A stretch of DNA of 59,551 nucleotides, from the IMG/VR virus record IMGVR_UViG_3300002053_000002, positions 1-59,551 of that record; one strand, given 5' to 3'. Position 1 is the stretch's first letter; every line of letters begins with the position of its first letter. The translations under genes were made by a program, and so were the position numbers. The notes beneath the pieces were generated by a model. That model did not search any database. It worked only from the letters and a program-made list of their open reading frames with translations, and was not told the DNA's origin. This DNA is from a virus. Shown one piece after another: positions 1 to 59,551 of this stretch.

Positions 1-104
1 GTAAATAATCCATACTGCGGTAATGTAGCATGATTTTCAAGATCAATTATTACTGATGGTATAACATCAAAATCCTCATAGTCAAGATATACAGGATCAG
101 GCGT
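1..104. repeat. Terminal direct repeat, left copy
   Basis: These 104 bases are identical to positions 59448-59551. The repeat lies inside the fibre gene that crosses the join, and removing one copy keeps that gene open. This is what an assembler leaves at the ends of a circular or circularly permuted genome. A true short terminal repeat is possible but less likely, because the repeat sits in the middle of a coding sequence. Confidence 0.95.
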
Positions 105-2972
105 TGTCTCATCTCTTGCTCTTAAGTATCCAGTTTCACCACCTCCAAATAATGTTGTATATGGATATCTTGTGTCTATTTCTACTTGATCACCTACTAT
201 GACAAGTGTATTTGTTGCACTCGGCTTTATAGCAAATATATTGTATCCGGAATGTAAAGATTCAATTAAAATATCTCTTGTACTTGCTGGGGTTGCCGGA
301 ATAGTTCTCGTTTCACTCCAGCGCAAACGTATCTGAATGTCGTTTATCGTTGGTAGTCCTGTTGATATTCTTTCGGTAACACTTACTCGTATATCTCTCT
401 GTGTAGCTCGATACAGTACTTCTACGGTCGCAGACTCATTACCGTCGTTTAGAGTAAAACTTAGTGAAACTGATGTGTTACCACCAGCACCATTTAATAT
501 GGTGCTACTAGTCCCAAAAACATTTCCGTTTGCATGACCACGATAATCAATAAATAGAAATGTTGAAGACGGTGGAATATTTCTTGTAAAAAACAATTCA
601 TTAGTTAGCGGAATTGGTACACCATTTTGAAACGTTATTGTCGATATAGTAAACCAAGGATTATTTGGATTGAATACTTGATTTTCTGGAGTAGGATAAA
701 TATTTACTAATTGAGTGCCACCCGCAACTGCCGGTATAAATTGTCGCACATAAAAATCCCCCTCAAGATATCGAATTAAATCCCTTCCTGTCGTACCATC
801 AAAAGCTACCAGATAGGCTTGATTGGAATAGCTATCGTTTGGTGGAAAGTAAACTAATTTCCTTCTATATCTATCAGTGCCATTAGTATCAATAATGGGC
901 TTTGAATTTAGGAAGCCACCCGACGGTGTGTTAGGATTCGTTTCATAAAATACAGTCTGTGTACCTGTATCCCCAAGACCATTATTATATGCAGTAGAAT
1001 TTATTGTCGGAGTTGTCTCCTCTGTAATAGCAATATCATTTTCAAGATAATGCACCAATTCGTCATCAAGATTTAATGCCGCATGGCTTAACTCTGAATC
1101 TATTCTAACTATTTCTTGTTGTAGTGCAGAAATATCGGCAGGCCATGCAACAATCTGTACTTGACGTATTTCGTCAATTTCATAAACATGGCCAGAAGTA
1201 AGACCAGTAATTCTATAAACAAAATATGTGTTAAGCCCATTGGACAAAGATTCTCCGAGAGTTACATTTGGATCAGAATCTACTAAGACTATTGAAGAAC
1301 TTGTAGTAATGTTTCTTAACGCATGACTGTTTACTCCGTCAGAAATTACAGCAACAAATAAGGCTACATTCCCACCAGTAAATCGTGGGTTATCTGAGTT
1401 AACCTCATTAAATGAAGCCAAGGAAGTTGGGAAAGGGTCACTACCAGTACTATTTAGAAATAAAGCATTTATATCTGGTGATAATATATTGTCTGTTCTT
1501 AATGGTGAAATTCTATTCCGTATAGCTTCAAACTCTGATTCTTCATTATCAATATTAGTTGCAAGTAACCTAAGCCTTTCATCAAGACGGTTTTCTGCCA
1601 TCTGTGCTTGGTCTTCCGCTATGGCTGTAACTGCATCATTCAAATTACCTTTAAGTCGATTTACTACTTCTTGCACTCTAAAGACCCCAGAAAAAGACCT
1701 ACCAGTAAAATTAAAGTTCAAAGTAACTGTACAATTTGTATTTAATATTGATGAATAATTTATATTTGGTATGTCAATTTCTACCGTAGCAGTTTGTGAA
1801 TTTGATACTCCGGTTAAAGGAAACACAAATTCGATTGCTCCATATGTTAATCTAAGATCTACCAATTGCGGTAAAAATCCCGATGTTATTATGGTGGTAA
1901 ATTGTACTTGCAGTCGTAATCTACCACCAATTAAATCTGAAAATTGTATATTTTGATTAGCTACAACGGCTGACCTTGCAGAACTTGCAGATTCACCTGC
2001 TGCTGCCCTGTAAAGATACTGTGATCCTAAATTGCTTCCTGTAGCTTGAGAAAAGAATTCTATAACGTTTATCGGATCAATATTTATGTTCCGTGTAAAA
2101 TCAAATCTAGTACCATCACGTATAATATTCCTGAAGAAGGCCATTTGATTCGATGATAAAGCACTTCCTCTTTCACTCTGTAGTATTAACCAGTCCGTAG
2201 ATGTACTTAACAAACTTGGATTATTTATTTTAGCTACTATTACACTTCCATCAACAATATCTTGATTAAAGTATGGTCCCCCATTGGTGATAATAAAAGC
2301 GTCCCCTTGATTTATGGTAACACCTGCAAGTTCAGTTGCTATGTCTACAATATTTGTAATGGAAATGTCGTCACGGAAAGTAAAGACTCCTCCTCTTGAC
2401 ACTTGTGACATAGCATCAAAGGTTCCAAGGATCAAACGATAATCTGCACCAGCATTGTCCTTTACAAACAATCCAATATCATTTTGTACTAAATTAAAGA
2501 ACGTTCTATTGCTGTCCTCGTTAGGGGCATCAATTAAGTTACCAGACACCGCATCAGCAGACTGAATCCTTAATATGTTTGTACGAGTAAAAGATCCAGT
2601 ACCACCAGTATGAATAAATTCAAAACTTACTGGATACGTCAATCCTGCCGTCGCTATGTCTGCCGTTGATGGCAATGTCACAGTTGTTATTTTGTCTGTT
2701 GGAGATACATAAATATTAACCACCCCATTATTCGCTGAAGCATTAGTGTCGTCTATAACGAAACTATTTTCAAAAGTTTGAAAATTACCTGAATTTATTT
2801 CTTGAGATTGACGAATATTTATAATCTGATTTTGTAAAGACTCTGCCGTTAACTGTGCATTCGTTATAGTATCAACATTATTGATATTCTCTCCATCTAC
2901 TTCAACAACATTGGCATCAATGATCGGTCCACTAAAAGCTGATCTTAACTTGTCATATATATTTATTGGCAT
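1..2972 (-). CDS. Large fibre-like structural protein (5' part; gene continues across the circular join)
   Basis: The gene starts at the ATG read from 2972 (protein begins MPINIYDKL) and stays open to base 1. Its last part is at 59276-59551. On the 59,447-bp circle it is 1,048 codons including TAA. I see no catalytic motif. The protein is rich in Asn, Thr, Ser and Ile with beta-strand-like stretches and short helical heptad-like regions near residues 30-60 and in the middle, as in trimeric phage fibres. It follows the 990-aa fibre-like gene by three bases and precedes the capsid maturation genes, so it could be a head fibre or tail fibre. Family not recognised; the structural role is inferred from size, composition and position. 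Confidence 0.8.
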   Translation of the reverse strand, partial: MPINIYDKLRSAFSGPIIDANVVEVDGENINNVDTITNAQLTAESLQNQIINIRQSQEINSGNFQTFENSFVIDDTNASANNGVVNIYVSPTDKITTVTLPSTADIATAGLTYPVSFEFIHTGGTGSFTRTNILRIQSADAVSGNLIDAPNEDSNRTFFNLVQNDIGLFVKDNAGADYRLILGTFDAMSQVSRGGVFTFRDDISITNIVDIATELAGVTINQGDAFIITNGGPYFNQDIVDGSVIVAKINNPSLLSTSTDWLILQSERGSALSSNQMAFFRNIIRDGTRFDFTRNINIDPINVIEFFSQATGSNLGSQYLYRAAAGESASSARSAVVANQNIQFSDLIGGRLRLQVQFTTIITSGFLPQLVDLRLTYGAIEFVFPLTGVSNSQTATVEIDIPNINYSSILNTNCTVTLNFNFTGRSFSGVFRVQEVVNRLKGNLNDAVTAIAEDQAQMAENRLDERLRLLATNIDNEESEFEAIRNRISPLRTDNILSPDINALFLNSTGSDPFPTSLASFNEVNSDNPRFTGGNVALFVAVISDGVNSHALRNITTSSSIVLVDSDPNVTLGESLSNGLNTYFVYRITGLTSGHVYEIDEIRQVQIVAWPADISALQQEIVRIDSELSHAALNLDDELVHYLENDIAITEETTPTINSTAYNNGLGDTGTQTVFYETNPNTPSGGFLNSKPIIDTNGTDRYRRKLVYFPPNDSYSNQAYLVAFDGTTGRDLIRYLEGDFYVRQFIPAVAGGTQLVNIYPTPENQVFNPNNPWFTISTITFQNGVPIPLTNELFFTRNIPPSSTFLFIDYRGHANGNVFGTSSTILNGAGGNTSVSLSFTLNDGNESATVEVLYRATQRDIRVSVTERISTGLPTINDIQIRLRWSETRTIPATPASTRDILIESLHSGYNIFAIKPSATNTLVIVGDQVEIDTRYPYTTLFGGGETGYLRARDETTPDPVYLDYEDFDVIPSVIIDLENHATLPQYGLF

Positions 2973-2975
2973 AAT

Positions 2976-5948
2976 TTACCTCACTAGTCCTATAATTTCT
3001 CCACTAACGATTGTTCCATCAAGAGCATTATTAGATAACCATACATCATAACTTTCAGTATTTACCGTTATTGCACCAGAATTTTTTGTAAATGCCCCAA
3101 TTTGATTTACACCACCAATATTTATTTGAGTAAAATCAGTTTCCGTTGCTGGTTGTGCAATTCCAAGATATCTATTTCCTGTAAATGTAGCTATTGTTAT
3201 GGTATTTGTTGAACCAGTAATTTCTTGACTATCTGCAGTTCCTGTATCAAAGTCTGCTGCATTACTTGACGTTTGTGTATTCCAGTATAGTAACTCTTCA
3301 ACCGGAACATCTGACACATCAATACTAACAACATTAGATTGTATGGTTCCTCCATTTGTATCAGTGCCAGTTAACTGAAAAGTTACGGTTGTGGCTGAAC
3401 TTGTCACAATACCAGACAAAGTAACCGAACCTGCATTCTGCCCTTCTGTAAATGGTGCAGATATTGTTTTATTATCTCCAGTCGTTACAACTAAAGTTAA
3501 GTCTCCATCAATATTATTTATATGAGTTGCAAAAAAGGAATACCCAGTCGCAACGTTTAAATCTGTACCTATGTCAATCCTTGGCGGTATATCCATAGAA
3601 AAATTAGTGAGTCGTGGCTCATCATAATGACCTGCTCCACTAAGTTCATCAAGAGCTTCTGAAACATTATTCACTACCACACCTCCTATAGTTGCACTAT
3701 ATGAAATAGCCGTTGCTGGATGTGTATCAGTAGTACTCCTACCCTCAAGATTATTGTGAGTTTCTAATGCATCCAATGCATCGTCTACATTGTCTATACT
3801 TGTTCCACCAATAGTATTGGAATATGAAATGGAAGTTGCTGGATGAGTGTCCGCTGTATCTCTTCCATCCAAATTGTTATGTATTTCAAGTTCGTCTAAG
3901 GCGTCATCGACATTGTCGACAACTGTTCCACCTATCGTATTTGAATACCCTATAGCTAAAGCAGGATGTGCATTGGCTGCATCCCTATTTGATAAGTTGT
4001 TATGTTCAGAGGCACTAATATTTGATGCAACATCGAACGCCCCTCTCCAATCAACATAATCATTATCAACGTCTATACTTCTTATAACTGCGTTTGCTGT
4101 ATTAGCATATGAGTTTGTTCCAAAAATTACTGTTGCTATTGGTGTAAATTCAGCAAAAGGTAGACCTGACAATTGGTTTATTTCTTCACTTGCCATATCT
4201 CTGGCTATAGTTACATTTCCATAACTCTCAATTCCTAACCATCCAATTACTGGATATTCTATATCGTTTGTTGCAAAGTAATGTACAAGCCAAAAATCAT
4301 TAGTACCAACTTCTGATAATTGCCAAGAACCTGCGACATTTTCATTATACGCTGGACGTCCTGATACACCTGTCCATGTTCCGTCTCCATCATAAATTAA
4401 AGGAAAATTGTCTGCTTCTTTACGTCTTACGTTAGTTGTTCCAGATCTATAAAATATAGGTATCTGAGAAGGTGCGGTATCAGCAGATATATTGTGAATC
4501 AAATCTTCGTCACGAATTACTCCAGCATCATACCCAAATTGTGCATGAGTATCAGACGATCCGTCACCGTCTGCAACTATACTATTTAAAGCTAACCCAC
4601 TATCAAATCTAGCACCAAATACATTATGCAAATAAGAATGTGTTGCCCAGTCCATAGTTGCGCCATGTCGTTCATCAGCAAAATAAATCCTAAGATTATT
4701 TGTTGCATCCCAATATACAATTGAAACAAACGCATTGTCACGTAATAATGTTGGAATATCAAAAGTTGTTATAGAATTTAAGGTTCCGTCATCTTGAAGG
4801 TAAATATAAATCAACCCTTCAGTATCTGGTATTACATAATTCACATTTCCGGTTAAAGTATATTTCTGACCCTTTATATAATAATCTTTTGTAGTAGCTA
4901 CTTCTAAAGTAAAAGTTCTTGTGGCATTTACAAAAGATAAAGATGTTCCATTTCTATCAATGAATCCTGTAGGTTCTGAAGTGTCTGAATGAAGTTCTTT
5001 TGTAAAATCCTCATCCGTATGGATTTCAAACTCTGAATAAATAAGTCCAGTTACACTATAATAAGGAATAAACGAACTTCCGGGACCGACGTTACCACCC
5101 AACAATAATACATCACCTGTAATGGTTATATGAATTGTATCTCCCGTTGCTTCAAGATATGGGGCAGGTAAGTTCAAGGTCATGTCTCCAATAGAACCAA
5201 CTGTAATGTCCATATCATAAATAACTTTTCCGCTCGCATTATTGTATCTCGCAACAATGGTAAAACTGCCAGTGTTAGAAGCCCTAAAGACGATTGACTG
5301 AATGAGTCTATTTTCTGTAACTGATAATTCAAAAGTCAAATTCCCAGAACCAGCTGTAACGGTGTCAACTGCCTGTCTAACATCTATGGTCTGGGATTCA
5401 AATACTGGATGATTAAAAGGTAGTGATCCAGTATTATCATATCCACATATAGAAGTTAGTAATGTCTCTCCAGTAGCTTCATTCCGGAGTAGAATAGACC
5501 TAAACGCACTAGACATCCGTACAGACTCTCCAAGTAGTAACGAATCTGGGGGAAGCATTAAAGTTTTACTGGATTCAACAAACTCCGTTGTTTCTGTAAA
5601 AGATGAATCTTCAAATTCATCTACACCAGCTGACTTCATTGGTATCATATTATCGCTAACATTATCAAAAATGTCAGATCTTAATGCTAAAATTTCACCT
5701 GCTGTTGGGTCTTCTAGTCTTTCCCAAACTGTTCCATTGAATTCTATTCTATCACCAACATTCCAAGTATTTATTCCATCTATTTCTGTAGTTCCAGCAA
5801 CACTGACAATGTAGAAATCGCCTGCTGTACCTACTCCTGATTGAATTGTTGGTGTGTTAGTGTCCGCATTCCAAAGCCCTTTATAACTTTGAATGGAACT
5901 AACTTCACCTCCAATTGATCCAAGTATAACTGTTCTATTAGTTATCAT
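2976..5948 (-). CDS. Large fibre-like structural protein with three tandem repeats
   Basis: This 990-aa protein starts MITNRTVILG. About residues 660-780 hold three tandem repeats of roughly 40 residues. Each has a HNNL-x-x-R box, then HPA, then I-x-YS-x-TIGG and ending in NV-(D/S)-(D/E)-AL-(D/E)-(A/E)L. Such repeats are common in phage fibres and probably form trimeric stalk segments. The C-terminal 200 residues are beta-rich with Ig-like character (VTLSGIVTSSATTVTFQL), a plausible surface-binding tip. It lies between the 89-aa gene at 5958 and the junction-spanning fibre. Placement between the MuF-like head gene and the protease/capsid genes leaves open whether it decorates the head or the tail. 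Confidence 0.82.
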   Translation of the reverse strand: MITNRTVILGSIGGEVSSIQSYKGLWNADTNTPTIQSGVGTAGDFYIVSVAGTTEIDGINTWNVGDRIEFNGTVWERLEDPTAGEILALRSDIFDNVSDNMIPMKSAGVDEFEDSSFTETTEFVESSKTLMLPPDSLLLGESVRMSSAFRSILLRNEATGETLLTSICGYDNTGSLPFNHPVFESQTIDVRQAVDTVTAGSGNLTFELSVTENRLIQSIVFRASNTGSFTIVARYNNASGKVIYDMDITVGSIGDMTLNLPAPYLEATGDTIHITITGDVLLLGGNVGPGSSFIPYYSVTGLIYSEFEIHTDEDFTKELHSDTSEPTGFIDRNGTSLSFVNATRTFTLEVATTKDYYIKGQKYTLTGNVNYVIPDTEGLIYIYLQDDGTLNSITTFDIPTLLRDNAFVSIVYWDATNNLRIYFADERHGATMDWATHSYLHNVFGARFDSGLALNSIVADGDGSSDTHAQFGYDAGVIRDEDLIHNISADTAPSQIPIFYRSGTTNVRRKEADNFPLIYDGDGTWTGVSGRPAYNENVAGSWQLSEVGTNDFWLVHYFATNDIEYPVIGWLGIESYGNVTIARDMASEEINQLSGLPFAEFTPIATVIFGTNSYANTANAVIRSIDVDNDYVDWRGAFDVASNISASEHNNLSNRDAANAHPALAIGYSNTIGGTVVDNVDDALDELEIHNNLDGRDTADTHPATSISYSNTIGGTSIDNVDDALDALETHNNLEGRSTTDTHPATAISYSATIGGVVVNNVSEALDELSGAGHYDEPRLTNFSMDIPPRIDIGTDLNVATGYSFFATHINNIDGDLTLVVTTGDNKTISAPFTEGQNAGSVTLSGIVTSSATTVTFQLTGTDTNGGTIQSNVVSIDVSDVPVEELLYWNTQTSSNAADFDTGTADSQEITGSTNTITIATFTGNRYLGIAQPATETDFTQINIGGVNQIGAFTKNSGAITVNTESYDVWLSNNALDGTIVSGEIIGLVR

Positions 5949-5957
5949 AGTTAACTC

Positions 5958-6227
5958 CTATAAGGGAGAAACAAGTACATCTTGTGCTGTACCTGAAACA
6001 AGTTTCATCCAACAAATTTCTGTATTCGCTGATCCTACAAGTGCATTTGGTGAATCATCTTTTGCAAAAAATTTGTGTCCCGTATTTTCAATTGCAGTTG
6101 GTTGGGTGTCCGAATATCTAACTAGATAAGTCTTATTCGGGACTAAAGGAGTAAGGATAGACTGAACACCTGCATCAGATACTTGAGTCCAACTTGCAGA
6201 ACTTATATTGACTATTTGAGTTGCCAT
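5958..6227 (-). CDS. Small structural protein, possible decoration protein
   Basis: 89 aa, starting MATQIVNISS after a strong TAGGAGG ribosome site. It looks like a single small beta-domain (W14, TYLVRYSDTQ, then EICWMKLVSG) with no membrane segment. It is the first gene after the hairpin at 6247-6274 and precedes the 990-aa fibre-like gene by 9 bases, so it probably belongs to the same structural set as a decoration or fibre-attachment protein. Homology not recognised. Confidence 0.65.
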   Translation of the reverse strand: MATQIVNISSASWTQVSDAGVQSILTPLVPNKTYLVRYSDTQPTAIENTGHKFFAKDDSPNALVGSANTEICWMKLVSGTAQDVLVSPL

Positions 6228-6235
6228 GTTTCCTC

Positions 6236-6274
6236 CTAAAAAGTAAGTGGGGTTGATGAGAGTGTCAACCCCAC
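6236..6274 (-). terminator. Rho-independent terminator after the packaging/portal genes
   Basis: A perfect 10-bp GC-rich stem (6247-6256 with 6265-6274) has an 8-base loop. On the minus strand it is followed by a T-rich run ending in TTTTT at 6236-6240. It would stop or attenuate the transcript from 11837 to 6313 before the fibre-like genes. No similar U-run follows on the plus strand. Confidence 0.8.
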
Positions 6275-6312
6275 CATAAATAATGTTTGTCGGATTTATG
6301 CAAATAAAATAT

Positions 6313-6480
6313 CTATTGTTTTTGTTTTTCTATGGATTTAATTCTTTGTCTCTTTTCAATAATTATATCAACAAAATCTGTTGAACCATTTATGACTAAA
6401 ATTATTTTTCCATACTCAACTTCATTTATGGCTTTTCCTACTTCATTTAAGACTTGTTCTTTAGATATTCTTTTATCCAT
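6313..6480 (-). CDS. Small protein resembling the DUF2292 (YezD) family
   Basis: 55 aa, from ATG at 6480 to TAG at 6313, overlapping the end of the 113-aa gene by 8 bases. The core EVEYGKIILVINGS followed by a strand ending in IIEKRQRIKS has the pattern of DUF2292/YezD proteins, which have a conserved E-x-E-x-G segment and a basic C-terminal tail. That family has no firm function. The overlap with the upstream gene indicates translational coupling. It is the last gene before the terminator at 6247-6274. Confidence 0.65.
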   Translation of the reverse strand: MDKRISKEQVLNEVGKAINEVEYGKIILVINGSTDFVDIIIEKRQRIKSIEKQKQ

Positions 6481-6814
6481 TCTTATCTGCCTCTTCTAAG
6501 GCTTTAATAAGAGCTTCCCTTTTCTTTTCGACTGAACTTAAAGAATCAGAAAGTATCTCCCATGCCTTTGTGCTCATCCATAACTTTTCAAAGTTGTTCC
6601 AACCTATTGGAAGACATAATCCTATGTTCTTCTTGTATTCTTCAACCTTTTCCTTAGGGTGTGTTTTCAAAAAATCATCAACATTAAAGTACAGCTCATC
6701 CAAACACTTCATAAATCTAATTTGTACATCCTTTATGTTTGGGTGACTTACTACTCCAAAAGATTTATCCGACTTTTTATAAGAATTATAAAGAAAGACA
6801 GCTGGGTTTTCCAT
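6473..6814 (-). CDS. Hypothetical head-module protein
   Basis: 113 aa, starting MENPAVFLYN. Mostly helical and charged, with an acidic-basic C-terminal helix (EKKREALIKALEEADKNG). No recognised domain, signal peptide or membrane segment. Its start shares one base with the end of the MuF-like gene (6814), and its end overlaps the DUF2292-like gene, so all three are probably co-translated. A small head or scaffolding accessory is likely from context only. Confidence 0.7.
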   Translation of the reverse strand: MENPAVFLYNSYKKSDKSFGVVSHPNIKDVQIRFMKCLDELYFNVDDFLKTHPKEKVEEYKKNIGLCLPIGWNNFEKLWMSTKAWEILSDSLSSVEKKREALIKALEEADKNG

Positions 6815-7953
6815 TATGCAGCCTCCTGTAGAATTTCCTCATCTACTTCTGCAAGCATTCTATCAAAGAATGGTATTCCCTGACACCTACAATTTATTTC
6901 TTGTCCTGGTTCTGCTATTGCCATTGTAGGAGGTCTAAAGATAAAGGTTATTCCTCCATCTTCACTGTACACTTTTGGATCTCCCCATAAACAAATTTGT
7001 CCTTCAAGATTTATGTGGGTAGTTCTTACCCTTTCATCTTTTTCAGTGGACCAAATATACATGTTTGCTCCAATACCTTGTTGTCGCAATCTTGTTATTC
7101 TTCCATTGAGAGCTGCTATTTGATCTCTGGCTATTAGTCGAACTCTAGCATCCTCAATACTGAAATTTAATTGTCTTACATTATTTGTAATTTCAATCTG
7201 GGTTAATCCGTTTTGTACTCCATCGTTAATTATAAAAGTTACACGTCTAATATATTCAGCACTTAGTCCTCTTATTAAGTTCAGGTTTTCCTGTGTCCAT
7301 AAGCTAAGTACTTCTGACAACCAAGCTTCATTGGAGGTGAATTGTCTTCCAATTAACCTACTAAGTTGTTTTTGCCATTGCTGTTGATTAAACCCTGATA
7401 CATTTTCCCCAATAGCTGATAAGTCCGCTAAAACTTCATCAATTCCCCTATCGTATATGTTAGTAAGAATAGTATTAAGATTATTGGTAAAGTTTCTAAG
7501 TTCATCTGAGTAAATGTCATAACGAAATTCCTCTGAATAATCTTTCTTAAAATCTTCCCTTAAAACTTTTACCAAATATCTTCTTATTTCTTCATCATCT
7601 TCTGGATAAGAATCAGTACTTAATCTTTTTTCTATTTTTATTCTTTCGTTTTCTTCTTTTCGCAAGTTAGAAATTAAAGTACTGTCTGTTCTTGTTCCTT
7701 CTTTATATTGTGTTATCCAATCTGGAAGCTCTTCCTTTAATGTTTCTAACACAAAGTCTGTAAAGTTTTTCTGATAAGTTTTTATTAACTTACCATAAAC
7801 TCTTTCCCATTGTGAAGGAAATATCCATACAGGGTTATTAAAAGTCTTTGTTCTAGTTCTTGCAGAAGCTCCAATTGATTTACGATGCATCTTTAAAGTT
7901 TCGCGAAATAGTATTTCATAAAACCCTCTATCGTATCTTTGCGTTTTCTCCAC
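6814..7953 (-). CDS. Mu F-like minor head protein (SPP1 gp7 family)
   Basis: 379 aa. The C-terminal third has the phage Mu F / SPP1 gp7 signature: ARDQIAALNGRI, then a W-x-T-x-x-DERVR-x-x-H segment at about residues 293-304 and a closing PG-x-EINCRC motif near the end. These minor head proteins bind the portal and are carried in the procapsid. The N-terminal two thirds are helical and highly charged. The gene follows the portal and the 92-aa gene, as in many phages. No fused ADP-ribosyltransferase or toxin domain is visible. Confidence 0.9.
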   Translation of the reverse strand: MEKTQRYDRGFYEILFRETLKMHRKSIGASARTRTKTFNNPVWIFPSQWERVYGKLIKTYQKNFTDFVLETLKEELPDWITQYKEGTRTDSTLISNLRKEENERIKIEKRLSTDSYPEDDEEIRRYLVKVLREDFKKDYSEEFRYDIYSDELRNFTNNLNTILTNIYDRGIDEVLADLSAIGENVSGFNQQQWQKQLSRLIGRQFTSNEAWLSEVLSLWTQENLNLIRGLSAEYIRRVTFIINDGVQNGLTQIEITNNVRQLNFSIEDARVRLIARDQIAALNGRITRLRQQGIGANMYIWSTEKDERVRTTHINLEGQICLWGDPKVYSEDGGITFIFRPPTMAIAEPGQEINCRCQGIPFFDRMLAEVDEEILQEAA

Positions 7954-8206
7954 TTAAAGCCTCTATAGCAAATTGGTTTAATTCAATTTCTTCTTCTATT
8001 CCAATAGACTCAATATGTTTTGTGTTTTCTTGTTGTTCGATTAGAAATTTATAAAACTCATCTATTTCTTTTTTAGCTATTTGTTCAGCTACACTTTCAA
8101 ATTCTTTTTGTAAGAAATTTTCATAAAACTTTTTAATCTCAAAGTTCATTGCTTCTTGAACAAAAGGTTTTACAATAATATATAAAAGTTTTCTTAACAT
8201 TTTCAT
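7928..8206 (-). CDS. Hypothetical helical protein between portal and MuF genes
   Basis: 92 aa, starting MKMLRKLLYI; the ATG overlaps the portal stop by 4 bases and the 3' end overlaps the MuF start by 26 bases. It is amphipathic and helical, rich in Glu and Lys (KEFESVAEQIAKKEIDEF), with a short hydrophobic N-terminal stretch but no clear transmembrane helix. Family not recognised. The overlaps support expression as part of the head operon. Confidence 0.7.
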   Translation of the reverse strand: MKMLRKLLYIIVKPFVQEAMNFEIKKFYENFLQKEFESVAEQIAKKEIDEFYKFLIEQQENTKHIESIGIEEEIELNQFAIEALSGENAKIR

Positions 8207-9483
8207 ATTGGGTTTTCTGATTCTCTTCTTTCTAAGATTTCTTCAGGGGTGTGTATTCCCTGTTCAATGTCAATTTTGTCTGATTCAGAATTTAATTTTC
8301 TTATTTCAGCTTTTTCTTTTTCATCTGCTTCTCTTAAAGGATTAAATCTTACTTTAGGTTCTGAAACTTTCAAGTATCCTGCGACAATATTAACTAGTTT
8401 TCTTAATGGATATATTAACCAATTGGTTTGTTCAGATCTAACAGACTTATAATAATTTTCAAAGTCGGAATCCCCTGTGGCGTTTTGACCAGCAGGGGAC
8501 CGACCAAACAATAGAGTAACAGGTATACCACAAACTGAAGATAAGTTCATCATTCCTCTATCTATAATTCCTTCAATTCCTGAAAGATTTAAAGTGTCCC
8601 TTGAATAATCTTCACCTGAGTTCGCATCAAGCAAGACTGCATTAAGGACAGATTTACTTCTATCGATAATATCTATTCTTGTATATATTTTATTTATAGT
8701 TTCATTTGTGTTTTGTGCAAGGAAGTTTGCTAAGTTAGCTATTGAGTACTTTCCTACTGAAGCTTCTTGCATAAGAGTACTAACACCTTTTTCAATTATT
8801 CCATAGTTACTTAATCGTTCAAAGATTCTTACCATTACAGGTAAACCCCAATAACGATATTCAAAGTCAATGTTGATATCAAAGTCCGGGGATGGATCCC
8901 CTTTAAATACTAAGCACCTTGATTCATGTACGTTTAAGAGTTGTCCACCTCTTGTTCTTATAGGAAATATTTCCACTTCATCAAAGTAGTTACTATCTAC
9001 ATCTGATATAATGTTTGCTTGCGTTATTCTTACACGAGCTGCAGAATAAATTCTTAAGGCTTTTATTCCCTTAATTGTTTTTGGTGCAGGAGTAGAAAAG
9101 TCCGTTGTATCCCCTTCAAATACCATAAAGATTAATGCACCCCTGTACAGTCTCGTGAACTTGATTGCCATGTTTATTTTATTGTGTGCATCAATTCTTT
9201 TTAGTTCTTCTTGTATTTTTCCTTCATCATCATTTTCAATTGTTACCCAAGAACGAGTCATGTCATTGGCTGGTGTATCTATTATTTTAGTGGCCAATCC
9301 TTCATAGGTGTAAAGGTGTGTTAATAGTTCATCATCAAAATAAATATAAGGATAAGGAGTGTAGTAATTCGCGTCCGTCTTATCTCTACCTCTTTTTCCG
9401 ACACCTGAAAAAAGATTTTGCCACCCGTCTATTCTTGGTGATCCTTTTATTATATCATTTCCTTCTTTGTCAACTACTGCCAT
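8203..9483 (-). CDS. Phage portal protein (DUF1073-like)
   Basis: 426 aa. The N-terminal region has LLTHLYTYEGLATKIIDTPA followed by NDMTRSW, the hallmark of DUF1073-type portals, and the middle has GIPVTLLFGRSPAGQNATGD, another conserved portal stretch. Portals form the dodecameric ring at the capsid vertex through which DNA is packaged. It lies between TerL (12 bases upstream) and the MuF-like minor head protein, the classic order. The length is typical. The C-terminus ends in a helical, acidic region as in other portals. Confidence 0.93.
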   Translation of the reverse strand: MAVVDKEGNDIIKGSPRIDGWQNLFSGVGKRGRDKTDANYYTPYPYIYFDDELLTHLYTYEGLATKIIDTPANDMTRSWVTIENDDEGKIQEELKRIDAHNKINMAIKFTRLYRGALIFMVFEGDTTDFSTPAPKTIKGIKALRIYSAARVRITQANIISDVDSNYFDEVEIFPIRTRGGQLLNVHESRCLVFKGDPSPDFDINIDFEYRYWGLPVMVRIFERLSNYGIIEKGVSTLMQEASVGKYSIANLANFLAQNTNETINKIYTRIDIIDRSKSVLNAVLLDANSGEDYSRDTLNLSGIEGIIDRGMMNLSSVCGIPVTLLFGRSPAGQNATGDSDFENYYKSVRSEQTNWLIYPLRKLVNIVAGYLKVSEPKVRFNPLREADEKEKAEIRKLNSESDKIDIEQGIHTPEEILERRESENPI

Positions 9484-9495
9484 AGTTATTTCCTA

Positions 9496-10992
9496 TTACC
9501 AACTATTTAATGCATCATTAACTTCTGTTAATAATCCACTGTATTCTAAGACTCCTGTTAAAGCATCAGGTCCATCGTTATGTTTATTGGATTTAAAGTT
9601 TTTTCTAAATCGTAAAAGGTCCCTTGAAAATTCAGGCCACATTGTTGTCCAGTTTTCTGGAAACAATATATATCTCATACACGCTGGAGCGTTAGTTATA
9701 ATCCTACTTTCCTTATTCCCACTTTGATGGAACCATTCGATAATTATTTTTCTGTTTAATAATCTATCTACTGATCTAGCAAAACCTTTTCCTCCATTGT
9801 TACTTTCAAAATCTGCAAAGGTAACTTTATTCATTGACAATAATTCAGCTGTTAAAGGTTCCGTTTCTTCTTGTGGTGCTTGCGTGTACAGTACGTCAAG
9901 TATATAAATCTTATTGTCTGTTCCTACTCCATAACAAATAGAACATAAATAATCTGTCCCTTCATCTGCTGAGTCTGTATAGTTTTTAATTTCCCTAAAA
10001 TATGAAGGACGTATTTTATAAAGGTTAAATCCTTTTTGATAAAGCAATCCTCTTTTAGGTTTCGGGTCACCCTGTTCCAATGAATCAAACTTTTCTTCAT
10101 CCATTTCCCTTTCAGCTTCTTTGTCTTCTCGACTATGTCGGTTAGGCCAAATAGCTTCTCCAGGTTCCCTTGGATCAAGTTCAGTAGGTTCACCAATCTT
10201 TAGTGTAGGAAAATTAATCTTACACCAAACTTGTGGATTGTCTATAAAGTATTCTAAATCCTTCCAGCTTTCTAAGGTCTTAACTTTTGTTTTCTTTTCT
10301 AAATACCCTATAAGGTCTTCTTCATGCCATCTTGTGAAAACAATTAACTGCTGGCTTTTATTATGTAACCTTTTAAGAACAACAGACAAGTACCAATTGA
10401 TAACTGCTTCACGTACAATTGGACTGTTTCCTTCTGAATAATCTTTATAAAGGTCATCCAATATCATAAGGTCTATCTTTTCACCTGTTAAGGCTCCACC
10501 CCTACCAACTGATTTCATTGCCCCTTGATGATTAACAATTTCAAAAAGGCTTTGGGTCTTTTTGTATTCCTTTCCTCTTGTATCCGGTGAAAATTCTGTT
10601 GATTGTAAGGTAGTTTCTGGAAACAAATTGTAATAAGGATAATCGACAATTATCCTTTGTACATCCATTGAAAACTTCTGTGCGAAAGAAGAGTTGAAGC
10701 TTGCCAAGCCTATCTTTAAGTTTGGATTCTTTCCTAACATGTAGGCAGGTAGTCTTCTAGAACTACCTTCACTTTTTCCATTTTGTGGACCTATTGTAAC
10801 CATGAGTTTCTTTAACATACCTAAAGAAAAATAATTAAGTATCTTATAATAAGTCTCATGGAACCAAGTAGGTTCAAACTCATCCATTGTAAAATTTGCA
10901 AACTCTAAAAAATCTCTTCTAGCTAATTCTCTCCTTGCTAACTCAGAAACTATCCTTTCCTGAACAGAAAGGCTTTCCAAAGATCGGTTCAT
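9496..10992 (-). CDS. terL: Terminase large subunit
   Basis: 498 aa. An ATPase domain is followed by an RNase H-like nuclease domain. The Walker A-like segment near residue 70 reads TIGPQNGKS, a variant of the PPRHGKS seen in many terminases. Walker B is LMILDDLYKD, and the coupling motif is IVFTRWHEEDL. Nuclease acidic residues appear in YTDSADEGTD, FADFESNNGG and KHNDGPDAL near the C-terminus. The enzyme packages DNA through the portal and cuts concatemers. The gene starts 4 bases inside the preceding small ORF and is followed by the portal gene. Confidence 0.95.
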   Translation of the reverse strand: MNRSLESLSVQERIVSELARRELARRDFLEFANFTMDEFEPTWFHETYYKILNYFSLGMLKKLMVTIGPQNGKSEGSSRRLPAYMLGKNPNLKIGLASFNSSFAQKFSMDVQRIIVDYPYYNLFPETTLQSTEFSPDTRGKEYKKTQSLFEIVNHQGAMKSVGRGGALTGEKIDLMILDDLYKDYSEGNSPIVREAVINWYLSVVLKRLHNKSQQLIVFTRWHEEDLIGYLEKKTKVKTLESWKDLEYFIDNPQVWCKINFPTLKIGEPTELDPREPGEAIWPNRHSREDKEAEREMDEEKFDSLEQGDPKPKRGLLYQKGFNLYKIRPSYFREIKNYTDSADEGTDYLCSICYGVGTDNKIYILDVLYTQAPQEETEPLTAELLSMNKVTFADFESNNGGKGFARSVDRLLNRKIIIEWFHQSGNKESRIITNAPACMRYILFPENWTTMWPEFSRDLLRFRKNFKSNKHNDGPDALTGVLEYSGLLTEVNDALNSW

Positions 10993-11162
10993 CCGTCTCT
11001 TGTTATCTCCTCTAGAAATCTTTTTCCTTTTTCTATTGCCCTTGTAACAAGTGGCGATAGTTTTTCTTCATGTGAACTATAGTCCTTAAAGGAATCCATA
11101 TCTTCCTTTCTAATTTTTCTTCTAGTAGTTGTAGCTTCAATACTTGCTCTGAACTCGGCCAT
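10989..11162 (-). CDS. Small hypothetical protein upstream of terL
   Basis: 57 aa, starting MAEFRASIEA. I chose the ATG at 11162 because GGAGGT lies 4 bases upstream; an in-frame GTG at 11177 would put that ribosome site inside the gene. The protein is basic at the N-terminus (TTTRRKIRK) and helical at the C-terminus. It overlaps terL by 4 bases. Function unknown; a packaging accessory is possible by position. Confidence 0.65.
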   Translation of the reverse strand: MAEFRASIEATTTRRKIRKEDMDSFKDYSSHEEKLSPLVTRAIEKGKRFLEEITRDG

Positions 11163-11173
11163 AAGGACCTCCT

Positions 11174-11455
11174 TCACTTATAGTTTTCCTCTACAATCTT
11201 TATTCCATTCTTAAGATCCTCTAAAGGATCCTGTTTATCCTTCCATGTAGTTTTGTTTCTTACAATAGAAGCATTGGCCCACATTACAGACTCTTCAATT
11301 TTTGTTATAGCTAAAGAACGTTCACGAGAGTCTGGACAAAATTCATCTAACAAGTAAACAAAGTCCTTTGCGGTTTGTCTTATCATAGACAAAACAGAAA
11401 TGTCATCTTCAGTTGGTACATGGTAAGTAAAATTCTTTTCTATTTGATCATTCAT
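11174..11455 (-). CDS. Acb2/Tad1-type cyclic-nucleotide sponge (anti-CBASS candidate)
   Basis: 93 aa. The pattern IEK-x-FTYH near the N-terminus followed by an IRQTAKDF helix, then CPDSRERSLAITKIEESVMWANASIVRN (written here in parts: CPDSRERSLA, ITKIEESVMWANASI) is the conserved hairpin of the small phage family now called the Acb2/Tad1 domain (DUF7681). Characterised Acb2 proteins are oligomeric sponges that bind cyclic di- and trinucleotides and so block CBASS, and in some cases Thoeris, signalling. The gene overlaps the TerS-like gene by 8 bases and is part of the late packaging operon. Family membership is recognised from memory of the motif; ligand and activity are inferred. Confidence 0.8.
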   Translation of the reverse strand: MNDQIEKNFTYHVPTEDDISVLSMIRQTAKDFVYLLDEFCPDSRERSLAITKIEESVMWANASIVRNKTTWKDKQDPLEDLKNGIKIVEENYK

Positions 11456-11837
11456 TTCTTAATTTCCCTTTTTGTATAATCACTTTAAGTTGATCATCTG
11501 TGAACTTACTAAAGTCGGTTAGGTTATTGTTGATAATAATTCCCGACTCCCTTTTGTTCTTAAAGAAATCCGGATAAAGGACCTGTGCCATTTCTTGTGT
11601 AGCCTTAAAGGAAATACTTTCATTATCACTTTCCATAAACTCTGAGTACTTGTCTATCAATTCTTCACGCTTGTCTATAAGACGAAATTCCAAACGTTGT
11701 TGAAACTCCTTGTCGTTTTCAAGCAGTTCTATTTCCTTATCCGTTAGTCCAAGTTTTGTGTAGGCCATGTTCTTATCAAACGTCCTTTCAAAACATGCGA
11801 CTATTTGTTCTTTCTTTTGATCAAATTCTTTAGACAT
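11448..11837 (-). CDS. Terminase small subunit-like protein
   Basis: 129 aa, starting MSKEFDQKKE. The N-terminal half has a helix-turn-helix-like segment (FDKNMAYTKLGLTDKEIELL) and a helical middle (RLEFRLIDKREELIDKY), as in small terminases that recognise the packaging site and form rings. It is the first gene of the packaging operon and lies two small genes upstream of terL. No full family match is certain, so the assignment rests on position, size and the DNA-binding-like N-terminus. Confidence 0.65.
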   Translation of the reverse strand: MSKEFDQKKEQIVACFERTFDKNMAYTKLGLTDKEIELLENDKEFQQRLEFRLIDKREELIDKYSEFMESDNESISFKATQEMAQVLYPDFFKNKRESGIIINNNLTDFSKFTDDQLKVIIQKGKLRNE

Positions 11838-11872
11838 TGTTTAAACCTTATACATAGTAAAACTAATTAAGT

Positions 11873-11925
11873 ATTATACACTATACTAATATAATATACT
11901 ACTAAAATTTGTAACTCGGAAACAA
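11873..11925 (-). promoter_or_regulatory. Possible promoter region of the minus-strand structural operon
   Basis: A perfect TATAAT (complement of 11873-11878) lies 36 bases upstream of the TerS-like start in a very AT-rich stretch of TATACTA/TATATTA dyads. No good -35 box sits 17 bases further upstream, so an activator or a phage factor may be needed. The rest of the 11838-12043 gap holds the terminator at 11964 and nothing else that I can identify. Confidence 0.35.
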
Positions 11926-11963
11926 AAAACTGCTAATGGAAAATAATGTATGTAGTATATAAG

Positions 11964-11997
11964 AAAATAACCCTTGTTATTATACAAGGGTTATTTT
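11964..11997 (-). terminator. Terminator of the 89-aa minus-strand gene
   Basis: A 13-bp perfect stem (11964-11976 with 11985-11997) has an 8-base loop and A/T ends that give a U-run on either strand, so it could work in both directions. It lies just downstream of the gene at 12044-12313 and upstream of the packaging operon, insulating the two. Confidence 0.8.
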
Positions 11998-12043
11998 CGA
12001 GGATGTAAGGTGGGATAATATTGTAGTATGTTATGAGGACAAT

Positions 12044-12313
12044 TTATTCCATCCATCTTTTGTCTGTAGGGTTAACTATTAAAGCATACCTGTTTCTTAA
12101 TACGCCTGCAACATTCTTTCTTATTTGTACAATGTGTTTACGGTTCCCATAAAGGTTTTCGTATTCGCATGTTTCAAAGAATGCTTTTTGTAAAGTCCAA
12201 CCTAAATTCAGTTTCATCAATGTTCCGTGTACTATGTTTGATACTAATGTGTTGTTATCACATTTTCCCATAATGTTTTTGAAATTTGTGTTGTACTCTG
12301 TTCTTGTTTTCAT
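12044..12313 (-). CDS. Small early protein, unknown function
   Basis: 89 aa, starting MKTRTEYNTN. No domain recognised; the composition is basic, with NYKNIMGKCDNN-like polar stretches and a possible helix at WTLQKAFFETCEYENLYG. It is a monocistronic unit with its own promoter and dyad (12342-12401), an AAAGGAGAA ribosome site and a terminator (11964-11997). That isolated, strongly expressed organisation is typical of early host-takeover genes. Confidence 0.75.
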   Translation of the reverse strand: MKTRTEYNTNFKNIMGKCDNNTLVSNIVHGTLMKLNLGWTLQKAFFETCEYENLYGNRKHIVQIRKNVAGVLRNRYALIVNPTDKRWME

Positions 12314-12341
12314 AGACTTTTCTCCTTTTGTTTATGAATAT

Positions 12342-12401
12342 AATATATCAATAAACGATCTACACTACAAGAAGAATTTTCATTCGCTGAGAAAAAAGTT
12401 G
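12342..12401 (-). promoter_or_regulatory. Early promoter with overlapping dyad operator (copy 1)
   Basis: On the minus strand, CTTGTA (12366-12371) and TATATT (12342-12347) are separated by 18 bases. Immediately upstream lies a dyad of the type GAACTTTTT/AAAAAGTT (12374-12401; here degenerate in one arm), the same arrangement as at the promoters at 12721, 13122 and 13442. It drives the 12044-12313 gene. Confidence 0.75.
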
Positions 12402-12406
12402 CTGTA

Positions 12407-12438
12407 AATAAGACCCCTTAATGAAAAGGGGTCTTATT
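12407..12438 (-). terminator. Terminator of the 68-aa minus-strand gene
   Basis: A GC-centred hairpin (12407-12419 with 12426-12438, core GACCCC/GGGGTC) has a short loop and AATAA/TTATT ends. It lies 46 bases beyond the stop of the 12485-12691 gene and directly upstream of the next promoter. Confidence 0.82.
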
Positions 12439-12484
12439 GAGGATAGGTGTGTAGGTGTTAAGGCAAGTGTTATGAGGACAAATT

Positions 12485-12691
12485 TTATACTAAGTTATCA
12501 TAATGAACTTTGGCTACTGCAACCGCTTTGTTACAAGCTTCAGTCCATTTACTATTGTTTACATTAACAGTTTGAAGGTGTTCCTTTTGGTCATTAACAT
12601 AAGCTACTATTTCGTATGAGCTGAACCTTGTCTTAAACACAACTACTTGAATGTTTTGTTTTGTGTTTTTTAATCTGTATACTTTTCTCAT
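12485..12691 (-). CDS. Small early basic protein, unknown function
   Basis: 68 aa, starting MRKVYRLKNT. Predicted as two or three beta strands (IQVVVFKTRFSSYEIVAYV) and a C-terminal helix (WTEACNKAVAVAKVHYDNL), with a high Lys/Arg content. Monocistronic, with its own promoter, operator dyad and terminator. No family recognised; host-takeover or regulatory roles are possible. Confidence 0.75.
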   Translation of the reverse strand: MRKVYRLKNTKQNIQVVVFKTRFSSYEIVAYVNDQKEHLQTVNVNNSKWTEACNKAVAVAKVHYDNLV

Positions 12692-12720
12692 GACCTTTTC
12701 TCCTTTGTTTTAATACACTC

Positions 12721-12779
12721 AATATAGTTAATAAGAAGAAAGTATACAAGAACTTTTTCATTCTCGTTAGAAAAAGTTG
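12721..12779 (-). promoter_or_regulatory. Early promoter with overlapping dyad operator (copy 2)
   Basis: Minus-strand CTTGTA (12745-12750) and TATATT (12721-12726) are 18 bases apart. The dyad GAACTTTTT (12750-12758) and AAAAAGTTG (12771-12779) overlaps the upstream edge of the -35 box. It drives the 12485-12691 gene. Confidence 0.8.
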
Positions 12780-12790
12780 CTACATGTAAA

Positions 12791-12818
12791 GGAACCCTGT
12801 ACCGAAATACAGGGTTCC
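12791..12818 (-). terminator. Terminator of the 78-aa minus-strand gene
   Basis: A perfect 11-bp stem (12791-12801 with 12808-12818; core GGAACCCTGTA) has a six-base loop. It sits between the gene at 12845 and the next promoter. The following U-run is poor (CTTTACA on the minus strand), so termination may be partial. Confidence 0.7.
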
Positions 12819-12844
12819 AATGTAGGTAATAAAGGCTCTTAAGG

Positions 12845-13081
12845 TTATCTAGTTAAACACCAACGTCTTGTCTTTTCACTAAACTTGTAGTACATACACT
12901 TTTCGTCGTCAACCTTTTCATCGGTCAATAACAAATAGTTTTTGTCTGGTTTCTCGTTTCTTGCAAGTACCATAACGCCTACGATTGTAGACTCACGGTC
13001 CTTAAACACATAAACATAACCCCTCCGTTCCCGGATGGTGTCAACAAGTAAGTCTTGAAGCTGTTCGTATCTGTTTTTCAT
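12845..13081 (-). CDS. Small early protein, unknown function
   Basis: 78 aa, starting MKNRYEQLQD. An N-terminal helix is followed by beta strands (RGYVYVFKDR, TIVGVMVLAR, NYLLLTDEKV, MYYKFSEKTRRW), which suggests a small alpha/beta fold. No recognised family. It is the third single-gene unit of this minus-strand early block, with its own promoter region (13122-13182) and terminator (12791-12818). Confidence 0.75.
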   Translation of the reverse strand: MKNRYEQLQDLLVDTIRERRGYVYVFKDRESTIVGVMVLARNEKPDKNYLLLTDEKVDDEKCMYYKFSEKTRRWCLTR

Positions 13082-13121
13082 TAAATTCTCCTGTCTTTAA
13101 ATTACCTTTATTACTCTACTT

Positions 13122-13182
13122 ATAATATCGTAAACTGAGACGAGAAATAAAGAAATTTTTTGTACCTTTTATAAAAAAGTTC
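13122..13182 (-). promoter_or_regulatory. Early promoter with overlapping dyad operator (copy 3)
   Basis: The dyad GAAATTTTTT (13152-13161), an 11-base spacer and AAAAAAGTTC (13173-13182) match the operator of the divergent plus-strand promoter. On the minus strand a CTTTAT -35-like box follows, and TATTAT lies 19 bases further on (complement of 13122-13127). It drives the 12845-13081 gene; the -10/-35 assignment is weaker than for the other copies. Confidence 0.6.
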
Positions 13183-13441
13183 CGGCTGTACTGTTTAGGC
13201 TTATTGTATTACAGTATATAAGGTAAAAACCCTGTATAACTGTACACATTGTACAACTATGTATATATAATAGGGGTATAGTCCATATAAACGCCCTGAC
13301 AAGGTTATAAAGCCCCACGTTAGTTTACATGTGGTACTAAAATAAACTGCCGTCTGGGACAGATGAGGCAACGCTATTAAAGTGTGCTACGAGAATTGTA
13401 GGGAATACAGGTAAACCGCTATAAATAGATCCAAAGTACCT
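13183..13441 (+). ncRNA. Intergenic region with candidate structured RNA
   Basis: This gap between the divergent early promoters has no credible gene. It contains TGTACA, 17 bases and TATATA near 13239-13268 as a possible plus-strand promoter, then a GC-richer stretch (about 13295-13380) that includes the 30-bp repeat at 13338-13367. That stretch can fold into TGCC/GGCA and GUCUG/CAGAU stems capped by GGA. A weak hairpin with a T-run (AAAGT/ACTTT then TTTTT, about 13434-13452) could end a transcript of about 170 nt. All of this is inference from sequence only. Confidence 0.35.
13338..13367 (+). repeat. 30-bp exact direct repeat, copy 1
   Basis: These 30 bases recur exactly at 39270-39299 in the same orientation. 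The core GCCGTCTGGGACAGAT folds into a 5-bp hairpin (GTCTG/CAGAT, one G-U pair) with loop GGA. Here the flanks TGCC and GGCA extend the stem. A 14-base segment just upstream (starting CCCCACG, 13306-13319) is the exact reverse complement of one just upstream of copy 2. Confidence 0.9.
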
Positions 13442-13500
13442 GAACTTTTTTCTGTTTCGTCTAAAAAAGTTCTTGTTTTATTTTTCGAATACATTATATT
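13442..13500 (+). promoter_or_regulatory. Early promoter with perfect dyad operator (copy 4)
   Basis: A perfect 10-bp dyad, GAACTTTTTT (13442-13451) and AAAAAAGTTC (13463-13472), has an 11-base spacer and abuts the -35 CTTGTT (13472-13477). After 17 bases the -10 is TATATT (13495-13500). It drives the 76-aa gene at 13553 and probably the 157-aa gene after it. Confidence 0.82.
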
Positions 13501-13552
13501 GAATGTATAAAACAAAAGAACAAACGAACTAAAGAATAAAGGAGAAACAACA

Positions 13553-13783
13553 ATGAGAAAACTAAACAAAAACGAAAGAATTATACGCTGGGCTTCAAAC
13601 AAGAAAACAAGAAACATTAAACACGCTATGAAAGAACTTAACTATGAAGATAGAAAAACTTTCATGTACAAATTAAATCGACTCAGACGTCACGGCTTAA
13701 TTAACTTTTCAGTAAACGGCGAAAGTGTTACTCTTAACCTTACACAAATAGCTTACTATAACAGAGCCGTACTGGTTGCTTAG
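13553..13783 (+). CDS. Small basic winged-helix-like protein, candidate regulator
   Basis: 76 aa, starting MRKLNKNERI after an AAAGGAGAA ribosome site. It is very basic, with a helix-turn-helix-like run (IKHAMKELNYEDRKTFMYKL, then NRLRRHGLINFSV) and a C-terminal beta hairpin (NGESVTLNLT), the layout of a small winged helix. It is the first gene behind the strongest early promoter, so it may be a transcription regulator, perhaps of the shared dyad operators. No family recognised. Confidence 0.75.
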   Translation: MRKLNKNERIIRWASNKKTRNIKHAMKELNYEDRKTFMYKLNRLRRHGLINFSVNGESVTLNLTQIAYYNRAVLVA

Positions 13784-13868
13784 TAGTCCTATTATACGAG
13801 GGCTTAACCGCCCTCACTTAATAGGCTTATTAAAAGCCAAACAAAATTAAATTAAAAGGAGTAACAAT

Positions 13869-14342
13869 ATGTTAAACGAAAAGAAAACTGAACAAACTGT
13901 AGGAGCTGCAAAGACTGAAGGTAAATCAAAGGCTCAGATGAAAAAAGAAAGTTTCGCAATAATTAAAGAGCTTGTTGACAAACAATCAGATCCTAAGTAC
14001 AAAGACGCTCTTGCAAAAATTCGCCCTTCACTATATGGTATAGCTACAGGTGGCGGATCAAGTTCAGCGATGTCCAAGTTTATTGATTTTCTTACCGAAA
14101 AGAAAAGTGTTTCTGAAGATGAAGTTTTCAAACAATTTAAAATGGGACGTAAAGAATGTGCAAGTATTATCCGTAAGTCTATCCTTAAAGTTGAGCCTGA
14201 AAATAGGGTATGGATTTCTTTCGATCCTAAAACAGGTACATACAAGTTAGAAGGAAAAGGAAAAGACGCTCCTGCTAACTGGCAAGGTTATAGACCAGCC
14301 GAAAACAAGGTTACATTAAATAAAGATAAAGGTCTTAAATAA
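13869..14342 (+). CDS. Early protein with possible DNA-binding domain
   Basis: 157 aa, starting MLNEKKTEQT after AAAAGGAGTAAC. The Lys-rich flexible N-terminus (about 35 residues) is followed by a helical domain with an HTH-like portion (SVSEDEVFKQFKMGRKECAS) and a beta region (RVWISFDPKTGTYKLEG). The C-terminus is again basic and flexible. It lies between the 76-aa gene and a very strong terminator, so the two form a short early operon. Function unknown; a DNA- or RNA-binding protein is likely. Confidence 0.75.
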   Translation: MLNEKKTEQTVGAAKTEGKSKAQMKKESFAIIKELVDKQSDPKYKDALAKIRPSLYGIATGGGSSSAMSKFIDFLTEKKSVSEDEVFKQFKMGRKECASIIRKSILKVEPENRVWISFDPKTGTYKLEGKGKDAPANWQGYRPAENKVTLNKDKGLK

Positions 14343-14376
14343 TAGCAGTCGTTAAGACACCTCCACGTTTTAAATT

Positions 14377-14407
14377 AAACCCTGTACAATTGTACAGGGT
14401 TTTTTTA
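14377..14407 (+). terminator. Strong rho-independent terminator of the early plus-strand operon
   Basis: An 11-bp perfect stem (14378-14388 with 14391-14401) has a 2-base centre and is followed by TTTTTTT. It closes the 13553-14342 operon just before the non-coding block. Confidence 0.92.
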
Positions 14408-14730
14408 TTCCCTTCCTATAAGGCGTTATAGTCCAAGATTTCTGTTCGTCTGCCTCTCGGTATCCCTCAAGTTTGCTTCCTTATCCCAAGTGGGTTAACC
14501 CCTGTTAACACTTGAGCGAGAGCGAAATGGATCCAAAAAATCATGAACACTATAAAAGTATAATTCGTTAAACGAAATGGCCAAAATACGATTATGCTGG
14601 CGAAACCGAACGTACTGGCATGAGGGTTTTTTAGCAATCACACTTTTATAGTATGTCAGGCACAAATGGATTTTTAAAATCCCAGTAGCCATGAAAATGA
14701 GTACCGAGATTTCGTACAAAATGAAGCACA
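14408..14730. other. Non-coding stretch left of the origin candidate
   Basis: No gene with a ribosome site is visible. It holds an imperfect palindrome at 14487-14514 (CAAGTG, GGTTAAC, then GTTAAC, ACTTG). It also holds AACACTATAAAAGTATAA (14546-14563), which is repeated at 39224-39241, and an inverted partial copy near 14641-14652. A GC-richer patch lies around 14575-14630. These may be protein-binding sites linked to the repeat block on its right. Confidence 0.5.
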
Positions 14731-15275
14731 TTTAAACAGGGGGTAAAGTAAAAAGTTACTCAGTTCTACTCAAAATTACTCAGGGGTTAAGGCTTGTAAC
14801 TAACGGTATTTACCGTATGTTACATGCCCTGACACTTTTATGTAGTTTGTCCTGAGTAGCTGAGTAACAAAAGCTTCATTTTGGTATTTTAGCAACTGCT
14901 AAAATAGGTTTTCTCAGAGTGTGCTACTCAAGTTACTCAAGTTACTCAGCTAAAAAAGGGCATTTAACAGCCGGTAATTAAGGGCGGTTACATGCCTACT
15001 AAACATTTATTTGTGAGTAGATTGAGTAACTTTTCCTTATATAAGTTACTCACAAATGTACAAAAACTGAATAATGTATTTTTACTAGATACTAAATAAC
15101 TAAACACTAATAAAGTACAAGTCCTTGAACACTAAAACCACAAAGCACGGTAATTACTGTACATTATATGCCTTGAACACTATAATAGGTTATGTTCTAA
15201 AAAGTTACTCATTAAGCAATTACACTTCCTTACTGTCTAAAAATTGAGTAACTTTTTACCTAACCCCTGTTTAAA
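14731..15275. other. Repeat-rich non-coding block, candidate replication origin
   Basis: Eight exact copies of GTTACTCA (either strand) start at 14755, 14861, 14932, 14941, 15023, 15045, 15204 and 15245, with at least five one-base variants (near 14767, 14775, 14853, 14923, 15014). Three degenerate longer units begin with CGGTA at 14804, 14972 and 15148 (spacing 168 and 176), each followed by a TTA(C/T)ATGCC box and then iterons. The block is framed by imperfect inverted repeats of about 32 bp (14731-14762 and 15245-15275, starting TTTAAACAGGGG). This resembles iteron origins or partition sites. It sits just upstream of the long early/replication operon. Confidence 0.65.
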
Positions 15276-15430
15276 GTTAGTGACAGCTAACTTATATTTA
15301 TCGGTATATACAGTATAAACCTTTAATAAAAAGTTCTTTACAATAGTATAATGTTATTATACAGTATATAATGTATACTATAATATAGTATAATATTAGT
15401 TTATTAAATACTAAAATACTATAAGGAGGA
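15276..15430 (+). promoter_or_regulatory. Probable promoter region of the long plus-strand operon
   Basis: An AAAAAGTTCTTTACA element (15328-15342) matches the -35 side of the four early promoters. Downstream come many TATAGTATAAT-type dyads (about 15342-15396), including TATAAT at 15367-15372, then an AAGGAGGAATG ribosome site. The exact -10 is uncertain. GTTAG-TGACAG-CTAAC (near 15276-15291) is a short dyad at its upstream edge. Confidence 0.5.
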
Positions 15431-15649
15431 ATGATGAACCATATTAGTACGTTAACAACCGACGAACAAAAATTGTTGACTACCGTTAACAATTATCGCA
15501 TTGCCCATCAGCGATTAGCCACATTACAGGATTTACAAGTAATGACAGGTAAGGGAAGAGAAGAGTTAACGGATACAATTACTTCTATAATACGAAAGGG
15601 TTATAGTGTCCGGTTAAGGGGCTTTATTTCTACAGGGGGTAACGAGTGA
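15431..15649 (+). CDS. Small winged-helix-like protein
   Basis: 72 aa. The AAGGAGGAATG site can serve this ATG or the one 3 bases downstream. Helices plus LATLQDLQVMTGKGREELTD and then RKGYSVRLRGF suggest a small winged helix. It is the first gene of the long plus-strand operon and directly follows the origin-like block. It could be an origin-binding or regulatory protein, but nothing proves it. Confidence 0.7.
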   Translation: MMNHISTLTTDEQKLLTTVNNYRIAHQRLATLQDLQVMTGKGREELTDTITSIIRKGYSVRLRGFISTGGNE

Positions 15650-15861
15650 AAGGGCGTGAACTAACACTACAAAAAGCAATAGGGTCCTTAGAAACTAAAA
15701 ACGTTTCGATTGATCAAAAGAAAAAGGTTATTGACATATCGTTCGCTCGTCACCTTGGAAATAAGTCTTGGGGCTGTATAGACTTTCTAAAAAACTATAA
15801 CGGATACAGGGTGTTCGGCTTCAGTAAGTATAAACCTTTTAAGGACAAAAACAATGATTAG
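15646..15861 (+). CDS. Small hypothetical protein, GTG start
   Basis: 71 aa. It starts at GTG 15646, overlapping the previous stop by 4 bases (GTGA), behind an AGGGGGTAAC ribosome site. Basic; the middle KKKVIDISFARHLGNKSWGC suggests beta strands. No family recognised. Translationally coupled to its neighbours. Confidence 0.65.
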   Translation: MKGRELTLQKAIGSLETKNVSIDQKKKVIDISFARHLGNKSWGCIDFLKNYNGYRVFGFSKYKPFKDKNND

Positions 15862-15961
15862 AAAAAGGTTAAAGTTTTTTCTAGCATTCATAATTATTTC
15901 TTGTATTTGTTCTGCAGCGATAGTATTATTGATACTGTCTATATATTTAACAATAATATAA
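15854..15961 (+). CDS. 35-residue membrane peptide
   Basis: ATG at 15854 overlaps the previous gene by 8 bases; the stop is TAA at 15959-15961. After MIRKRLK almost the whole peptide is hydrophobic (a single transmembrane helix with two Cys residues). Positive N-terminus inside, helix in the inner membrane. It is one of several small membrane proteins in this operon. Small size keeps confidence moderate. Confidence 0.5.
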   Translation: MIRKRLKFFLAFIIISCICSAAIVLLILSIYLTII

Positions 15962-15971
15962 AGGAGGATTT

Positions 15972-16409
15972 ATGCAAACATTTATCACTGATCACAATAT
16001 TTCCAATACTGCTGAATGTCTTGATTATAGGCGGTTAGGTAAGCAACGAGTTGAAGCTATACAGATTGCTCGTTGTTTATTACTTTCAGAGACTAAACTT
16101 ACAACTAACGGTTGGGCAAACCACTCGGCTGTTAAAATGTGGAAGGGTTATGAATCATACCTTATTAAAGTTTACTTATATGATATTATGTTAGAATGGG
16201 TTAAGCGAGGTTACAAAAATGAGAAATGTTATAAACATTACAAATATTTATTAACACTTGTTAACGATGATGAACCTGTTAAACCATATTGGATAGATGA
16301 TAACTTTATTGAAGCTCATCGTTCAAACTTAATAGCTAAGTATGAAGAATTTTATTTACCTTTGTGGCCTGATACTCAACGAAACTTACCTTACGTTTGG
16401 CCGGTATAA
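15972..16409 (+). CDS. Pyrimidine dimer DNA glycosylase-like protein (Pyr_excise / MSMEG_6728 family)
   Basis: 145 aa, starting MQTFITDHNI. The N-terminal LDYRRLGKQRVEA followed by W-x-NH-x-AVKMWKGYE is the signature of the MSMEG_6728/Pyr_excise family, related to phage T4 DenV. T4 DenV uses its N-terminal Thr as nucleophile, whereas here residue 2 is Gln and Thr is residue 3, so activity is uncertain. The family is common in phages. A strong AAGGAGG site precedes it. A role in repairing UV damage or acting on unusual bases in phage or host DNA is inferred. Confidence 0.8.
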   Translation: MQTFITDHNISNTAECLDYRRLGKQRVEAIQIARCLLLSETKLTTNGWANHSAVKMWKGYESYLIKVYLYDIMLEWVKRGYKNEKCYKHYKYLLTLVNDDEPVKPYWIDDNFIEAHRSNLIAKYEEFYLPLWPDTQRNLPYVWPV

Positions 16410-16420
16410 GGAGGAATAGT

Positions 16421-16726
16421 ATGGAAATAAGTGATGAGAAATACGCTCAGTTAGTAATGGCAAAAGAGGAGTGTGACTTCCACGACAAAAGTACAGAGTT
16501 TATGATCGAGTACTTACAAGCAGTTGCAAAAGTTGATCACGATACAGTAATGGAATTTCTTATGGAATTGTCTGAAGAACAAAAGAAGGAACGAAATTCA
16601 TTTTGGCAATGCCAAAATTGTGGTTGGTTAATTACAAACAAAGAATATGAATTAGCAAGATTAAATTTTTTGTGTAACAACTGTGAAGAAACAACAATTT
16701 CAGATTTTGAAAGGAGGCAAATATGA
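16421..16726 (+). CDS. Small zinc-ribbon protein
   Basis: 101 aa from ATG 16421, chosen because AAGGAGG lies 8 bases upstream. An acidic helical N-terminus is followed by a C-terminal four-Cys zinc ribbon (CQNCG and CNNCE, 24 residues between pairs). Typical of small phage accessory proteins with unknown partner. Its stop overlaps the next start by 4 bases. Confidence 0.7.
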   Translation: MEISDEKYAQLVMAKEECDFHDKSTEFMIEYLQAVAKVDHDTVMEFLMELSEEQKKERNSFWQCQNCGWLITNKEYELARLNFLCNNCEETTISDFERRQI

Positions 16727-17010
16727 CTACATTAAAAGAAGGTAAAAGTAACAAAGGTGGATTGAACAATATACCAAAGGCTCCACGTCCTCTTCCACCA
16801 AAACCAAAGTTAATGTCCGACAATATAACTTCAGATATTGTTATGCAAGCAGCGATTATAATGGAACAAAAAGCTGAGGAATATGAAGATTTACTAAACA
16901 AGATAAAACCAAATTTAAGTTGCCCTTCTTCAGTTGATGACGTTGAATCTGAAATAGAAGAAATAAAGTTTGCTGTGGATATAATGAGACGATACGAAAA
17001 TTCTTGGTAG
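16723..17010 (+). CDS. Hypothetical protein with Pro-rich N-terminus
   Basis: 95 aa behind a GGAGG site. Residues 18-30 are Pro-rich (PKAPRPLPPKPKL). The rest is helical and acidic (VESEIEEIKFAVDIM), possibly a coiled coil. No domain recognised. Close spacing with neighbours places it in the early operon. Confidence 0.65.
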   Translation: MTTLKEGKSNKGGLNNIPKAPRPLPPKPKLMSDNITSDIVMQAAIIMEQKAEEYEDLLNKIKPNLSCPSSVDDVESEIEEIKFAVDIMRRYENSW

Positions 17011-17018
17011 GAGTTATT

Positions 17019-17396
17019 ATGAAACACGAAATCTGTCCTAACTGTAAACAGAATAGAATGTACATAGTTAAGGACGATAAAAGTGGAAAACAAAAATATA
17101 AGTGGTGTTCGTTTTGTGGTCATAGTATACCAAAACAATATTTTATGTATAACACCTTGAAACAAAAAGAAATACAAGTAACAAAGAGACAGGAAAGATT
17201 TCTGTCTCTTTGTATGATGATAGTCTTTACAATGTTGTTACTTAACATTGTTTCGTTTGTATTATTACTAAACGTTACTGAACAGTACACTAAATTAAAA
17301 TTAGAAATAAGAAACTTAGAACGTAATATGGATTATTTTAATAGTAGGATGATTGTTCAGTACGGTAAACATTATGAAATGGAGGAGCCTGAATGA
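17019..17396 (+). CDS. Zinc-ribbon membrane protein with coiled coil
   Basis: 125 aa from ATG 17019 (TAGGAG upstream; an earlier in-frame start lacks one). An N-terminal zinc ribbon (CPNCK and CSFCG) is followed by one transmembrane helix (about residues 64-88) and a helical, acidic tail. The topology suggests the ribbon faces the cytoplasm and the tail the periplasm, or the reverse. Function unknown. Confidence 0.7.
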   Translation: MKHEICPNCKQNRMYIVKDDKSGKQKYKWCSFCGHSIPKQYFMYNTLKQKEIQVTKRQERFLSLCMMIVFTMLLLNIVSFVLLLNVTEQYTKLKLEIRNLERNMDYFNSRMIVQYGKHYEMEEPE

Positions 17397-17590
17397 CCGT
17401 AGAATTATTAAAAGAATTTATTCCAATGTGTTGCTTTATATTTCTCGTAGGAATGGGGGTTGGTTCTTTGTATGCAAAGAAAATGTTTCTGTGGGAATTA
17501 AAGTATAAATCTAAAACAGGTATTCGCTTGAGTTTAGTCGGATACTTTTTTCAAGTTAAAAATCTAGGTAGAATAAAGGAGGGGAAATGA
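17393..17590 (+). CDS. Small membrane protein
   Basis: 65 aa, overlapping the previous stop by 4 bases. One transmembrane helix (about residues 8-27, with GMGVGSLY) is followed by a basic segment. No family recognised. It belongs to the cluster of small envelope-related genes just before the FadL-like gene. Confidence 0.6.
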   Translation: MTVELLKEFIPMCCFIFLVGMGVGSLYAKKMFLWELKYKSKTGIRLSLVGYFFQVKNLGRIKEGK

Positions 17591-17769
17591 AACACTTTCT
17601 AAAAAGTAAGATTGTGTTTTGGAATTTGTATACGGATGATGAGCTGTGCAAAGAAGTATTCATTGTTCCAACAATTTCAATTGCAAAACACATCGGAGTA
17701 GAAGATTCTAAGTATGTTTATTTTAGATGGATCGTTTTTGGAATTGGAATTCGTGTTTGGAGAAAATAA
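17587..17769 (+). CDS. Small hypothetical protein
   Basis: 60 aa, starting MKHFLKSKIV, overlapping the previous stop by 4 bases and preceded by AGGAGGGG. Beta-rich and aromatic, ending in IVFGIGIRVWRK. No domain recognised. Co-translated with its neighbours. Confidence 0.6.
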   Translation: MKHFLKSKIVFWNLYTDDELCKEVFIVPTISIAKHIGVEDSKYVYFRWIVFGIGIRVWRK

Positions 17770-17786
17770 CAAATTGGGGGGTTCCA

Positions 17787-19340
17787 ATGGTTACATTACG
17801 ATTTATTTTGTTGTCTTTAGTTATGGCAACATTAACTCAACTTATTTATACGAAACGTGCAATGGCAAATATTGATTATTTGCCCAACCAGTCTGCTAAC
17901 TACTTAATGAATCCTATAAGGATAGGTTCTACAGAAGGGGCGGACATAGCAAATTTTAATCCAGCAGGCACAGCATTTATGAAAGATGGAATTCACTTTG
18001 ATGTAAGTGTACAAAGTATCACAGTATCTTACAGTGGAATGGAATACAAGGGTAAGACTTACGGTTCTAATGAACCTGTTCCAGCAATACCAAATGCCTA
18101 CTTTGTTTTTAAGAAAGGGCGTTGGTCATTGTTTGCATCGTTCACAATTCCTGCTGGTGGTGGTACAAGACATTACAAAGATGGTATTCCTATGTTGGAT
18201 GAAAATTGTCCAAAGGTCTCAGATCAAGCACAGGATATTATTTTTGAACAGGCACACAAAGGGTTAGCTGAAAAAGCACACATGTCTGTTACTGAATATT
18301 GGCTTGCGCCTACAATAAGATCAATTATTGGATCTGACTTTTTTAATCCGAATGATCCATCCATTGACTTTAATTCAATGAAGTATGTTGAGCAGCATTT
18401 AGATTTTTCAAACACTAAAGTTGATTGGTTAGGTGGTGAAGTTAAAGGTAGCAGTATGTATTTAGCTGGGACAATAGGTACAGCTTATCAAATTATTGAA
18501 AAAGTTTTCGCTACTTCTTTCAGTATAAGATACATATACGCTAAGAACGAGTATTCAGGGTGGACAAAGTATCGAATAACTCCAGTTGCTGTTAGTGATG
18601 GATGTATGGTTGCTGATCAAATTGCAGATGAAGTAAATAACCCTGCAAATATTACTACTGAGTTAGTGGAATTAGACGCAAGTAAAGAAGCCCATGGAAT
18701 AGGGGCAATTATAGGTTTACACTGGAGGCCAGTAGAAAGTTTAAATATTGGTTTGCGTTACGAATCTCAAACAGTTCTGTCTTGGAAAGAAAGTGTTAAG
18801 GATGGAAAAAGTTTTGCAGGTATGTTTGTGGATGGAAGACGTAGAAGTTACAATTTACCTTCTCTGGTTGGGCTTGGAATTGAATGGAGTCCAACTGGTT
18901 GGCTTGCAGTAGGTATACAAGGTCATTATTATTTTGTTAAGCTCGCTGATTCTTATTCTGATGAAGGTGGTGAGATACTGGGATATAATGACAATTATAG
19001 TGATGCCTGGGACGGACAATTTGGTTTAAAGTTAAAACCTTTTGACTGGCTAGAGTTTGGAGCTGGTACAGCTTATTATTATGGAGGTGCAAATAAAAAG
19101 ACTTATAGTGATTTAGATGCACAGATTCCATGCGTTTCAATTTCAGGTGGAATTAAGATAACACCTTTTAAATGTTTATCATTAACAGGTTCAGGTGGTT
19201 ACTTACATTATTTTCCTAAGCGAAACGCTGCTGGTAACAAAAGGTACATACAAAAGAATATTGCCTTTGCTGTTGGTGTTGAATACAGATATTTATTTGA
19301 CACATCAGACTCAAGGAATGAAGTAAATTTACCTAAATAG
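17787..19340 (+). CDS. OmpP1/FadL-type outer membrane beta-barrel protein
   Basis: 517 aa from ATG 17787 (GGGGGG upstream); an earlier in-frame ATG at 17727 lies inside the previous gene and would hide the signal peptide. Residues 1-27 form a Sec signal peptide ending in AMA. The mature N-terminus has EGADIANFNPAGTAF, the NPA hatch motif of the FadL family (N at about residue 58). The rest alternates in barrel-strand fashion with FadL-like stretches such as GLRYESQTVLSW, LPSLVGLGIEW and FGAGTAYYYGG. FadL proteins let hydrophobic compounds cross the outer membrane, and E. coli FadL is a receptor for phage T2. The last residue is Lys after LP, not the usual Phe, but VGVEYRYLF lies just upstream. 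A host-derived gene is likely. Confidence 0.88.
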   Translation: MVTLRFILLSLVMATLTQLIYTKRAMANIDYLPNQSANYLMNPIRIGSTEGADIANFNPAGTAFMKDGIHFDVSVQSITVSYSGMEYKGKTYGSNEPVPAIPNAYFVFKKGRWSLFASFTIPAGGGTRHYKDGIPMLDENCPKVSDQAQDIIFEQAHKGLAEKAHMSVTEYWLAPTIRSIIGSDFFNPNDPSIDFNSMKYVEQHLDFSNTKVDWLGGEVKGSSMYLAGTIGTAYQIIEKVFATSFSIRYIYAKNEYSGWTKYRITPVAVSDGCMVADQIADEVNNPANITTELVELDASKEAHGIGAIIGLHWRPVESLNIGLRYESQTVLSWKESVKDGKSFAGMFVDGRRRSYNLPSLVGLGIEWSPTGWLAVGIQGHYYFVKLADSYSDEGGEILGYNDNYSDAWDGQFGLKLKPFDWLEFGAGTAYYYGGANKKTYSDLDAQIPCVSISGGIKITPFKCLSLTGSGGYLHYFPKRNAAGNKRYIQKNIAFAVGVEYRYLFDTSDSRNEVNLPK

Positions 19341-19355
19341 ATAAAGGATAATTTA

Positions 19356-19547
19356 ATGGCACAGATAAAGTATTGCTTAATATGTAAAAAGGAAGTCAAA
19401 GCTAAAAGAAAGATAGGCTTTCTAACAATACTGTTTGCTCTCCTCACTGGAGGATTAACACTTCCTTTTATTTTATTTTATAGAAGGAAGTGTCCCTCCT
19501 GCGGGGGAACTGTCTTAGTAAAGCCTTTTAAAAGGAGGGCCAAATGA
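19356..19547 (+). CDS. Zinc-ribbon protein with membrane segment
   Basis: 63 aa. Cys pairs CLICK (residues 7-11) and CPSCG flank a hydrophobic helix (about residues 21-41). The arrangement, with the membrane segment inserted between the two zinc knuckles, resembles short zinc-ribbon membrane proteins. Basic C-terminus. Function unknown. Confidence 0.65.
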   Translation: MAQIKYCLICKKEVKAKRKIGFLTILFALLTGGLTLPFILFYRRKCPSCGGTVLVKPFKRRAK

Positions 19548-19822
19548 TTTTAATAACAGAAAAAGAAACGTTGTTAAGTATACGTGAACAAAAGAATGTT
19601 TCTATAAGTGTAAGGGAGCGTTCCATAAGTTTTACTTATTATAGGACAGATGAAAAGTATGGAATGGCTTTAGAAATTAAGAAGATATTAATCTTTAAAC
19701 ATTTAAGACAGGCAATAAAGGCTTATGCTAAAATAATTAAGGCTCTAATTGAAAAAGATAATTGGGTTGATTTAAGAAAGTACGATGCAAGATGGTCAAC
19801 TCAAATAAGTAAAGTGGAGTAG
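19544..19822 (+). CDS. Hypothetical protein
   Basis: 92 aa behind AAAGGAGGG, overlapping the previous stop by 4 bases. A beta-rich N-terminal half (KNVSISVRERSISFTYYR) is followed by a basic helix (LRQAIKAYAKIIKALIEKDNW). No recognised family. Part of the early operon. Confidence 0.65.
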   Translation: MILITEKETLLSIREQKNVSISVRERSISFTYYRTDEKYGMALEIKKILIFKHLRQAIKAYAKIIKALIEKDNWVDLRKYDARWSTQISKVE

Positions 19823-19826
19823 ATTA

Positions 19827-20102
19827 ATGGAAGAAAGAACTTGGAAAACAAAGGATGGAAGGATACTGTACATTAAGGATATGAGTACGGATCATATTCG
19901 TAATTGTATTAACATGTTAGAAAATAAAGGGTTCGTTTCTTATAGAACTTTATCTATTTATCTAAATGCAAATACAAATATGATGAGTGATGGAGCTTTA
20001 ATGGCATTCGATTATGAGCTGGAACAAATATCTAAACGACCTGTATCAAAATCTCTAGATTGGTTAAGGGATGAATTTAAACAAAGAGGATATGAACTAT
20101 GA
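19827..20102 (+). CDS. Hypothetical helical protein
   Basis: 91 aa, starting MEERTWKTKD. The segment KDGRILYIKDMSTDHIRNCI followed by NMLENKG occurs in other small phage proteins of unknown role, in which a short beta hairpin precedes helices. The 3' end overlaps the next gene by 4 bases. Confidence 0.65.
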   Translation: MEERTWKTKDGRILYIKDMSTDHIRNCINMLENKGFVSYRTLSIYLNANTNMMSDGALMAFDYELEQISKRPVSKSLDWLRDEFKQRGYEL

Positions 20103-20356
20103 AAAATAAGATGAAAGAAAAAAGAACTTGGAAAGAATTTAGAGAAACAGGATTGCTCCTGTTTATAAATCAAATTCTACATGTATTTGGTTGGGCAATA
20201 ATTGTTGATGAATATAAGAACACTTGTTACCCTGCACGAGTTTTATTTCGTGGCTTTGAAGAGAAAAAGGTTGAGGAGTCTTATATTAAAATAACTAAGT
20301 ACATGAAAGAAAATAGTGAACAACTATTAAAGGAGATTTCAGATGAAACAAGTTAA
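20099..20356 (+). CDS. Conserved small phage protein of unknown function
   Basis: 85 aa. The core TWKEFRETGLLLFINQILHVFGWAI, here given in parts as TWKEFRETGLL and HVFGWAI, followed by ARVLFRGF, is familiar from many phage genomes in which its function is unknown. It is soluble or weakly membrane-associated with a helical C-terminus. It overlaps the lysin-like gene by 14 bases. Confidence 0.7.
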   Translation: MKNKMKEKRTWKEFRETGLLLFINQILHVFGWAIIVDEYKNTCYPARVLFRGFEEKKVEESYIKITKYMKENSEQLLKEISDETS

Positions 20357-21050
20357 GAATCGACTTATGAGTTTGTCTAGTAAAAACAATTTTGTCTTTA
20401 ATAAGGATGGAAGTATAGGAAATCGTGAAACATATTTTTACAAACACATCAAACAATTATATTTATCTAATGGAGCTCCATGGGAAGAGGTAAATATATT
20501 TGGTATAAGAAATGAAGCTGGACAAAGGGCCGATGGATTTAATGACTATATAGGTGTCGTCATTGATAAATTAGTTTTTCTTTTTAATGGAACATGTGAT
20601 CCTGGAGCTTATTGGACTTTCGTAGGTGGAGCTGCTGGCGATAAAAAAGGTGTTGCACATCTTTGTTACGGTTATCACCGTAACGCCTACATGGTTGGAA
20701 TACATAGGGGTTATGAAGCATTGGCACAGTGGGGTGCACCAGTAACAATATGGAGAGACGGAAATAATAATTTTAGAAGGGACGATGAGGATATTGTACA
20801 GCGTGGATATTTTGGTATCAATATACATCGTGCTTCTGATATTAAGGAAGTTACAAAGATAGGTAGGTATTCCGCTGGATGTCAAGTGATACAAAACATA
20901 ATGGATTTTGAATTGTTTATGGATAAAATAAAAAGTTCAAACAAGTTTAAGCAGAATCCTAGAAGTAAATTTTCTTACTTTTTATTTCCAGTGGATCTGT
21001 TTAGTAGGTTTAACTTAAATAAAAATATTGAACTGAACACGGAAAGTTGA
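20343..21050 (+). CDS. Candidate peptidoglycan-active enzyme (YkuD-like motif)
   Basis: 235 aa. No signal peptide. The C-terminal half has GYFGINIHRAS and, 14 residues on, GRYSAGCQVI. This H-x-n-S-x-GC pattern is that of YkuD L,D-transpeptidase-type enzymes, in which His and Cys are catalytic; here they are near residues 161 and 180. Several phages carry similar proteins as cell-wall hydrolases. It is the only lysin candidate that I see and it lies in the early operon, far from the holin-like genes. It may be an endolysin or a wall-remodelling enzyme. The assignment is by motif only. Confidence 0.55.
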   Translation: MKQVKNRLMSLSSKNNFVFNKDGSIGNRETYFYKHIKQLYLSNGAPWEEVNIFGIRNEAGQRADGFNDYIGVVIDKLVFLFNGTCDPGAYWTFVGGAAGDKKGVAHLCYGYHRNAYMVGIHRGYEALAQWGAPVTIWRDGNNNFRRDDEDIVQRGYFGINIHRASDIKEVTKIGRYSAGCQVIQNIMDFELFMDKIKSSNKFKQNPRSKFSYFLFPVDLFSRFNLNKNIELNTES

Positions 21051-21051
21051 T

Positions 21052-21240
21052 ATGAATGATTTAGAAAAAGAGTATCTATTGTTTTTGTACCTACTGTACA
21101 AAGGTCCTAGAGAAGAACTTGAAAGGGTGTGTACAGGGGGTACAACTATTGATGAAGCAGTTCAATGTTATCAGACTGATCCAATCTTTAATAAACTATG
21201 TAACATTAATCGGAACTTTATAAGGAGGATTTATGGATAA
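21052..21240 (+). CDS. Small hypothetical protein
   Basis: 62 aa, starting MNDLEKEYLL. Helical, with CYQTDPIFNKLCNINRNFI toward the end. No recognised family. Its stop overlaps the next start by 8 bases. Confidence 0.55.
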   Translation: MNDLEKEYLLFLYLLYKGPREELERVCTGGTTIDEAVQCYQTDPIFNKLCNINRNFIRRIYG

Positions 21241-21523
21241 GTTGGAAGAACAGGAAATGGATGAGTTAAAAGATTTCTTTGAAAGGTTAGGGTATGACCT
21301 TGAAGACATACTTGAATTCTTTAGTGAAATTAGTAAGATGAATACTCTAACAAACGACACTGGAAATATAGAGTTAATAAGTACAAAGATGTTACACGAC
21401 AAAAAGTTTAGAGCTATGTCTAGTATATTCATTTATCTATCCGTTAATTCTATATTGGACTCTTTGCTAGAAGAAATTATAACTAATTCAATTGGTAAAG
21501 TTGAAGTACATAGAAAACATTAA
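21233..21523 (+). CDS. Acidic helical protein, unknown function
   Basis: 96 aa from ATG 21233 behind AAGGAGGATT. The N-terminal 40 residues are strongly acidic (DKLEEQEMDELKDFFERL). A hydrophobic helix (SIFIYLSVNSILDSLLEEI) follows. No family recognised. Confidence 0.6.
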   Translation: MDKLEEQEMDELKDFFERLGYDLEDILEFFSEISKMNTLTNDTGNIELISTKMLHDKKFRAMSSIFIYLSVNSILDSLLEEIITNSIGKVEVHRKH

Positions 21524-21532
21524 GGAGGGTTT

Positions 21533-21832
21533 ATGAATCTATTTGAATTCGTATTCGCATATTGTTTGGCTATAGTTTATTTAGCAAGCATCATTCTTAT
21601 ATTTATTGTAAGAAAAAAGATTTTGGATAAAGATCTTGTGTTTATGTTGTACAATATCCCAGTGTTCAGACAAGGTAATTCAAAGGACATTGAGGATTGT
21701 CAGAACTTACTTAGCAGTTGTAAGTTAACTTTTATTGTCGCTGTTATACCTTTAATAAATACAGTGTTTTTGTTTTATGTGTATAGGCTGTACAATGTTT
21801 TACTTTACTATAATAAAAAATATTTTAGTTAA
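21533..21832 (+). CDS. Two-helix membrane protein
   Basis: 99 aa behind AAGGAGGG. Two transmembrane helices (about residues 3-26 and 62-86) are joined by a polar loop (RQGNSKDIEDCQNLL). Inner-membrane location is likely. Function unknown; superinfection immunity or lysis control are possible roles for such proteins, without direct evidence here. Confidence 0.65.
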   Translation: MNLFEFVFAYCLAIVYLASIILIFIVRKKILDKDLVFMLYNIPVFRQGNSKDIEDCQNLLSSCKLTFIVAVIPLINTVFLFYVYRLYNVLLYYNKKYFS

Positions 21833-21842
21833 GGAGAAAATA

Positions 21843-22322
21843 ATGAAACAAGGAACTAATGAATTAAGAACAAATGAAATAGTAGCAATCACAAAATTAG
21901 ATAAAGCTCCAGACGGGTATCCAAAATTTTCTTACAGTGCAGAATATTTTGGGCAGGCATATTATATTTCAGAGCAATGCAAAATTAAAGGTATACGAGC
22001 TTCAAATATTGGAAATGTTATATACATTTATTCAAGGAAGAAACTTCCAAACTTTATTGAAATTGTAAGAGAATCTTATTCATATATCAAAAAGCCTTTT
22101 CCATTATTGGAAGGTAACGTTGTTTCTATACAATTAGATAAAGCTCTTTTGTGTGTTTACTTATTGTCTAAAGATACTGTATATGTAACTGAAGGACACT
22201 TACCTTATTTAGTATACGAAATATTTAAGAGAAATTTACCACGTCCAAAAAACTTTTGTGTATGTACTACAAAAAGAGAGTTAATGGATACTTTACTTAT
22301 GGAGGAAAACATATTGATATGA
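21843..22322 (+). CDS. Hypothetical protein
   Basis: 159 aa from ATG 21843 (AAGGAGAAAATA upstream); an in-frame start at 21777 overlaps the previous gene and lacks a ribosome site. Mixed alpha/beta with no membrane segment and two Cys near CVCTT. No recognised family. It precedes the HU gene by 8 bases. Confidence 0.65.
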   Translation: MKQGTNELRTNEIVAITKLDKAPDGYPKFSYSAEYFGQAYYISEQCKIKGIRASNIGNVIYIYSRKKLPNFIEIVRESYSYIKKPFPLLEGNVVSIQLDKALLCVYLLSKDTVYVTEGHLPYLVYEIFKRNLPRPKNFCVCTTKRELMDTLLMEENILI

Positions 22323-22330
22323 GGTAAAGT

Positions 22331-22615
22331 ATGGCTACGAAAAAAGAAATAGCCGAAAATATTTCTAAGCAGTTAAATCTTCCTAGAAAAAAGGTAGTTG
22401 ATACAATAAATTTGATATTTGAAATAGTGATTAAAGAATTAGAGAACAATAGAAAAGTGACTTTTAGAGGATTCGGAACCTTTGAATTAAAGGAAACTAA
22501 ACAAAGAGAAATAATTCACCCTAAAAGTAAGGAGATGATTGTTGTGGGTGGAAACAAAATTGTCAAATTTAAAAGTAATATCAATCTAGGAGGAAAAGAT
22601 GATCCAGGTTTATAA
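22331..22615 (+). CDS. HU/IHF-family DNA-binding protein
   Basis: 94 aa. The N-terminal helices (ATKKEIAENISKQLNLPRKK), the conserved VTFRGFGTFELKE stretch and the arm region KQREIIHPKS followed by KIVKFKSN are diagnostic of the HU/IHF family. It bends DNA as a dimer. It lies just upstream of the primase gene, so a role in origin opening or DNA condensation is likely. The arm has HPKSKEM where HU usually has NPxTGE, a divergence in the intercalating tip. Confidence 0.92.
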   Translation: MATKKEIAENISKQLNLPRKKVVDTINLIFEIVIKELENNRKVTFRGFGTFELKETKQREIIHPKSKEMIVVGGNKIVKFKSNINLGGKDDPGL

Positions 22616-22931
22616 TGAGAAAACTATAAACATAGATGGAACTGATTATTGGTTAGTAACACAATTTTCAAAATTAACAAATAGAAGTTCAGTTTCTATT
22701 CGTGCTCTAGTTAATAGGGGAAATAGAATAAGAAAACTAAAAGCTATAAGGATTAATGATTCTGTATTCATAGAGGCTCAGGAACTTTTTGAATATCCTT
22801 TTGTTCTACCAGGAAAACCTGCACCGGATGAAGAGGGTATTTGTATCGAACAGTTTTATCTTGAAGATGAAAAACTGTACGTTAAAGAAAAGGTTTATGA
22901 GGTAAAGGATAAAGATGAAATATGTCACTAA
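22599..22931 (+). CDS. DNA-binding (HTH) accessory protein
   Basis: 110 aa, overlapping HU by 17 bases. The N-terminal half has YWLVTQFSKLTNRSSVSIRA followed by LVNRGNRIRKL, a MerR/excisionase-like helix-turn-helix plus wing. The C-terminal third is acidic. It lies between HU and the primase, so a replication-initiation role (for example binding the iteron block) is possible but unproven. Confidence 0.7.
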   Translation: MIQVYNEKTINIDGTDYWLVTQFSKLTNRSSVSIRALVNRGNRIRKLKAIRINDSVFIEAQELFEYPFVLPGKPAPDEEGICIEQFYLEDEKLYVKEKVYEVKDKDEICH

Positions 22932-24541
22932 ATTCACATGATGTTGAGGAATTTAAAAAATTATTTTCCGGTTCTAAAAACAATTATTTAAAATTAGTGT
23001 ACGGAAAAGACGAGGTAAATGGAAAGCTTCAAGGGGAGTATCGTACTGTAAAAGATAAGTTAATAACTATAACAGATTATAAAAAACATTTAGAAGGTAA
23101 AGAAGGACTGGGAATAATCCCCATATCTGAAGACAGTAAATGTTTTTTCTCAGCTATAGATATTGACATATATAATGAGGACATGATAACTTTTATTGAA
23201 GCTATAGACAAACATAAATTTCCATTGGTTCCTTTCAAAAGTAAAAGTGGAGGATTGCACTTGTATTCTTTTTTCAAACAAGCTCAGAGTCCTAAAGAAG
23301 CTGTAAAGATAATGAAAAGTATGGCTTCTATATTAGCAATAGATACTTACGTTAAAAACAAAACAAATAGGACTGTTGAAATTTTTCCTAAGCAAACTAA
23401 ACTAAGGGATGGAGAAATAGGTAATGCAATTAACTTACCTTACTACAATCATAAGGAGACAAAACAAGTCGCAATAAAAGAAGGACAAGAATTGTCTTTA
23501 CCTGAAGCTCTTAGTTATATAAAAGGAAAGATGACAACCGTAAAGGATATGAGAGAATTTCTACATGATCTAGATTATAATGACGCACCACCTTGTTTGC
23601 AGTCAATAACAATTTTAGATCCGTTGGATTTTAATTCAGGTAGAAATATTTTTCTGTTTTCGTTAGGTGTTTATTTAAAGAAAAAGGATGAAGACTTTTT
23701 TGAACAACAGTTATTAGAGGCAAATGGAAATTTAAAATATCCATTATCAGAAAAGGAGGTCGAAAAAACAATTGTTTCATCTTTACGAAAAAGAGATTAC
23801 GAGTATAAATGTAATGACTTTCCATGTTCAGATTATTGTAATAAGAACGAATGTCGTAAAAGGGAATTTGGTGTTGGAAAAGATGACGGATACTTTTCAA
23901 CTATAGAGTGTGGAGTTCTAACACAATATAAATCTAAACAACCTTATTATGAATGGGAAGTTAGAAGACAGGATCAAGAAAAATATACAAGGTTAGTCTT
24001 TAAAAGTGAGGATGAATTATTGAAACAGGACACTTTCATTAAATTGTGTATGAGGGAACTTTATGAAATTCCTACAAAGTTAAAGCAACACGAATGGTTT
24101 AAAAAGGTTAACCAAGCTCTAAAAGAAGTTGACGTAAAAACTATAGATGAAGCTGATGATACTTCTCCAATAATATTATTGAAGCTTAGTGTATTCGAGT
24201 TTATTACTGGAAGAGTCCCGGCTGAAAACAGAAGACAAATTGAAGATGGTCGTGTGTTTTTTGATTCTTCTAGCGGAGAATATTGGTTCCGTATGAGGGA
24301 TCTAGTTGTGTACGTTAATGATAAAAAGCGTGGGCTTAATTTTGATAAACAAGAAGTATATCGTTTATTGAAAGACGACTTTAAAGCGGAAATGAATAAG
24401 GATGTAAATACAGAATCTAATGGAAAAGATAAAAGGAAAAAACTTAGAGTGGTTACAGTTAAGAAGGAATTACTTAATTACTTTGAACCTGTAGAAAAAA
24501 GTTTTGAACCAGACTTTTCAGACTTTATCGAAGATTTTTAA
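22922..24541 (+). CDS. Archaeo-eukaryotic-type (AEP/TOTE-like) primase
   Basis: 539 aa. About residues 60-160 carry the AEP catalytic motifs: FFSAIDIDIYN (D-x-D metal site), KSKSGGLHLYSF (motif II, S-x-H-like) and TVEIFPKQ (motif III acidic). A Cys cluster (CNDFPCSDYCNKNEC, about residues 300-314) follows, probably a zinc- or Fe-S-binding PriCT-like segment. The C-terminal region is charged and ends in SDFIEDF. TOTE-type primases are found in phages and conflict islands. Neighbours HU, SF1 helicase and PolA support a phage replisome. No replicative DnaB-type helicase was found. Confidence 0.85.
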   Translation: MSLNSHDVEEFKKLFSGSKNNYLKLVYGKDEVNGKLQGEYRTVKDKLITITDYKKHLEGKEGLGIIPISEDSKCFFSAIDIDIYNEDMITFIEAIDKHKFPLVPFKSKSGGLHLYSFFKQAQSPKEAVKIMKSMASILAIDTYVKNKTNRTVEIFPKQTKLRDGEIGNAINLPYYNHKETKQVAIKEGQELSLPEALSYIKGKMTTVKDMREFLHDLDYNDAPPCLQSITILDPLDFNSGRNIFLFSLGVYLKKKDEDFFEQQLLEANGNLKYPLSEKEVEKTIVSSLRKRDYEYKCNDFPCSDYCNKNECRKREFGVGKDDGYFSTIECGVLTQYKSKQPYYEWEVRRQDQEKYTRLVFKSEDELLKQDTFIKLCMRELYEIPTKLKQHEWFKKVNQALKEVDVKTIDEADDTSPIILLKLSVFEFITGRVPAENRRQIEDGRVFFDSSSGEYWFRMRDLVVYVNDKKRGLNFDKQEVYRLLKDDFKAEMNKDVNTESNGKDKRKKLRVVTVKKELLNYFEPVEKSFEPDFSDFIEDF

Positions 24542-24552
24542 AGGAGAAAATT

Positions 24553-25011
24553 ATGAAGAAAATAATATTTTTTACAATTATAACTATAGTTCTTTTGTTT
24601 ACTGTATCTATTAAAGGTGAAGTTTTTATCCCTTCATTTGATGAACTTTCAGAACGTGTAGGACAAATGTTTAAGTACGATACTTGTGAACAGTTTGAAT
24701 ATAATCCAAGCGGAGTTAAGTATCTTGGAAATAGTTATGAGTATCTAACATACCAATATTTGTTTTTAGATTATCATAAGAAAGGTTTTCACAAAAAGAA
24801 TAGACCTAGAAAATTTAATTCTTATAGTGTGAGATATCCAATAAGACTTTATGGAATTAAGTTTAGCAAAGATAAATCTTTAGTGACTTACCTTTTAATA
24901 GATAGAAGAGGTAAAACTTTTTATTATAATAGTACAAATGATTTTATATCCCCTTTAAAGTGTGGAGTTATGTTAAGGGATCCTCTACCTTTGTTTGGAC
25001 TGGACAGGTAA
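24553..25011 (+). CDS. Exported protein of unknown function
   Basis: 152 aa, starting MKKIIFFTII behind AAGGAGAAAAT. A classical Sec signal peptide (residues 1-22, cleavage near KGE) leads to a mature protein of about 130 residues that is rich in Tyr, with two Cys residues (CEQF and LKCGV). No domain recognised. A periplasmic or envelope role is likely. It sits between the primase and helicase genes, which is an odd place for an exported protein. Confidence 0.7.
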   Translation: MKKIIFFTIITIVLLFTVSIKGEVFIPSFDELSERVGQMFKYDTCEQFEYNPSGVKYLGNSYEYLTYQYLFLDYHKKGFHKKNRPRKFNSYSVRYPIRLYGIKFSKDKSLVTYLLIDRRGKTFYYNSTNDFISPLKCGVMLRDPLPLFGLDR

Positions 25012-25012
25012 T

Positions 25013-26434
25013 ATGCAAGAAACAACAATGATCTTTGGAGCTCCAGGGTGTGGAAAGACAACGTACTTATTGAACTTACTTTCTGACATTTTGGATGATT
25101 ATGATTCAGATAAAATTGCCTTTGTTTCTTTTACAAAGAAAGGAAGTTATGAAGGAAGAGATAGAGCTACTGAAAAGTTTGGTTATAAAGATTCTGACTT
25201 ACCTTATTTTAGAACTATTCATTCATTAGCTTTTAGAGACCTTGGAATGTCAAGGTATGAAATGATTTCCAAGAAAAATTATAAAGAGTTTTCAAGGGCA
25301 ATGGGTATGAACTTTGTAGGTTACTACACAGAGGACTTTATCAATAACGATGATAAATATTTGTTTTATGTTTCTCTAAAGAAAAATAATCCAAGGACCG
25401 CTGAAATATTGTTGGAGGATTTAGATGTAAAGAAAGTAAATTTTGTTTCCAATAACTATGAAAGATTTAAAACTGAAATGGGAGTAAAGGATTTTGATGA
25501 TTTAATTGTAGAGTTTATTAAAAAAGATAAACCGTTACCTGTTCAAGTAGCTATAATTGATGAAGCACAAGACCTTACATCCTTGCAATGGAAATTTTGT
25601 GAAGTAGCTTTTAGAAATTGTAACAAAGTTTATATAGCAGGGGATGATGACCAAGCAATATATGAATGGTCAGGCTCTGATATAAAACATTTTTTAAATC
25701 TTTCAAAACATAGTGAAAACATTGTGTTGGACAAATCGTACAGACTTAGACAAAAGATACTAAATTTTTCTAAACTATTTTCAAAACAAATATCTAATCG
25801 TGTAGATAAAATCTTTGACCCTGTACAAGAAGGTGGTGAAATTTATTTTTATAATAAAGTAGATGAGATACCTATAAACAATGAGGAATCTTACTACTTT
25901 CTAGCCAGAAATAATTATCACTTATCTATATATGGAAAAAGGTTACGGGAGTTAGGAATGACTTTTCAATATAAGCACAGGTATAGTGTTGATATGAAAA
26001 AGTATAACGCTGTAAGGATTTATGAAAAACATAGGAAGTATGATCCTGAACAAATTTATACTGACCTATCACTTAAACCTTATTTAAGAGACATTATAAA
26101 CATTAAAGATCCGTGGTTTTATTCTCTGAACTTTGATATAAACGAGAAAACTTATTTTAAAGACTTGTTTAAAAACAAAGTTGATGTTACTAAAACAAAT
26201 TGTGAAGTGAATACAATACATGGAGTAAAGGGTGGTGAAGCTGACAATGTTGTTTTGTTGTTAGATGTAACTAAAACTATTGACAATAACCTTGAACGAA
26301 ATGTAGAAGCCTTGGATTCTGAATTAAGATGTTTATATGTAGCTTTAACAAGAGCAAAAAAGAATTTACATATTGTACATTCTAATTCACAATTCGGTTA
26401 CGAAAGTATTTTTAGGAGGTCTATGAATGAGTGA
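25013..26434 (+). CDS. SF1 UvrD/Rep-like DNA helicase
   Basis: 473 aa from ATG 25013 (an earlier TTG start at 24995 overlaps the previous gene). Motifs: Walker A FGAPGCGKTTYL (K at residue 15), motif II AIIDEAQDLT (about residue 180), motif III AGDDDQAIYEWSGSD, motif V TIHGVKGGEADNV and motif VI YVALTRAKKNLHIV. This is the UvrD/Rep type of superfamily 1. It unwinds DNA during replication or repair. It lacks the large 1B/2B insertions and is shorter than UvrD (about 720 aa), as in many phage versions. Confidence 0.93.
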   Translation: MQETTMIFGAPGCGKTTYLLNLLSDILDDYDSDKIAFVSFTKKGSYEGRDRATEKFGYKDSDLPYFRTIHSLAFRDLGMSRYEMISKKNYKEFSRAMGMNFVGYYTEDFINNDDKYLFYVSLKKNNPRTAEILLEDLDVKKVNFVSNNYERFKTEMGVKDFDDLIVEFIKKDKPLPVQVAIIDEAQDLTSLQWKFCEVAFRNCNKVYIAGDDDQAIYEWSGSDIKHFLNLSKHSENIVLDKSYRLRQKILNFSKLFSKQISNRVDKIFDPVQEGGEIYFYNKVDEIPINNEESYYFLARNNYHLSIYGKRLRELGMTFQYKHRYSVDMKKYNAVRIYEKHRKYDPEQIYTDLSLKPYLRDIINIKDPWFYSLNFDINEKTYFKDLFKNKVDVTKTNCEVNTIHGVKGGEADNVVLLLDVTKTIDNNLERNVEALDSELRCLYVALTRAKKNLHIVHSNSQFGYESIFRRSMNE

Positions 26435-27344
26435 AATTTATAATAAGTTAACAAACTTAAATTATTCTATAAGTATTCCATCTAGAAATAGGATACATCT
26501 TATAGAAAAAAGAATAGGTATATGGAAACATATAGACCCTTTTAGCTTTAATTATCTATACGAAATTATAGTTCGAGAAAGTGAAGCAAGTGACTATAGA
26601 AAAGCTGTAGATAATTATGCACCTGTCTTTGTTGTACCTGATGATTCTACAATCGCAGATAAAAGACAAAAGTGTTTTGATATAGCAAAGGAAAATTTTA
26701 CTGAATACCTATTTATAATTGACGATGATATAAACTTGTATTTCAGAGATGAAAATCTATCTTCAAAATATACTTCAAGGCATGAAGACTTTATTGCAAA
26801 CGATTGCTTTAATAAAATACTTTATGAAAGTATACAACTTTGTAATGAGGAGTACCCAATAGTTGGACTGCCATTGAAGCTTGGAAGCCAAGGAATTAAA
26901 TACATGTTTCCTAAGAATATTCCAATTATAAGATTCGTTTGTTACCATGTTCCAACTTTAATAAAGGAAGGTATAAAGATTAATGAAATGCCTGTTCCTT
27001 TTATGAGTGATCGTTATGTACAATTAAAATTATTGTCAAAAGGTTACAAGTCTTTAAGCAATGCTCGTTGGTGCTGTGGTGACCCTGGAACAGGATACAA
27101 AGGTGGATGTTCAGAAACAAGAACAGTAGAAGCACAATCTGAATCCGCTAAACAATTATGTAAAGAATTTCCTGGGTATGTTGATCTTAAAATAAAGAAC
27201 AACGGACTATGGGATGAGGAAAGATTAGATTGTACAATAGACTGGAAAAGATTTTTACCTGAAGGCGAGGAACCTTATATACCAGCTGAAGAAGGTATGA
27301 AAATTATACTTGGAACTAATACATTTTTAAAAGGATATGAATAA
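26427..27344 (+). CDS. TAGT-like glycosyltransferase, candidate DNA-base glycosyltransferase
   Basis: 305 aa behind AGGAGGT. A GT-A fold is indicated by SISIPSRNR at the N-terminus, a VPDDSTIADKRQKCFDIA middle and FIIDDDINLYF at residues 96-106, with a D-x-D-type metal site at D99-D101. The pattern resembles the TET/JBP-associated glycosyltransferases (TAGT) described in phages with modified DNA. The C-terminal part has CCGDPGTGYKGGCSETRT, which may shape the acceptor site. It heads the modification cluster, directly before an aGPT-PPlase-type gene. Family assignment by pattern; DNA as the substrate is inferred from context. Confidence 0.72.
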   Translation: MSEIYNKLTNLNYSISIPSRNRIHLIEKRIGIWKHIDPFSFNYLYEIIVRESEASDYRKAVDNYAPVFVVPDDSTIADKRQKCFDIAKENFTEYLFIIDDDINLYFRDENLSSKYTSRHEDFIANDCFNKILYESIQLCNEEYPIVGLPLKLGSQGIKYMFPKNIPIIRFVCYHVPTLIKEGIKINEMPVPFMSDRYVQLKLLSKGYKSLSNARWCCGDPGTGYKGGCSETRTVEAQSESAKQLCKEFPGYVDLKIKNNGLWDEERLDCTIDWKRFLPEGEEPYIPAEEGMKIILGTNTFLKGYE

Positions 27345-27361
27345 GATGATAGGAGAAATAT

Positions 27362-28219
27362 ATGAATAACCATTTTAATTCTGAACACTTTAATCACTTC
27401 TTAGATACGGCTATTGAACGACATAAGATTTACAAATTAAAGGAAGAAGGAATGCCAGCTCCTTGGACTGAGGATGAGATATTCCAAAATTTCTTTTTCT
27501 GTAATGTGTTTCGTCAATACGATAAGTGTACAAAGTGGTTAATAGAAAACATACTTCCCTTTGAAAGATGGGATTTAATAATTTTATACAGGTTTATTTC
27601 TACATATTCTACATTCTGTAGAATAAAAGAAAACTGTAAACTGGACAATTTATCTGAAGTAAAAGATTTTCTTAGTAGTAGAAAAGAAGAAGGGGAAAAA
27701 TTATTTTCTTCATGCTTTATAAGAAATCCAAGAGTACCTGGTGGTTGGTTAGAAACGTATGAAGCTCCATTCTTTTTAATTGAAAGTTTAAAAGCTAACG
27801 ATTATATAAAAGAAGTTATTAAAGAAAACTCTATGGAAAGGCTTGTAGATTTTCTAAAACAATTTCCTGGTGTTGGTGGTTTTATGGCATACGAATATGC
27901 TTGTGATTTTGAATACACAGACTACTTTAATCCAACCGATAAAAATACCTATGCAAACATGGGTCCTGGGGCAAGACAAGGAATGAGCCTTATAAGGTTT
28001 GGTTATCCTACTGTAAGAATAAAACAAAGAGATTGGTTGCCTGATGCAGTAGTTGTAAGGGAAGTAATGGAAGAAGAATTTAGAATATACTTTCCAGAAG
28101 AAAAAATAACCTTAAGGGAAGTTGAACATTGGTTGTGTGAATATCAAAAGTATGTTAAGTATCTTAATGCTTACACTGGAAATCAAAAAGTAAAGTTTAG
28201 AAAATATAACGGAAGGTAA
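27362..28219 (+). CDS. aGPT-PPlase-type protein (DNA glycosylase fold), thymine/cytosine hypermodification family
   Basis: 285 aa. FFFCNVFRQYDKCTKWL near residues 43-59 and LKQFPGVGGFMAYEYACD near residue 170, with a helix-hairpin-helix look, then NMGPGARQGM, are the conserved blocks of the alpha-glutamyl/putrescinyl-thymine pyrophosphorylase family. Members of this family replace an activated hydroxymethyl group of a base on DNA with an amine or amino acid. It normally needs a P-loop kinase that pyrophosphorylates the hydroxymethyl group, and I see none in this genome. It is followed by a radical SAM gene, as in known hypermodification clusters. Confidence 0.75.
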   Translation: MNNHFNSEHFNHFLDTAIERHKIYKLKEEGMPAPWTEDEIFQNFFFCNVFRQYDKCTKWLIENILPFERWDLIILYRFISTYSTFCRIKENCKLDNLSEVKDFLSSRKEEGEKLFSSCFIRNPRVPGGWLETYEAPFFLIESLKANDYIKEVIKENSMERLVDFLKQFPGVGGFMAYEYACDFEYTDYFNPTDKNTYANMGPGARQGMSLIRFGYPTVRIKQRDWLPDAVVVREVMEEEFRIYFPEEKITLREVEHWLCEYQKYVKYLNAYTGNQKVKFRKYNGR

Positions 28220-28221
28220 CT

Positions 28222-29289
28222 ATGGAAATGTATGATAAGGAGCATGTCGCAGAATTAAGGAAACATAATCTACTTGTTTTTACAGAACCAAATCAGGTTC
28301 GTATAGAATTTGTAAGAGGATGTAACCTTAATTGTTCTTTCTGTGGAAGGTCACAAGCTTCTACTGGTAGAATAACAAAAGAAACTTTGTTGAATATTGT
28401 AGATAACCTGACAGAAAAAACAAAACGTATATCAATCTCTTTACAAGGTGAACCAACTCTACATAAGAATGTAGGAGAGTACATAGGTATTATAAGAGAA
28501 AAAATGCCAAAGGCACAGATACTTATAATAACAAATACTGAAGTCTATAAAAGTAAAAACATATTTGAATTTATAGACTTGTTTGACAAGGGTCTTAATT
28601 ATGCTCAAACAGATTTTTATAGTAAGGCACAAAGGGATTTCTTTATAGGTGAACTAGAAAGAAACAAAAGAATTTTAGAAATAAAAGGAATACAAGTTTA
28701 TGACTATTATAAAGACAACGTTAATGCTTTTTCTTATAAAGGTTATAAACATAAAACAATTATCTTAACAGACGAAAGTGACATATTTAATTGTGATGGT
28801 AACGTTACAAGACGTATGCACAATTGGGGAGGCAACCTAAAACTTTCCCAATGGGAAAAATATACAGGTTCAAAATTACAGGACTTTCCATTAAGAAAAG
28901 TATGTAAAGAACCCTACAAATATATGACAATAGGTTATGATGGAATCGTAGATATTTGTTGTAGTAATGGTGCTAAGTGTATAGACTTAGGTAACGTTAA
29001 CGAAGAACATGTACTTGATATTTGGCAAGGTGAAAAGTTTCAAAAGGTTAGAGCACTACTTGCGGAAGGATATAGAGAAGATCTTATTTCATGTGTTCTA
29101 TGTAGTCAAAGAAGTTTTCGTGTAGGTTTATATCCTTACTGGGGTAAGGAATATTTTTATGGCGACTGTATACATACAGTTGAAAAAATACAGAAGTTAC
29201 ATCCTAAAGAACCTTTGTACAATAATTTAATTGAGTTTTCCAAAATAGGTAAACTAAAACCACATATATCAAAACTAATAAAGGAGTAA
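28222..29289 (+). CDS. Radical SAM enzyme with SPASM-like C-terminal domain
   Basis: 355 aa. The CxxxCxxC cluster site is FVRGCNLNCSFCGRSQ (C34, C38, C41). The C-terminal part has seven or more Cys (VCKEPYKYMTIGYDG, DICCSNGAKC, CVLCSQRS), the layout of a SPASM/twitch domain with extra Fe-S clusters. It uses S-adenosylmethionine to make a radical; the substrate is unknown. Radical SAM enzymes act on thymine hypermodifications in other phages, so a base-modifying step is likely. It starts two bases after the aGPT-PPlase stop. Confidence 0.85.
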   Translation: MEMYDKEHVAELRKHNLLVFTEPNQVRIEFVRGCNLNCSFCGRSQASTGRITKETLLNIVDNLTEKTKRISISLQGEPTLHKNVGEYIGIIREKMPKAQILIITNTEVYKSKNIFEFIDLFDKGLNYAQTDFYSKAQRDFFIGELERNKRILEIKGIQVYDYYKDNVNAFSYKGYKHKTIILTDESDIFNCDGNVTRRMHNWGGNLKLSQWEKYTGSKLQDFPLRKVCKEPYKYMTIGYDGIVDICCSNGAKCIDLGNVNEEHVLDIWQGEKFQKVRALLAEGYREDLISCVLCSQRSFRVGLYPYWGKEYFYGDCIHTVEKIQKLHPKEPLYNNLIEFSKIGKLKPHISKLIKE

Positions 29290-29291
29290 AT

Positions 29292-29909
29292 ATGAATATC
29301 GAAAATTATTTAGACAAAAGAAAAACAATGATTTCAATCAAAAGATTTGAAATGGAATTTGTTTTAAGACCACAAAATCTATGCGAACATGGACACGGAA
29401 CTGCCACGTTGTTCTATTTGTTTTGTAAAGAGTTTGGAGTAGAAATAAATGAGGACATTTTATTTATACTTATGAATCATGATTTTGCAGAGACCTTTAC
29501 AGGCGATATGAATAGGCTGATACGAAACAAAAATGAAAAGACAAAAGAAGCTTGGAGTGTACTTGAAGAGGAAACACTTCCTGAAGAACTTAAACCTTGG
29601 TCAGACAAAGGTATAGAAAATATCTTAACGGAAGATCAATTACTTCTTTTTAAATTGTCTGATGAAATGGAAGCATACTTATATTGTTTTGAAGAACATA
29701 CTTTAGGAAATAGATATATCTATGGACCAATAGAAAGATACGCTCAAATTTTAAGCAGTAGAATTATAGAGTGTGAGAAAAAATTTAATAAGGGCAGAGA
29801 ATTTTGGGAAGGTCGTCTTGGAATCCATGGACTGTATCCTACAGAGAAGCCTAAATATGAAGGAAAACCAGTCACCCCAGACATAAGGGAGGAAAAAAGT
29901 AATGAATGA
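29292..29909 (+). CDS. HD-domain 5'-deoxynucleotidase (YfbR-like)
   Basis: 205 aa. RPQNLCEHGHGTATL (H33), LMNHDFAETFTGDM (H63, D64) and FKLSDEMEAYL (D124) match the metal-binding residues of YfbR-type nucleotidases, which hydrolyse deoxynucleoside 5'-monophosphates. EEHTLGNR is also typical. The same fold gives DatZ, a dATPase that removes dATP in phages with 2-aminoadenine DNA. Here, with no PurZ, it more likely clears a canonical nucleotide such as dCMP or dTMP from the pool. Substrate is not readable from sequence. Confidence 0.82.
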   Translation: MNIENYLDKRKTMISIKRFEMEFVLRPQNLCEHGHGTATLFYLFCKEFGVEINEDILFILMNHDFAETFTGDMNRLIRNKNEKTKEAWSVLEEETLPEELKPWSDKGIENILTEDQLLLFKLSDEMEAYLYCFEEHTLGNRYIYGPIERYAQILSSRIIECEKKFNKGREFWEGRLGIHGLYPTEKPKYEGKPVTPDIREEKSNE

Positions 29910-29979
29910 TAATTTCGACTTTAATCAAGTCTATTATAAACTTATGTATAATGTTTATTACAACAGGAGGGGAAGTTGA
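29902..29979 (+). CDS. Possible 25-residue coupled ORF
   Basis: ATG 29902 follows GGGAGGAAAAAAGTA and overlaps the previous stop; the TGA ends at 29979, overlapping the next ATG. The peptide is MNDNFDFNQVYYKLMYNVYY followed by NRRGS. It may simply couple translation of the thymidylate-synthase-like gene, whose ribosome site AGGAGGGG lies inside it. Weak evidence. Confidence 0.3.
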   Translation: MNDNFDFNQVYYKLMYNVYYNRRGS

Positions 29980-30803
29980 TGAAGATAGTTCAGAATGATT
30001 TTAATAAAATTTATTGTTGCTTAATGGATAAAGTGTACAATGATTTTGACTATAGTATATTAAACAGAAAAGGAGAAAAGGTTTTTGAACTGTTAGACTA
30101 TAGTTTCACTTTGACAAAGCCTAAAAAATGTTTCGCAACTTGTAGGGATATGTCTATAGATTATTTAAAAGGGGAATTAGAATTCTATACTTCAGGAAGC
30201 CCTTTTCTAAAAGAAATTTCTAAGCATTCAAAATTCTGGAACAAGGTTTCAGATGATGGAAGAACAATCTTTAGTAACTATGGAAAACTATTGTTACACG
30301 ATAGAAACCATCACAACTACACTCAGTTTGAATATGCAAGGGAAATGTTGTTACAAAATAAGGACAGCAAGAAAGCTGTTATGACAATATATAACAGAGA
30401 AAATGCTCATCCTAGTAATGACAATCCGTGTACAATGTTTTTACAATTTTTTATAAGAGGAGGGAAACTACATTTATTTGTTAAGATGAGGTCTTCAGAT
30501 ATTTGGTATGGTTTACCTTATGATGTTCCTTTCTTTTGTTTAATACAATTAAAGATGCTTAAGGAGTTACGTTCAAACTATGACATAAAACTAGGAAACT
30601 ATAATCATCAGACTGGTAGTCTTCACATGTACGAAAGAAATTTACTTCTTATAAAAGAAAAGTTATCTAAAGTTTATAATTTAATAGGTATCTCTGAATT
30701 TAAACGTTCTGAATTTGAAAAGGGGTGTGATGACTATTTATTAGAATTATATAGTCAAACTTTATTTAAACACATAGGATACATAGGAGGGGAATATGAA
30801 TAA
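29979..30803 (+). CDS. Thymidylate-synthase-fold dCMP hydroxymethylase (or methylase)
   Basis: 274 aa from ATG 29979 (AGGAGG 8 bases upstream; an in-frame TTG lies 3 bases earlier). The catalytic Cys is C151 in NPCTMFLQFF. RSSDIWYGLPYDV follows, with D182 exactly 31 residues after the Cys. In E. coli ThyA the pair is C146 and N177 (Asn selects dUMP); in T4 dCMP hydroxymethylase it is C148 and D179 (Asp selects dCMP). SLHMY (H216, Y218) matches the H-x-Y of thymidylate synthases. The enzyme should therefore make 5-hydroxymethyl-dCMP, or 5-methyl-dCMP, from dCMP and a folate. The His after the Cys is replaced by Thr. Confidence 0.85.
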   Translation: MKIVQNDFNKIYCCLMDKVYNDFDYSILNRKGEKVFELLDYSFTLTKPKKCFATCRDMSIDYLKGELEFYTSGSPFLKEISKHSKFWNKVSDDGRTIFSNYGKLLLHDRNHHNYTQFEYAREMLLQNKDSKKAVMTIYNRENAHPSNDNPCTMFLQFFIRGGKLHLFVKMRSSDIWYGLPYDVPFFCLIQLKMLKELRSNYDIKLGNYNHQTGSLHMYERNLLLIKEKLSKVYNLIGISEFKRSEFEKGCDDYLLELYSQTLFKHIGYIGGEYE

Positions 30804-31257
30804 GGAAAAGTTTTTAGACGCTGTAGAGCTTGCAAAGGTTATGGCAGAAACATCCCAATGTCTTAAGAAAAAAGTAGGTGCAGTCTTAATGTATAAAAAT
30901 ACAGGTGAGATTGTTGGAGTAGGTCATGGAGGGGCTGAAGTTCCATGTGAAAAATGTGTACGAAAAGAGTATGAATGGCAACAAGATGGATGTTGGGCTA
31001 TTCATGCTGAACCAAGAGCGATATTCGATTGCTTTAAAAATCTTGGATACAATACTGATCTAAGTGACTTTATTATGTTAGTTACTCATGGTCCTTGTGA
31101 TCAATGTTTAAAGTATATGCATCTATTTAAAATTCCTGTAGTGATCTACGATATAGAGTATCACAATGACTATACAAAATGGGAAGGAAAAATAGGTGTT
31201 GATACTGTAAAAAACCTTTTAGAAATATTTGATATAAAGGAGGAATTTCTAAGATGA
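30796..31257 (+). CDS. dCMP deaminase-like zinc enzyme
   Basis: 153 aa. The AIHAEPRAI motif (H-A-E) and GPCDQCLKYM (PCxxC) are the zinc and catalytic residues of the deoxycytidylate/cytidine deaminase family. A CEKC pair may bind a second zinc. A dCMP deaminase gives dUMP; with the neighbouring dCMP hydroxymethylase-like gene it would compete for dCMP, as in phage T4, where both enzymes are made. Overlaps its neighbour by 8 bases. Confidence 0.85.
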   Translation: MNKEKFLDAVELAKVMAETSQCLKKKVGAVLMYKNTGEIVGVGHGGAEVPCEKCVRKEYEWQQDGCWAIHAEPRAIFDCFKNLGYNTDLSDFIMLVTHGPCDQCLKYMHLFKIPVVIYDIEYHNDYTKWEGKIGVDTVKNLLEIFDIKEEFLR

Positions 31258-33110
31258 AGTTAAGCTATTATCAATATAAAGGTGATAAAGAAATAGCAGT
31301 TGATATAGAATCAAAGGACCCTTTACTAAAAGAAAAGGGTCCAGGTGTCTATCGTAAAGATGGATACGTTACTGGAGTTTCCTTTTCTAATGGAGAACTT
31401 TCAGAATATTATCCAATAAATCATTTTGATGTGACTCCTGAAAAAGCTAATTTAAATCGTAAATATATTATTGATCAGTTAAGTTCTAACAATCATAAAA
31501 TATTTGCCAATGGATTATACGACTTAGATTGGTTAATAAATTATGAAGGAATACCTGTTAATGGTGTATATAATGATGTCCAAATAGCTGAACCACTTAT
31601 TGATGAATATAAATTAACTTACAGTTTAGATTCCTTGGGTGAAGAATATTTAGGTATTGGAAAAAACTATAGGGATATTAAGGAGTATATGATTCATAAC
31701 GGTATAGAGTTTCCTAAAGGTAGGGTTGACAATAAAATATTGTATACTTTGCCAGCATTAGTTGTTGCACCTTATGGTGCACAAGATGCTTTACTTACTT
31801 ACAAAGTTTTTCAAAAACAAAAAAGATTATTGGAAGATCAAAACTTAATGAATGTATACGACATAGAGATGAGATTGTTTCCATTGCTTTTACAAATGAG
31901 AAGAACAGGTGTAAGGGTTGATAAAGAAAAGCTGTACAAAACAGGAATGCAACTTGATGATTTAAGGTACGATCTACAAGATGAATTAAATCAAATAGCT
32001 GGCAGAGAACTTAATGCGAACAGTGGAAAACAGTTAGAAAAATTGTTTTTGTCTATGGGACATCCTGTAGAATACAATGAACCTACTGAGTTAATGATAA
32101 TGAAAGGACAACTTAAAGGAAATCCAAAGTTTGATAAGGAAACATTAAGTAAAATGGATCATGATCTAGCTAAAAAAATATTAGAAATTAGACATATTTC
32201 CACTTTATTAAATATGTTTATACATCCTTATCCAGAATTAATGGTAGGTGATAGACTACATTGTAGCTTTAATCAATTAAGAAGTGATGATTATGGAACA
32301 GTAAGTGGAAGGTTCTCTTCATCAAATCCAAATTTACAGCAAGTTTCTGGAAAAAATGAAAACGAATATATACAACATGATAGTGAAGTATTGTCCGGTC
32401 AAGTTGTAAGAAAACTATTTGTTCCAGAGGAAGGTTGTGATTGGTTAAAGATGGACTGGTCACAAATTGAATATCGACTTATAGCACATTACGCTTCTGG
32501 AGAAGGTTCAGAGGTTATACGACAAAGATATATTAACGATCCAAACGTAGACTACCATGCTGAACTTATGGAAATGACAGGTATTGATGACCGTAAGGTT
32601 ATTAAGACACTAAACTTTGGAGCTGCTTATGGGATGGGAATTACATCTATGTCTAGAAAATATAATTGGGAACTTGAAGGTGCTAAGGCTGTTTATGAAA
32701 TGTATCATTCAAAAGTTCCATTCGTTAAAGAGACAGGAAGGAGAGTTGCATCAAAGGCAAAACGGTTTGGATACATAAGAACAATATTAAATCGTCGTGC
32801 TCGTATGCCACAGTCTGGAAAAGAATATATAATGTTTAATAGACTTATACAAGGTTCTGCAGCAGACATTATGAAAAAGTCTATGGTTGATGCTTATGAA
32901 GCTGGAGTATTCGACGTTCTAATTCCACACTTAACAGTCCATGATGAAATGGACTGTAGTATGCCAAGAACTGAAATAGGTAGGGATGCAGGCGAAGAAT
33001 TGAAACACATAATGGAAACAAGTATACGTCTAAGGGTTCCTGTAATAGTCGATGCAGAAATTGGTGAAAACTGGGGGGATCTAAAGGAATGGAAAATAGA
33101 GTATGTTTAA
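31254..33110 (+). CDS. Family A DNA polymerase with 3'-5' exonuclease
   Basis: 618 aa. The exonuclease domain has VDIESKD (D17, E19), IFANGLYDLDW and YGAQDALLTYK, so proofreading residues are present. The polymerase domain has motif A WLKMDWSQIEYRLIAHY (near residue 400), motif B DRKVIKTLNFGAAYG (near residue 450) and motif C LTVHDEMDC (near residue 562). No N-terminal 5' nuclease domain is present. Motif B has Phe at the position that controls dideoxynucleotide sensitivity, as in E. coli Pol I. It probably copies the phage genome with modified dCTP. Confidence 0.95.
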   Translation: MKLSYYQYKGDKEIAVDIESKDPLLKEKGPGVYRKDGYVTGVSFSNGELSEYYPINHFDVTPEKANLNRKYIIDQLSSNNHKIFANGLYDLDWLINYEGIPVNGVYNDVQIAEPLIDEYKLTYSLDSLGEEYLGIGKNYRDIKEYMIHNGIEFPKGRVDNKILYTLPALVVAPYGAQDALLTYKVFQKQKRLLEDQNLMNVYDIEMRLFPLLLQMRRTGVRVDKEKLYKTGMQLDDLRYDLQDELNQIAGRELNANSGKQLEKLFLSMGHPVEYNEPTELMIMKGQLKGNPKFDKETLSKMDHDLAKKILEIRHISTLLNMFIHPYPELMVGDRLHCSFNQLRSDDYGTVSGRFSSSNPNLQQVSGKNENEYIQHDSEVLSGQVVRKLFVPEEGCDWLKMDWSQIEYRLIAHYASGEGSEVIRQRYINDPNVDYHAELMEMTGIDDRKVIKTLNFGAAYGMGITSMSRKYNWELEGAKAVYEMYHSKVPFVKETGRRVASKAKRFGYIRTILNRRARMPQSGKEYIMFNRLIQGSAADIMKKSMVDAYEAGVFDVLIPHLTVHDEMDCSMPRTEIGRDAGEELKHIMETSIRLRVPVIVDAEIGENWGDLKEWKIEYV

Positions 33111-33268
33111 TTCATAGATACAAGTTTGTAAAGTATTCTGGAGTTCATAACTATTATGAATGTAAGAAATGTAAACATAGAATTTTTAAAAGAAGAATGC
33201 TTGAAGGTTATAGTCCTATAGATTATGATTGGCTAAACGAAAACAAAAAGGAGAAAAAGGATGGGTGA
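33089..33268 (+). CDS. Small zinc-knuckle protein
   Basis: 59 aa, ATG 33089 to TGA 33268, overlapping the polymerase end by 22 bases and the next gene start by 8. One CKKCKH motif at residues 25-30 and a basic tail (HRIFKRRM, then NENKKEKKDG). Phage genomes often carry such YYECKKC-type short proteins of unknown role. The dense overlap and coding-like composition support it. Confidence 0.55.
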   Translation: MENRVCLIHRYKFVKYSGVHNYYECKKCKHRIFKRRMLEGYSPIDYDWLNENKKEKKDG

Positions 33269-33938
33269 AAAAGCACACTTAGTTACACAAAATTTAATTG
33301 GTGCTGTAAGATGGGCAATAGAAGCTCCGCATACAGTTATCAAAGAGGATAAAGGCGGGGATGGAAAAACAACTTGGAGTGAAAAGGCTTTACAAGATCT
33401 TTCAGATACCCTTAATCGTATTCCGGGAGATTTTCCTGAAGCAGCTCGCAGAGGAGTGGAGTTTGAGAAAAAAGTTTATGCAGTTGCAAATAATGATTCT
33501 ATTGGAGGTTCAATCCACTTTCAAAAAGTTTGCAGTGAAGTAAAAGGTTTTTCCTTTGGAAAGAAAGGTGGAATAACTAAAGATATAGAAGGTTACAAGT
33601 GTTATCTTTATGCAAAGTATGATGCAGTAAAGGAAAAGGATAAAGAAATTACTTTTATAAAAGACATTAAGACAACTGGCTCTTATAAAAAGAATAAGTA
33701 CGTTAAAGGCGTCCAGCATAAACTCTATTGTTATATTACAAAGTGTAAAGACTTTGAATATATAATAGCTGAATGGGATGAGTATCCAAAAATAAAGGAC
33801 ATTCACATAGAAAAATTTCGCGTAAACAATTTTGACCTTTTGGAATTGGAAATAAATCGAGAAATAATAGAATGTTTTGAAGCAATAAAGGAATTTGGTC
33901 TTTGGGAAGCTTATCGAGAAAAATATTGTTTGTATTAG
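33261..33938 (+). CDS. PD-(D/E)XK nuclease (RecB/Cas4-like)
   Basis: 225 aa. YAKYDAV, then IKDIKTTGS and GVQHKLYCYIT form the D, D-x-K and Q motif series of RecB/Cas4-type PD-(D/E)XK nucleases. FEKKVYA gives the upstream acidic residue. It lies between the polymerase and an SNF2 helicase, so it probably acts as a recombination or end-processing exonuclease. No Fe-S Cys cluster is visible, unlike typical Cas4. Confidence 0.75.
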   Translation: MGEKAHLVTQNLIGAVRWAIEAPHTVIKEDKGGDGKTTWSEKALQDLSDTLNRIPGDFPEAARRGVEFEKKVYAVANNDSIGGSIHFQKVCSEVKGFSFGKKGGITKDIEGYKCYLYAKYDAVKEKDKEITFIKDIKTTGSYKKNKYVKGVQHKLYCYITKCKDFEYIIAEWDEYPKIKDIHIEKFRVNNFDLLELEINREIIECFEAIKEFGLWEAYREKYCLY

Positions 33939-33947
33939 AGGTATAGT

Positions 33948-35594
33948 ATGAAAACAATTTCTTTAAAGAAAATTCCTCCGATGTACGAACATCAAATACA
34001 AGCAAAAGAATTTATATCAGACAAAAGTTGTTTTGCTTTATTTATGGAACAGGGTACAGGTAAATCGAAAGTTGCTATAGAAAAATCAAGTTTACTGTAT
34101 ATGCAAGATAAGATAGACGCTGTAATTATTATAAGTCCAAATGCTGTCAAAAGTCAATGGATAGAGGAACAATATGAAGAGCATTGTATTATAAAAGAAT
34201 GGAATGGAATTGAATGGAATGGAGGAAAGACAAAGAAATTTAAAAACGAATTTGAAAAATATGTTTCAGATAAGAATAAATTATTTGTTTTTTCTACTAA
34301 CGTTGAAGCCTTTCAGTCGGATACAATAGATTTATATATAAAATACATATTGGATAATAGAAAAGTATTTGTAATAATTGACGAAAGTACAAAGATTAAA
34401 AACGGTAGAAGAAAACCTGTAAGGGGAAAACGTGGAGGTGCTAAAAGAACAAATAAAATTCTTGACATGTTTGCAGGTGTAGAGTATAAAACTATACTTA
34501 CAGGTACACCAACACCAAATAATCCTTTTGATCTTTGGAGTCAATTTGAATTTTTACAAAAGAACTTTTTTGGTATGGACTACTTTTACTTTGAACATCA
34601 TTATGGAATTATGATACAGAAATCTACAAATGAAGGTAGAAGATATTTTACTGTACTTGATGAAAAGACTTTTAGCTTTATTAAAAATAGATTAAAGAAG
34701 GAGGAAAAATTAACTAACCAAAAGTTACAAGAAATTTCAATACAATTTGGTATGAAAACAAAAGACATTTTACAAGTAAGAAGAATGGATGAGTTTGCTT
34801 CATACAAAAACTTACCAGAGTTGAAAGACAAAATAAAAGAAATCACTTTCTTTGTAAAGAAAGAAGATTGTTTAGATTTACCTGATAAAGTTTACGAAAA
34901 ATTGTACTGTGATTTAAGTAAGGAACAAAAGAAAATCTATGAAGAAATTAAAAAGGATATGTATTCAGAGTATCAAGGAAAAGAAATAAATATAGTAAAC
35001 AAAGTTGTAATGTATTTAAGGTTACAAATGGTTACTGGAGGATTATTTCCTTACGCTGAAACAACTATAAAAGTAAATTCAGATGGCGATGAATTCTTTG
35101 ACTCTACTTTTGAATATGAATACATAGAAAGTAACAATAAAATAAAAGTTTTATTGGAAGATTTAGAAACTGTTCCTAAAGAAACTTTCATAATTATTTG
35201 GGCAAGGTTCAGAGGAGAAATAGACTTAATAACTGAAAAAGTTTCTCAAGCAGGATACACTTGTGAAAAATATTATGGAGGAAGTTCGTATGAGATTATT
35301 GAAAGATTTAAGAAAAAAGAATTTCAAATATTGATAGCAAGTACATTAAAAGGAGGGGAAGGATTAAATTTACAGCTTTCAACTTTACAATATTTTTATA
35401 GTAATTCACATAAGGCTGATTCAAGGTTACAAGCTGAGGATAGATCTCATAGAATTGGTCAGACAAACAAAGTACTTTATAAAGATATTATATGTAAGAA
35501 CACTGTCGATGTTCGAATCTATGAAGTGTTAAAGCGTAAAGAAAATCTTATAAACTACTTTAGAACAAACCCAGATAATTTTTTGGAGGATTAA
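33948..35594 (+). CDS. SNF2-family DNA helicase/translocase
   Basis: 548 aa. Walker A FMEQGTGKSKVA (K39), motif Ia VIIISPNAVKSQW, DEAH-type motif IIDESTKIKNGRRKP, motif III LTGTPTPNNPFDLW, motif V STLKGGEGLNLQL and motif VI AEDRSHRIGQTNKV are diagnostic for SNF2. It translocates on double-stranded DNA. It is directly followed by a VRR-NUC-type nuclease gene, a common phage pair for recombination or replication fork processing. Confidence 0.93.
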   Translation: MKTISLKKIPPMYEHQIQAKEFISDKSCFALFMEQGTGKSKVAIEKSSLLYMQDKIDAVIIISPNAVKSQWIEEQYEEHCIIKEWNGIEWNGGKTKKFKNEFEKYVSDKNKLFVFSTNVEAFQSDTIDLYIKYILDNRKVFVIIDESTKIKNGRRKPVRGKRGGAKRTNKILDMFAGVEYKTILTGTPTPNNPFDLWSQFEFLQKNFFGMDYFYFEHHYGIMIQKSTNEGRRYFTVLDEKTFSFIKNRLKKEEKLTNQKLQEISIQFGMKTKDILQVRRMDEFASYKNLPELKDKIKEITFFVKKEDCLDLPDKVYEKLYCDLSKEQKKIYEEIKKDMYSEYQGKEINIVNKVVMYLRLQMVTGGLFPYAETTIKVNSDGDEFFDSTFEYEYIESNNKIKVLLEDLETVPKETFIIIWARFRGEIDLITEKVSQAGYTCEKYYGGSSYEIIERFKKKEFQILIASTLKGGEGLNLQLSTLQYFYSNSHKADSRLQAEDRSHRIGQTNKVLYKDIICKNTVDVRIYEVLKRKENLINYFRTNPDNFLED

Positions 35595-35951
35595 ATGACT
35601 GAATCTGAAGTGTATAAAAAAATGGTATCGCCTTTACTAATAAGGGAAGGTGTTTTCTTTTTCCGTGTAGAAAGTAAAAGGTTACCAGACATTTATACAG
35701 CTAAAAATGATAATATACTTTGGATAGAATTAAAATGTTCAAAGGAACCTTATCATTCAGAAGTAATAAAACCAGACTGGAGGCCAGGACAGTTAGCATG
35801 GATAAAAGAGAATAAGCGTTTTGGAAATCGCAATAGTATTTGTCTATGTTTATATGACTATGGTAAACTTTATTTCTTACCACCAAAAGAAAGTTATATA
35901 AGAAAACAGTTAGCTTGTCAGCGAGAGTTTTATTTTAATATTTATAAATAA
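35595..35951 (+). CDS. VRR-NUC-type nuclease
   Basis: 118 aa. FFFRVESKRLPDIY, then ILWIELKCSK and WRPGQLAWIKEN give the PD, E-x-K and Q/helix pattern of stand-alone VRR-NUC PD-(D/E)XK nucleases, which resolve branched DNA. It begins one base after the SNF2 stop, so the two are almost certainly co-translated. Confidence 0.85.
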   Translation: MTESEVYKKMVSPLLIREGVFFFRVESKRLPDIYTAKNDNILWIELKCSKEPYHSEVIKPDWRPGQLAWIKENKRFGNRNSICLCLYDYGKLYFLPPKESYIRKQLACQREFYFNIYK

Positions 35952-35961
35952 GGAGAGCAAT

Positions 35962-36288
35962 ATGAAATGTCAACATTGTGGAAATGAACTTGAGATAGGT
36001 TATGATAAAGCAATTAGTGATAATGATATCTCTGTCCATTACGAACCAAAAGATTTTTATCAAAAAGAATTAGAAAAGAAGTATGAAGGTTTTTACAGAA
36101 GCTCAGATGAAAAAGTTGTATTGGGTCTTTGCGGAGGAATAGCACATAAATTTGATATTCCTGTTTCTACTGTAAGGGTTGGAATGTTTATAGCTATGTT
36201 CTTTATATTTGGATTTATTTATGCTATAGGATTTTTTCTACCACAAATCCCTACTAAAAACAAAAGTAGAGAGATGGTAAGAGTATGA
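35962..36288 (+). CDS. PspC-domain membrane protein with N-terminal CxxC
   Basis: 108 aa. The second half RSSDEKVVLGLCGGIAHKFD (20 residues) and the following PVSTVRVGMFIAMFF match the PspC domain of the phage-shock response, ending in one or two tight transmembrane helices and FFLP. A single CQHCG knuckle opens the protein. PspC proteins sense or stabilise inner membrane stress in the host. In a phage it may guard the membrane against damage during infection. Overlaps the next start by 4 bases. Confidence 0.85.
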   Translation: MKCQHCGNELEIGYDKAISDNDISVHYEPKDFYQKELEKKYEGFYRSSDEKVVLGLCGGIAHKFDIPVSTVRVGMFIAMFFIFGFIYAIGFFLPQIPTKNKSREMVRV

Positions 36289-36554
36289 AGAATTTAGTAA
36301 CTAAATTGGAAAAGGAGTTTATGGAAAAGGACAACTTAACTTTTGAAAATTGGCTTTCTTTTATTTCACTATGTGATAGAAGAGTAACCTTAATGAAAGA
36401 AATTTTAGAGACAAAAACCTTGTTAGAACAAAAGGAAAACGAACTTGTAGTGTTACATGAAACTAGTTTTCCAGAGTTTTTTACTAACGTAAATATCTCT
36501 GAAATTAAAATAAGTTCAAATAAAATAGAAATAATAGGAGGAAATAATGACTGA
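36285..36554 (+). CDS. Hypothetical protein, partial paralogue of the next gene
   Basis: 89 aa. A helical N-terminus with LLEQKENELVVLHE leads into FPEFFTNVNISEIKIS, which parallels KKEELEKVSREYIPELFDSI followed by GVSKLTLSS in the next gene. It appears to be a shortened copy of that family lacking the C-terminal 90 residues. Ends inside the next gene by 8 bases. Function unknown. Confidence 0.65.
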   Translation: MKNLVTKLEKEFMEKDNLTFENWLSFISLCDRRVTLMKEILETKTLLEQKENELVVLHETSFPEFFTNVNISEIKISSNKIEIIGGNND

Positions 36555-37092
36555 CTTATTTAATGAACAGTCTGAGGTATCACAAGATTCCTTAGAACTA
36601 TTGTCGGATCTTTGTAATAAACAAAGAACTCTTGCAATAGAGATTGAAGGTATTGAACAAAGTCTTAAAAACAAAAAAGAAGAACTGGAAAAAGTTTCAA
36701 GGGAATATATTCCAGAGCTTTTTGATTCAATTGGAGTATCTAAACTAACACTTTCCTCAGGTGAGGAAGTAATAGTTGAAGATAAAATTAAAGCAAGCAT
36801 TTCAAACAAGAACTATGTTGAAGCCTACAGAAACATGGTTAATGCTGAAGGAGGTGACGTAGAGGCAGAAGAACGTATTAATGCTCTATTTAAGTCAGAG
36901 ATAGTTATTGATGAAAATGAAATGGATGAAGAAGTATTTGACTACTTACTTGAAAATGATGTTGCTTATGAAAGTAAGAAAAGCATCCATCATCAAACAC
37001 TGTCTAAGTATTGTCGTACAAAGCTAGAATCTGGTGAAAAAATACCAGAAGGAATCTCAGTATATCAGTACAGAGAAACAAAAATTAAATAA
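36547..37092 (+). CDS. Phage replication/recombination-associated protein of unknown function
   Basis: 181 aa. N-terminal coiled coil (IEIEGIEQSLKNKKEELEKV), a short beta region (LTLSSGEEVIVEDKI) and a helical C-terminus ending in EGISVYQYRETKIK. Such proteins commonly sit beside the phage SSB-like gene, as here (25 bases upstream of it). They may act with ssDNA-binding protein. No enzymatic motif. Confidence 0.7.
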   Translation: MTDLFNEQSEVSQDSLELLSDLCNKQRTLAIEIEGIEQSLKNKKEELEKVSREYIPELFDSIGVSKLTLSSGEEVIVEDKIKASISNKNYVEAYRNMVNAEGGDVEAEERINALFKSEIVIDENEMDEEVFDYLLENDVAYESKKSIHHQTLSKYCRTKLESGEKIPEGISVYQYRETKIK

Positions 37093-37117
37093 TAAAATTA
37101 AATGATAGGAGAAAACC

Positions 37118-37864
37118 ATGAGTAAAGAAGTTGCGAAAAAAGAAAGTACAGAAATTGCAGAATTAGGATTGTTCGAAGGAATGGATTCAGGGTTCGAAGG
37201 AACAAGTAGCCAAACTTTTAAGACACCCTTCCTAAAAATTATTCAATCACTAAGTCCAGAACGTAAGAAAAATAATCCACAGTTTTTAGAAAATGCTGAG
37301 GAAGGACATTTTTGTAACTCGGCGACAAGAGAACTTTATGACTCAATCAATGTTGTTATTCTAAAGATGGAACATACACTTGTGGTATGGCGTCCAGAGA
37401 GAGGTGGGTTTGTTGGAAGATATCCAAAAACTCCAGAAAACGAACAAGCAATTGTCGCTGACCAATCAGGTGTACAAAAATGGGATGCTGAAGGAAATGA
37501 GATTGTTGATACAATAGAATTCTATTGTTTAAACATAGATAATCCCTCAGACATTTTTGTATTTCCCGTTTCAACTGCTTCATTGAAACATGCAAAATCA
37601 TTTGCAACAAGATTAAAATTGCTTAAGCACAATAGCAAACCTGTTAATGTTACATGGGCTGGTGTTTGGAAACTTTCAACTATTGAAGAATCTAACGATA
37701 AAGGTTCTTGGTTTACAATAGGTGCAACGCCTGAGTTTCTACGATTCATAACAGCGGAAGAAAAAGATAACCTTATTCTTCCTGCTAAGGAAATGTTAAA
37801 AGGTGCAGAAACTGACTATACAATAATAGAAAGTTCAGGATCTGAAGAAGACGTAGAATACTAA
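37118..37864 (+). CDS. Candidate single-stranded DNA-binding protein
   Basis: 248 aa behind AGGAGAAAACC. FKTPFLKIIQSLSPERKK and VVWRPERGGFVGRYP are features of a large family of phage proteins often placed in replication operons. The C-terminus is acidic (SSGSEEDVEY), the hallmark of SSBs that recruit partners through the tail. It lies between the nuclease/helicase genes and the ligase. Fold not proven from sequence. Confidence 0.6.
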   Translation: MSKEVAKKESTEIAELGLFEGMDSGFEGTSSQTFKTPFLKIIQSLSPERKKNNPQFLENAEEGHFCNSATRELYDSINVVILKMEHTLVVWRPERGGFVGRYPKTPENEQAIVADQSGVQKWDAEGNEIVDTIEFYCLNIDNPSDIFVFPVSTASLKHAKSFATRLKLLKHNSKPVNVTWAGVWKLSTIEESNDKGSWFTIGATPEFLRFITAEEKDNLILPAKEMLKGAETDYTIIESSGSEEDVEY

Positions 37865-37870
37865 AATTAC

Positions 37871-37902
37871 AAGGGGTACAGATTATTCTGTACCCCTTAT
37901 TT
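37871..37902 (+). terminator. Terminator/attenuator between SSB candidate and ligase
   Basis: A perfect 11-bp stem (37871-37881 with 37888-37898; core GGGGTACAG) has a six-base loop, followed by ATTT. It would end most transcripts after the SSB-like gene, which keeps ligase at a lower level. Confidence 0.82.
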
Positions 37903-37915
37903 AAAAGGAGAAATT

Positions 37916-39202
37916 ATGGAAACTATATTAGAAAGTATGACTCAACTTATACACTTTTGTTCACAGGACAATAGCAAGTATTGGAAGATACAAGTAATTG
38001 CTAAATTTGAAAAGTGTGCAAGACTCTTAGCACTTATATATAATCCAATGATAAATTTTTATGTTACTTCTGATAGAATAGAATCTTTGTTGTATGAAGA
38101 AAATGAAAAGTATAAAATAGAATTAAGACAAGGATATAATATATTTGATCTACTTACAGACTTGAGTTCAAGGAGAATAACAGGCGATACAGCAATAGCA
38201 CATTGCGTAAGTTTTATAGAACAAAACGGACTGTATGAAGCAACAATATTAAAAATATTAGACAAAGATCTTTCATGTGGAATATCTGTAAAAACAATAA
38301 ATGAAGCTTTTCCAAATTTAATTTCTGAGTTTTTAGTTCCTCTGGGAAAAGATTATGAAGAAGGAATGTGTGACTTTAAGGAAGATGATTGGTATGCAAG
38401 TAGAAAACTTGATGGTGTCCGTTGCTTAGCGTTCGTATTTAAGGATGAAGTAAGGTTTTATTCTAGACATGGAAAAGAATTTTTTACACTAGATAAGCTG
38501 AGTGAAGATATATTAAACAATTATCCAGTAAATAATATACAGTTAGGAGGACAAATATTAGATGGAGAAATATGTGTTGTGGATGAAAATGGTAATGAAG
38601 ATTTTGAATCCATTATGAAACTTATAAGAAGAAAAAATTATACTATTGAGAGTCCAAAGTTTTTTGTATTTGATAAATATAGTACACAAGAATTTGATGA
38701 TACAGAAACTGAAACAGTATTTACAAAAAGATACGATGAGCTTGCAAATAATGTTAAGGATTGTAAGTTTATAGAGCTTGTTGATCAAACTTTAATCTAC
38801 TCTAAAAAAGAACTTAGCTTATTAATTGAAAGTATTCCAAGTGAATGGGAAGGTTTAATGTTGAGAAAAAATTGTACAACAAAGTTTAAAAGATCCAATG
38901 AACTTTTAAAAGTAAAGCCTTTCTATGATGATGAATATGTTGTAGTGGATACAGTTGTAGGAACTAAAGTTATAGATGGTATACAACAAGATTGTTGTGG
39001 AAACATTGTAATTGAACATAGTGGATTTAAACAAAGGGTTGGAAGTGGATTAACAGATTCACAAAGAATTTCTTGGTACAAGCATCCAAGTTTAATTGTT
39101 GGGAAAACTGTAACCGTCCGTTATTTCTCTGAAATAGAAGATGAAAATGGAGAAATAAGTTTAAGATTTCCTTCTTTGAAATGTGTTTATCAAAAATTGT
39201 AA
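37916..39202 (+). CDS. ATP-dependent DNA ligase
   Basis: 428 aa. The adenylation motif I is YASRKLDGVRCLA (Lys near residue 163), motif III FYSRHGKEF, motif IV ILDGEICVVDENG, motif IIIa FFVFDK and motif V WEGLMLRKN with LLKVKPF. The length and N-terminal helical domain fit phage T4/T7-like ligases. It seals nicks after replication and repair. Last replication gene of the plus-strand block; separated by the hairpin at 37871. Confidence 0.95.
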   Translation: METILESMTQLIHFCSQDNSKYWKIQVIAKFEKCARLLALIYNPMINFYVTSDRIESLLYEENEKYKIELRQGYNIFDLLTDLSSRRITGDTAIAHCVSFIEQNGLYEATILKILDKDLSCGISVKTINEAFPNLISEFLVPLGKDYEEGMCDFKEDDWYASRKLDGVRCLAFVFKDEVRFYSRHGKEFFTLDKLSEDILNNYPVNNIQLGGQILDGEICVVDENGNEDFESIMKLIRRKNYTIESPKFFVFDKYSTQEFDDTETETVFTKRYDELANNVKDCKFIELVDQTLIYSKKELSLLIESIPSEWEGLMLRKNCTTKFKRSNELLKVKPFYDDEYVVVDTVVGTKVIDGIQQDCCGNIVIEHSGFKQRVGSGLTDSQRISWYKHPSLIVGKTVTVRYFSEIEDENGEISLRFPSLKCVYQKL

Positions 39203-39269
39203 TAATTTTGTTAGTAATAGTATAACACTATAAAAGTATAAAATCCCGACATACAAACTAACGTGGGGT
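39203..39269 (+). promoter_or_regulatory. Intergenic region with possible promoter upstream of repeat copy 2
   Basis: Very AT-rich. TTGTTA (39208-39213) and TATAAA lie 15 bases apart, so this is a weak promoter candidate. AACACTATAAAAGTATAA (39224-39241) is an exact 18-bp repeat of 14546-14563. AAACTAACGTGGGG (39256-39269) is the exact reverse complement of a segment upstream of repeat copy 1. Confidence 0.35.
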
Positions 39270-39299
39270 TAAAATAAACTGCCGTCTGGGACAGATGAG
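39270..39299 (+). repeat. 30-bp exact direct repeat, copy 2
   Basis: Identical to 13338-13367. The GTCTG/CAGAT hairpin is inside the repeat; here ACTG before and CAGT after (39303) could extend the stem through an internal loop. It precedes a terminator-like hairpin, so it may be part of a short RNA. The two copies flank the whole early/replication region. Confidence 0.9.
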
Positions 39300-39317
39300 C
39301 CAGTACAATTTTACAAA

Positions 39318-39355
39318 AACCCCTGTATTATAAGGTTTTTACCTGTACAGGGGTT
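39318..39355 (-). terminator. Terminator at the end of the minus-strand tail operon
   Basis: A 10-bp perfect stem (39318-39327 with 39346-39355; AACCCCTGTA) has a small inner hairpin (AGGT/ACCT) in its loop. On the minus strand it is followed by TTTTG, which suits termination of late transcripts that pass 39814. It may also work weakly on the plus strand. Confidence 0.75.
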
Positions 39356-39380
39356 AATTAAAATATATAAGGAGTATATA

Positions 39381-39851
39381 ATGTACTACAAAAAATATGT
39401 TATAACAGGTCTAGTCTGCCTTATAATAGGTTCTACAATAGGTATTGGAGGAACTGTATATTACTATAAGAAGGAAACAAAAATTCCTATTAACAAAGTA
39501 CAGGTAATAAAAATAACAGGTGAGGACATGAAGGTTAATAAGGTAACTCTAAGGCGGAATTCAGTAGCTGTTAGGGTAGACGCTAAAGGAAAAGGAACTT
39601 CTGACATAGTTATTCAAAAAGATACAATACCTGAAGCACTTGCATGGAGAAAAAAGGTTCATGGAATACAAGTACAGTCAGGTATAAATTACAACATAGG
39701 ATTTGATTCTATGGAATTAGATTTTTCTGTAATGTATCTTTATAGATTTAATAGATTTGCTATAGGTGTTGGACCTAAATTTTCAGTATTAAATATAAAT
39801 AAAAACGTTAACTCTATTGGGGTGAATGTATCTGCTCAATATTGGTTTTAG
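39381..39851 (+). CDS. Envelope-spanning protein candidate (spanin-like)
   Basis: 156 aa behind TAAGGAGTATATA. One N-terminal transmembrane helix (about residues 8-28, no lipobox) is followed by a periplasmic region (IKITGEDMKVNKVTLRRNSV). The C-terminal 55 residues alternate like outer-membrane beta strands (SMELDFSVMYLYRF, RFAIGVGPKFSVL, SIGVNVSAQYWF) and end in Phe, the usual barrel-assembly signal. This inner-membrane-to-outer-membrane layout would suit a spanin. Its 3' end overlaps the convergent holin-like gene by 38 bases. Confidence 0.6.
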   Translation: MYYKKYVITGLVCLIIGSTIGIGGTVYYYKKETKIPINKVQVIKITGEDMKVNKVTLRRNSVAVRVDAKGKGTSDIVIQKDTIPEALAWRKKVHGIQVQSGINYNIGFDSMELDFSVMYLYRFNRFAIGVGPKFSVLNINKNVNSIGVNVSAQYWF

Positions 39852-40029
39852 ATCCACGAATAGCTTTTATTGTTTCTGTAACATGTTCACCTACATTACC
39901 CCCAACAAATATAGCCATTCCCCAAATTAAGTGAGTACCTGTGAAATGTTCTGGATAAACAAAGAAAGCTGTAACCATTATCAACATTGCAATAAACTTT
40001 CTGCTTTTAATTTTTTCTAAGAATTTCAT
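39814..40029 (-). CDS. Small membrane protein, holin candidate
   Basis: 71 aa, starting MKFLEKIKSR. A basic N-terminus and two hydrophobic segments (about residues 11-25 and 32-46) suggest one or two membrane helices, with a polar C-terminus. It is the last gene of the tail operon and follows another small membrane protein. The pair may be holin and antiholin. Holin function is inferred from topology and position. Confidence 0.6.
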   Translation of the reverse strand: MKFLEKIKSRKFIAMLIMVTAFFVYPEHFTGTHLIWGMAIFVGGNVGEHVTETIKAIRGSKTNIEQIHSPQ

Positions 40030-40042
40030 AGGTATTCCTCCT

Positions 40043-40306
40043 TTATTTCTTTTTCTTTTTATCAGTTGTATTTAAACTGACTTCTACTGTACCTTTTAAA
40101 TAATAGACATCTTCCCTTATTTCTTCGATATCTTCCTCAACGTTTTGTACTCTATCCTTTATTTCTTTATGACTCTCGTCGTTCCTTTTAATAATATAAT
40201 TTATTATCCAAGCAAGTATAGCCAATAAGATCCCACCAAGAGCAGATAGAGCACCAACAATATACGGATTACCAAGAACACTTTGATCAATGTTGGTTGT
40301 GGGCAT
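40043..40306 (-). CDS. Membrane protein with coiled coil, holin/antiholin candidate
   Basis: 87 aa from ATG 40306 (GAGG upstream; an in-frame TTG at 40327 gives a longer, less likely start). One transmembrane helix (NPYIVGALSALGGILLAILA, then WIINYII) is followed by a highly charged coiled coil and a poly-Lys end (DKKKKK). Such single-helix, charged-tail proteins commonly pair with holins in phage lysis cassettes. Confidence 0.62.
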   Translation of the reverse strand: MPTTNIDQSVLGNPYIVGALSALGGILLAILAWIINYIIKRNDESHKEIKDRVQNVEEDIEEIREDVYYLKGTVEVSLNTTDKKKKK

Positions 40307-40372
40307 ATTTCTTCCTCTTCTATACAATCATTTTTGTTTCCTCTATTAAAGTAAAACATATATAATATCCTA

Positions 40373-41581
40373 TTAGAATAATCCTTTTTGGAATTCTAAA
40401 GACCTAAGTATTTTAGTTGCGTTAGAATTATCTGAAGGGTCAGGAGATAATCCTCTAGTACAAATTACCCATGCACCATTTGAAAAAGCTATTCCATCAA
40501 ATTCATTTCCAGTAGAAGAGGAATTAAATAATGGAAAGGTTGAAGCTAACCATGTATCCCCTCCATCTAAAGAATAGATAACTCTAGTATTATCTACTGA
40601 TAGAATCATCCACATTCCTTCTGCATACCTTATTTCTCTAAAACCACTTTGAAGTTCAGTAGGAATAGTTGTTAATATAGACCAAGTGGCACCATTATCA
40701 GTAGACCTTAAAGCTCTTTCACTTAATGTTCCGCTCGCAGCAACTGCAATCCAATTACCTTCTCCATCACTATCTAATCCAATCCAAATATTTGTTTGAG
40801 TTCCAAGCGGAACTGTTACTGCACTCCATGTTGCTCCATTATCAGTAGTTCTAGCAAATGCATTTGTATTTATAGGATTTACTCCTGTGGCTACAAATAC
40901 ATCGTCGGATGCAATTTTTGAATGTCGAACTTTATAGTATTGTGCGTTTGCATCAGGTGCGGTTCTTGTTGTAAAAGAAACTCCATTGTCAGTTGAGTTA
41001 GCCAGTTTAGAATCTGTTATTCCACATATACACCAATTGTCTCCACCATCATTGTCAATACCAAAATAAGTTCCTGCAGAAACTCCAGAAACAGGGGACC
41101 AGGTTTCTGCATCATCAGTAGATCTGTAAACGTATGGAGACTCATTTCCTGTTATTATTAACCAGACTTGTCCTGCGCCTGCAGAAATTCCTTGAATACC
41201 AGCTGTTGGGGTAGTTCTTAATTGCCAGAACCAACCTCTATCCGTAGACTTTATTAAGCTAGTTGTTGTTCCGTCTGGATCAGCGGCACAGAAAATATCT
41301 CCTTTAGCTTCAACAACTTGTATCGCTCCAGTAGTAGCTGGAGTATCAACATTTATCCAATTAGAAGCTTGAAGTTGATAGATAAATCTTTCTGCTTGTG
41401 GTCTTACTACAATACTTCCTATAGAAGTAGCAAATTCTTCTACTGTAATTATACTGTCAACGTCATTTGGATCAGTTTCATTTGGACGATTAATGTACAG
41501 GTAATGTTGATCACCTATAATATCTCCTGAAGCTATTTGTGTAAGATCCTTAAAATAACGTATGGAACTATCTATTGCCAT
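40373..41581 (-). CDS. Tail fibre/receptor-binding protein with Asp-box (BNR) repeats, paralogue B
   Basis: 402 aa. Multiple Asp-box motifs (S-x-D-x-G-x-x-W): STDRGWFW, STDNGVSF, TTDNGATWS, STDNGATWS and SLDGGDTW, giving a beta-propeller of five or six blades. The N-terminal 50 residues (RYFKDLTQIASGD followed by YLYINRP) match those of the next gene upstream and are probably the baseplate attachment part. A sialidase-like active site is not evident. Probable host-binding protein. Confidence 0.82.
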   Translation of the reverse strand: MAIDSSIRYFKDLTQIASGDIIGDQHYLYINRPNETDPNDVDSIITVEEFATSIGSIVVRPQAERFIYQLQASNWINVDTPATTGAIQVVEAKGDIFCAADPDGTTTSLIKSTDRGWFWQLRTTPTAGIQGISAGAGQVWLIITGNESPYVYRSTDDAETWSPVSGVSAGTYFGIDNDGGDNWCICGITDSKLANSTDNGVSFTTRTAPDANAQYYKVRHSKIASDDVFVATGVNPINTNAFARTTDNGATWSAVTVPLGTQTNIWIGLDSDGEGNWIAVAASGTLSERALRSTDNGATWSILTTIPTELQSGFREIRYAEGMWMILSVDNTRVIYSLDGGDTWLASTFPLFNSSSTGNEFDGIAFSNGAWVICTRGLSPDPSDNSNATKILRSLEFQKGLF

Positions 41582-41590
41582 AACTCCTCC

Positions 41591-42793
41591 TTAAAATATA
41601 CCTTCTTGAAATTCTAATGACCTTAATATCTTAGTTGGGTTAGCATCATCTGAGGGATCTATAAAAAATATACTTGCTAAGAATAGCCATGCACCTTCTG
41701 TATAAGTTATTCCTATAATTGGTAATGTGTATGCAGGGTCATTATATCTACGAAAAGTTGAAGCTTCCCAATTAATCCCATTATCCAAGGAATAAATAAT
41801 CTTTACTTTATCGAAAGTAGTTATTATCCAAGTATTATCGTCATACTTTACCTTGAAATGAATTCCTTGAAACTCTGTAGGTAATGTTAGTATAGACCAA
41901 GTTAATCCGTTGTCTGTAGATCTCACAACCCTTTCACTTGCTGTTCCACTCGCAGCAACTGCCATCCAATTGCCTTCTCCATCTGTGTCTACACTTACCC
42001 AAGTATTGGAACCCAGCCCTGTAGGAACTGCTATTGCAGACCATGTAGTCCCATTATCTGTAGAACGAGCAAAAGCATTATCGTTAACTGAATTTGAACC
42101 TACTGCTATCCAAACATTATCTCCAGAATTTCTGGAGTGTTGTATATCACCAAAAGTTGTATTTGAATCAGGTTCAGTTCTTGCTGTGAAAGAAATTCCA
42201 TCATCAGTTGAATTAGCTAATTTTGCTCCTGAAATTCCACAAGCACACCAATTGTTTCCACCGTCATTAGATATTGACCTGTATTCTCCTACTGGCATTC
42301 CAGAAACAGCGGTCCAACTTATTGCATCGTTTGTAGATCTATAAGCATAAGGTGAAGCATTACTAACAAAGACCCAAACTTGTCCTGCTCCTGGTTCTAT
42401 GTCCTGTATTCTTTCAGTGGGAGTAGTTTGTGCAAACCAAGTCCATCCCCTATCAGTAGACCTAAATAGGCTTGAAGTTGTCTCCGATGTGTCTGTCAAA
42501 CAAACAATATCTCCTCTTGCTTCTATTCTAGTAGTAGCTAATGAAGAAGTTCCCACTTGCACATAAGCAAAATTAGAGAGTTTAAATTGTCTAAATAGTC
42601 TTTCTAAAAAAGGAACAACTGCACTTTCTTCTACAGAAGATATAAATTGATTTAAAGGTATTATGTTATCTCTATTGTTTCTAGAGACTTCTGCAGGTCT
42701 ATTAACATAAGCAAAATCATTTACCATATCTAATTCAGCACCTGTTATTTCAACTAAGTCTCTAAAAAAAGTTATTGGTGAATTTCCTGCCAT
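41591..42793 (-). CDS. Tail fibre/receptor-binding protein with Asp-box (BNR) repeats, paralogue A
   Basis: 400 aa. Same layout as paralogue B (N-terminal FFRDLVEITGAEL followed by YVNRP; Asp-boxes STDRGWTW, STDDGISF, STDNGTTWS, STDNGLTWS and SLDNGINW). Roughly half the residues are alike, with the C-terminal blades most different, as expected after duplication and divergence of receptor-binding surfaces. Located after the DUF2612-like baseplate gene, as tail fibres are. Confidence 0.85.
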   Translation of the reverse strand: MAGNSPITFFRDLVEITGAELDMVNDFAYVNRPAEVSRNNRDNIIPLNQFISSVEESAVVPFLERLFRQFKLSNFAYVQVGTSSLATTRIEARGDIVCLTDTSETTSSLFRSTDRGWTWFAQTTPTERIQDIEPGAGQVWVFVSNASPYAYRSTNDAISWTAVSGMPVGEYRSISNDGGNNWCACGISGAKLANSTDDGISFTARTEPDSNTTFGDIQHSRNSGDNVWIAVGSNSVNDNAFARSTDNGTTWSAIAVPTGLGSNTWVSVDTDGEGNWMAVAASGTASERVVRSTDNGLTWSILTLPTEFQGIHFKVKYDDNTWIITTFDKVKIIYSLDNGINWEASTFRRYNDPAYTLPIIGITYTEGAWLFLASIFFIDPSDDANPTKILRSLEFQEGIF

Positions 42794-43350
42794 TATATTT
42801 CCTCTTTCCCAAAAAATTCTAAGTCTTGTGTTACGGCAAAAACATTATCAATAGCATCGTCTTCAAATCCAAATACTGGATTGTCGTCATCATTCCTTTC
42901 CCTGCATAATATTCCAACACCTGCTGGAGTTAGTTCGGTTAACGCTTGTATTGGAATTTGTGCATCCGTTATTAAAAAAACTTTTGCTGGATAGACAGGA
43001 ATATAGTCAATGTAAGTTGCACCATAAAAACTTATAAGTACATTTTGTATTTGTCTTATGGTTCCACTTATTTTTAAACTTATTCTTAGTTGAATAGCTG
43101 CTCTAAAGTCATTGTCATTTCTACCGAGTCTTTCTTCATTCCGTACTCTTCCTATGACATCAAGTTGCTCTCCTTCTGCCGTATCAATATAAAATAAATC
43201 CCTAACTTCAAAAATAGCTGTTTCAAGATCATCAGCTTGAAGTGTTGATGATCTTATTACTTCTTGCAAGTTGGTAGAATTTTTATATTGCTCTATGAAT
43301 AATTCCAAAGCCTCTGCATAGTAGTCTGTTATTCTAACTATTTCACCCAT
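42793..43350 (-). CDS. Baseplate protein (DUF2612 / tail protein I-like)
   Basis: 185 aa. FIEQYKNSTNLQEVIRS, DTAEGEQLDVIGRVRNEERL and DNDFRAAIQLRI are the DUF2612 hallmark. It is the equivalent of P2 tail protein I or the wedge tip that carries the fibres. One base overlaps both neighbours, baseplate J upstream and the receptor-binding gene downstream. Confidence 0.88.
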   Translation of the reverse strand: MGEIVRITDYYAEALELFIEQYKNSTNLQEVIRSSTLQADDLETAIFEVRDLFYIDTAEGEQLDVIGRVRNEERLGRNDNDFRAAIQLRISLKISGTIRQIQNVLISFYGATYIDYIPVYPAKVFLITDAQIPIQALTELTPAGVGILCRERNDDDNPVFGFEDDAIDNVFAVTQDLEFFGKEEI

Positions 43351-44801
43351 TATGGTATGTCCTGTACAGTTATTCTGCTTAATGCAAATACACCTTGATC
43401 CCTTCCAGCTAGTATTATACTATCTTCAGCGTAGACTGGAGTATCTCCAGGTGATGCAGTTTCAGCTAATTCAATTATTATATCCCCAACACCAGGGACT
43501 TCATAAACTGGAGTTGCAAGTCTTTGTCTTATTATGTCTGTTCCTATAGTTATATTTTCTGAAACGTATTCTAGAATATTTTCTTTTATTAAATTGTCTC
43601 CATCAGTAGGATAAGCTTCTTCAGGATTAAGATCTCTACTTATACGAATCCAAATATAGACTGGCGTTGGTCTTGAAAATAATATAGTAAAAGAATTTCC
43701 AAGTTCATCTATTGCTGTTCCACTAGAACCTACTCCGTACCATTCTATTCCTGCAGGAGCTGAATCAAATATAGCTTGCGCTATATCATTATCATCTCCA
43801 CCTGAAACAACTACTTCAAAGCTGTGTGGTGGTCTTCCATCAACGTCTGTAATATTTGTTCTGTTAGTTTCTACAACTACAACAAGAACATTTTCAACAG
43901 AATTAACTTCTTTTCTTATAGAAGCTACTGTAGAAAGACCTGTAGAAAGTTCTTGTATTCTTCTTAATCTTAAAGCAAAGTCAGTTTCTTCGACATTTCC
44001 GGTAACTCCTGATGAAGGGTTATTCAGTCCCTCCCAACCTGTTATAGGAGTAACAATTTCGGTTAATGTATTTGCAGGAACCTGAATAGGTCCACTTTCA
44101 TCAGCAGTAAAATTACCGGAAGATCCTAAAGTATCTATTTGAAAATTTGCTGTATTAGATATATTTAAAGAAGTAGGAATTGAAAAAATATACAACGTTG
44201 TACTTCTATTTTCTGATATAACATCATCCAATGGATCAATCTGAGAAACTATTGCATCTATAACTTCATCCTTAGTGTTTCCACCACCAGGAACAGTGTG
44301 TGAATAGACTATAGATTCTATAGTAACTGAAAACACTTCTGTAGGTGTTGGATCTGTAGGAATAGTTAGGATTAATTCCTTTGTTCTTGTTCTATTTATT
44401 TCAATATCATTATCCAAATTAAATAATATTGGATTGCTTCCTCGATCTGTGTTTCTTCTAGACTTACTATTTTCAGGGACAATTGTACTTTCCGTTCCAT
44501 AAAGAATAGCTTGTACAGTAGAAGGAACTGCAGGATTTCTAGTTGTTCCACTTTCCCTTGCAATAGAAGTTAGACTTGTTCCAGTAGCTTGATCAGGGTC
44601 TCTACTTTTATAAATTTCTTCTAGTGCATCCCAAAGGTTTGCGTCTCTTTGTGAAAGAATTCCAATTATTTGTCCAAAAGGTCCTTCTGGTTCTACGTCT
44701 ATAGTTTCTCCAAATACAGACCTAAATTGTTCTTCTAATTCTAGTTTAATTTCAGCTAAAGTTTTCTTTTGAAATCCGTTAACAGTAACATAAATTGCCA
44801 T
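43350..44801 (-). CDS. Baseplate J-like wedge protein
   Basis: 483 aa. The N-terminal FQKKTLAEIKLELEEQFRSVFG, in parts FQKKTLAEIK and LEEQFRSVFG, then GLNNPSSGVTGNVEETDFALRLRR and IQELSTGLS are typical of baseplate J (P2 gpJ, Mu gp47). The middle contains an extra beta domain (about residues 140-240) often seen in the larger versions. It forms the wedge that links hub and fibres. Confidence 0.92.
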   Translation of the reverse strand: MAIYVTVNGFQKKTLAEIKLELEEQFRSVFGETIDVEPEGPFGQIIGILSQRDANLWDALEEIYKSRDPDQATGTSLTSIARESGTTRNPAVPSTVQAILYGTESTIVPENSKSRRNTDRGSNPILFNLDNDIEINRTRTKELILTIPTDPTPTEVFSVTIESIVYSHTVPGGGNTKDEVIDAIVSQIDPLDDVISENRSTTLYIFSIPTSLNISNTANFQIDTLGSSGNFTADESGPIQVPANTLTEIVTPITGWEGLNNPSSGVTGNVEETDFALRLRRIQELSTGLSTVASIRKEVNSVENVLVVVVETNRTNITDVDGRPPHSFEVVVSGGDDNDIAQAIFDSAPAGIEWYGVGSSGTAIDELGNSFTILFSRPTPVYIWIRISRDLNPEEAYPTDGDNLIKENILEYVSENITIGTDIIRQRLATPVYEVPGVGDIIIELAETASPGDTPVYAEDSIILAGRDQGVFALSRITVQDIP

Positions 44802-45166
44802 TATATTGCCACTCCTCCGACAGAAACTTGTTCTCCATTTTCAAGTTCCACGTCTAATGTCGTAACTTTAAAAGTTCTGTTTGCATTGTCCAATTCAGAT
44901 TCATAGTTTATTATTCTAGATACAGAACTTGTACCAAGAACTATATTTCTAATTATGACATCTATACTTTCTATGTCTCTTGTCTTAATTAAGATGTCAG
45001 TAAAATAAGGTAAACCAAAATCAACGTCTAAAAACCATTCACCTCTAAAAGTCTTTATTCGGCTTGCTATCTTTTGTGCTATATAGTTTGGTCTATTTAT
45101 TATAGATAACTGAGTATTGTTTACAACTATTATATCATTATTTGTGTCTAATTCCAAGTTAAACAT
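44801..45166 (-). CDS. Baseplate wedge protein, gpW/gp25-like (DUF2634)
   Basis: 121 aa. FNLELDTNNDIIVVNN, IASRIKTFRGEWFLDVDFGLPYF (in part IKTFRGEWFLD) and the PYF-x-DIL segment mark the gp25/DUF2634 lysozyme-like wedge family. It directly precedes baseplate J by one base, as in P2 (gpW-gpJ) and Pam3. It has no lysozyme active site. Confidence 0.88.
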   Translation of the reverse strand: MFNLELDTNNDIIVVNNTQLSIINRPNYIAQKIASRIKTFRGEWFLDVDFGLPYFTDILIKTRDIESIDVIIRNIVLGTSSVSRIINYESELDNANRTFKVTTLDVELENGEQVSVGGVAI

Positions 45167-45168
45167 TA

Positions 45169-45549
45169 TTATTGTCCTTTTACTTTGTCTTGTCCAGCAT
45201 CTGATATTTCTACTGGACCAGCTATAGGAGTAGGAACTCCACCAACTGTTCCTTGTGCTTGCATAGTTCCAAAGTCTCCTTCTCTCATAACTAATTGATT
45301 TTCAGCTTTTACTTTTGTTGCTGTTGCATTTATTGTTTGTGGAACAATAGTAGCTATAGAACCTGAATCAAATCCAGAAGCATTTCCTCCAGTGAAAGTA
45401 TATTGTAAAGGGTCTTTATGCACACCTTTATCTAATGCTTTTACTTTTTGTGATGGAACAGAAGTAACTGTAAAAGTTCCTCCACTTATTGGAGATCCTG
45501 TTCCATGTGCTAAAGTCAAATCTTCGTTAGCTATATTTTCAAGTGCCAT
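45169..45549 (-). CDS. PAAR-like spike-tip candidate
   Basis: 126 aa. The sequence is Gly-, Thr- and Pro-rich with a run of short beta strands; the segment TKVKAENQLVMREGD recalls the PAAR-type repeat that caps contractile-tail spikes. It lies between the spike gene and gpW/gp25, the expected position for a tip protein. No metal-binding His/Cys cluster is evident, so the call is by position and repeat look. Confidence 0.55.
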   Translation of the reverse strand: MALENIANEDLTLAHGTGSPISGGTFTVTSVPSQKVKALDKGVHKDPLQYTFTGGNASGFDSGSIATIVPQTINATATKVKAENQLVMREGDFGTMQAQGTVGGVPTPIAGPVEISDAGQDKVKGQ

Positions 45550-46097
45550 TATACATCCACTGTCAAATTTCCGTTTATATCTACTTGTCCATCATCCTTT
45601 AATTCAATTGTCCCTGAACTATTTTTAATAGTTATTACCCCTCCTTGAGTAATACTTATCTCATTATCAGTAGGTAAATTTGAAGCTCTACTAAATGAAA
45701 ATAGTCCGGGGATACATATTGCATCAGTTAAATTAAACTTACTTGAATCATCTGCTGCAACTTGATTCTGCCCCCCACTGTTTAAATAATTTCCTATTCC
45801 ATATTCTGAAAATAATATTAAGCAACCATCACCTGTTGCAATGTCCCATCTTAAAGTAAAGTTACTTCCAGATGGAAATATTGTAGGTACATTATCTATG
45901 ACTGGTAAAGTTATATCAACTTCCTTAACTGTTTTCATACTTACTAACGGCTCAACGCTTGCTTTCCTTTGTCCAGCATTCCAAGAAACAATTTTTCCTG
46001 GTAATACTGTATGAACATTTTCAAGGGAAGAATTTATAGCTAAGTAAATCGCATCGATTAAATTCTCTTTACCACTACCAAAAAGATTAATTGTCAT
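45549..46097 (-). CDS. Baseplate central spike (gp138/gpV-like)
   Basis: 182 aa. An OB-fold-like N-terminal domain (TVLPGKIVSWNAGQRKASV, IFPSGSNFTLRWDIATGDGCLI) matches the Gp138 N-terminal/gpV spike family. The C-terminal 40 residues form a beta-helix (ISITQGGVITIKNSSGTIE, DDGQVDINGN) that would puncture the outer membrane. Overlaps the hub gene by 4 bases. Confidence 0.85.
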   Translation of the reverse strand: MTINLFGSGKENLIDAIYLAINSSLENVHTVLPGKIVSWNAGQRKASVEPLVSMKTVKEVDITLPVIDNVPTIFPSGSNFTLRWDIATGDGCLILFSEYGIGNYLNSGGQNQVAADDSSKFNLTDAICIPGLFSFSRASNLPTDNEISITQGGVITIKNSSGTIELKDDGQVDINGNLTVDV

Positions 46098-46957
46098 TCT
46101 ATAGCTTCTCCTTCACAAATAAAAACTTTTCCAAAATTTCCACCCTTAAAAACAACTTTCTCATTAACATAGGTTCCGTTTACATTATTACTTCTTATTG
46201 TAACAAGTCCACTCGGTTCCAAGTTATGATTTAATAAACAAGAGTATTTTACTCTAGGTCTATTTTCTGTTCTATTACCTACCCTATATTCTTCATTTTC
46301 AATAAAGGCTTGAAATAATCCTGAATTATAGTCAAGGTAAACTGAACGGAATCTACTGTCTTGTTGTCCTTGTCTATAAATAAATAACGTCGCATTATCT
46401 ATATATAAATCAATTGAAGTATTGTTTAAAATTCTTTTACAATATCTTAATGCTTCCTTAGCTGTGCCCGCAAAAACATATCCATTTGGAAGTGTTATTC
46501 CCTGTGCATTATCTCTTCCAAATACTCTAAGACCTAAAGACAAGGCAATCTGATTTAATACATCTATTACTCTTGTTCCTGGAGCATAAGATAAGGATAC
46601 AGTTACATAATCAAATCTTCTATCCGCACCCTGTAAACCACCGCAAGTAATTGTTGTTTGCCAGTCTACACCAGTTTGAACACTTACTGATGAAACAATA
46701 TTACCTATATAGATAGTGCCTATACTTTCGTCTTCATATCCTGCAGACAATACTACATTGTTTCCTTCTACTAATACATTGTTTCTAGTAGTTTCTTTTG
46801 CATTATATATTGTTATAGTACAAGAGTTGTCACTAAACTGTATAGATCTTTGAACTTCAAATTCAATGTTTAAATCTGAAATCAATAACCCTACTCCAGC
46901 ACCACCTGTAGTTGGAGAAGTACCTACCTTTAATTCTACAATCTGACTAAATGCCAT
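46094..46957 (-). CDS. Baseplate hub protein (gpD/gp27-like)
   Basis: 287 aa. FEVQRSIQFSDNSCTITIYN and the GTRVIDVLNQIALSLGL region suit the tube-like beta-barrels of hub proteins; RYCKRILNNTSIDLYID resembles the central hub domain. It lies between the plug-like protein and the spike. No enzymatic domain is fused. Confidence 0.75.
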   Translation of the reverse strand: MAFSQIVELKVGTSPTTGGAGVGLLISDLNIEFEVQRSIQFSDNSCTITIYNAKETTRNNVLVEGNNVVLSAGYEDESIGTIYIGNIVSSVSVQTGVDWQTTITCGGLQGADRRFDYVTVSLSYAPGTRVIDVLNQIALSLGLRVFGRDNAQGITLPNGYVFAGTAKEALRYCKRILNNTSIDLYIDNATLFIYRQGQQDSRFRSVYLDYNSGLFQAFIENEEYRVGNRTENRPRVKYSCLLNHNLEPSGLVTIRSNNVNGTYVNEKVVFKGGNFGKVFICEGEAIE

Positions 46958-47303
46958 TCTCGTTTCTCCAAGCTTCTGTCTCTTCTGAAGTTAAATATGC
47001 AAAGTTCCATCCGTTACTTAGATTATCATAAGTTAATTCATTTGGTGTACCTTCACTAGACTTTAATACAAATAAATTTCCTGGTAGTTCTATGCTAGAT
47101 TTAAAAGCAAGTAGAATAGGAAAGTTTGTTACCATCTTTATTCCTAACAATCTGTTTCCTGTACTCACTTCTTCGTAAGAATTTAGATACCAATTTTCAG
47201 ATCTTGAATTCCACACTATTCTTAATCTAACAAGGATACCTTCAAGTTCTATTTCTTGAATAAAGTCTGCCGCTTGAGTTTGAAATGTTGGTATTATAAT
47301 CAT
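46947..47303 (-). CDS. Baseplate plug protein (DUF6983/Pam3 gp18-like)
   Basis: 118 aa from ATG 47303 (AGGGAC upstream); an earlier in-frame start overlaps the neighbour further. IPTFQTQ, LRIVWNSRSENWYLNSY and GNRLLGIKMVTNFPIL match the Pam3 baseplate-plug family, single beta-domains that link hub and Dit-like ring. Overlaps the hub start by 11 bases. Confidence 0.72.
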   Translation of the reverse strand: MIIIPTFQTQAADFIQEIELEGILVRLRIVWNSRSENWYLNSYEEVSTGNRLLGIKMVTNFPILLAFKSSIELPGNLFVLKSSEGTPNELTYDNLSNGWNFAYLTSEETEAWRNENGI

Positions 47304-47304
47304 C

Positions 47305-47880
47305 TTAAGTCCCTGTAGTTCTACCCACATTACTTTGTGGTGATGCTTGTCTAGCTCTGTTGTTATTCAAGTTGCCAGGATTTACTCTAGCTTCAATAGC
47401 AACTGTTCTTAACTGAACAACTCTGGCCTCCTGAAAAGATATAGAAAAAGATTGACTTTCTCCATCGTCAGAACTTCTACCAGCTGATATACCTGTTATA
47501 GCAACGTCATTATATATTTCTAAGTTTGTTACAAGTGTTACAAGTTGTCTGCTATCCCTTATTCTTTTCAAAGCATCAAAGGCTTCTTGCGCTCTGTTTT
47601 TTGGAAAAGGATAATTGGAAAATAAACTTGTTGCTCTTCTTACAGAAAAATTTGTTACGAACCCTACTAAGCTTCCAGTTCTAAGAGCCAATCTAATATT
47701 GTCAGTTATTATACTTCCATCTTCAATATTATAAACCGTAACTTCATTTGGAAGTGTATGATCTTCACTAAGAACAAGATCAAAACTTATGGATTCTATA
47801 TCATTCTTAATTGAAAAGTTCCTATCTCTTCCAAGAAATAAAGTGGTCGGTAAAGGTTGTCTAAAATCAAATATTGCCAT
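47305..47880 (-). CDS. Dit-like baseplate/tail protein
   Basis: 191 aa. The middle FDALKRIRDSRQLVTLVTNLE followed by YNDVAITGISAGRSSDDGES and the ISFQEARVV strand match the Dit-like N-terminal family found in Pam3-type baseplates. It lies between the tape measure and the plug. The last 30 residues are Asn/Gln/Arg-rich and probably disordered. Confidence 0.8.
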   Translation of the reverse strand: MAIFDFRQPLPTTLFLGRDRNFSIKNDIESISFDLVLSEDHTLPNEVTVYNIEDGSIITDNIRLALRTGSLVGFVTNFSVRRATSLFSNYPFPKNRAQEAFDALKRIRDSRQLVTLVTNLEIYNDVAITGISAGRSSDDGESQSFSISFQEARVVQLRTVAIEARVNPGNLNNNRARQASPQSNVGRTTGT

Positions 47881-49622
47881 TAAACTCCTCCGGCTTCTAT
47901 TGTTAATCCTCTTATCTGTAATGCAATATACCTTGCAACATCTTGTGGATTTCCAGCTCCACTAACAGATATTGGAGCGTTTATGTTATATACATTTCCT
48001 CCGCCTCCACCAGGAGCGCCACCCATTGTTCTTTCTCTTTCTTGTCCTTCTCTTCTAGCTTGCTCTTGTTCACCTGTATCTTCTTCATCGTCACCTAGAC
48101 CTAAAAATTTTATTGCTTTATCAATAAACTCTCTTATTGTCTTTATTATTCTACCTATAATTCCGTCTGAAGAAACTAAGTCTGAAAAGAAATCTCGAAT
48201 AGCTTGAACCCATTCATTTAATTTTTCAAGAACCCATTCAATAGGTCTAGAAATCTGTTCCCAAAGAGCCTGTGCTAATCTAACAACCACATCTATAATT
48301 CCTCCAATTATGGAAAGAACAAAAGAAAAGATAGACCATATAACTCTTAGAACTAAGACAATAGGTTTTAAGACGACACCTAAAAATCTAATTGCCTTTG
48401 GTAGAACATCACTTAAAGTTCTTACAATTCCCTCAAACAATTTGTTTAATCCGGTGTCCTGCATAAACCTTACAAGTGAAACATCCATCTTTGATCTAAG
48501 TTCAGCTATTGCACCACCCAATCCTTCAAAAGCGACGCCAGCAGACTGAGCAGCAATACCTGCTGAGTTTCTTATGTTTCCTAAAACTCTATCAAAGTTA
48601 TCTCCGGAAGCTACAAGTATTTCAAGCCCTCGCTTAGCACGGGAAGTTGCCGCGAACCCTCTAAAGAAAGTTGTTAAGTCTGTCTGAGATAAAGTTCTTA
48701 GCCTTGCAATGAATGCAGGTAAGTCTTTTATTGTACCTCTCTGTACATCAACATATTCATTTATATCAATTCCAACTTGTTGCATAGCACTGGACAATCT
48801 AGAAGACGGAGTTCTTAAAGCGTCTATAGCATTCCTTAAGAACGTTCCCGCTCTACCTCCTTTAACACCAGCGCCTTGAATTATTGTTAATGAAGCAGCG
48901 AGTTCTTCGATTTCAACCCCTGCTAATCTACCAGTTGCACCTAAGTTTGCAAAGCCACCAGCTAGACCTTGAACAGTAGTTGTTGCTGATCGTGCACCAA
49001 CAACTAAAACATCGTTAATTCTATTTAACTCGTCAACCTGTAAACCATTCGCGGCCATAATATCTGTAGCAATATCAGTTGCACGGGCAAGACCAAGATT
49101 TGCCGCAGCTGCTAAGTTCAAAGTTCCTGGAAGAGCACCAATAACTTGTTCGGTGTTTAAGCCTGCTTGTGCTAAAAACACTTGAGCTTGAGCTGCATCC
49201 CTTGCTGTGAATACACTTGTTTCTGCTGCGTTAAGAGCTGCATCACTAAATCGTTGCATAGTTCTAGCATTTGCTAGAGTTATTCTTCTTAGTCCTCTTA
49301 AACCTTCTTCAAATTCAAGATAGGCTCTAGTTGCTCTACCTATTATGACTGCAGTCGCCGCAACTGCAGCTCCAACTGCGGCGATAGGTCCAGCTGCTGC
49401 TGCTGCTGCGGAACCCATTCCACCGAAAGAAGAACCCATACCAGAAAGTAAATTAGAAAATCCACCTAAATTTAGTCCTCTAAATCCTTGAGAAAAATTC
49501 CTAAGAACTCCTGGTAGTCCCCCCATGTTTCTTCTGGTTCTATTTATTGAAGAGTTAAATCTTCTTAATCTTCCAGTGTCAACACGGAATCCAAGTTTAG
49601 TTACAAGTTCTCTTACAATCAT
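47880..49622 (-). CDS. Tape measure protein
   Basis: 580 aa. The N-terminus has RRTRRNMGGL-type basic segments, an Ala/Gly-rich hydrophobic run (GSAAAAAAGPIAAVGAAVAA, residues 72-91) and the TP901-type core: FEEGLRGLRRIT, GLNTEQVIGALPGTLNLAAA and GRLAGVEIEELAASL. Two or three hydrophobic helices lie at residues 400-450. It is short for a tape measure, so the tail tube is probably short (well under 100 nm by the usual scaling). A Gly/Arg-rich C-terminal region precedes the final beta segment. Confidence 0.92.
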   Translation of the reverse strand: MIVRELVTKLGFRVDTGRLRRFNSSINRTRRNMGGLPGVLRNFSQGFRGLNLGGFSNLLSGMGSSFGGMGSAAAAAAGPIAAVGAAVAATAVIIGRATRAYLEFEEGLRGLRRITLANARTMQRFSDAALNAAETSVFTARDAAQAQVFLAQAGLNTEQVIGALPGTLNLAAAANLGLARATDIATDIMAANGLQVDELNRINDVLVVGARSATTTVQGLAGGFANLGATGRLAGVEIEELAASLTIIQGAGVKGGRAGTFLRNAIDALRTPSSRLSSAMQQVGIDINEYVDVQRGTIKDLPAFIARLRTLSQTDLTTFFRGFAATSRAKRGLEILVASGDNFDRVLGNIRNSAGIAAQSAGVAFEGLGGAIAELRSKMDVSLVRFMQDTGLNKLFEGIVRTLSDVLPKAIRFLGVVLKPIVLVLRVIWSIFSFVLSIIGGIIDVVVRLAQALWEQISRPIEWVLEKLNEWVQAIRDFFSDLVSSDGIIGRIIKTIREFIDKAIKFLGLGDDEEDTGEQEQARREGQERERTMGGAPGGGGGNVYNINAPISVSGAGNPQDVARYIALQIRGLTIEAGGV

Positions 49623-50325
49623 TTCTTATTTCCTAGTGTAGGCAACAATAAAAGTGCATCAGAATAATCTGATCTCATATTTAAAAAACTCTCCATCTTA
49701 TAGATATCTCTCATTGTACATTCGTTTAATTCCCGTGGAGATATTCCTGCATCAATTACTACTCTCCAAAAAACTAATTCAGTTTCTAATTCTTCAGAAA
49801 GTTCTCCAAGTTTACCCAACGTTTTCATCCTTTTTGCGGAAGCAGATTTAGAAGACTTTAAGAATCGGTTTTCCCCATTAGGGATCCAATGTCTATGTCC
49901 ACTCCCATCTGTTCCGCTAGTGCGAAAAAACTAAAACAGTTTTCCCGCATAATTTTAAAAGCTGTTTTGTAAATGTCGATGACAGTTAAATATTGGAAAG
50001 CTTCATTAAAACTATTTTCGTTATTAAGGTCATAAGCCCTATCTTTATAATGTAATTGTGAAGTAGAAAACAATTCTAAAAATAAACTTAACATATCATC
50101 TTTAGAAAGATTATCCATAGCTTCAGAAAAACCTAAAAAGAATCCAGTGTCCATTGAATCATCACCTTGTGATGCGTCAATAATAGGAGCGGATCCAAGT
50201 GCCCTTGTAAATAACGACATAAGTCTTTTGTCTAAGTGTAGTATGGTCAAGGGTTTTAGAGGAAAATGAAGTATTTGAAATTCATTCTCCTCCCCTTGAT
50301 TAATTGTGAATCTTTTTGGTTCCAT
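49619..50325 (-). CDS. Tail assembly chaperone, frameshifted long form
   Basis: Reading starts at 50325 and, after a -1 slip at GGGGAAAA (49869-49876), continues in the frame of the 69-aa ORF at 49619-49828, giving about 235 aa. That frame is open right through the overlap. The ATG at 49828 has its AAAAGG directly adjacent, a poor ribosome site, so separate initiation is unlikely. Tail chaperones just upstream of the tape measure are made this way in most long-tailed phages. Confidence 0.72.
49858..50325 (-). CDS. Tail assembly chaperone, short form
   Basis: 155 aa, starting MEPKRFTINQ. Acidic and helical (SEAMDNLSKDDMLSLF, MGVDIDIGSLMGKTDS). It ends six codons after the slippery-like stretch. 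Position between tube and tape measure is classic for this chaperone, which coats the tape measure during tail assembly. Confidence 0.82.
   Translation of the reverse strand: MEPKRFTINQGEENEFQILHFPLKPLTILHLDKRLMSLFTRALGSAPIIDASQGDDSMDTGFFLGFSEAMDNLSKDDMLSLFLELFSTSQLHYKDRAYDLNNENSFNEAFQYLTVIDIYKTAFKIMRENCFSFFALAEQMGVDIDIGSLMGKTDS
49869..49876 (-). other. Candidate -1 ribosomal frameshift site
   Basis: On the minus strand the sequence reads G GGG AAA A with GGG and AAA in the zero frame. Re-pairing one base back keeps GGG perfect in the P site. It is not the classic X-XXY-YYZ form, but resembles the G/A runs used in lambda-like chaperones. The next zero-frame stop is three codons after ACC, and the -1 frame is open to 49619. 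Confidence 0.6.
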
Positions 50326-50349
50326 AATTTACCTCTTCTTTAAGTTTAA

Positions 50350-50814
50350 TTATCGAATATGTCCTGTAGGATTGTAGTTTGCTGGACCAGTGTCAATTAC
50401 CCATTCTTTATTTGAAGACTCATCACTTTTTTCTGTGTCTGGATATTTTACAATCCATCCTTCTCTTGCAACAAGTAGTGGAACACCTTGATTTAAATCT
50501 TCAATAAAAACAGAAAATTTTCCTGTTCCAAATTGTTTATCTCTTGCATGAAATTGAGTCAGTACGGAATTACTCAAGGATGTTCCCTTTAAAGTAAGTG
50601 TGACCTGAACATCAAAAATATTTTTTGCAGTTCTGTCTATTGTTCCATCTGCTCCTCTTTTCTTTTCCCAAAAATCTTCAGGCACTGATATCATAACAAA
50701 AGTTCCATCAGCATAACCTGTCATTGGAATACCTTCGAACAATATTTTAACTAGTTTAGGATCATAAGTTCTAACTATTAGATCGGTAGGTATTGGGATA
50801 GGTAGATCAGCCAT
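50350..50814 (-). CDS. Tail tube protein (DUF3277-like)
   Basis: 154 aa. DPKLVKILFEGIPMTGYADGTFV followed by VSVPEDFWEKKRGADG-type segments match the DUF3277 tail tube family that pairs with DUF3383 sheaths. It directly follows the sheath gene. One beta-barrel tube subunit of usual length. Confidence 0.85.
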   Translation of the reverse strand: MADLPIPIPTDLIVRTYDPKLVKILFEGIPMTGYADGTFVMISVPEDFWEKKRGADGTIDRTAKNIFDVQVTLTLKGTSLSNSVLTQFHARDKQFGTGKFSVFIEDLNQGVPLLVAREGWIVKYPDTEKSDESSNKEWVIDTGPANYNPTGHIR

Positions 50815-50834
50815 GTTATTTCTCCTTTATAATA

Positions 50835-52697
50835 TTATACTGAAATTGTTCCACGAATTTCGACTTTGTGGATAGCACCTGCATATCTTCCAACAAAGGT
50901 AACGTCTCTTAATGTTCTTGCTGCTCTATCTGCTGCAGAAACATTTTCTGCTAGAGGCACTATTACATCATCCAAGGTTGGCAAAGTTAGTAATAGATTA
51001 TCATATCCAAGAGTTAGTATCTTAAATATTTGTCCTTTAATACCTAAGATTCCTCCATCTGTAAAAGATATTTTTCTATTGTTTAACAATGAACTAAATA
51101 TAGCTAATTGCATTTGCTGCGATAACCAATCTGTTCCTCGAATAATATCAATATATTCACCGCTCATAACTTTGCCACCATTTGGACCACCTGCAAGGTG
51201 TGTGATGCCTGCTATTATATCAACAAAGTTTACAAAGTTACTTTGAAGCGTAGAATAAACTCCTGTGGAAATTGTCACAGCTTGTATTCCAGACAATTGT
51301 TTAAAGGCAAAAGTTTGAGAACCTGGATCGAATGGAAAACCTTCTCCTATCATAGCTGACCAAACAAAGTCCATACTTGTAGGTATAGTATCACTGTCTT
51401 GTGCTCTAGGGGAATAACAAAGAACTGTTCTGTCTCTATTTAGAGCCTTTATAACTGTTGCAAGATCATCTGTTCCTGCAGTAACTGCATCCTTACCTAC
51501 AAAGGAAGCTCCACCATTAACGTAATTTTCTCCGAATAAAGCAGTGCCTGTAGGACCTGAAGGATCTGATAAAATTACATTAGAAGAAGCCCCAGTTGTT
51601 CCACTTCTAAATATTAATCTTTCTTCAGTAGAATTGTAAGTTACAGTAAAATTTGTGTATGCACCACCAAGAGCCCTTATGTCTGCTTGAAGAATTGTAG
51701 CTACTTCATTAAAGTTTGCTACTGCAGAAGTTGCATCAGTTCCAGAAGTAGATGTTCCACCATTAACATATGAAGCTCCAGTTAGATCAGTTCCAACCCC
51801 TCCTGGAACGGCAGTAATTACTATCGAACTTGAAGCACCTGTTACGTCTGAAGTGAAAACAAAATTTGGTGCGGTGTAGACTACTGTGACACCTGTTAAG
51901 GATGCATCAGCTCCCTGTATCGCTGATTCAATTGTTGTAGCAACATCGGCTAAATCTGTATCACCTGTAAAATCTATTCCAGTAACATTGATTCCAGTTG
52001 CTCCATCTTTAGCAATTGTGAATTCCCCATCTGTAACTGGGGTTATAAAATTTGCTAAGTTAGAACTTACATCACCACTTGTAAAGATTCCTGCTGTTGC
52101 AGGTTGTGATGTAAAGTCAACTCCAGTAACATTAGTTGCTGATCCTCCGTCAACTGCCACCGCTAAGTATCCATTATCAACTAATTGAAATAATGAAAGA
52201 CCACCTAAAGAACCTGATCTCCAAAATCCACTTGTTGCTGGATCATTAACACCACCCATAGCTAACTGACTTGAAGTGTATCCAAAAATCTTAATTTGGG
52301 TTTCGGCCCAAACTGATGCAGCCAAGACATCATCAGGGTCTCTAGATATTATTGTAAATCCATACCAATCAGAATATTCATCTTGAACTGCATTCAAAGC
52401 AACTGCCCAAGAAGCATCAGCAGAATCTTTTCTACCAACAATAAATAATCCTGGGTTAGGATTTTGTGTGAAGTAGTCTAATGCGCATGCAAAGACTAAA
52501 TCTTCTTCTAGCCAACCATCGTTAGCCATTTCGATTGTGCTCGTGTACAACTGATACCTTCCATTTCCCAGTAAAGGATTAACGGTCTTATCTAGACTAA
52601 ATTCAGCTATGACCGCTCCATTACCAAAACCAGGAAGTGAAGGAAATCTTGTTTGTCTTTCTATGAAGACTTGTACTATAGAGTCTATTTTAGCCAT
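50835..52697 (-). CDS. Tail sheath protein (DUF3383-like)
   Basis: 620 aa, starting MAKIDSIVQV. QVFIERQTRFPSLPGFG and the C-terminal NNRKISFTDGGILGIKGQIF are DUF3383 sheath features. Residues 175-400 contain two or three related inserts of the form GEFTIAKDGATGINVTGIDFTG plus IESAIQG, in which a small beta-alpha module is repeated. These extra domains make it longer than the usual 450-500 aa and would project from the sheath surface. It shows that the phage has a contractile tail. Confidence 0.93.
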   Translation of the reverse strand: MAKIDSIVQVFIERQTRFPSLPGFGNGAVIAEFSLDKTVNPLLGNGRYQLYTSTIEMANDGWLEEDLVFACALDYFTQNPNPGLFIVGRKDSADASWAVALNAVQDEYSDWYGFTIISRDPDDVLAASVWAETQIKIFGYTSSQLAMGGVNDPATSGFWRSGSLGGLSLFQLVDNGYLAVAVDGGSATNVTGVDFTSQPATAGIFTSGDVSSNLANFITPVTDGEFTIAKDGATGINVTGIDFTGDTDLADVATTIESAIQGADASLTGVTVVYTAPNFVFTSDVTGASSSIVITAVPGGVGTDLTGASYVNGGTSTSGTDATSAVANFNEVATILQADIRALGGAYTNFTVTYNSTEERLIFRSGTTGASSNVILSDPSGPTGTALFGENYVNGGASFVGKDAVTAGTDDLATVIKALNRDRTVLCYSPRAQDSDTIPTSMDFVWSAMIGEGFPFDPGSQTFAFKQLSGIQAVTISTGVYSTLQSNFVNFVDIIAGITHLAGGPNGGKVMSGEYIDIIRGTDWLSQQMQLAIFSSLLNNRKISFTDGGILGIKGQIFKILTLGYDNLLLTLPTLDDVIVPLAENVSAADRAARTLRDVTFVGRYAGAIHKVEIRGTISV

Positions 52698-52715
52698 GTA
52701 CTTCCTCCTAAAAAT

Positions 52716-53270
52716 TTATACATCTTTATCAATATAAATATTCCTATCACTGCCATCGTCTTTTGTGATAGTTCCGTTTATTTCAGCGTCTTCAATTCCA
52801 TCAACTTCATACCTTAATCCAGTTCCAAATCCAAATATTATTTCTAAAACTGATTCACGTTCCCATTGTTCACCCTGCTGTCTTGGAATAAATAAAATAC
52901 CATTATCTCTTTTATAAGAAATTTTATTTCTACTTAATTTATTTATTGCTTCTTGTACCCACTGGTTTTTACTTAATGTTAATAAATAATCTCCATTTCC
53001 ATTTGTTTCCCAAATTTCAACAGCCCCTTCAAATTCAGACCTTAAATAATTAAAGTACTTGTCTTCAGTTTCATCATAAATAACTTCCCAGTCTGCTTTT
53101 CCTATTTCATTCATAGTAGGTGTAGAGTCTATAGTTATGTATCTTCCTTCTGGTGCAGGTGTATTTGAATAAGACGGAACAATAGGTACCAATGGAGTAG
53201 GAGGATTTAAAGGGTTATTTATAATTGCATCTACCCAATCATATATTGTATTCGTGACATCAAGTATCAA
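52716..53270 (-). CDS. Neck/tail terminator protein (LIC_12616-like)
   Basis: 184 aa. IYDWVDAIINNPLNPPTPLVPIV, YITIDSTPTMNEIGKADWEV and GILFIPRQQGEQWERESVLEI fit the phage neck terminator (gp12-like, LIC_12616) family. It caps the tail tube before head joining. Position directly upstream of the sheath gene is standard. Confidence 0.78.
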   Translation of the reverse strand: MILDVTNTIYDWVDAIINNPLNPPTPLVPIVPSYSNTPAPEGRYITIDSTPTMNEIGKADWEVIYDETEDKYFNYLRSEFEGAVEIWETNGNGDYLLTLSKNQWVQEAINKLSRNKISYKRDNGILFIPRQQGEQWERESVLEIIFGFGTGLRYEVDGIEDAEINGTITKDDGSDRNIYIDKDV

Positions 53271-53643
53271 TTGTTAACTCCTGTTCTGTTCTGTATTCAC
53301 CTATGTATTTATAATGATCAACTAAGCTAAATAGAGAAGGTTTTTGATATTCATATTCATGTATAATTTCCCATTTACTTGTCGACCAATCTAAGACTGT
53401 TCCAGTTCCTACCGTACCTTCTTTTGCAACAACTAATTGTTGATCACTATATACTTTAACATGACCAACATCTCGTCTAAGTGTTGGCAAACTTTCAAAT
53501 AATTCTCCCCCTTCAATATCTGTCATAGGTTGTATATCTGCTTGTATTGTATAAGGGGTTCCTGCGACTTTAGAACTTTCCATTTTATTTCTTACGACAG
53601 AATAATCTGTAGCTGTTATGTCTTCTGGAAAAAGTACAGACAT
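53260..53643 (-). CDS. Head-tail connector protein, unknown family
   Basis: 127 aa. Beta-rich (HVKVYSDQQLVVAKEGT, WEIIHEYEYQKPS). It lies between the HK97 gp10-like and terminator genes, the place of a head-closure (stopper) protein, which is the likely role. No direct family match. Overlaps both neighbours. Confidence 0.65.
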   Translation of the reverse strand: MSVLFPEDITATDYSVVRNKMESSKVAGTPYTIQADIQPMTDIEGGELFESLPTLRRDVGHVKVYSDQQLVVAKEGTVGTGTVLDWSTSKWEIIHEYEYQKPSLFSLVDHYKYIGEYRTEQELTIDT

Positions 53644-54110
53644 TATTTTCTCCTTACATCAAACTTAGTTGTTCTATACATTTCTCTTGTATCTATTAAA
53701 GGTTCGTCTCTACCTTTTCTAGCTATAGTTGCTGGTGCGTTAGGGGTCCAAGGACCAGCCTTTATTGTTCTCCTGATATAACCTACATAACGATTTCCCA
53801 AATTTGTAAAAGCTATTCTAGCATTTATCTTACCTCTGTATACTTGTCGCATTAAGGTTTTTTGATACTTAATAACTTTACTTTGGAACCTATCAAAAGT
53901 TGTCCTATTAAAAGGTCTACTTGGAATACGGCTTGTACCATACTCATTCCAAAAAGCCTTGTTGATATTGAACTGTGTTGTTTTGCCTTTAGGATATCCA
54001 ATAAATAAAGATCTACGATTAAGTATTCTTAACTCTCTTTGTATTCTTTTCCATCCTTTATCTTTATCAGTCACAGGTGACAAATCCGCCTCCAAAGTTA
54101 AAGTCTTCAC
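53643..54110 (-). CDS. HK97 gp10-like tail completion/neck protein
   Basis: 155 aa from GTG 54110; a TTG nine codons later (54083) has GGAGG 5 bases upstream and may be the real start. YGTSRIPSRPFNRTTFDRF, then GPWTPNAPATIARKGRDEPL followed by IDTREM are typical of gp10/virion-morphogenesis-type proteins. It overlaps the DUF4054 gene, so one of the later starts would reduce that overlap. Confidence 0.75.
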   Translation of the reverse strand: MKTLTLEADLSPVTDKDKGWKRIQRELRILNRRSLFIGYPKGKTTQFNINKAFWNEYGTSRIPSRPFNRTTFDRFQSKVIKYQKTLMRQVYRGKINARIAFTNLGNRYVGYIRRTIKAGPWTPNAPATIARKGRDEPLIDTREMYRTTKFDVRRK

Positions 54111-54489
54111 CTATGAACCCTTCATCAGCTCCGCTTCTACCTGTAATTCCAAGAGCAATAATGGAACCTTTTTGTAGAATTAAAAACTGTTTTCCAAATT
54201 CAGTAGAAGCAAGATCATTGTCTGTTCCACTGGTTGCAGATCTTCTAAAAGATAAAGCTAAGTCTCCTTCTTTCATAGATGAAACTTCACCTACTGCTAT
54301 TCCTTGTAACTTATTAGATAGGTTCTTAACTGTTATCATGTGAGCAGCCATATAGGCTACTGCTAAATCTGCCTTGTCATTAAAAGCACACCTATTAACT
54401 CTTGTTTCAGCTAGAGAAATAAAAGTATCTCTAGCTGATTCAGAGTCATATTGTGGTGCTATTGCAGATAATATGGTACTAACACCCAT
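54067..54489 (-). CDS. Head completion adaptor (DUF4054)
   Basis: 140 aa. RDTFISLAETRVNRCAFNDK followed by ADLAVAYMAAHMIT and the SFRRSATSGTDNDLASTEFG region match DUF4054 head-completion (adaptor) proteins that bind beneath the portal. Located between the 221-aa gene and the gp10-like gene. Confidence 0.85.
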   Translation of the reverse strand: MGVSTILSAIAPQYDSESARDTFISLAETRVNRCAFNDKADLAVAYMAAHMITVKNLSNKLQGIAVGEVSSMKEGDLALSFRRSATSGTDNDLASTEFGKQFLILQKGSIIALGITGRSGADEGFIGEDFNFGGGFVTCD

Positions 54490-54493
54490 TTCT

Positions 54494-55159
54494 TTACCTC
54501 ACATTTCTAACAACTGAAGTACTTGATTCTGAAACTTCTTTGGATTTCTTAGTAGGGTTTTCAACAATCTCAATTTGATTTAAAATCAAAGACCTTATTT
54601 CGTCCCTAGATTCAAAAGATCTCCAAGAATTTAAAGTACCTAAGTTCCATGTGTCCTTAACAATTTCCGCTGCTCTTACTGCTGGAAGATCTGAAATGTT
54701 TACTGAAACATAAAAAACTTCTTTGTCTACAGAAAAATGTTCCGCAGCAGCTGAGGACACTTCTTCATGATTGGATATAAATTCTTCTATAGAATCTTTT
54801 CCAAATTCTTTTTCTCCTTTCGCTGCAAACTCAACAGCATAAGTATAAATATCATTTTTCTTTAAAAACTCTACAAGATTTTCTACATTCCTTTCTATTG
54901 AAGAAGAATCAACAGACATAACCTTTTCTTCTTTTTCAGGTTTTATTGTAGAAGAGACTAAAACTTCTTCTATCCATTCTGCTTCTGGATCACTTAGAAC
55001 ACATGCTCTACTTTTCTTCCAATCTTCATCTGGAATGTGATTAAACCCTGGAAGTAATGTTAAGTATCCAATTGTTATCTTTTGTTTTCCTTCTGCATCC
55101 ATTACTTGAATAGGAATAACTTTTAATCCAGCTTTTGGCTTTTTCCAATTTACTATCAT
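54494..55159 (-). CDS. Hypothetical head-module protein
   Basis: 221 aa. N-terminal 60 residues contain WKKPKAGLKVIPI and GFNHIPDEDWKKSRA, as in several phage proteins next to the capsid gene. The rest is helical and acidic with Ser-rich tail. It could be a head-decoration or connector protein; no catalytic motif. Confidence 0.65.
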   Translation of the reverse strand: MIVNWKKPKAGLKVIPIQVMDAEGKQKITIGYLTLLPGFNHIPDEDWKKSRACVLSDPEAEWIEEVLVSSTIKPEKEEKVMSVDSSSIERNVENLVEFLKKNDIYTYAVEFAAKGEKEFGKDSIEEFISNHEEVSSAAAEHFSVDKEVFYVSVNISDLPAVRAAEIVKDTWNLGTLNSWRSFESRDEIRSLILNQIEIVENPTKKSKEVSESSTSVVRNVR

Positions 55160-55173
55160 TAGTTTCTCCTTAA

Positions 55174-56133
55174 TTAAATTCCAATGCCATAAGCAACTGA
55201 TTGTGGATAGAATACAATTACTCCACCAAATTCAGCTTGACAAGGTACTTCATAAAGTCCGCCTTTTTTATCAAAGTCTAGCTGTTCAAAAGGTTGACAG
55301 ATTTCTTGAACTACATTATTTGGATCCATAACGTAGGCCATTATCATATCTGTTCCTCCAGCACCTTGACTTCTTAATTCATCAACTGCCTTTATCATTA
55401 CACCAGGATTATTGTCCATGTAAAACATAAGAACAGTTTTATTTGCGTCACCTTCCATTCTCTTATTTCTAATAAGATCATATTGTTCCCTTGGAATAAT
55501 AATCATGTTAGGTTCTTCTCTACCGCGAGTAGGTACTGTAATGGCACTAACTATTCCAGTCAAGTCTGCAATTATCTCATCTGAAGTTTTGTTTGCCCAT
55601 TTTTTAGGTTCAACACCACCACCAGCTGCATCAGGTATAGTGTAAGAAGTAATTCCTGGATAATTAAAAAATCCATTCATACCATAATCATTATCACCAA
55701 ACCAAACAAGTCTATCCATTATTTCTTCAATGGATCTTCTACATGTATCAGCTCTTCTCATATCCAAGGATACATTTGGACCTGGCATACTATTGGCAAG
55801 TTGTGCTCTACGAATTTCTTTAATAGAATATCCGTAGGAAGCTCCAAGTGTGACAACTTTATTTTCATTTTCTTCTGCATAGATGTCAACTCTTGGATAA
55901 TCTGTTGCATAGTTAGCAACAATTTTAGCTGTACCAGCTTTACTAAATGAATACCAAATAATAAAGTCAGTTCCAGCAGGATGTTCTGTACTCATAGGAA
56001 TCAACATTTGAGAATGTAAATTCCTATATTTTGTATCGTAAGTTTTGGCCTTGACAGATTCAAGTTGTCTTTTAAAGAAGGCAGTTTCTGTCGCGTCCAA
56101 TTTTAAAGGGTTCTGTCTTTCAATTCCTGACAT
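55174..56133 (-). CDS. Major capsid protein (DUF2184-like, HK97 fold)
   Basis: 319 aa. AGTDFIIWYSFSKAGTAKIV, GASYGYSIKEIRRAQLA, RADTCRRSIEEIMDRLVWFG and the C-terminal QAEFGGVIVFYPQSVAYG match the DUF2184 major capsid family. It follows the cement protein and precedes the connectors. The N-terminal 50 residues have no obvious protease site. Confidence 0.9.
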   Translation of the reverse strand: MSGIERQNPLKLDATETAFFKRQLESVKAKTYDTKYRNLHSQMLIPMSTEHPAGTDFIIWYSFSKAGTAKIVANYATDYPRVDIYAEENENKVVTLGASYGYSIKEIRRAQLANSMPGPNVSLDMRRADTCRRSIEEIMDRLVWFGDNDYGMNGFFNYPGITSYTIPDAAGGGVEPKKWANKTSDEIIADLTGIVSAITVPTRGREEPNMIIIPREQYDLIRNKRMEGDANKTVLMFYMDNNPGVMIKAVDELRSQGAGGTDMIMAYVMDPNNVVQEICQPFEQLDFDKKGGLYEVPCQAEFGGVIVFYPQSVAYGIGI

Positions 56134-56150
56134 TTTCTATCCTCCTATCC

Positions 56151-56909
56151 TTATATAAATGTATCAGCATAAGTAGTTCTTGTTGCTGGCCTTATGCCGA
56201 ACACTTCTATCTGTCCCAAGGCATTAGCATCAGCGTTTCTTCGATAAGTAGCATTTATTTCATACCCTGCAGTTCCAAAAGATCCCAATGTAGTTCCTGC
56301 AGTAGTAACAACAAACACTCTCTTATTTGCATTTGTGACGGCAGTAGGACGAACCCAAATTAGTCCTCTAGACAAAACGTTTATAGGATCAAATTCTTGA
56401 TACACACCTACTGAATTTTGAAAGAAGGTTGATATACCAACAAACACTTGTGAACTGTCATAAGTTATCGTTCCTGTTGCTTGTGATGCACCACCTGTAA
56501 CTTCTTCAGAAACCTCTGCATTCTGACCTTTAACTTGTATCAAGAATGTTCTGTTATCTGTATCTGCTGGATCTAATACACAAGATACTCCATCCAATGC
56601 GTTGATTGCACTGGCAACAGCAGCTGCGGTTGTATCGTGATCGGTGGCAAAAGTTACAGGAGAAGTTGCGACGCCATTTACAGTTATCGTAATAACATTT
56701 CCTGATACAAAGTCTGCATCAAAAGCAATTACACCAACATCGTTTTTATAAGCATAAACAATATTGTCTTCACCTGTATTTGTAAACACTGCTTCTCCAA
56801 ATTCAATTTCTTCTCCAGCGACCCAACGACCTTGAATATCAACGTCTAATTGATCATAAAGTCCCTGAATGCCCTCATCAATATAGCCATAAGCTCCATA
56901 TTCAGCCAT
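56151..56909 (-). CDS. Capsid cement/decoration protein
   Basis: 252 aa. The N-terminal GEEIEFGEAVFTNTGED is seen in structural cement proteins of DUF2184-capsid phages. An internal insert (about residues 68-150: GNVITITVNGVATSPVTFAT, then AVASAINALDGVSCVL) has the same beta-alpha module type as the sheath inserts, so the same surface module may be reused. Beta-rich C-terminus. Lies between scaffold and capsid gene. Confidence 0.75.
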   Translation of the reverse strand: MAEYGAYGYIDEGIQGLYDQLDVDIQGRWVAGEEIEFGEAVFTNTGEDNIVYAYKNDVGVIAFDADFVSGNVITITVNGVATSPVTFATDHDTTAAAVASAINALDGVSCVLDPADTDNRTFLIQVKGQNAEVSEEVTGGASQATGTITYDSSQVFVGISTFFQNSVGVYQEFDPINVLSRGLIWVRPTAVTNANKRVFVVTTAGTTLGSFGTAGYEINATYRRNADANALGQIEVFGIRPATRTTYADTFI

Positions 56910-56912
56910 TGG

Positions 56913-57506
56913 TTATACCTCCTCTCTTAAGTTTGATTTCCAAGATTCTTGTTGTCTTTTTACCATATTATTGTATGCAGTATCAGATGCATCTTCTTTA
57001 GGTTTATTCTCTTGAAAATTATTCAAAGAATCTGAGGACAGTTTTTCATTGCCTTCTTTACTGGAAATTTCTTCCAACTTTTCTAGTGCTCCGTCCCATC
57101 TTCCTTTAAGATAGACTTCATTACAATTGTCTAACTTACTTTTTGAACCAGGAAAAAGATGTACGATAACTGCTTTCTTAATATCGTCTTCTTTCATACT
57201 GGGTTCAATTTTGATGTTAGCCCTATTGGCTGCATCAATAACAACTAATCTTTCTTGAACTAGAGCTTCAACTTCTTCAGGTGAATTAGACTTAGCTTGT
57301 TCTACTTCTTTTTTAAGAGTTTCATTATCCTCATTGAGCTGGTCTCTTTCTGCAAGAAGAGTTGTATGATCTTCGTGTAGAGTTTTAAAATTTTCTAGAT
57401 CTTTTTTCAAGCTCTCGTTTTCTTTAGTGACGTTTTGAAATAAAGCAATCAGTTCTGCATCAGCTTGGTATTCAACGCCATCGACTGTAAACTTTTTCAA
57501 AGTCAT
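56913..57506 (-). CDS. Nested scaffold protein (internal start)
   Basis: An in-frame ATG at 57506 (MTLKKFTVDG) is preceded by AAGGAGG (57516-57522) at 9 bases, one of the best ribosome sites in the genome. It would give a 197-aa scaffold identical to the C-terminus of the protease fusion, as lambda Nu3 is to C. The coiled coil (LEERDQL-like heptads in ENETLKKEVEQAK) is fully contained. Confidence 0.8.
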   Translation of the reverse strand: MTLKKFTVDGVEYQADAELIALFQNVTKENESLKKDLENFKTLHEDHTTLLAERDQLNEDNETLKKEVEQAKSNSPEEVEALVQERLVVIDAANRANIKIEPSMKEDDIKKAVIVHLFPGSKSKLDNCNEVYLKGRWDGALEKLEEISSKEGNEKLSSDSLNNFQENKPKEDASDTAYNNMVKRQQESWKSNLREEV

Positions 57507-58649
57507 ACTGTCTTTCCTCCTTAAATTTTTTCTTTGATTATTTAAATCATCCTGACTCAAAATACCTACAGAATGAGTAGAGTCAAATCTCATTCTTGCA
57601 TCATCACCTGCCCGTCCTTTATCCACAATAGCAATGTGATTTCCCCTTATATTTCTCTGAATTTTATCATAAGGAATGCCCATCCATACACCACTTTTAT
57701 CTTCTAGATCCACAGTATATCCTGCACTTAGACCTCTCTTTCCTTCTTCCACTTCCATTATAGTATCTTCATCATTTATCAATAAAGTGTTTGATAAATG
57801 AAAAGCACTCTTTCTTACTTCTTCTCCAGAATAACCTACTTGTTCCATTTTTACATTTTTGACTGTCACAGGTTCAGTGGTATGCTCATTTGTCATAGGT
57901 AACATTTTAAATGACGACATTGAGTCATAATCAAATACTTCTTCTGGTGGCCTTAGTTCCCATTGAACGCTTCCATCTTCTAATCTATATGGAAATACTC
58001 CAATATTTGTAAAGATTGCTCTTCCAAGTAAGTAACCTTCTTCAGTTCTTTTAAAAGGTTTTTCTAAATACTCATCGTATTCTTCTTCCTCGTTATATGG
58101 CATTTCCATAAAGTCGATTCTTGCAACACTTTCCATAGAATCTTCTGATCTTCTTGTTTGACAAGCAGCCATCTTTTCTTTAGTACCTGCCCCTTCTTCT
58201 GAAAACTTTTCTTTGGTTCCGCCACCAGACATCTTTTCCATGTTAGTACCTGTTCCTCTCATCTTTAATCTGTCTTCATACATCTGATCAAGTTTTTCAT
58301 CTATCATTTGTAGAAGTTCATCTGCCGCATTTGAAATATCCGTTTCACCTTGAGCTGCTGCTCTAGATTTTGCGGCAATTACTCCACGTCTATAGATCTC
58401 TTCATCCTTTCCCCATGGATATTTATACCTTCCCTTTGTTTCTTCATTTGCATCTGTATCTTCAGCTATATGATAGGAAGCAAAGTTTTTCCAGTCGTCT
58501 CCTTCTGGACCTAACAATTTATTTCCATCGGCTCCTGTAAAAGACCATGGACTAGATTCATTTATCTTACCCTGATTGATAAATGATCTAGCCTTAGTCA
58601 TTCCTGAAGAGTAGACATTAACGGCATCTATTCTTTCTTTATCTCCCAT
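56913..58649 (-). CDS. Prohead protease-scaffold fusion (DUF2213)
   Basis: 578 aa. The N-terminal 120 residues (WSFTGADGNKLLGPEGDDW, TKGRYKYPWGKDE) are a conserved region in DUF2213 proteins. The protease domain has MLPMTNEHTTEP (His) and EEGKRGLSAGYTVDL (Ser), plus GIPYDKIQRNIRGNHIAIVDKG (in part NHIAIVDKGRAG), the expected catalytic features of herpes/HK97-type prohead proteases. Residues 380-578 form a helical, coiled-coil scaffold. Residues 130-165 hold two MxxGGGTKEKFS-like repeats. Confidence 0.88.
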   Translation of the reverse strand: MGDKERIDAVNVYSSGMTKARSFINQGKINESSPWSFTGADGNKLLGPEGDDWKNFASYHIAEDTDANEETKGRYKYPWGKDEEIYRRGVIAAKSRAAAQGETDISNAADELLQMIDEKLDQMYEDRLKMRGTGTNMEKMSGGGTKEKFSEEGAGTKEKMAACQTRRSEDSMESVARIDFMEMPYNEEEEYDEYLEKPFKRTEEGYLLGRAIFTNIGVFPYRLEDGSVQWELRPPEEVFDYDSMSSFKMLPMTNEHTTEPVTVKNVKMEQVGYSGEEVRKSAFHLSNTLLINDEDTIMEVEEGKRGLSAGYTVDLEDKSGVWMGIPYDKIQRNIRGNHIAIVDKGRAGDDARMRFDSTHSVGILSQDDLNNQRKNLRRKDSMTLKKFTVDGVEYQADAELIALFQNVTKENESLKKDLENFKTLHEDHTTLLAERDQLNEDNETLKKEVEQAKSNSPEEVEALVQERLVVIDAANRANIKIEPSMKEDDIKKAVIVHLFPGSKSKLDNCNEVYLKGRWDGALEKLEEISSKEGNEKLSSDSLNNFQENKPKEDASDTAYNNMVKRQQESWKSNLREEV

Positions 58650-58672
58650 TGTTTTCCTACCTTACAGGCAAT

Positions 58673-58882
58673 TTAATTTAAGTCTGTGCATCCCCAAAGA
58701 TTTTGAATTCTATTATATACATCATCTCTGATAATAGGATCATCAAATCTCCATCGATATTCTCTTCCGCCTACATTAAACACAATATCCCATGATGGTG
58801 GTGGTCCTACTTCATCCACGGAATCTATCATTTCTACTTTTTCTAGATTGATAGTCGGTTGTCCTTGTCTTCTTATTTTCAT
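58673..58882 (-). CDS. Small hypothetical structural-operon protein
   Basis: 69 aa, starting MKIRRQGQPT after a GGGGGAAGT ribosome site. A single beta-domain (DIVFNVGGREYRWRFDDPI) with a closing helix (VYNRIQNLWGC). No recognised family. Lies between the 118-aa gene and the protease. Confidence 0.65.
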   Translation of the reverse strand: MKIRRQGQPTINLEKVEMIDSVDEVGPPPSWDIVFNVGGREYRWRFDDPIIRDDVYNRIQNLWGCTDLN

Positions 58883-58903
58883 TGTACTTCCCCCTAAAAC
58901 ATT

Positions 58904-59260
58904 TTATAGATTATGTGAGACCACATAGTACTTTCCCGTCATCGCATTAGAACTATTATTTGTAATGGTAATTTGAAAAATATCTGATACAATTGCTCTG
59001 CTTATTGATATGTTTAATGGAGCAGTATTTACTACATAACATATATCTTGATTTATATCTGTACCAGCACCAAAATGTATACACTCAAATCGAATCCGTA
59101 CTGCGTCAACCCCATCATTAAGATGTACATATAAAGTCGCTCCTGTATGGACAGTGGTGTCATACACGTCTATAACTTGAGAAATTGCACTGCTCAAAGT
59201 TTGTATTTGATGTGAATCAAAGTCATGTAAATCGTTTTCAATTGTTATATGTTTTGGCAT
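58904..59260 (-). CDS. Small beta-rich structural protein
   Basis: 118 aa, starting MPKHITIEND. A helix (IQTLSSAISQVIDVYD) is followed by jelly-roll-like strands (HTGATLYVHLNDGV, VRIRFECIHFG, IFQITITNNSSN). It starts 16 bases after the junction-spanning fibre gene and may be a fibre-associated or decoration protein. Family not recognised. Confidence 0.65.
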   Translation of the reverse strand: MPKHITIENDLHDFDSHQIQTLSSAISQVIDVYDTTVHTGATLYVHLNDGVDAVRIRFECIHFGAGTDINQDICYVVNTAPLNISISRAIVSDIFQITITNNSSNAMTGKYYVVSHNL

Positions 59261-59275
59261 CTCTTATACTCCTTA

Positions 59276-59551
59276 TTATACGACCGTTGTTATTAAATTT
59301 CCATCATTATCAACCGATAATCTGTAATATGTACCGTTAGGGGATTTCAATACTAACTCTGTACCAACATTAACCTCATTGTCGTTATCATCTCTAACGG
59401 TCATCTGTGTATCAAAATCTATTGACGTTTCGTGAGTATAATTTGTTGTAAATAATCCATACTGCGGTAATGTAGCATGATTTTCAAGATCAATTATTAC
59501 TGATGGTATAACATCAAAATCCTCATAGTCAAGATATACAGGATCAGGCGT
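59276..59551 (-). CDS. Large fibre-like structural protein (3' end, continues from base 1 side)
   Basis: The same frame as the gene at 1-2972 enters from the window edge and ends at TAA 59276-59278 (last residues NLITTVV). The last 104 bases duplicate the start of the window. With one copy removed the whole protein is 1,047 aa. The C-terminal 55 residues look like a small beta hairpin domain (TELVLKSPNGTYYRLSVDN). Confidence 0.85.
   Translation of the reverse strand, partial: TPDPVYLDYEDFDVIPSVIIDLENHATLPQYGLFTTNYTHETSIDFDTQMTVRDDNDNEVNVGTELVLKSPNGTYYRLSVDNDGNLITTVV
59448..59551. repeat. Terminal direct repeat, right copy
   Basis: Identical to bases 1-104. It defines the circular unit as 59,447 bp and shows that this window is one complete genome plus the overlap. 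Confidence 0.95.

Follow-up and report, generated by a model that had tools for sequence, protein, structure and literature searches.

A cassette of six adjacent genes in an uncultured virus of bacteria probably furnishes the phage DNA with 5-hydroxymethylcytosine that carries a sugar, through the action of an HD phosphohydrolase, a thymidylate synthase (TS) homologue, a deaminase, an HMUDK_hel protein (HEL), a glycosyltransferase of the TAGT family and a radical SAM enzyme (rSAM). The window, that is, the whole stretch of 59,551 nucleotides that was analysed, is the complete circular 59.4-kb genome of a myophage, its circularity being supported by an exact 104-nt terminal repeat in the assembly. 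No DNA relatives were found at the megablast level, and a promoter scan of the window gave no more matches than scans of shuffles. The cassette and its flanks are as follows:

24995..26434, + strand, UvrD-like helicase, 5' flank of the cassette, with an 8-nt overlap with the TAGT start
26427..27344, + strand, GT-A glycosyltransferase of the TAGT family (Pfam PF20691, E=1.4e-7)
27362..28219, + strand, HEL, or HMUDK_hel, the former aGPT-PPlase clade 1 (Pfam PF18723, E=1.9e-45)
28222..29289, + strand, BtrN-type Twitch radical SAM enzyme (Pfam Radical_SAM, 1.6e-10; SPASM, 1.8e-11)
29292..29909, + strand, YfbR-like HD phosphohydrolase (Pfam YfbR-like PF12917, E=3.6e-17)
29979..30803, + strand, TS homologue of dCMP type, dCMP hydroxymethylase-like (Pfam Thymidylat_synt, 2.4e-21)
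30796..31257, + strand, Zn-deaminase of dCMP deaminase type (Pfam dCMP_cyt_deam_1, 1.9e-13)
31254..33110, + strand, DNA polymerase A (PolA) with a 3'-5' exonuclease domain, 3' flank (Pfam DNA_pol_A, 6e-61)

The sequence-only reading had described a six-gene cluster at 26427-31257 next to PolA, and all the ORFs were found there on the + strand, set almost end to end or with an overlap, with PolA (31254-33110) directly 3' of them. For the TS homologue, the listed ORF starts at TTG 29976, but the ATG at 29979, with AGGAGG upstream, is a better start. A search for the same gene order, as had been suggested, found TAGT-HEL-rSAM-HD-TS-deaminase-PolA in three other IMG/VR contigs (L002, L012 and L091), and for this reason the cassette is not a product of chance; these are divergent viral contigs, the proteins of which are 34-60% identical to those of the window. 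Two further loci (L174 and L176) also retain TAGT, HEL, HD, an Asp177 TS, deaminase and PolA; in the rSAM slot, L174 has a radical SAM enzyme of the B12 type and L176 has none. The full enzyme combination of the window was not found in any isolated phage, and its rSAM and TAGT proteins had no direct phage matches at 1e-5. The enzyme set had been called unusual, which holds for the dCMP-type TS and the BtrN-type rSAM, but not for the presence of HEL, TAGT and TS near PolA, already known from pelagiphages (PMC9599517). No sugar-nucleotide biosynthesis gene was identified within the cassette and no nucleotide kinase or deoxynucleotide kinase was found in the window phage, the UvrD-like helicase being the sole window ORF with a plausible Walker A of the kinase/helicase type.

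The identity of the modified base was approached through the TS homologue, the closest solved structures of which are those of T4 dCMP hydroxymethylase (E=4e-20). Asp179 of the T4 enzyme aligns with an Asp of the window protein at position 177 of E. coli ThyA, and in this numbering W80 is kept as Trp, W83 is Val, H147 is Thr and N177 is Asp, all as in T4; the catalytic Cys146 is present beside the Thr that replaces His147. In the dUMP-type TS of SPO1, M6 and Acinetobacter phage 15599, position 80 is M/A, position 83 is F/Y, and both 147 and 177 are Asn. In MetaGPA (PMC8670742), no positions marked contigs with modified cytosine better than 177 and 147. Synthesis of 5-hydroxymethyl-dCMP from dCMP is thus a well-supported prediction from the active-site residues, and cytosine would be the base modified in the phage DNA. 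The earlier preference for cytosine over thymine is supported by Asp177 and Thr147, as is its proposal of a modification at the mononucleotide level. The missing TET dioxygenase and hydroxymethyl-base kinase had been taken as a hint that the chemistry may depart from known routes. No TET/JBP match was indeed detected in Pfam scans of 20 of the window proteins, but where a dCMP hydroxymethylase is present the lack of a TET is no surprise, T4 being a case in point.

The deaminase has an intact zinc site (HAE and PCDQC), and its HAExR motif carries an Arg where dCMP deaminase has an Asn (HAExN), in such a way that HxExR is found in 10/10 of the deaminases of this group linked to an Asp177 TS. The TS and deaminase genes are linked in 10/10 related genomes, as direct neighbours in six cassettes and as a fusion in four related phages; these four have no HEL/TAGT nearby. 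In the HD protein the metal-site residues (H33, H63-D64, E67 and D124) are conserved, and it is a proposed hydrolase of the dCTP/dCDP/dCMP pool. The idea that the enzymes other than TS elaborate the base on DNA probably does not extend to these two proteins, since the most likely targets of HD and the deaminase are pool nucleotides and not DNA.

Pfam searches with the six proteins placed neither the glycosyltransferase nor the presumed aGPT-PPlase in unrelated families, the former being a TAGT and the latter HMUDK_hel. HEL matches PF18723 with 155.8 bits over profile positions 2-274 of 281. The family membership proposed for it was correct, although the family is now HMUDK_hel, the helical-domain family of the 5-hmdU DNA kinase, and a pyrophosphorylase chemistry is unsupported. 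The protein is all-helical, without Walker A, and has a hairpin-like segment, FPGVGGFMAYE. A PDB fold search with its AF2 model (pLDDT 89.9) gave nothing confident (best E 1.8), and for this reason a DNA-glycosylase fold is not claimed (hOGG1 at TM 0.27). In other phages HEL is fused or adjacent to the 5-hmdU DNA kinase, and elsewhere it is paired with TAGT; among 64 distinct loci, the kinase was a neighbour in 15, TAGT in 13 and both in none. The predicted lack of a hydroxymethyl-base kinase was confirmed, since the kinase profile finds nothing in the window and the P-loop kinase domain PF18748 was found neither in the HEL protein nor in the window genome. HEL as the missing kinase was rejected because neither HEL nor any of its scanned homologues has a P-loop, and the kinase of the SBSphiC kinase-HEL fusion is a separate domain. 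A function as amino acid:DNA transferase (ADDT, aGPT-PPlase clade 2) is also unsupported: HEL matches PF18723 only, not PF18724, its comparison with the ADDT profile fell short of significance (probability about 1%, E=0.056), and this profile had no match in the window.

The assignment of the glycosyltransferase to the GT-A enzymes of the TAGT family was borne out by a PF20691 score of 32.1 bits, above the gathering cut-off of 27.5. PHROG 842 (beta-glucosyl-HMC-alpha-glucosyltransferase) also matches it (E=2e-25), and its acidic DxD-type motif, DDD (D99-D101), is invariant across three aligned proteins. From its sequence, it is a predicted sugar transferase onto a hydroxymethyl pyrimidine in DNA; in T6-like phages, TAGT places a sugar on glucosyl-hmC (PMC13390438). 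In other loci, the TAGT-rSAM pair recurs (L014), and an FkbM methyltransferase is found beside TAGT (L106); these two cases, like the B12-type radical SAM enzyme of L174, speak for a tailoring of the sugar.

The rSAM has the cysteines C34-C38-C41 (CxxxCxxC) and the auxiliary C228, C246, C291 and C294, all of them invariant among 37 aligned proteins. It had been described as a radical SAM/SPASM enzyme, of which the radical SAM part stands, but not the full SPASM set, as four auxiliary cysteines correspond to the BtrN (Twitch) pattern. Its profile gave a full-length match with BtrN (E=6e-49), which was also the best fold neighbour, with SpeY and DesII among the top matches. These relatives act on sugar- or cyclitol-type rings, the known ones oxidising cyclitols or sugars, and by analogy a tailoring of the sugar is tentatively proposed here. 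The position of Arg152, which we take to be an active-site residue of BtrN, is occupied by Trp202 in the window rSAM and by Trp or Phe in 5/5 cassette rSAM proteins, so that these enzymes may not catalyse the reaction of BtrN. A bacterial genome scan with the cassette rSAM produced distant matches only (22-23%).

Other readings of the TS homologue have to be considered. That it is a dCMP methylase making 5mC, as in Xp12, with the remaining enzymes in a different pathway, is very improbable: the single change N177D suffices to make a dCMP methylase of a TS (as cited in PMC8670742) and the residues of the window TS are not a strict separator of methylation and hydroxymethylation, but its best match and all its diagnostic residues are those of the T4 hydroxymethylase, not of TS, and 5mC would offer TAGT no acceptor without an oxidase, with no TET match in the window proteins scanned. 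It is also quite unlikely, in our opinion, that a thymine-type route starts here from dCMP, with TS hydroxymethylating dCMP, the HAExR deaminase converting the product into 5-hm-dUMP, and HEL and TAGT decorating hmU. The adjacency or fusion of TS and deaminase speaks for such a route, as do the HxExR motif, which suggests an altered substrate, and the fact that most HEL and HEL-TAGT relatives located are accompanied by dUMP-type TS enzymes and probably decorate hmU; with a deaminase beside the hydroxymethylase, conversion of hm-dCMP to hm-dUMP could occur. However, T4 has both a deaminase and a hydroxymethylase and yet keeps hmC. Moreover, Microbacterium phage Clock has HEL, TAGT and an Asp177 TS with no deaminase profile match in the 9.3-kb stretch searched, and among the contigs that MetaGPA selected for modified cytosine, deaminases occur alongside an Asp177 TS (PMC8670742).

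A different alternative maintains that hmC is made and glycosylated, but that rSAM and HEL modify the hydroxymethyl group or the base before TAGT acts (e.g., by oxidation to formyl or by adding a non-sugar group), which we regard as unlikely. The ring substrates of the BtrN, SpeY and DesII relatives argue against it, as does the TAGT-rSAM pair of L014, in a locus with no HEL or TS match. In its favour, the rSAM gene is flanked by HEL on one side and by the nucleotide enzymes on the other, BtrN oxidises an alcohol (PMC9012708), which the hydroxymethyl group also is, and the TAGT of T6-like phages uses an already substituted hmC (PMC13390438).

In the preferred reading, a glycosylated hydroxymethylcytosine, HD would degrade dCTP or a related nucleotide, in such a way that plain C would be excluded from DNA and dCMP freed. 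The TS homologue, of T4-gp42 type, would then convert dCMP into 5-hydroxymethyl-dCMP before replication, with the deaminase adjusting the same nucleotide pool. As no nucleotide kinase was detected in the window, hm-dCTP would be produced by host kinases and then incorporated by PolA; T4 supplies its own deoxynucleotide kinase, which counts against this pathway. On the DNA, the acceptor for the sugar that TAGT transfers would be the hydroxymethyl group, or a first substituent already attached there. HEL would be the partner of TAGT for DNA/base recognition or for a first transfer, a role suggested by the mutual exclusion of kinase and TAGT neighbours and by the kinase-HEL fusion, and the HEL-TAGT pair would stand in place of the P-loop kinase of thymine-hypermodifying phages. 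The Twitch rSAM might finally oxidise or epimerise a carbon of the attached sugar that bears a hydroxyl, and the final product would block restriction enzymes. We put forward more tentatively that this is a hypermodified cytosine new to description, a glycosylated 5-hydroxymethylcytosine in which a Twitch rSAM rewrites the sugar or the hydroxymethyl carbon within DNA, with HMUDK_hel as a general base-presenting or transfer partner for glycosyltransferases and kinases. If rSAM does act on a DNA-bound sugar, this would constitute a new DNA-base chemistry and a new counter-restriction device.

The cassette links T4-like hydroxymethylcytosine and M6-like hydroxymethyluracil hypermodification. With T4 and T6 it shares a dCMP-type TS with the T4 active-site residues, a glycosyltransferase (TAGT in T6-like phages) and a pool deaminase, but the HD hydrolase stands where T4 has a dCTPase, HEL and the Twitch rSAM are additional, no dNMP kinase was found, and the phage is a different one, with a PolA-type replication module. 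The 5-hmdU clusters of Pseudomonas M6, ViI-type phages and Stenotrophomonas Sonora also have HEL, a TS homologue and a deaminase near PolA, and that of M6 an HD hydrolase too; M6-type clusters have a dUMP-type TS and carry a P-loop 5-hmdU DNA kinase and an amino acid:DNA transferase, whereas the window has a dCMP-type TS, with TAGT and rSAM instead of the latter two. Many phages have the domain that takes its name from the 5-hmdU DNA kinase without that kinase as a neighbour, and it also occurs with dCMP-type hydroxymethylases.

In the pelagiphage clusters, as far as the cluster descriptions go, aG/PT-PPlase1, TS, a 5'-nucleotidase and a beta-glucosyl-HMC-alpha-glucosyltransferase are found together, so that the HEL, GT and nucleotidase families are those of the window, near PolA, but no radical SAM enzyme is reported in them (PMC9599517). 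The retrieved HEL-TAGT loci with a TS match and without rSAM have a dUMP-type TS (Asn177), with the exceptions of L176 and Clock. BtrN, the 2-deoxy-scyllo-inosamine dehydrogenase of butirosin, resembles the window rSAM in its full-length homology, its radical SAM cysteines and its four auxiliary-cluster cysteines; the phage enzyme differs in an extra C-terminal region with a GLxPYWG motif, in the Trp/Phe at Arg152 and in its phage context. Clock (PQ559672), a cultured phage, has HEL (gp51), the Asp177 TS (gp48) and TAGT (gp45), and also encodes a MazG-like pyrophosphohydrolase (gp42). Its gene order is unlike that of the window, and the radical SAM, HD and kinase profiles were also without a match in the 9.3-kb stretch searched. 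Clock is thus a partial cultured relative, in which the HEL-TAGT-hmC half of the proposed pathway can be tested.

Family searches of the six plus-strand genes at 26427-31257, which lie between a helicase gene and PolA and overlap or are separated by 2-69 nt, gave matches to TAGT, HMUDK_hel, Radical_SAM/SPASM, YfbR-like (HD), Thymidylat_synt (TS) and dCMP_cyt_deam_1. The gene list of the sequence-only reading was therefore correct, its aGPT-PPlase label being updated to Pfam HMUDK_hel (HEL), which we take to be the clade 1 aGPT-PPlase family of older papers. The lack of a hydroxymethyl-base kinase, also proposed there, agrees with the absence of kinase profile matches in the window. Between the HD and TS genes, a 25-codon ORF (29902-29981; MNDNFDFNQVYYKLMYNVYYNRRGS) is similar by eye to the N-terminal 30 residues of the TS homologue, and is perhaps a remnant of a duplicated TS start.

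The record of 59,551 bases carries an exact terminal repeat of 104 nt, and therefore corresponds to a complete circular assembly of ~59.4 kb. Minus-strand genes for tail sheath, portal, terminase and protease mark the virus, by gene content, as a myophage. Between 15 and 40 kb, a plus-strand replication block of 31-33% GC encodes an AEP primase, a UvrD-like helicase, PolA, an SNF2-type helicase, Pam3-like proteins and an ATP-dependent ligase. No tRNA was found in the window, and a megablast-level search detected no similar phage DNA. A 40-nt direct repeat, 90% identical (13331-13370 and 39263-39302), flanks the plus-strand early block and may be a regulatory site. A 537-aa protein (17727-19340) had no Pfam or PHROG match and by eye looks like a FadL/OmpP1-type outer-membrane beta-barrel, here in a phage genome.

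The nearest solved structure to the TS homologue was T4 dCMP hydroxymethylase (E=4e-20), the window Asp aligning opposite T4 Asp179. When E. coli ThyA, T4 gp42, SPO1 gp29, M6 gp58 and ~60 further viral proteins were aligned with it, two clear types emerged. Type 1, with T4, the window and its relatives, has T147/D177 (ThyA numbering), W at position 80 (rarely F or Y) and a non-W residue at 83; type 2, with SPO1, M6 and the kinase phages, has N147/N177 (one S147), mostly M, A or I at 80, and F or Y at 83. Since the window protein has the T4-type residues, and positions 177 and 147 were independently identified by MetaGPA as those best separating cytosine-modified from unmodified phage contigs (PMC8670742), its predicted substrate is dCMP. 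The active-site match to T4 suggests a hydroxymethyl product rather than a methyl one. hmC is predicted to be present in the phage DNA and to be glycosylated there by TAGT together with HEL. Phosphorylation of hmC is not an activity of the known 5-hmdU kinase (PMC6457204), so no role for that enzyme is expected here.

The metal-site residues are kept in both the HD protein and the deaminase, and in all 10 relatives linked to a dCMP-type TS the deaminase motif is HxExR in place of HAExN. The deaminase may still supply dUMP for dTMP; as the main rival explanation, it would act on hm-dCMP, shifting the final base to hmU. The HD protein is proposed to remove dCTP or a closely related nucleotide from the pool, as the dCTPase does in T4; a MazG-type gene in Microbacterium phage Clock perhaps has the same role. 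By eye, hmU-type relatives carry dUTPase-like genes, which may be a parallel case.

Searching IMG/VR with the cassette proteins showed the gene order kept in three other contigs.

Contigs with the cassette gene order
L002 (3300027896_001999): same order; two TAGT, two radical SAM, HNH-like gene
L012 (3300027852_000082): same order; two TAGT
L091 (3300032401_000021): same order

Contigs L174 and L176 also keep TAGT, HEL, HD, the dCMP-type TS, the deaminase and PolA. In L174, a B12-binding radical SAM protein encoded between TAGT and HEL (6324-7607) occupies the slot of the Twitch radical SAM enzyme; L176 gave no match to the radical SAM profile. Four more phages (L003/L177, L178, L179, L180) have, in the same PolA neighbourhood, only a fusion protein of 401-412 aa, encoded between helicase and PolA (L003 3034-4272), that joins the dCMP-type TS to the HxExR deaminase, no HEL, TAGT or radical SAM match being found nearby. 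Judged from this conservation, the dCMP-type TS and the deaminase make up the cassette core, a second layer consists of HD, HEL and TAGT, and the layer that varies is the radical SAM step.

No Walker A motif was present in the 78 HEL matches scanned. The Pfam name is explained by Bacillus phage SBSphiC, in which one 636-aa ORF fuses a P-loop 5-hmdU DNA kinase and HEL. A kinase lay within 4.5 kb in 15 of 64 distinct HEL loci, TAGT in 13, both in none and neither in the others, counts given without a probability because the loci are not independent. In L104 and L140, HEL is accompanied by a TS of the dCMP type and by a gene resembling a methyltransferase, an assignment that Pfam confirmed in L104. 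The HELs of four cassettes form a single clade (support 100/100) on a long branch. We read HEL as a shared partner of various enzymes acting on hydroxymethyl pyrimidines in DNA, with base flipping, DNA binding or first transfer as candidate roles; a PDB fold search with its model, itself predicted with confidence (pLDDT 89.9), gave no confident match. The HEL regions of L104 (3207-8391) and L140 (10023-13014) also hold a dUTPase-like gene, and that of L104 an additional S-adenosylmethionine synthetase-like gene. Small proteins immediately upstream of HEL in L093, L095 and L110 resemble by eye the MSMEG_6728 family protein encoded at 15972-16409 of the window.

A profile of the radical SAM protein and 36 viral relatives matched BtrN across its full length (E=6e-49), and the PDB neighbours of its model were BtrN, the best, then SuiB, anSME, DesII and SpeY. 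The radical-SAM cysteines and four auxiliary-cluster cysteines are invariant. BtrN oxidizes an alcohol group of an aminocyclitol by two electrons (PMC9012708). Whereas most viral relatives have Arg at the BtrN Arg152 position, the five cassette proteins all have Trp or Phe, so this reaction was not assigned to them. A TAGT-radical SAM pair in L014, an FkbM methyltransferase adjoining TAGT in L106 and the B12-type protein of L174 suggest that the attached sugar is tailored, which is the least certain step. In L106, a dUMP-type cluster, a cupin-like protein (by eye) and the FkbM methyltransferase, both encoded between HEL and TAGT (9782-10766), are possible further sugar-tailoring enzymes.

At 6887-9603 of L184 (IMGVR_UViG_3300038312_000091), genes for an amino acid:DNA transferase (PF18724), a protein of the 5-hmdU DNA kinase family (PF18748) and a thymidylate-kinase-like protein immediately precede a dCMP-type TS (Asp177, Thr147). 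This locus may encode the M6 pathway in a cytosine version; such a pathway would require an hmC-acting kinase.

The sequence itself establishes the gene set, its conserved order, the dCMP-type active site, the lack of kinase profile matches, the homology to BtrN and the change at Arg152; hmC in the DNA, its glycosylation by TAGT with HEL, the tailoring of the sugar and the pool roles of HD and the deaminase are inferences. Each family is itself known, and clusters of HEL, TAGT, TS and nucleotidase genes were already noted in pelagiphages (PMC9599517). In the literature and sequence collections searched, no such cluster was described in which the TS is of the dCMP type and a Twitch radical SAM enzyme is also present.
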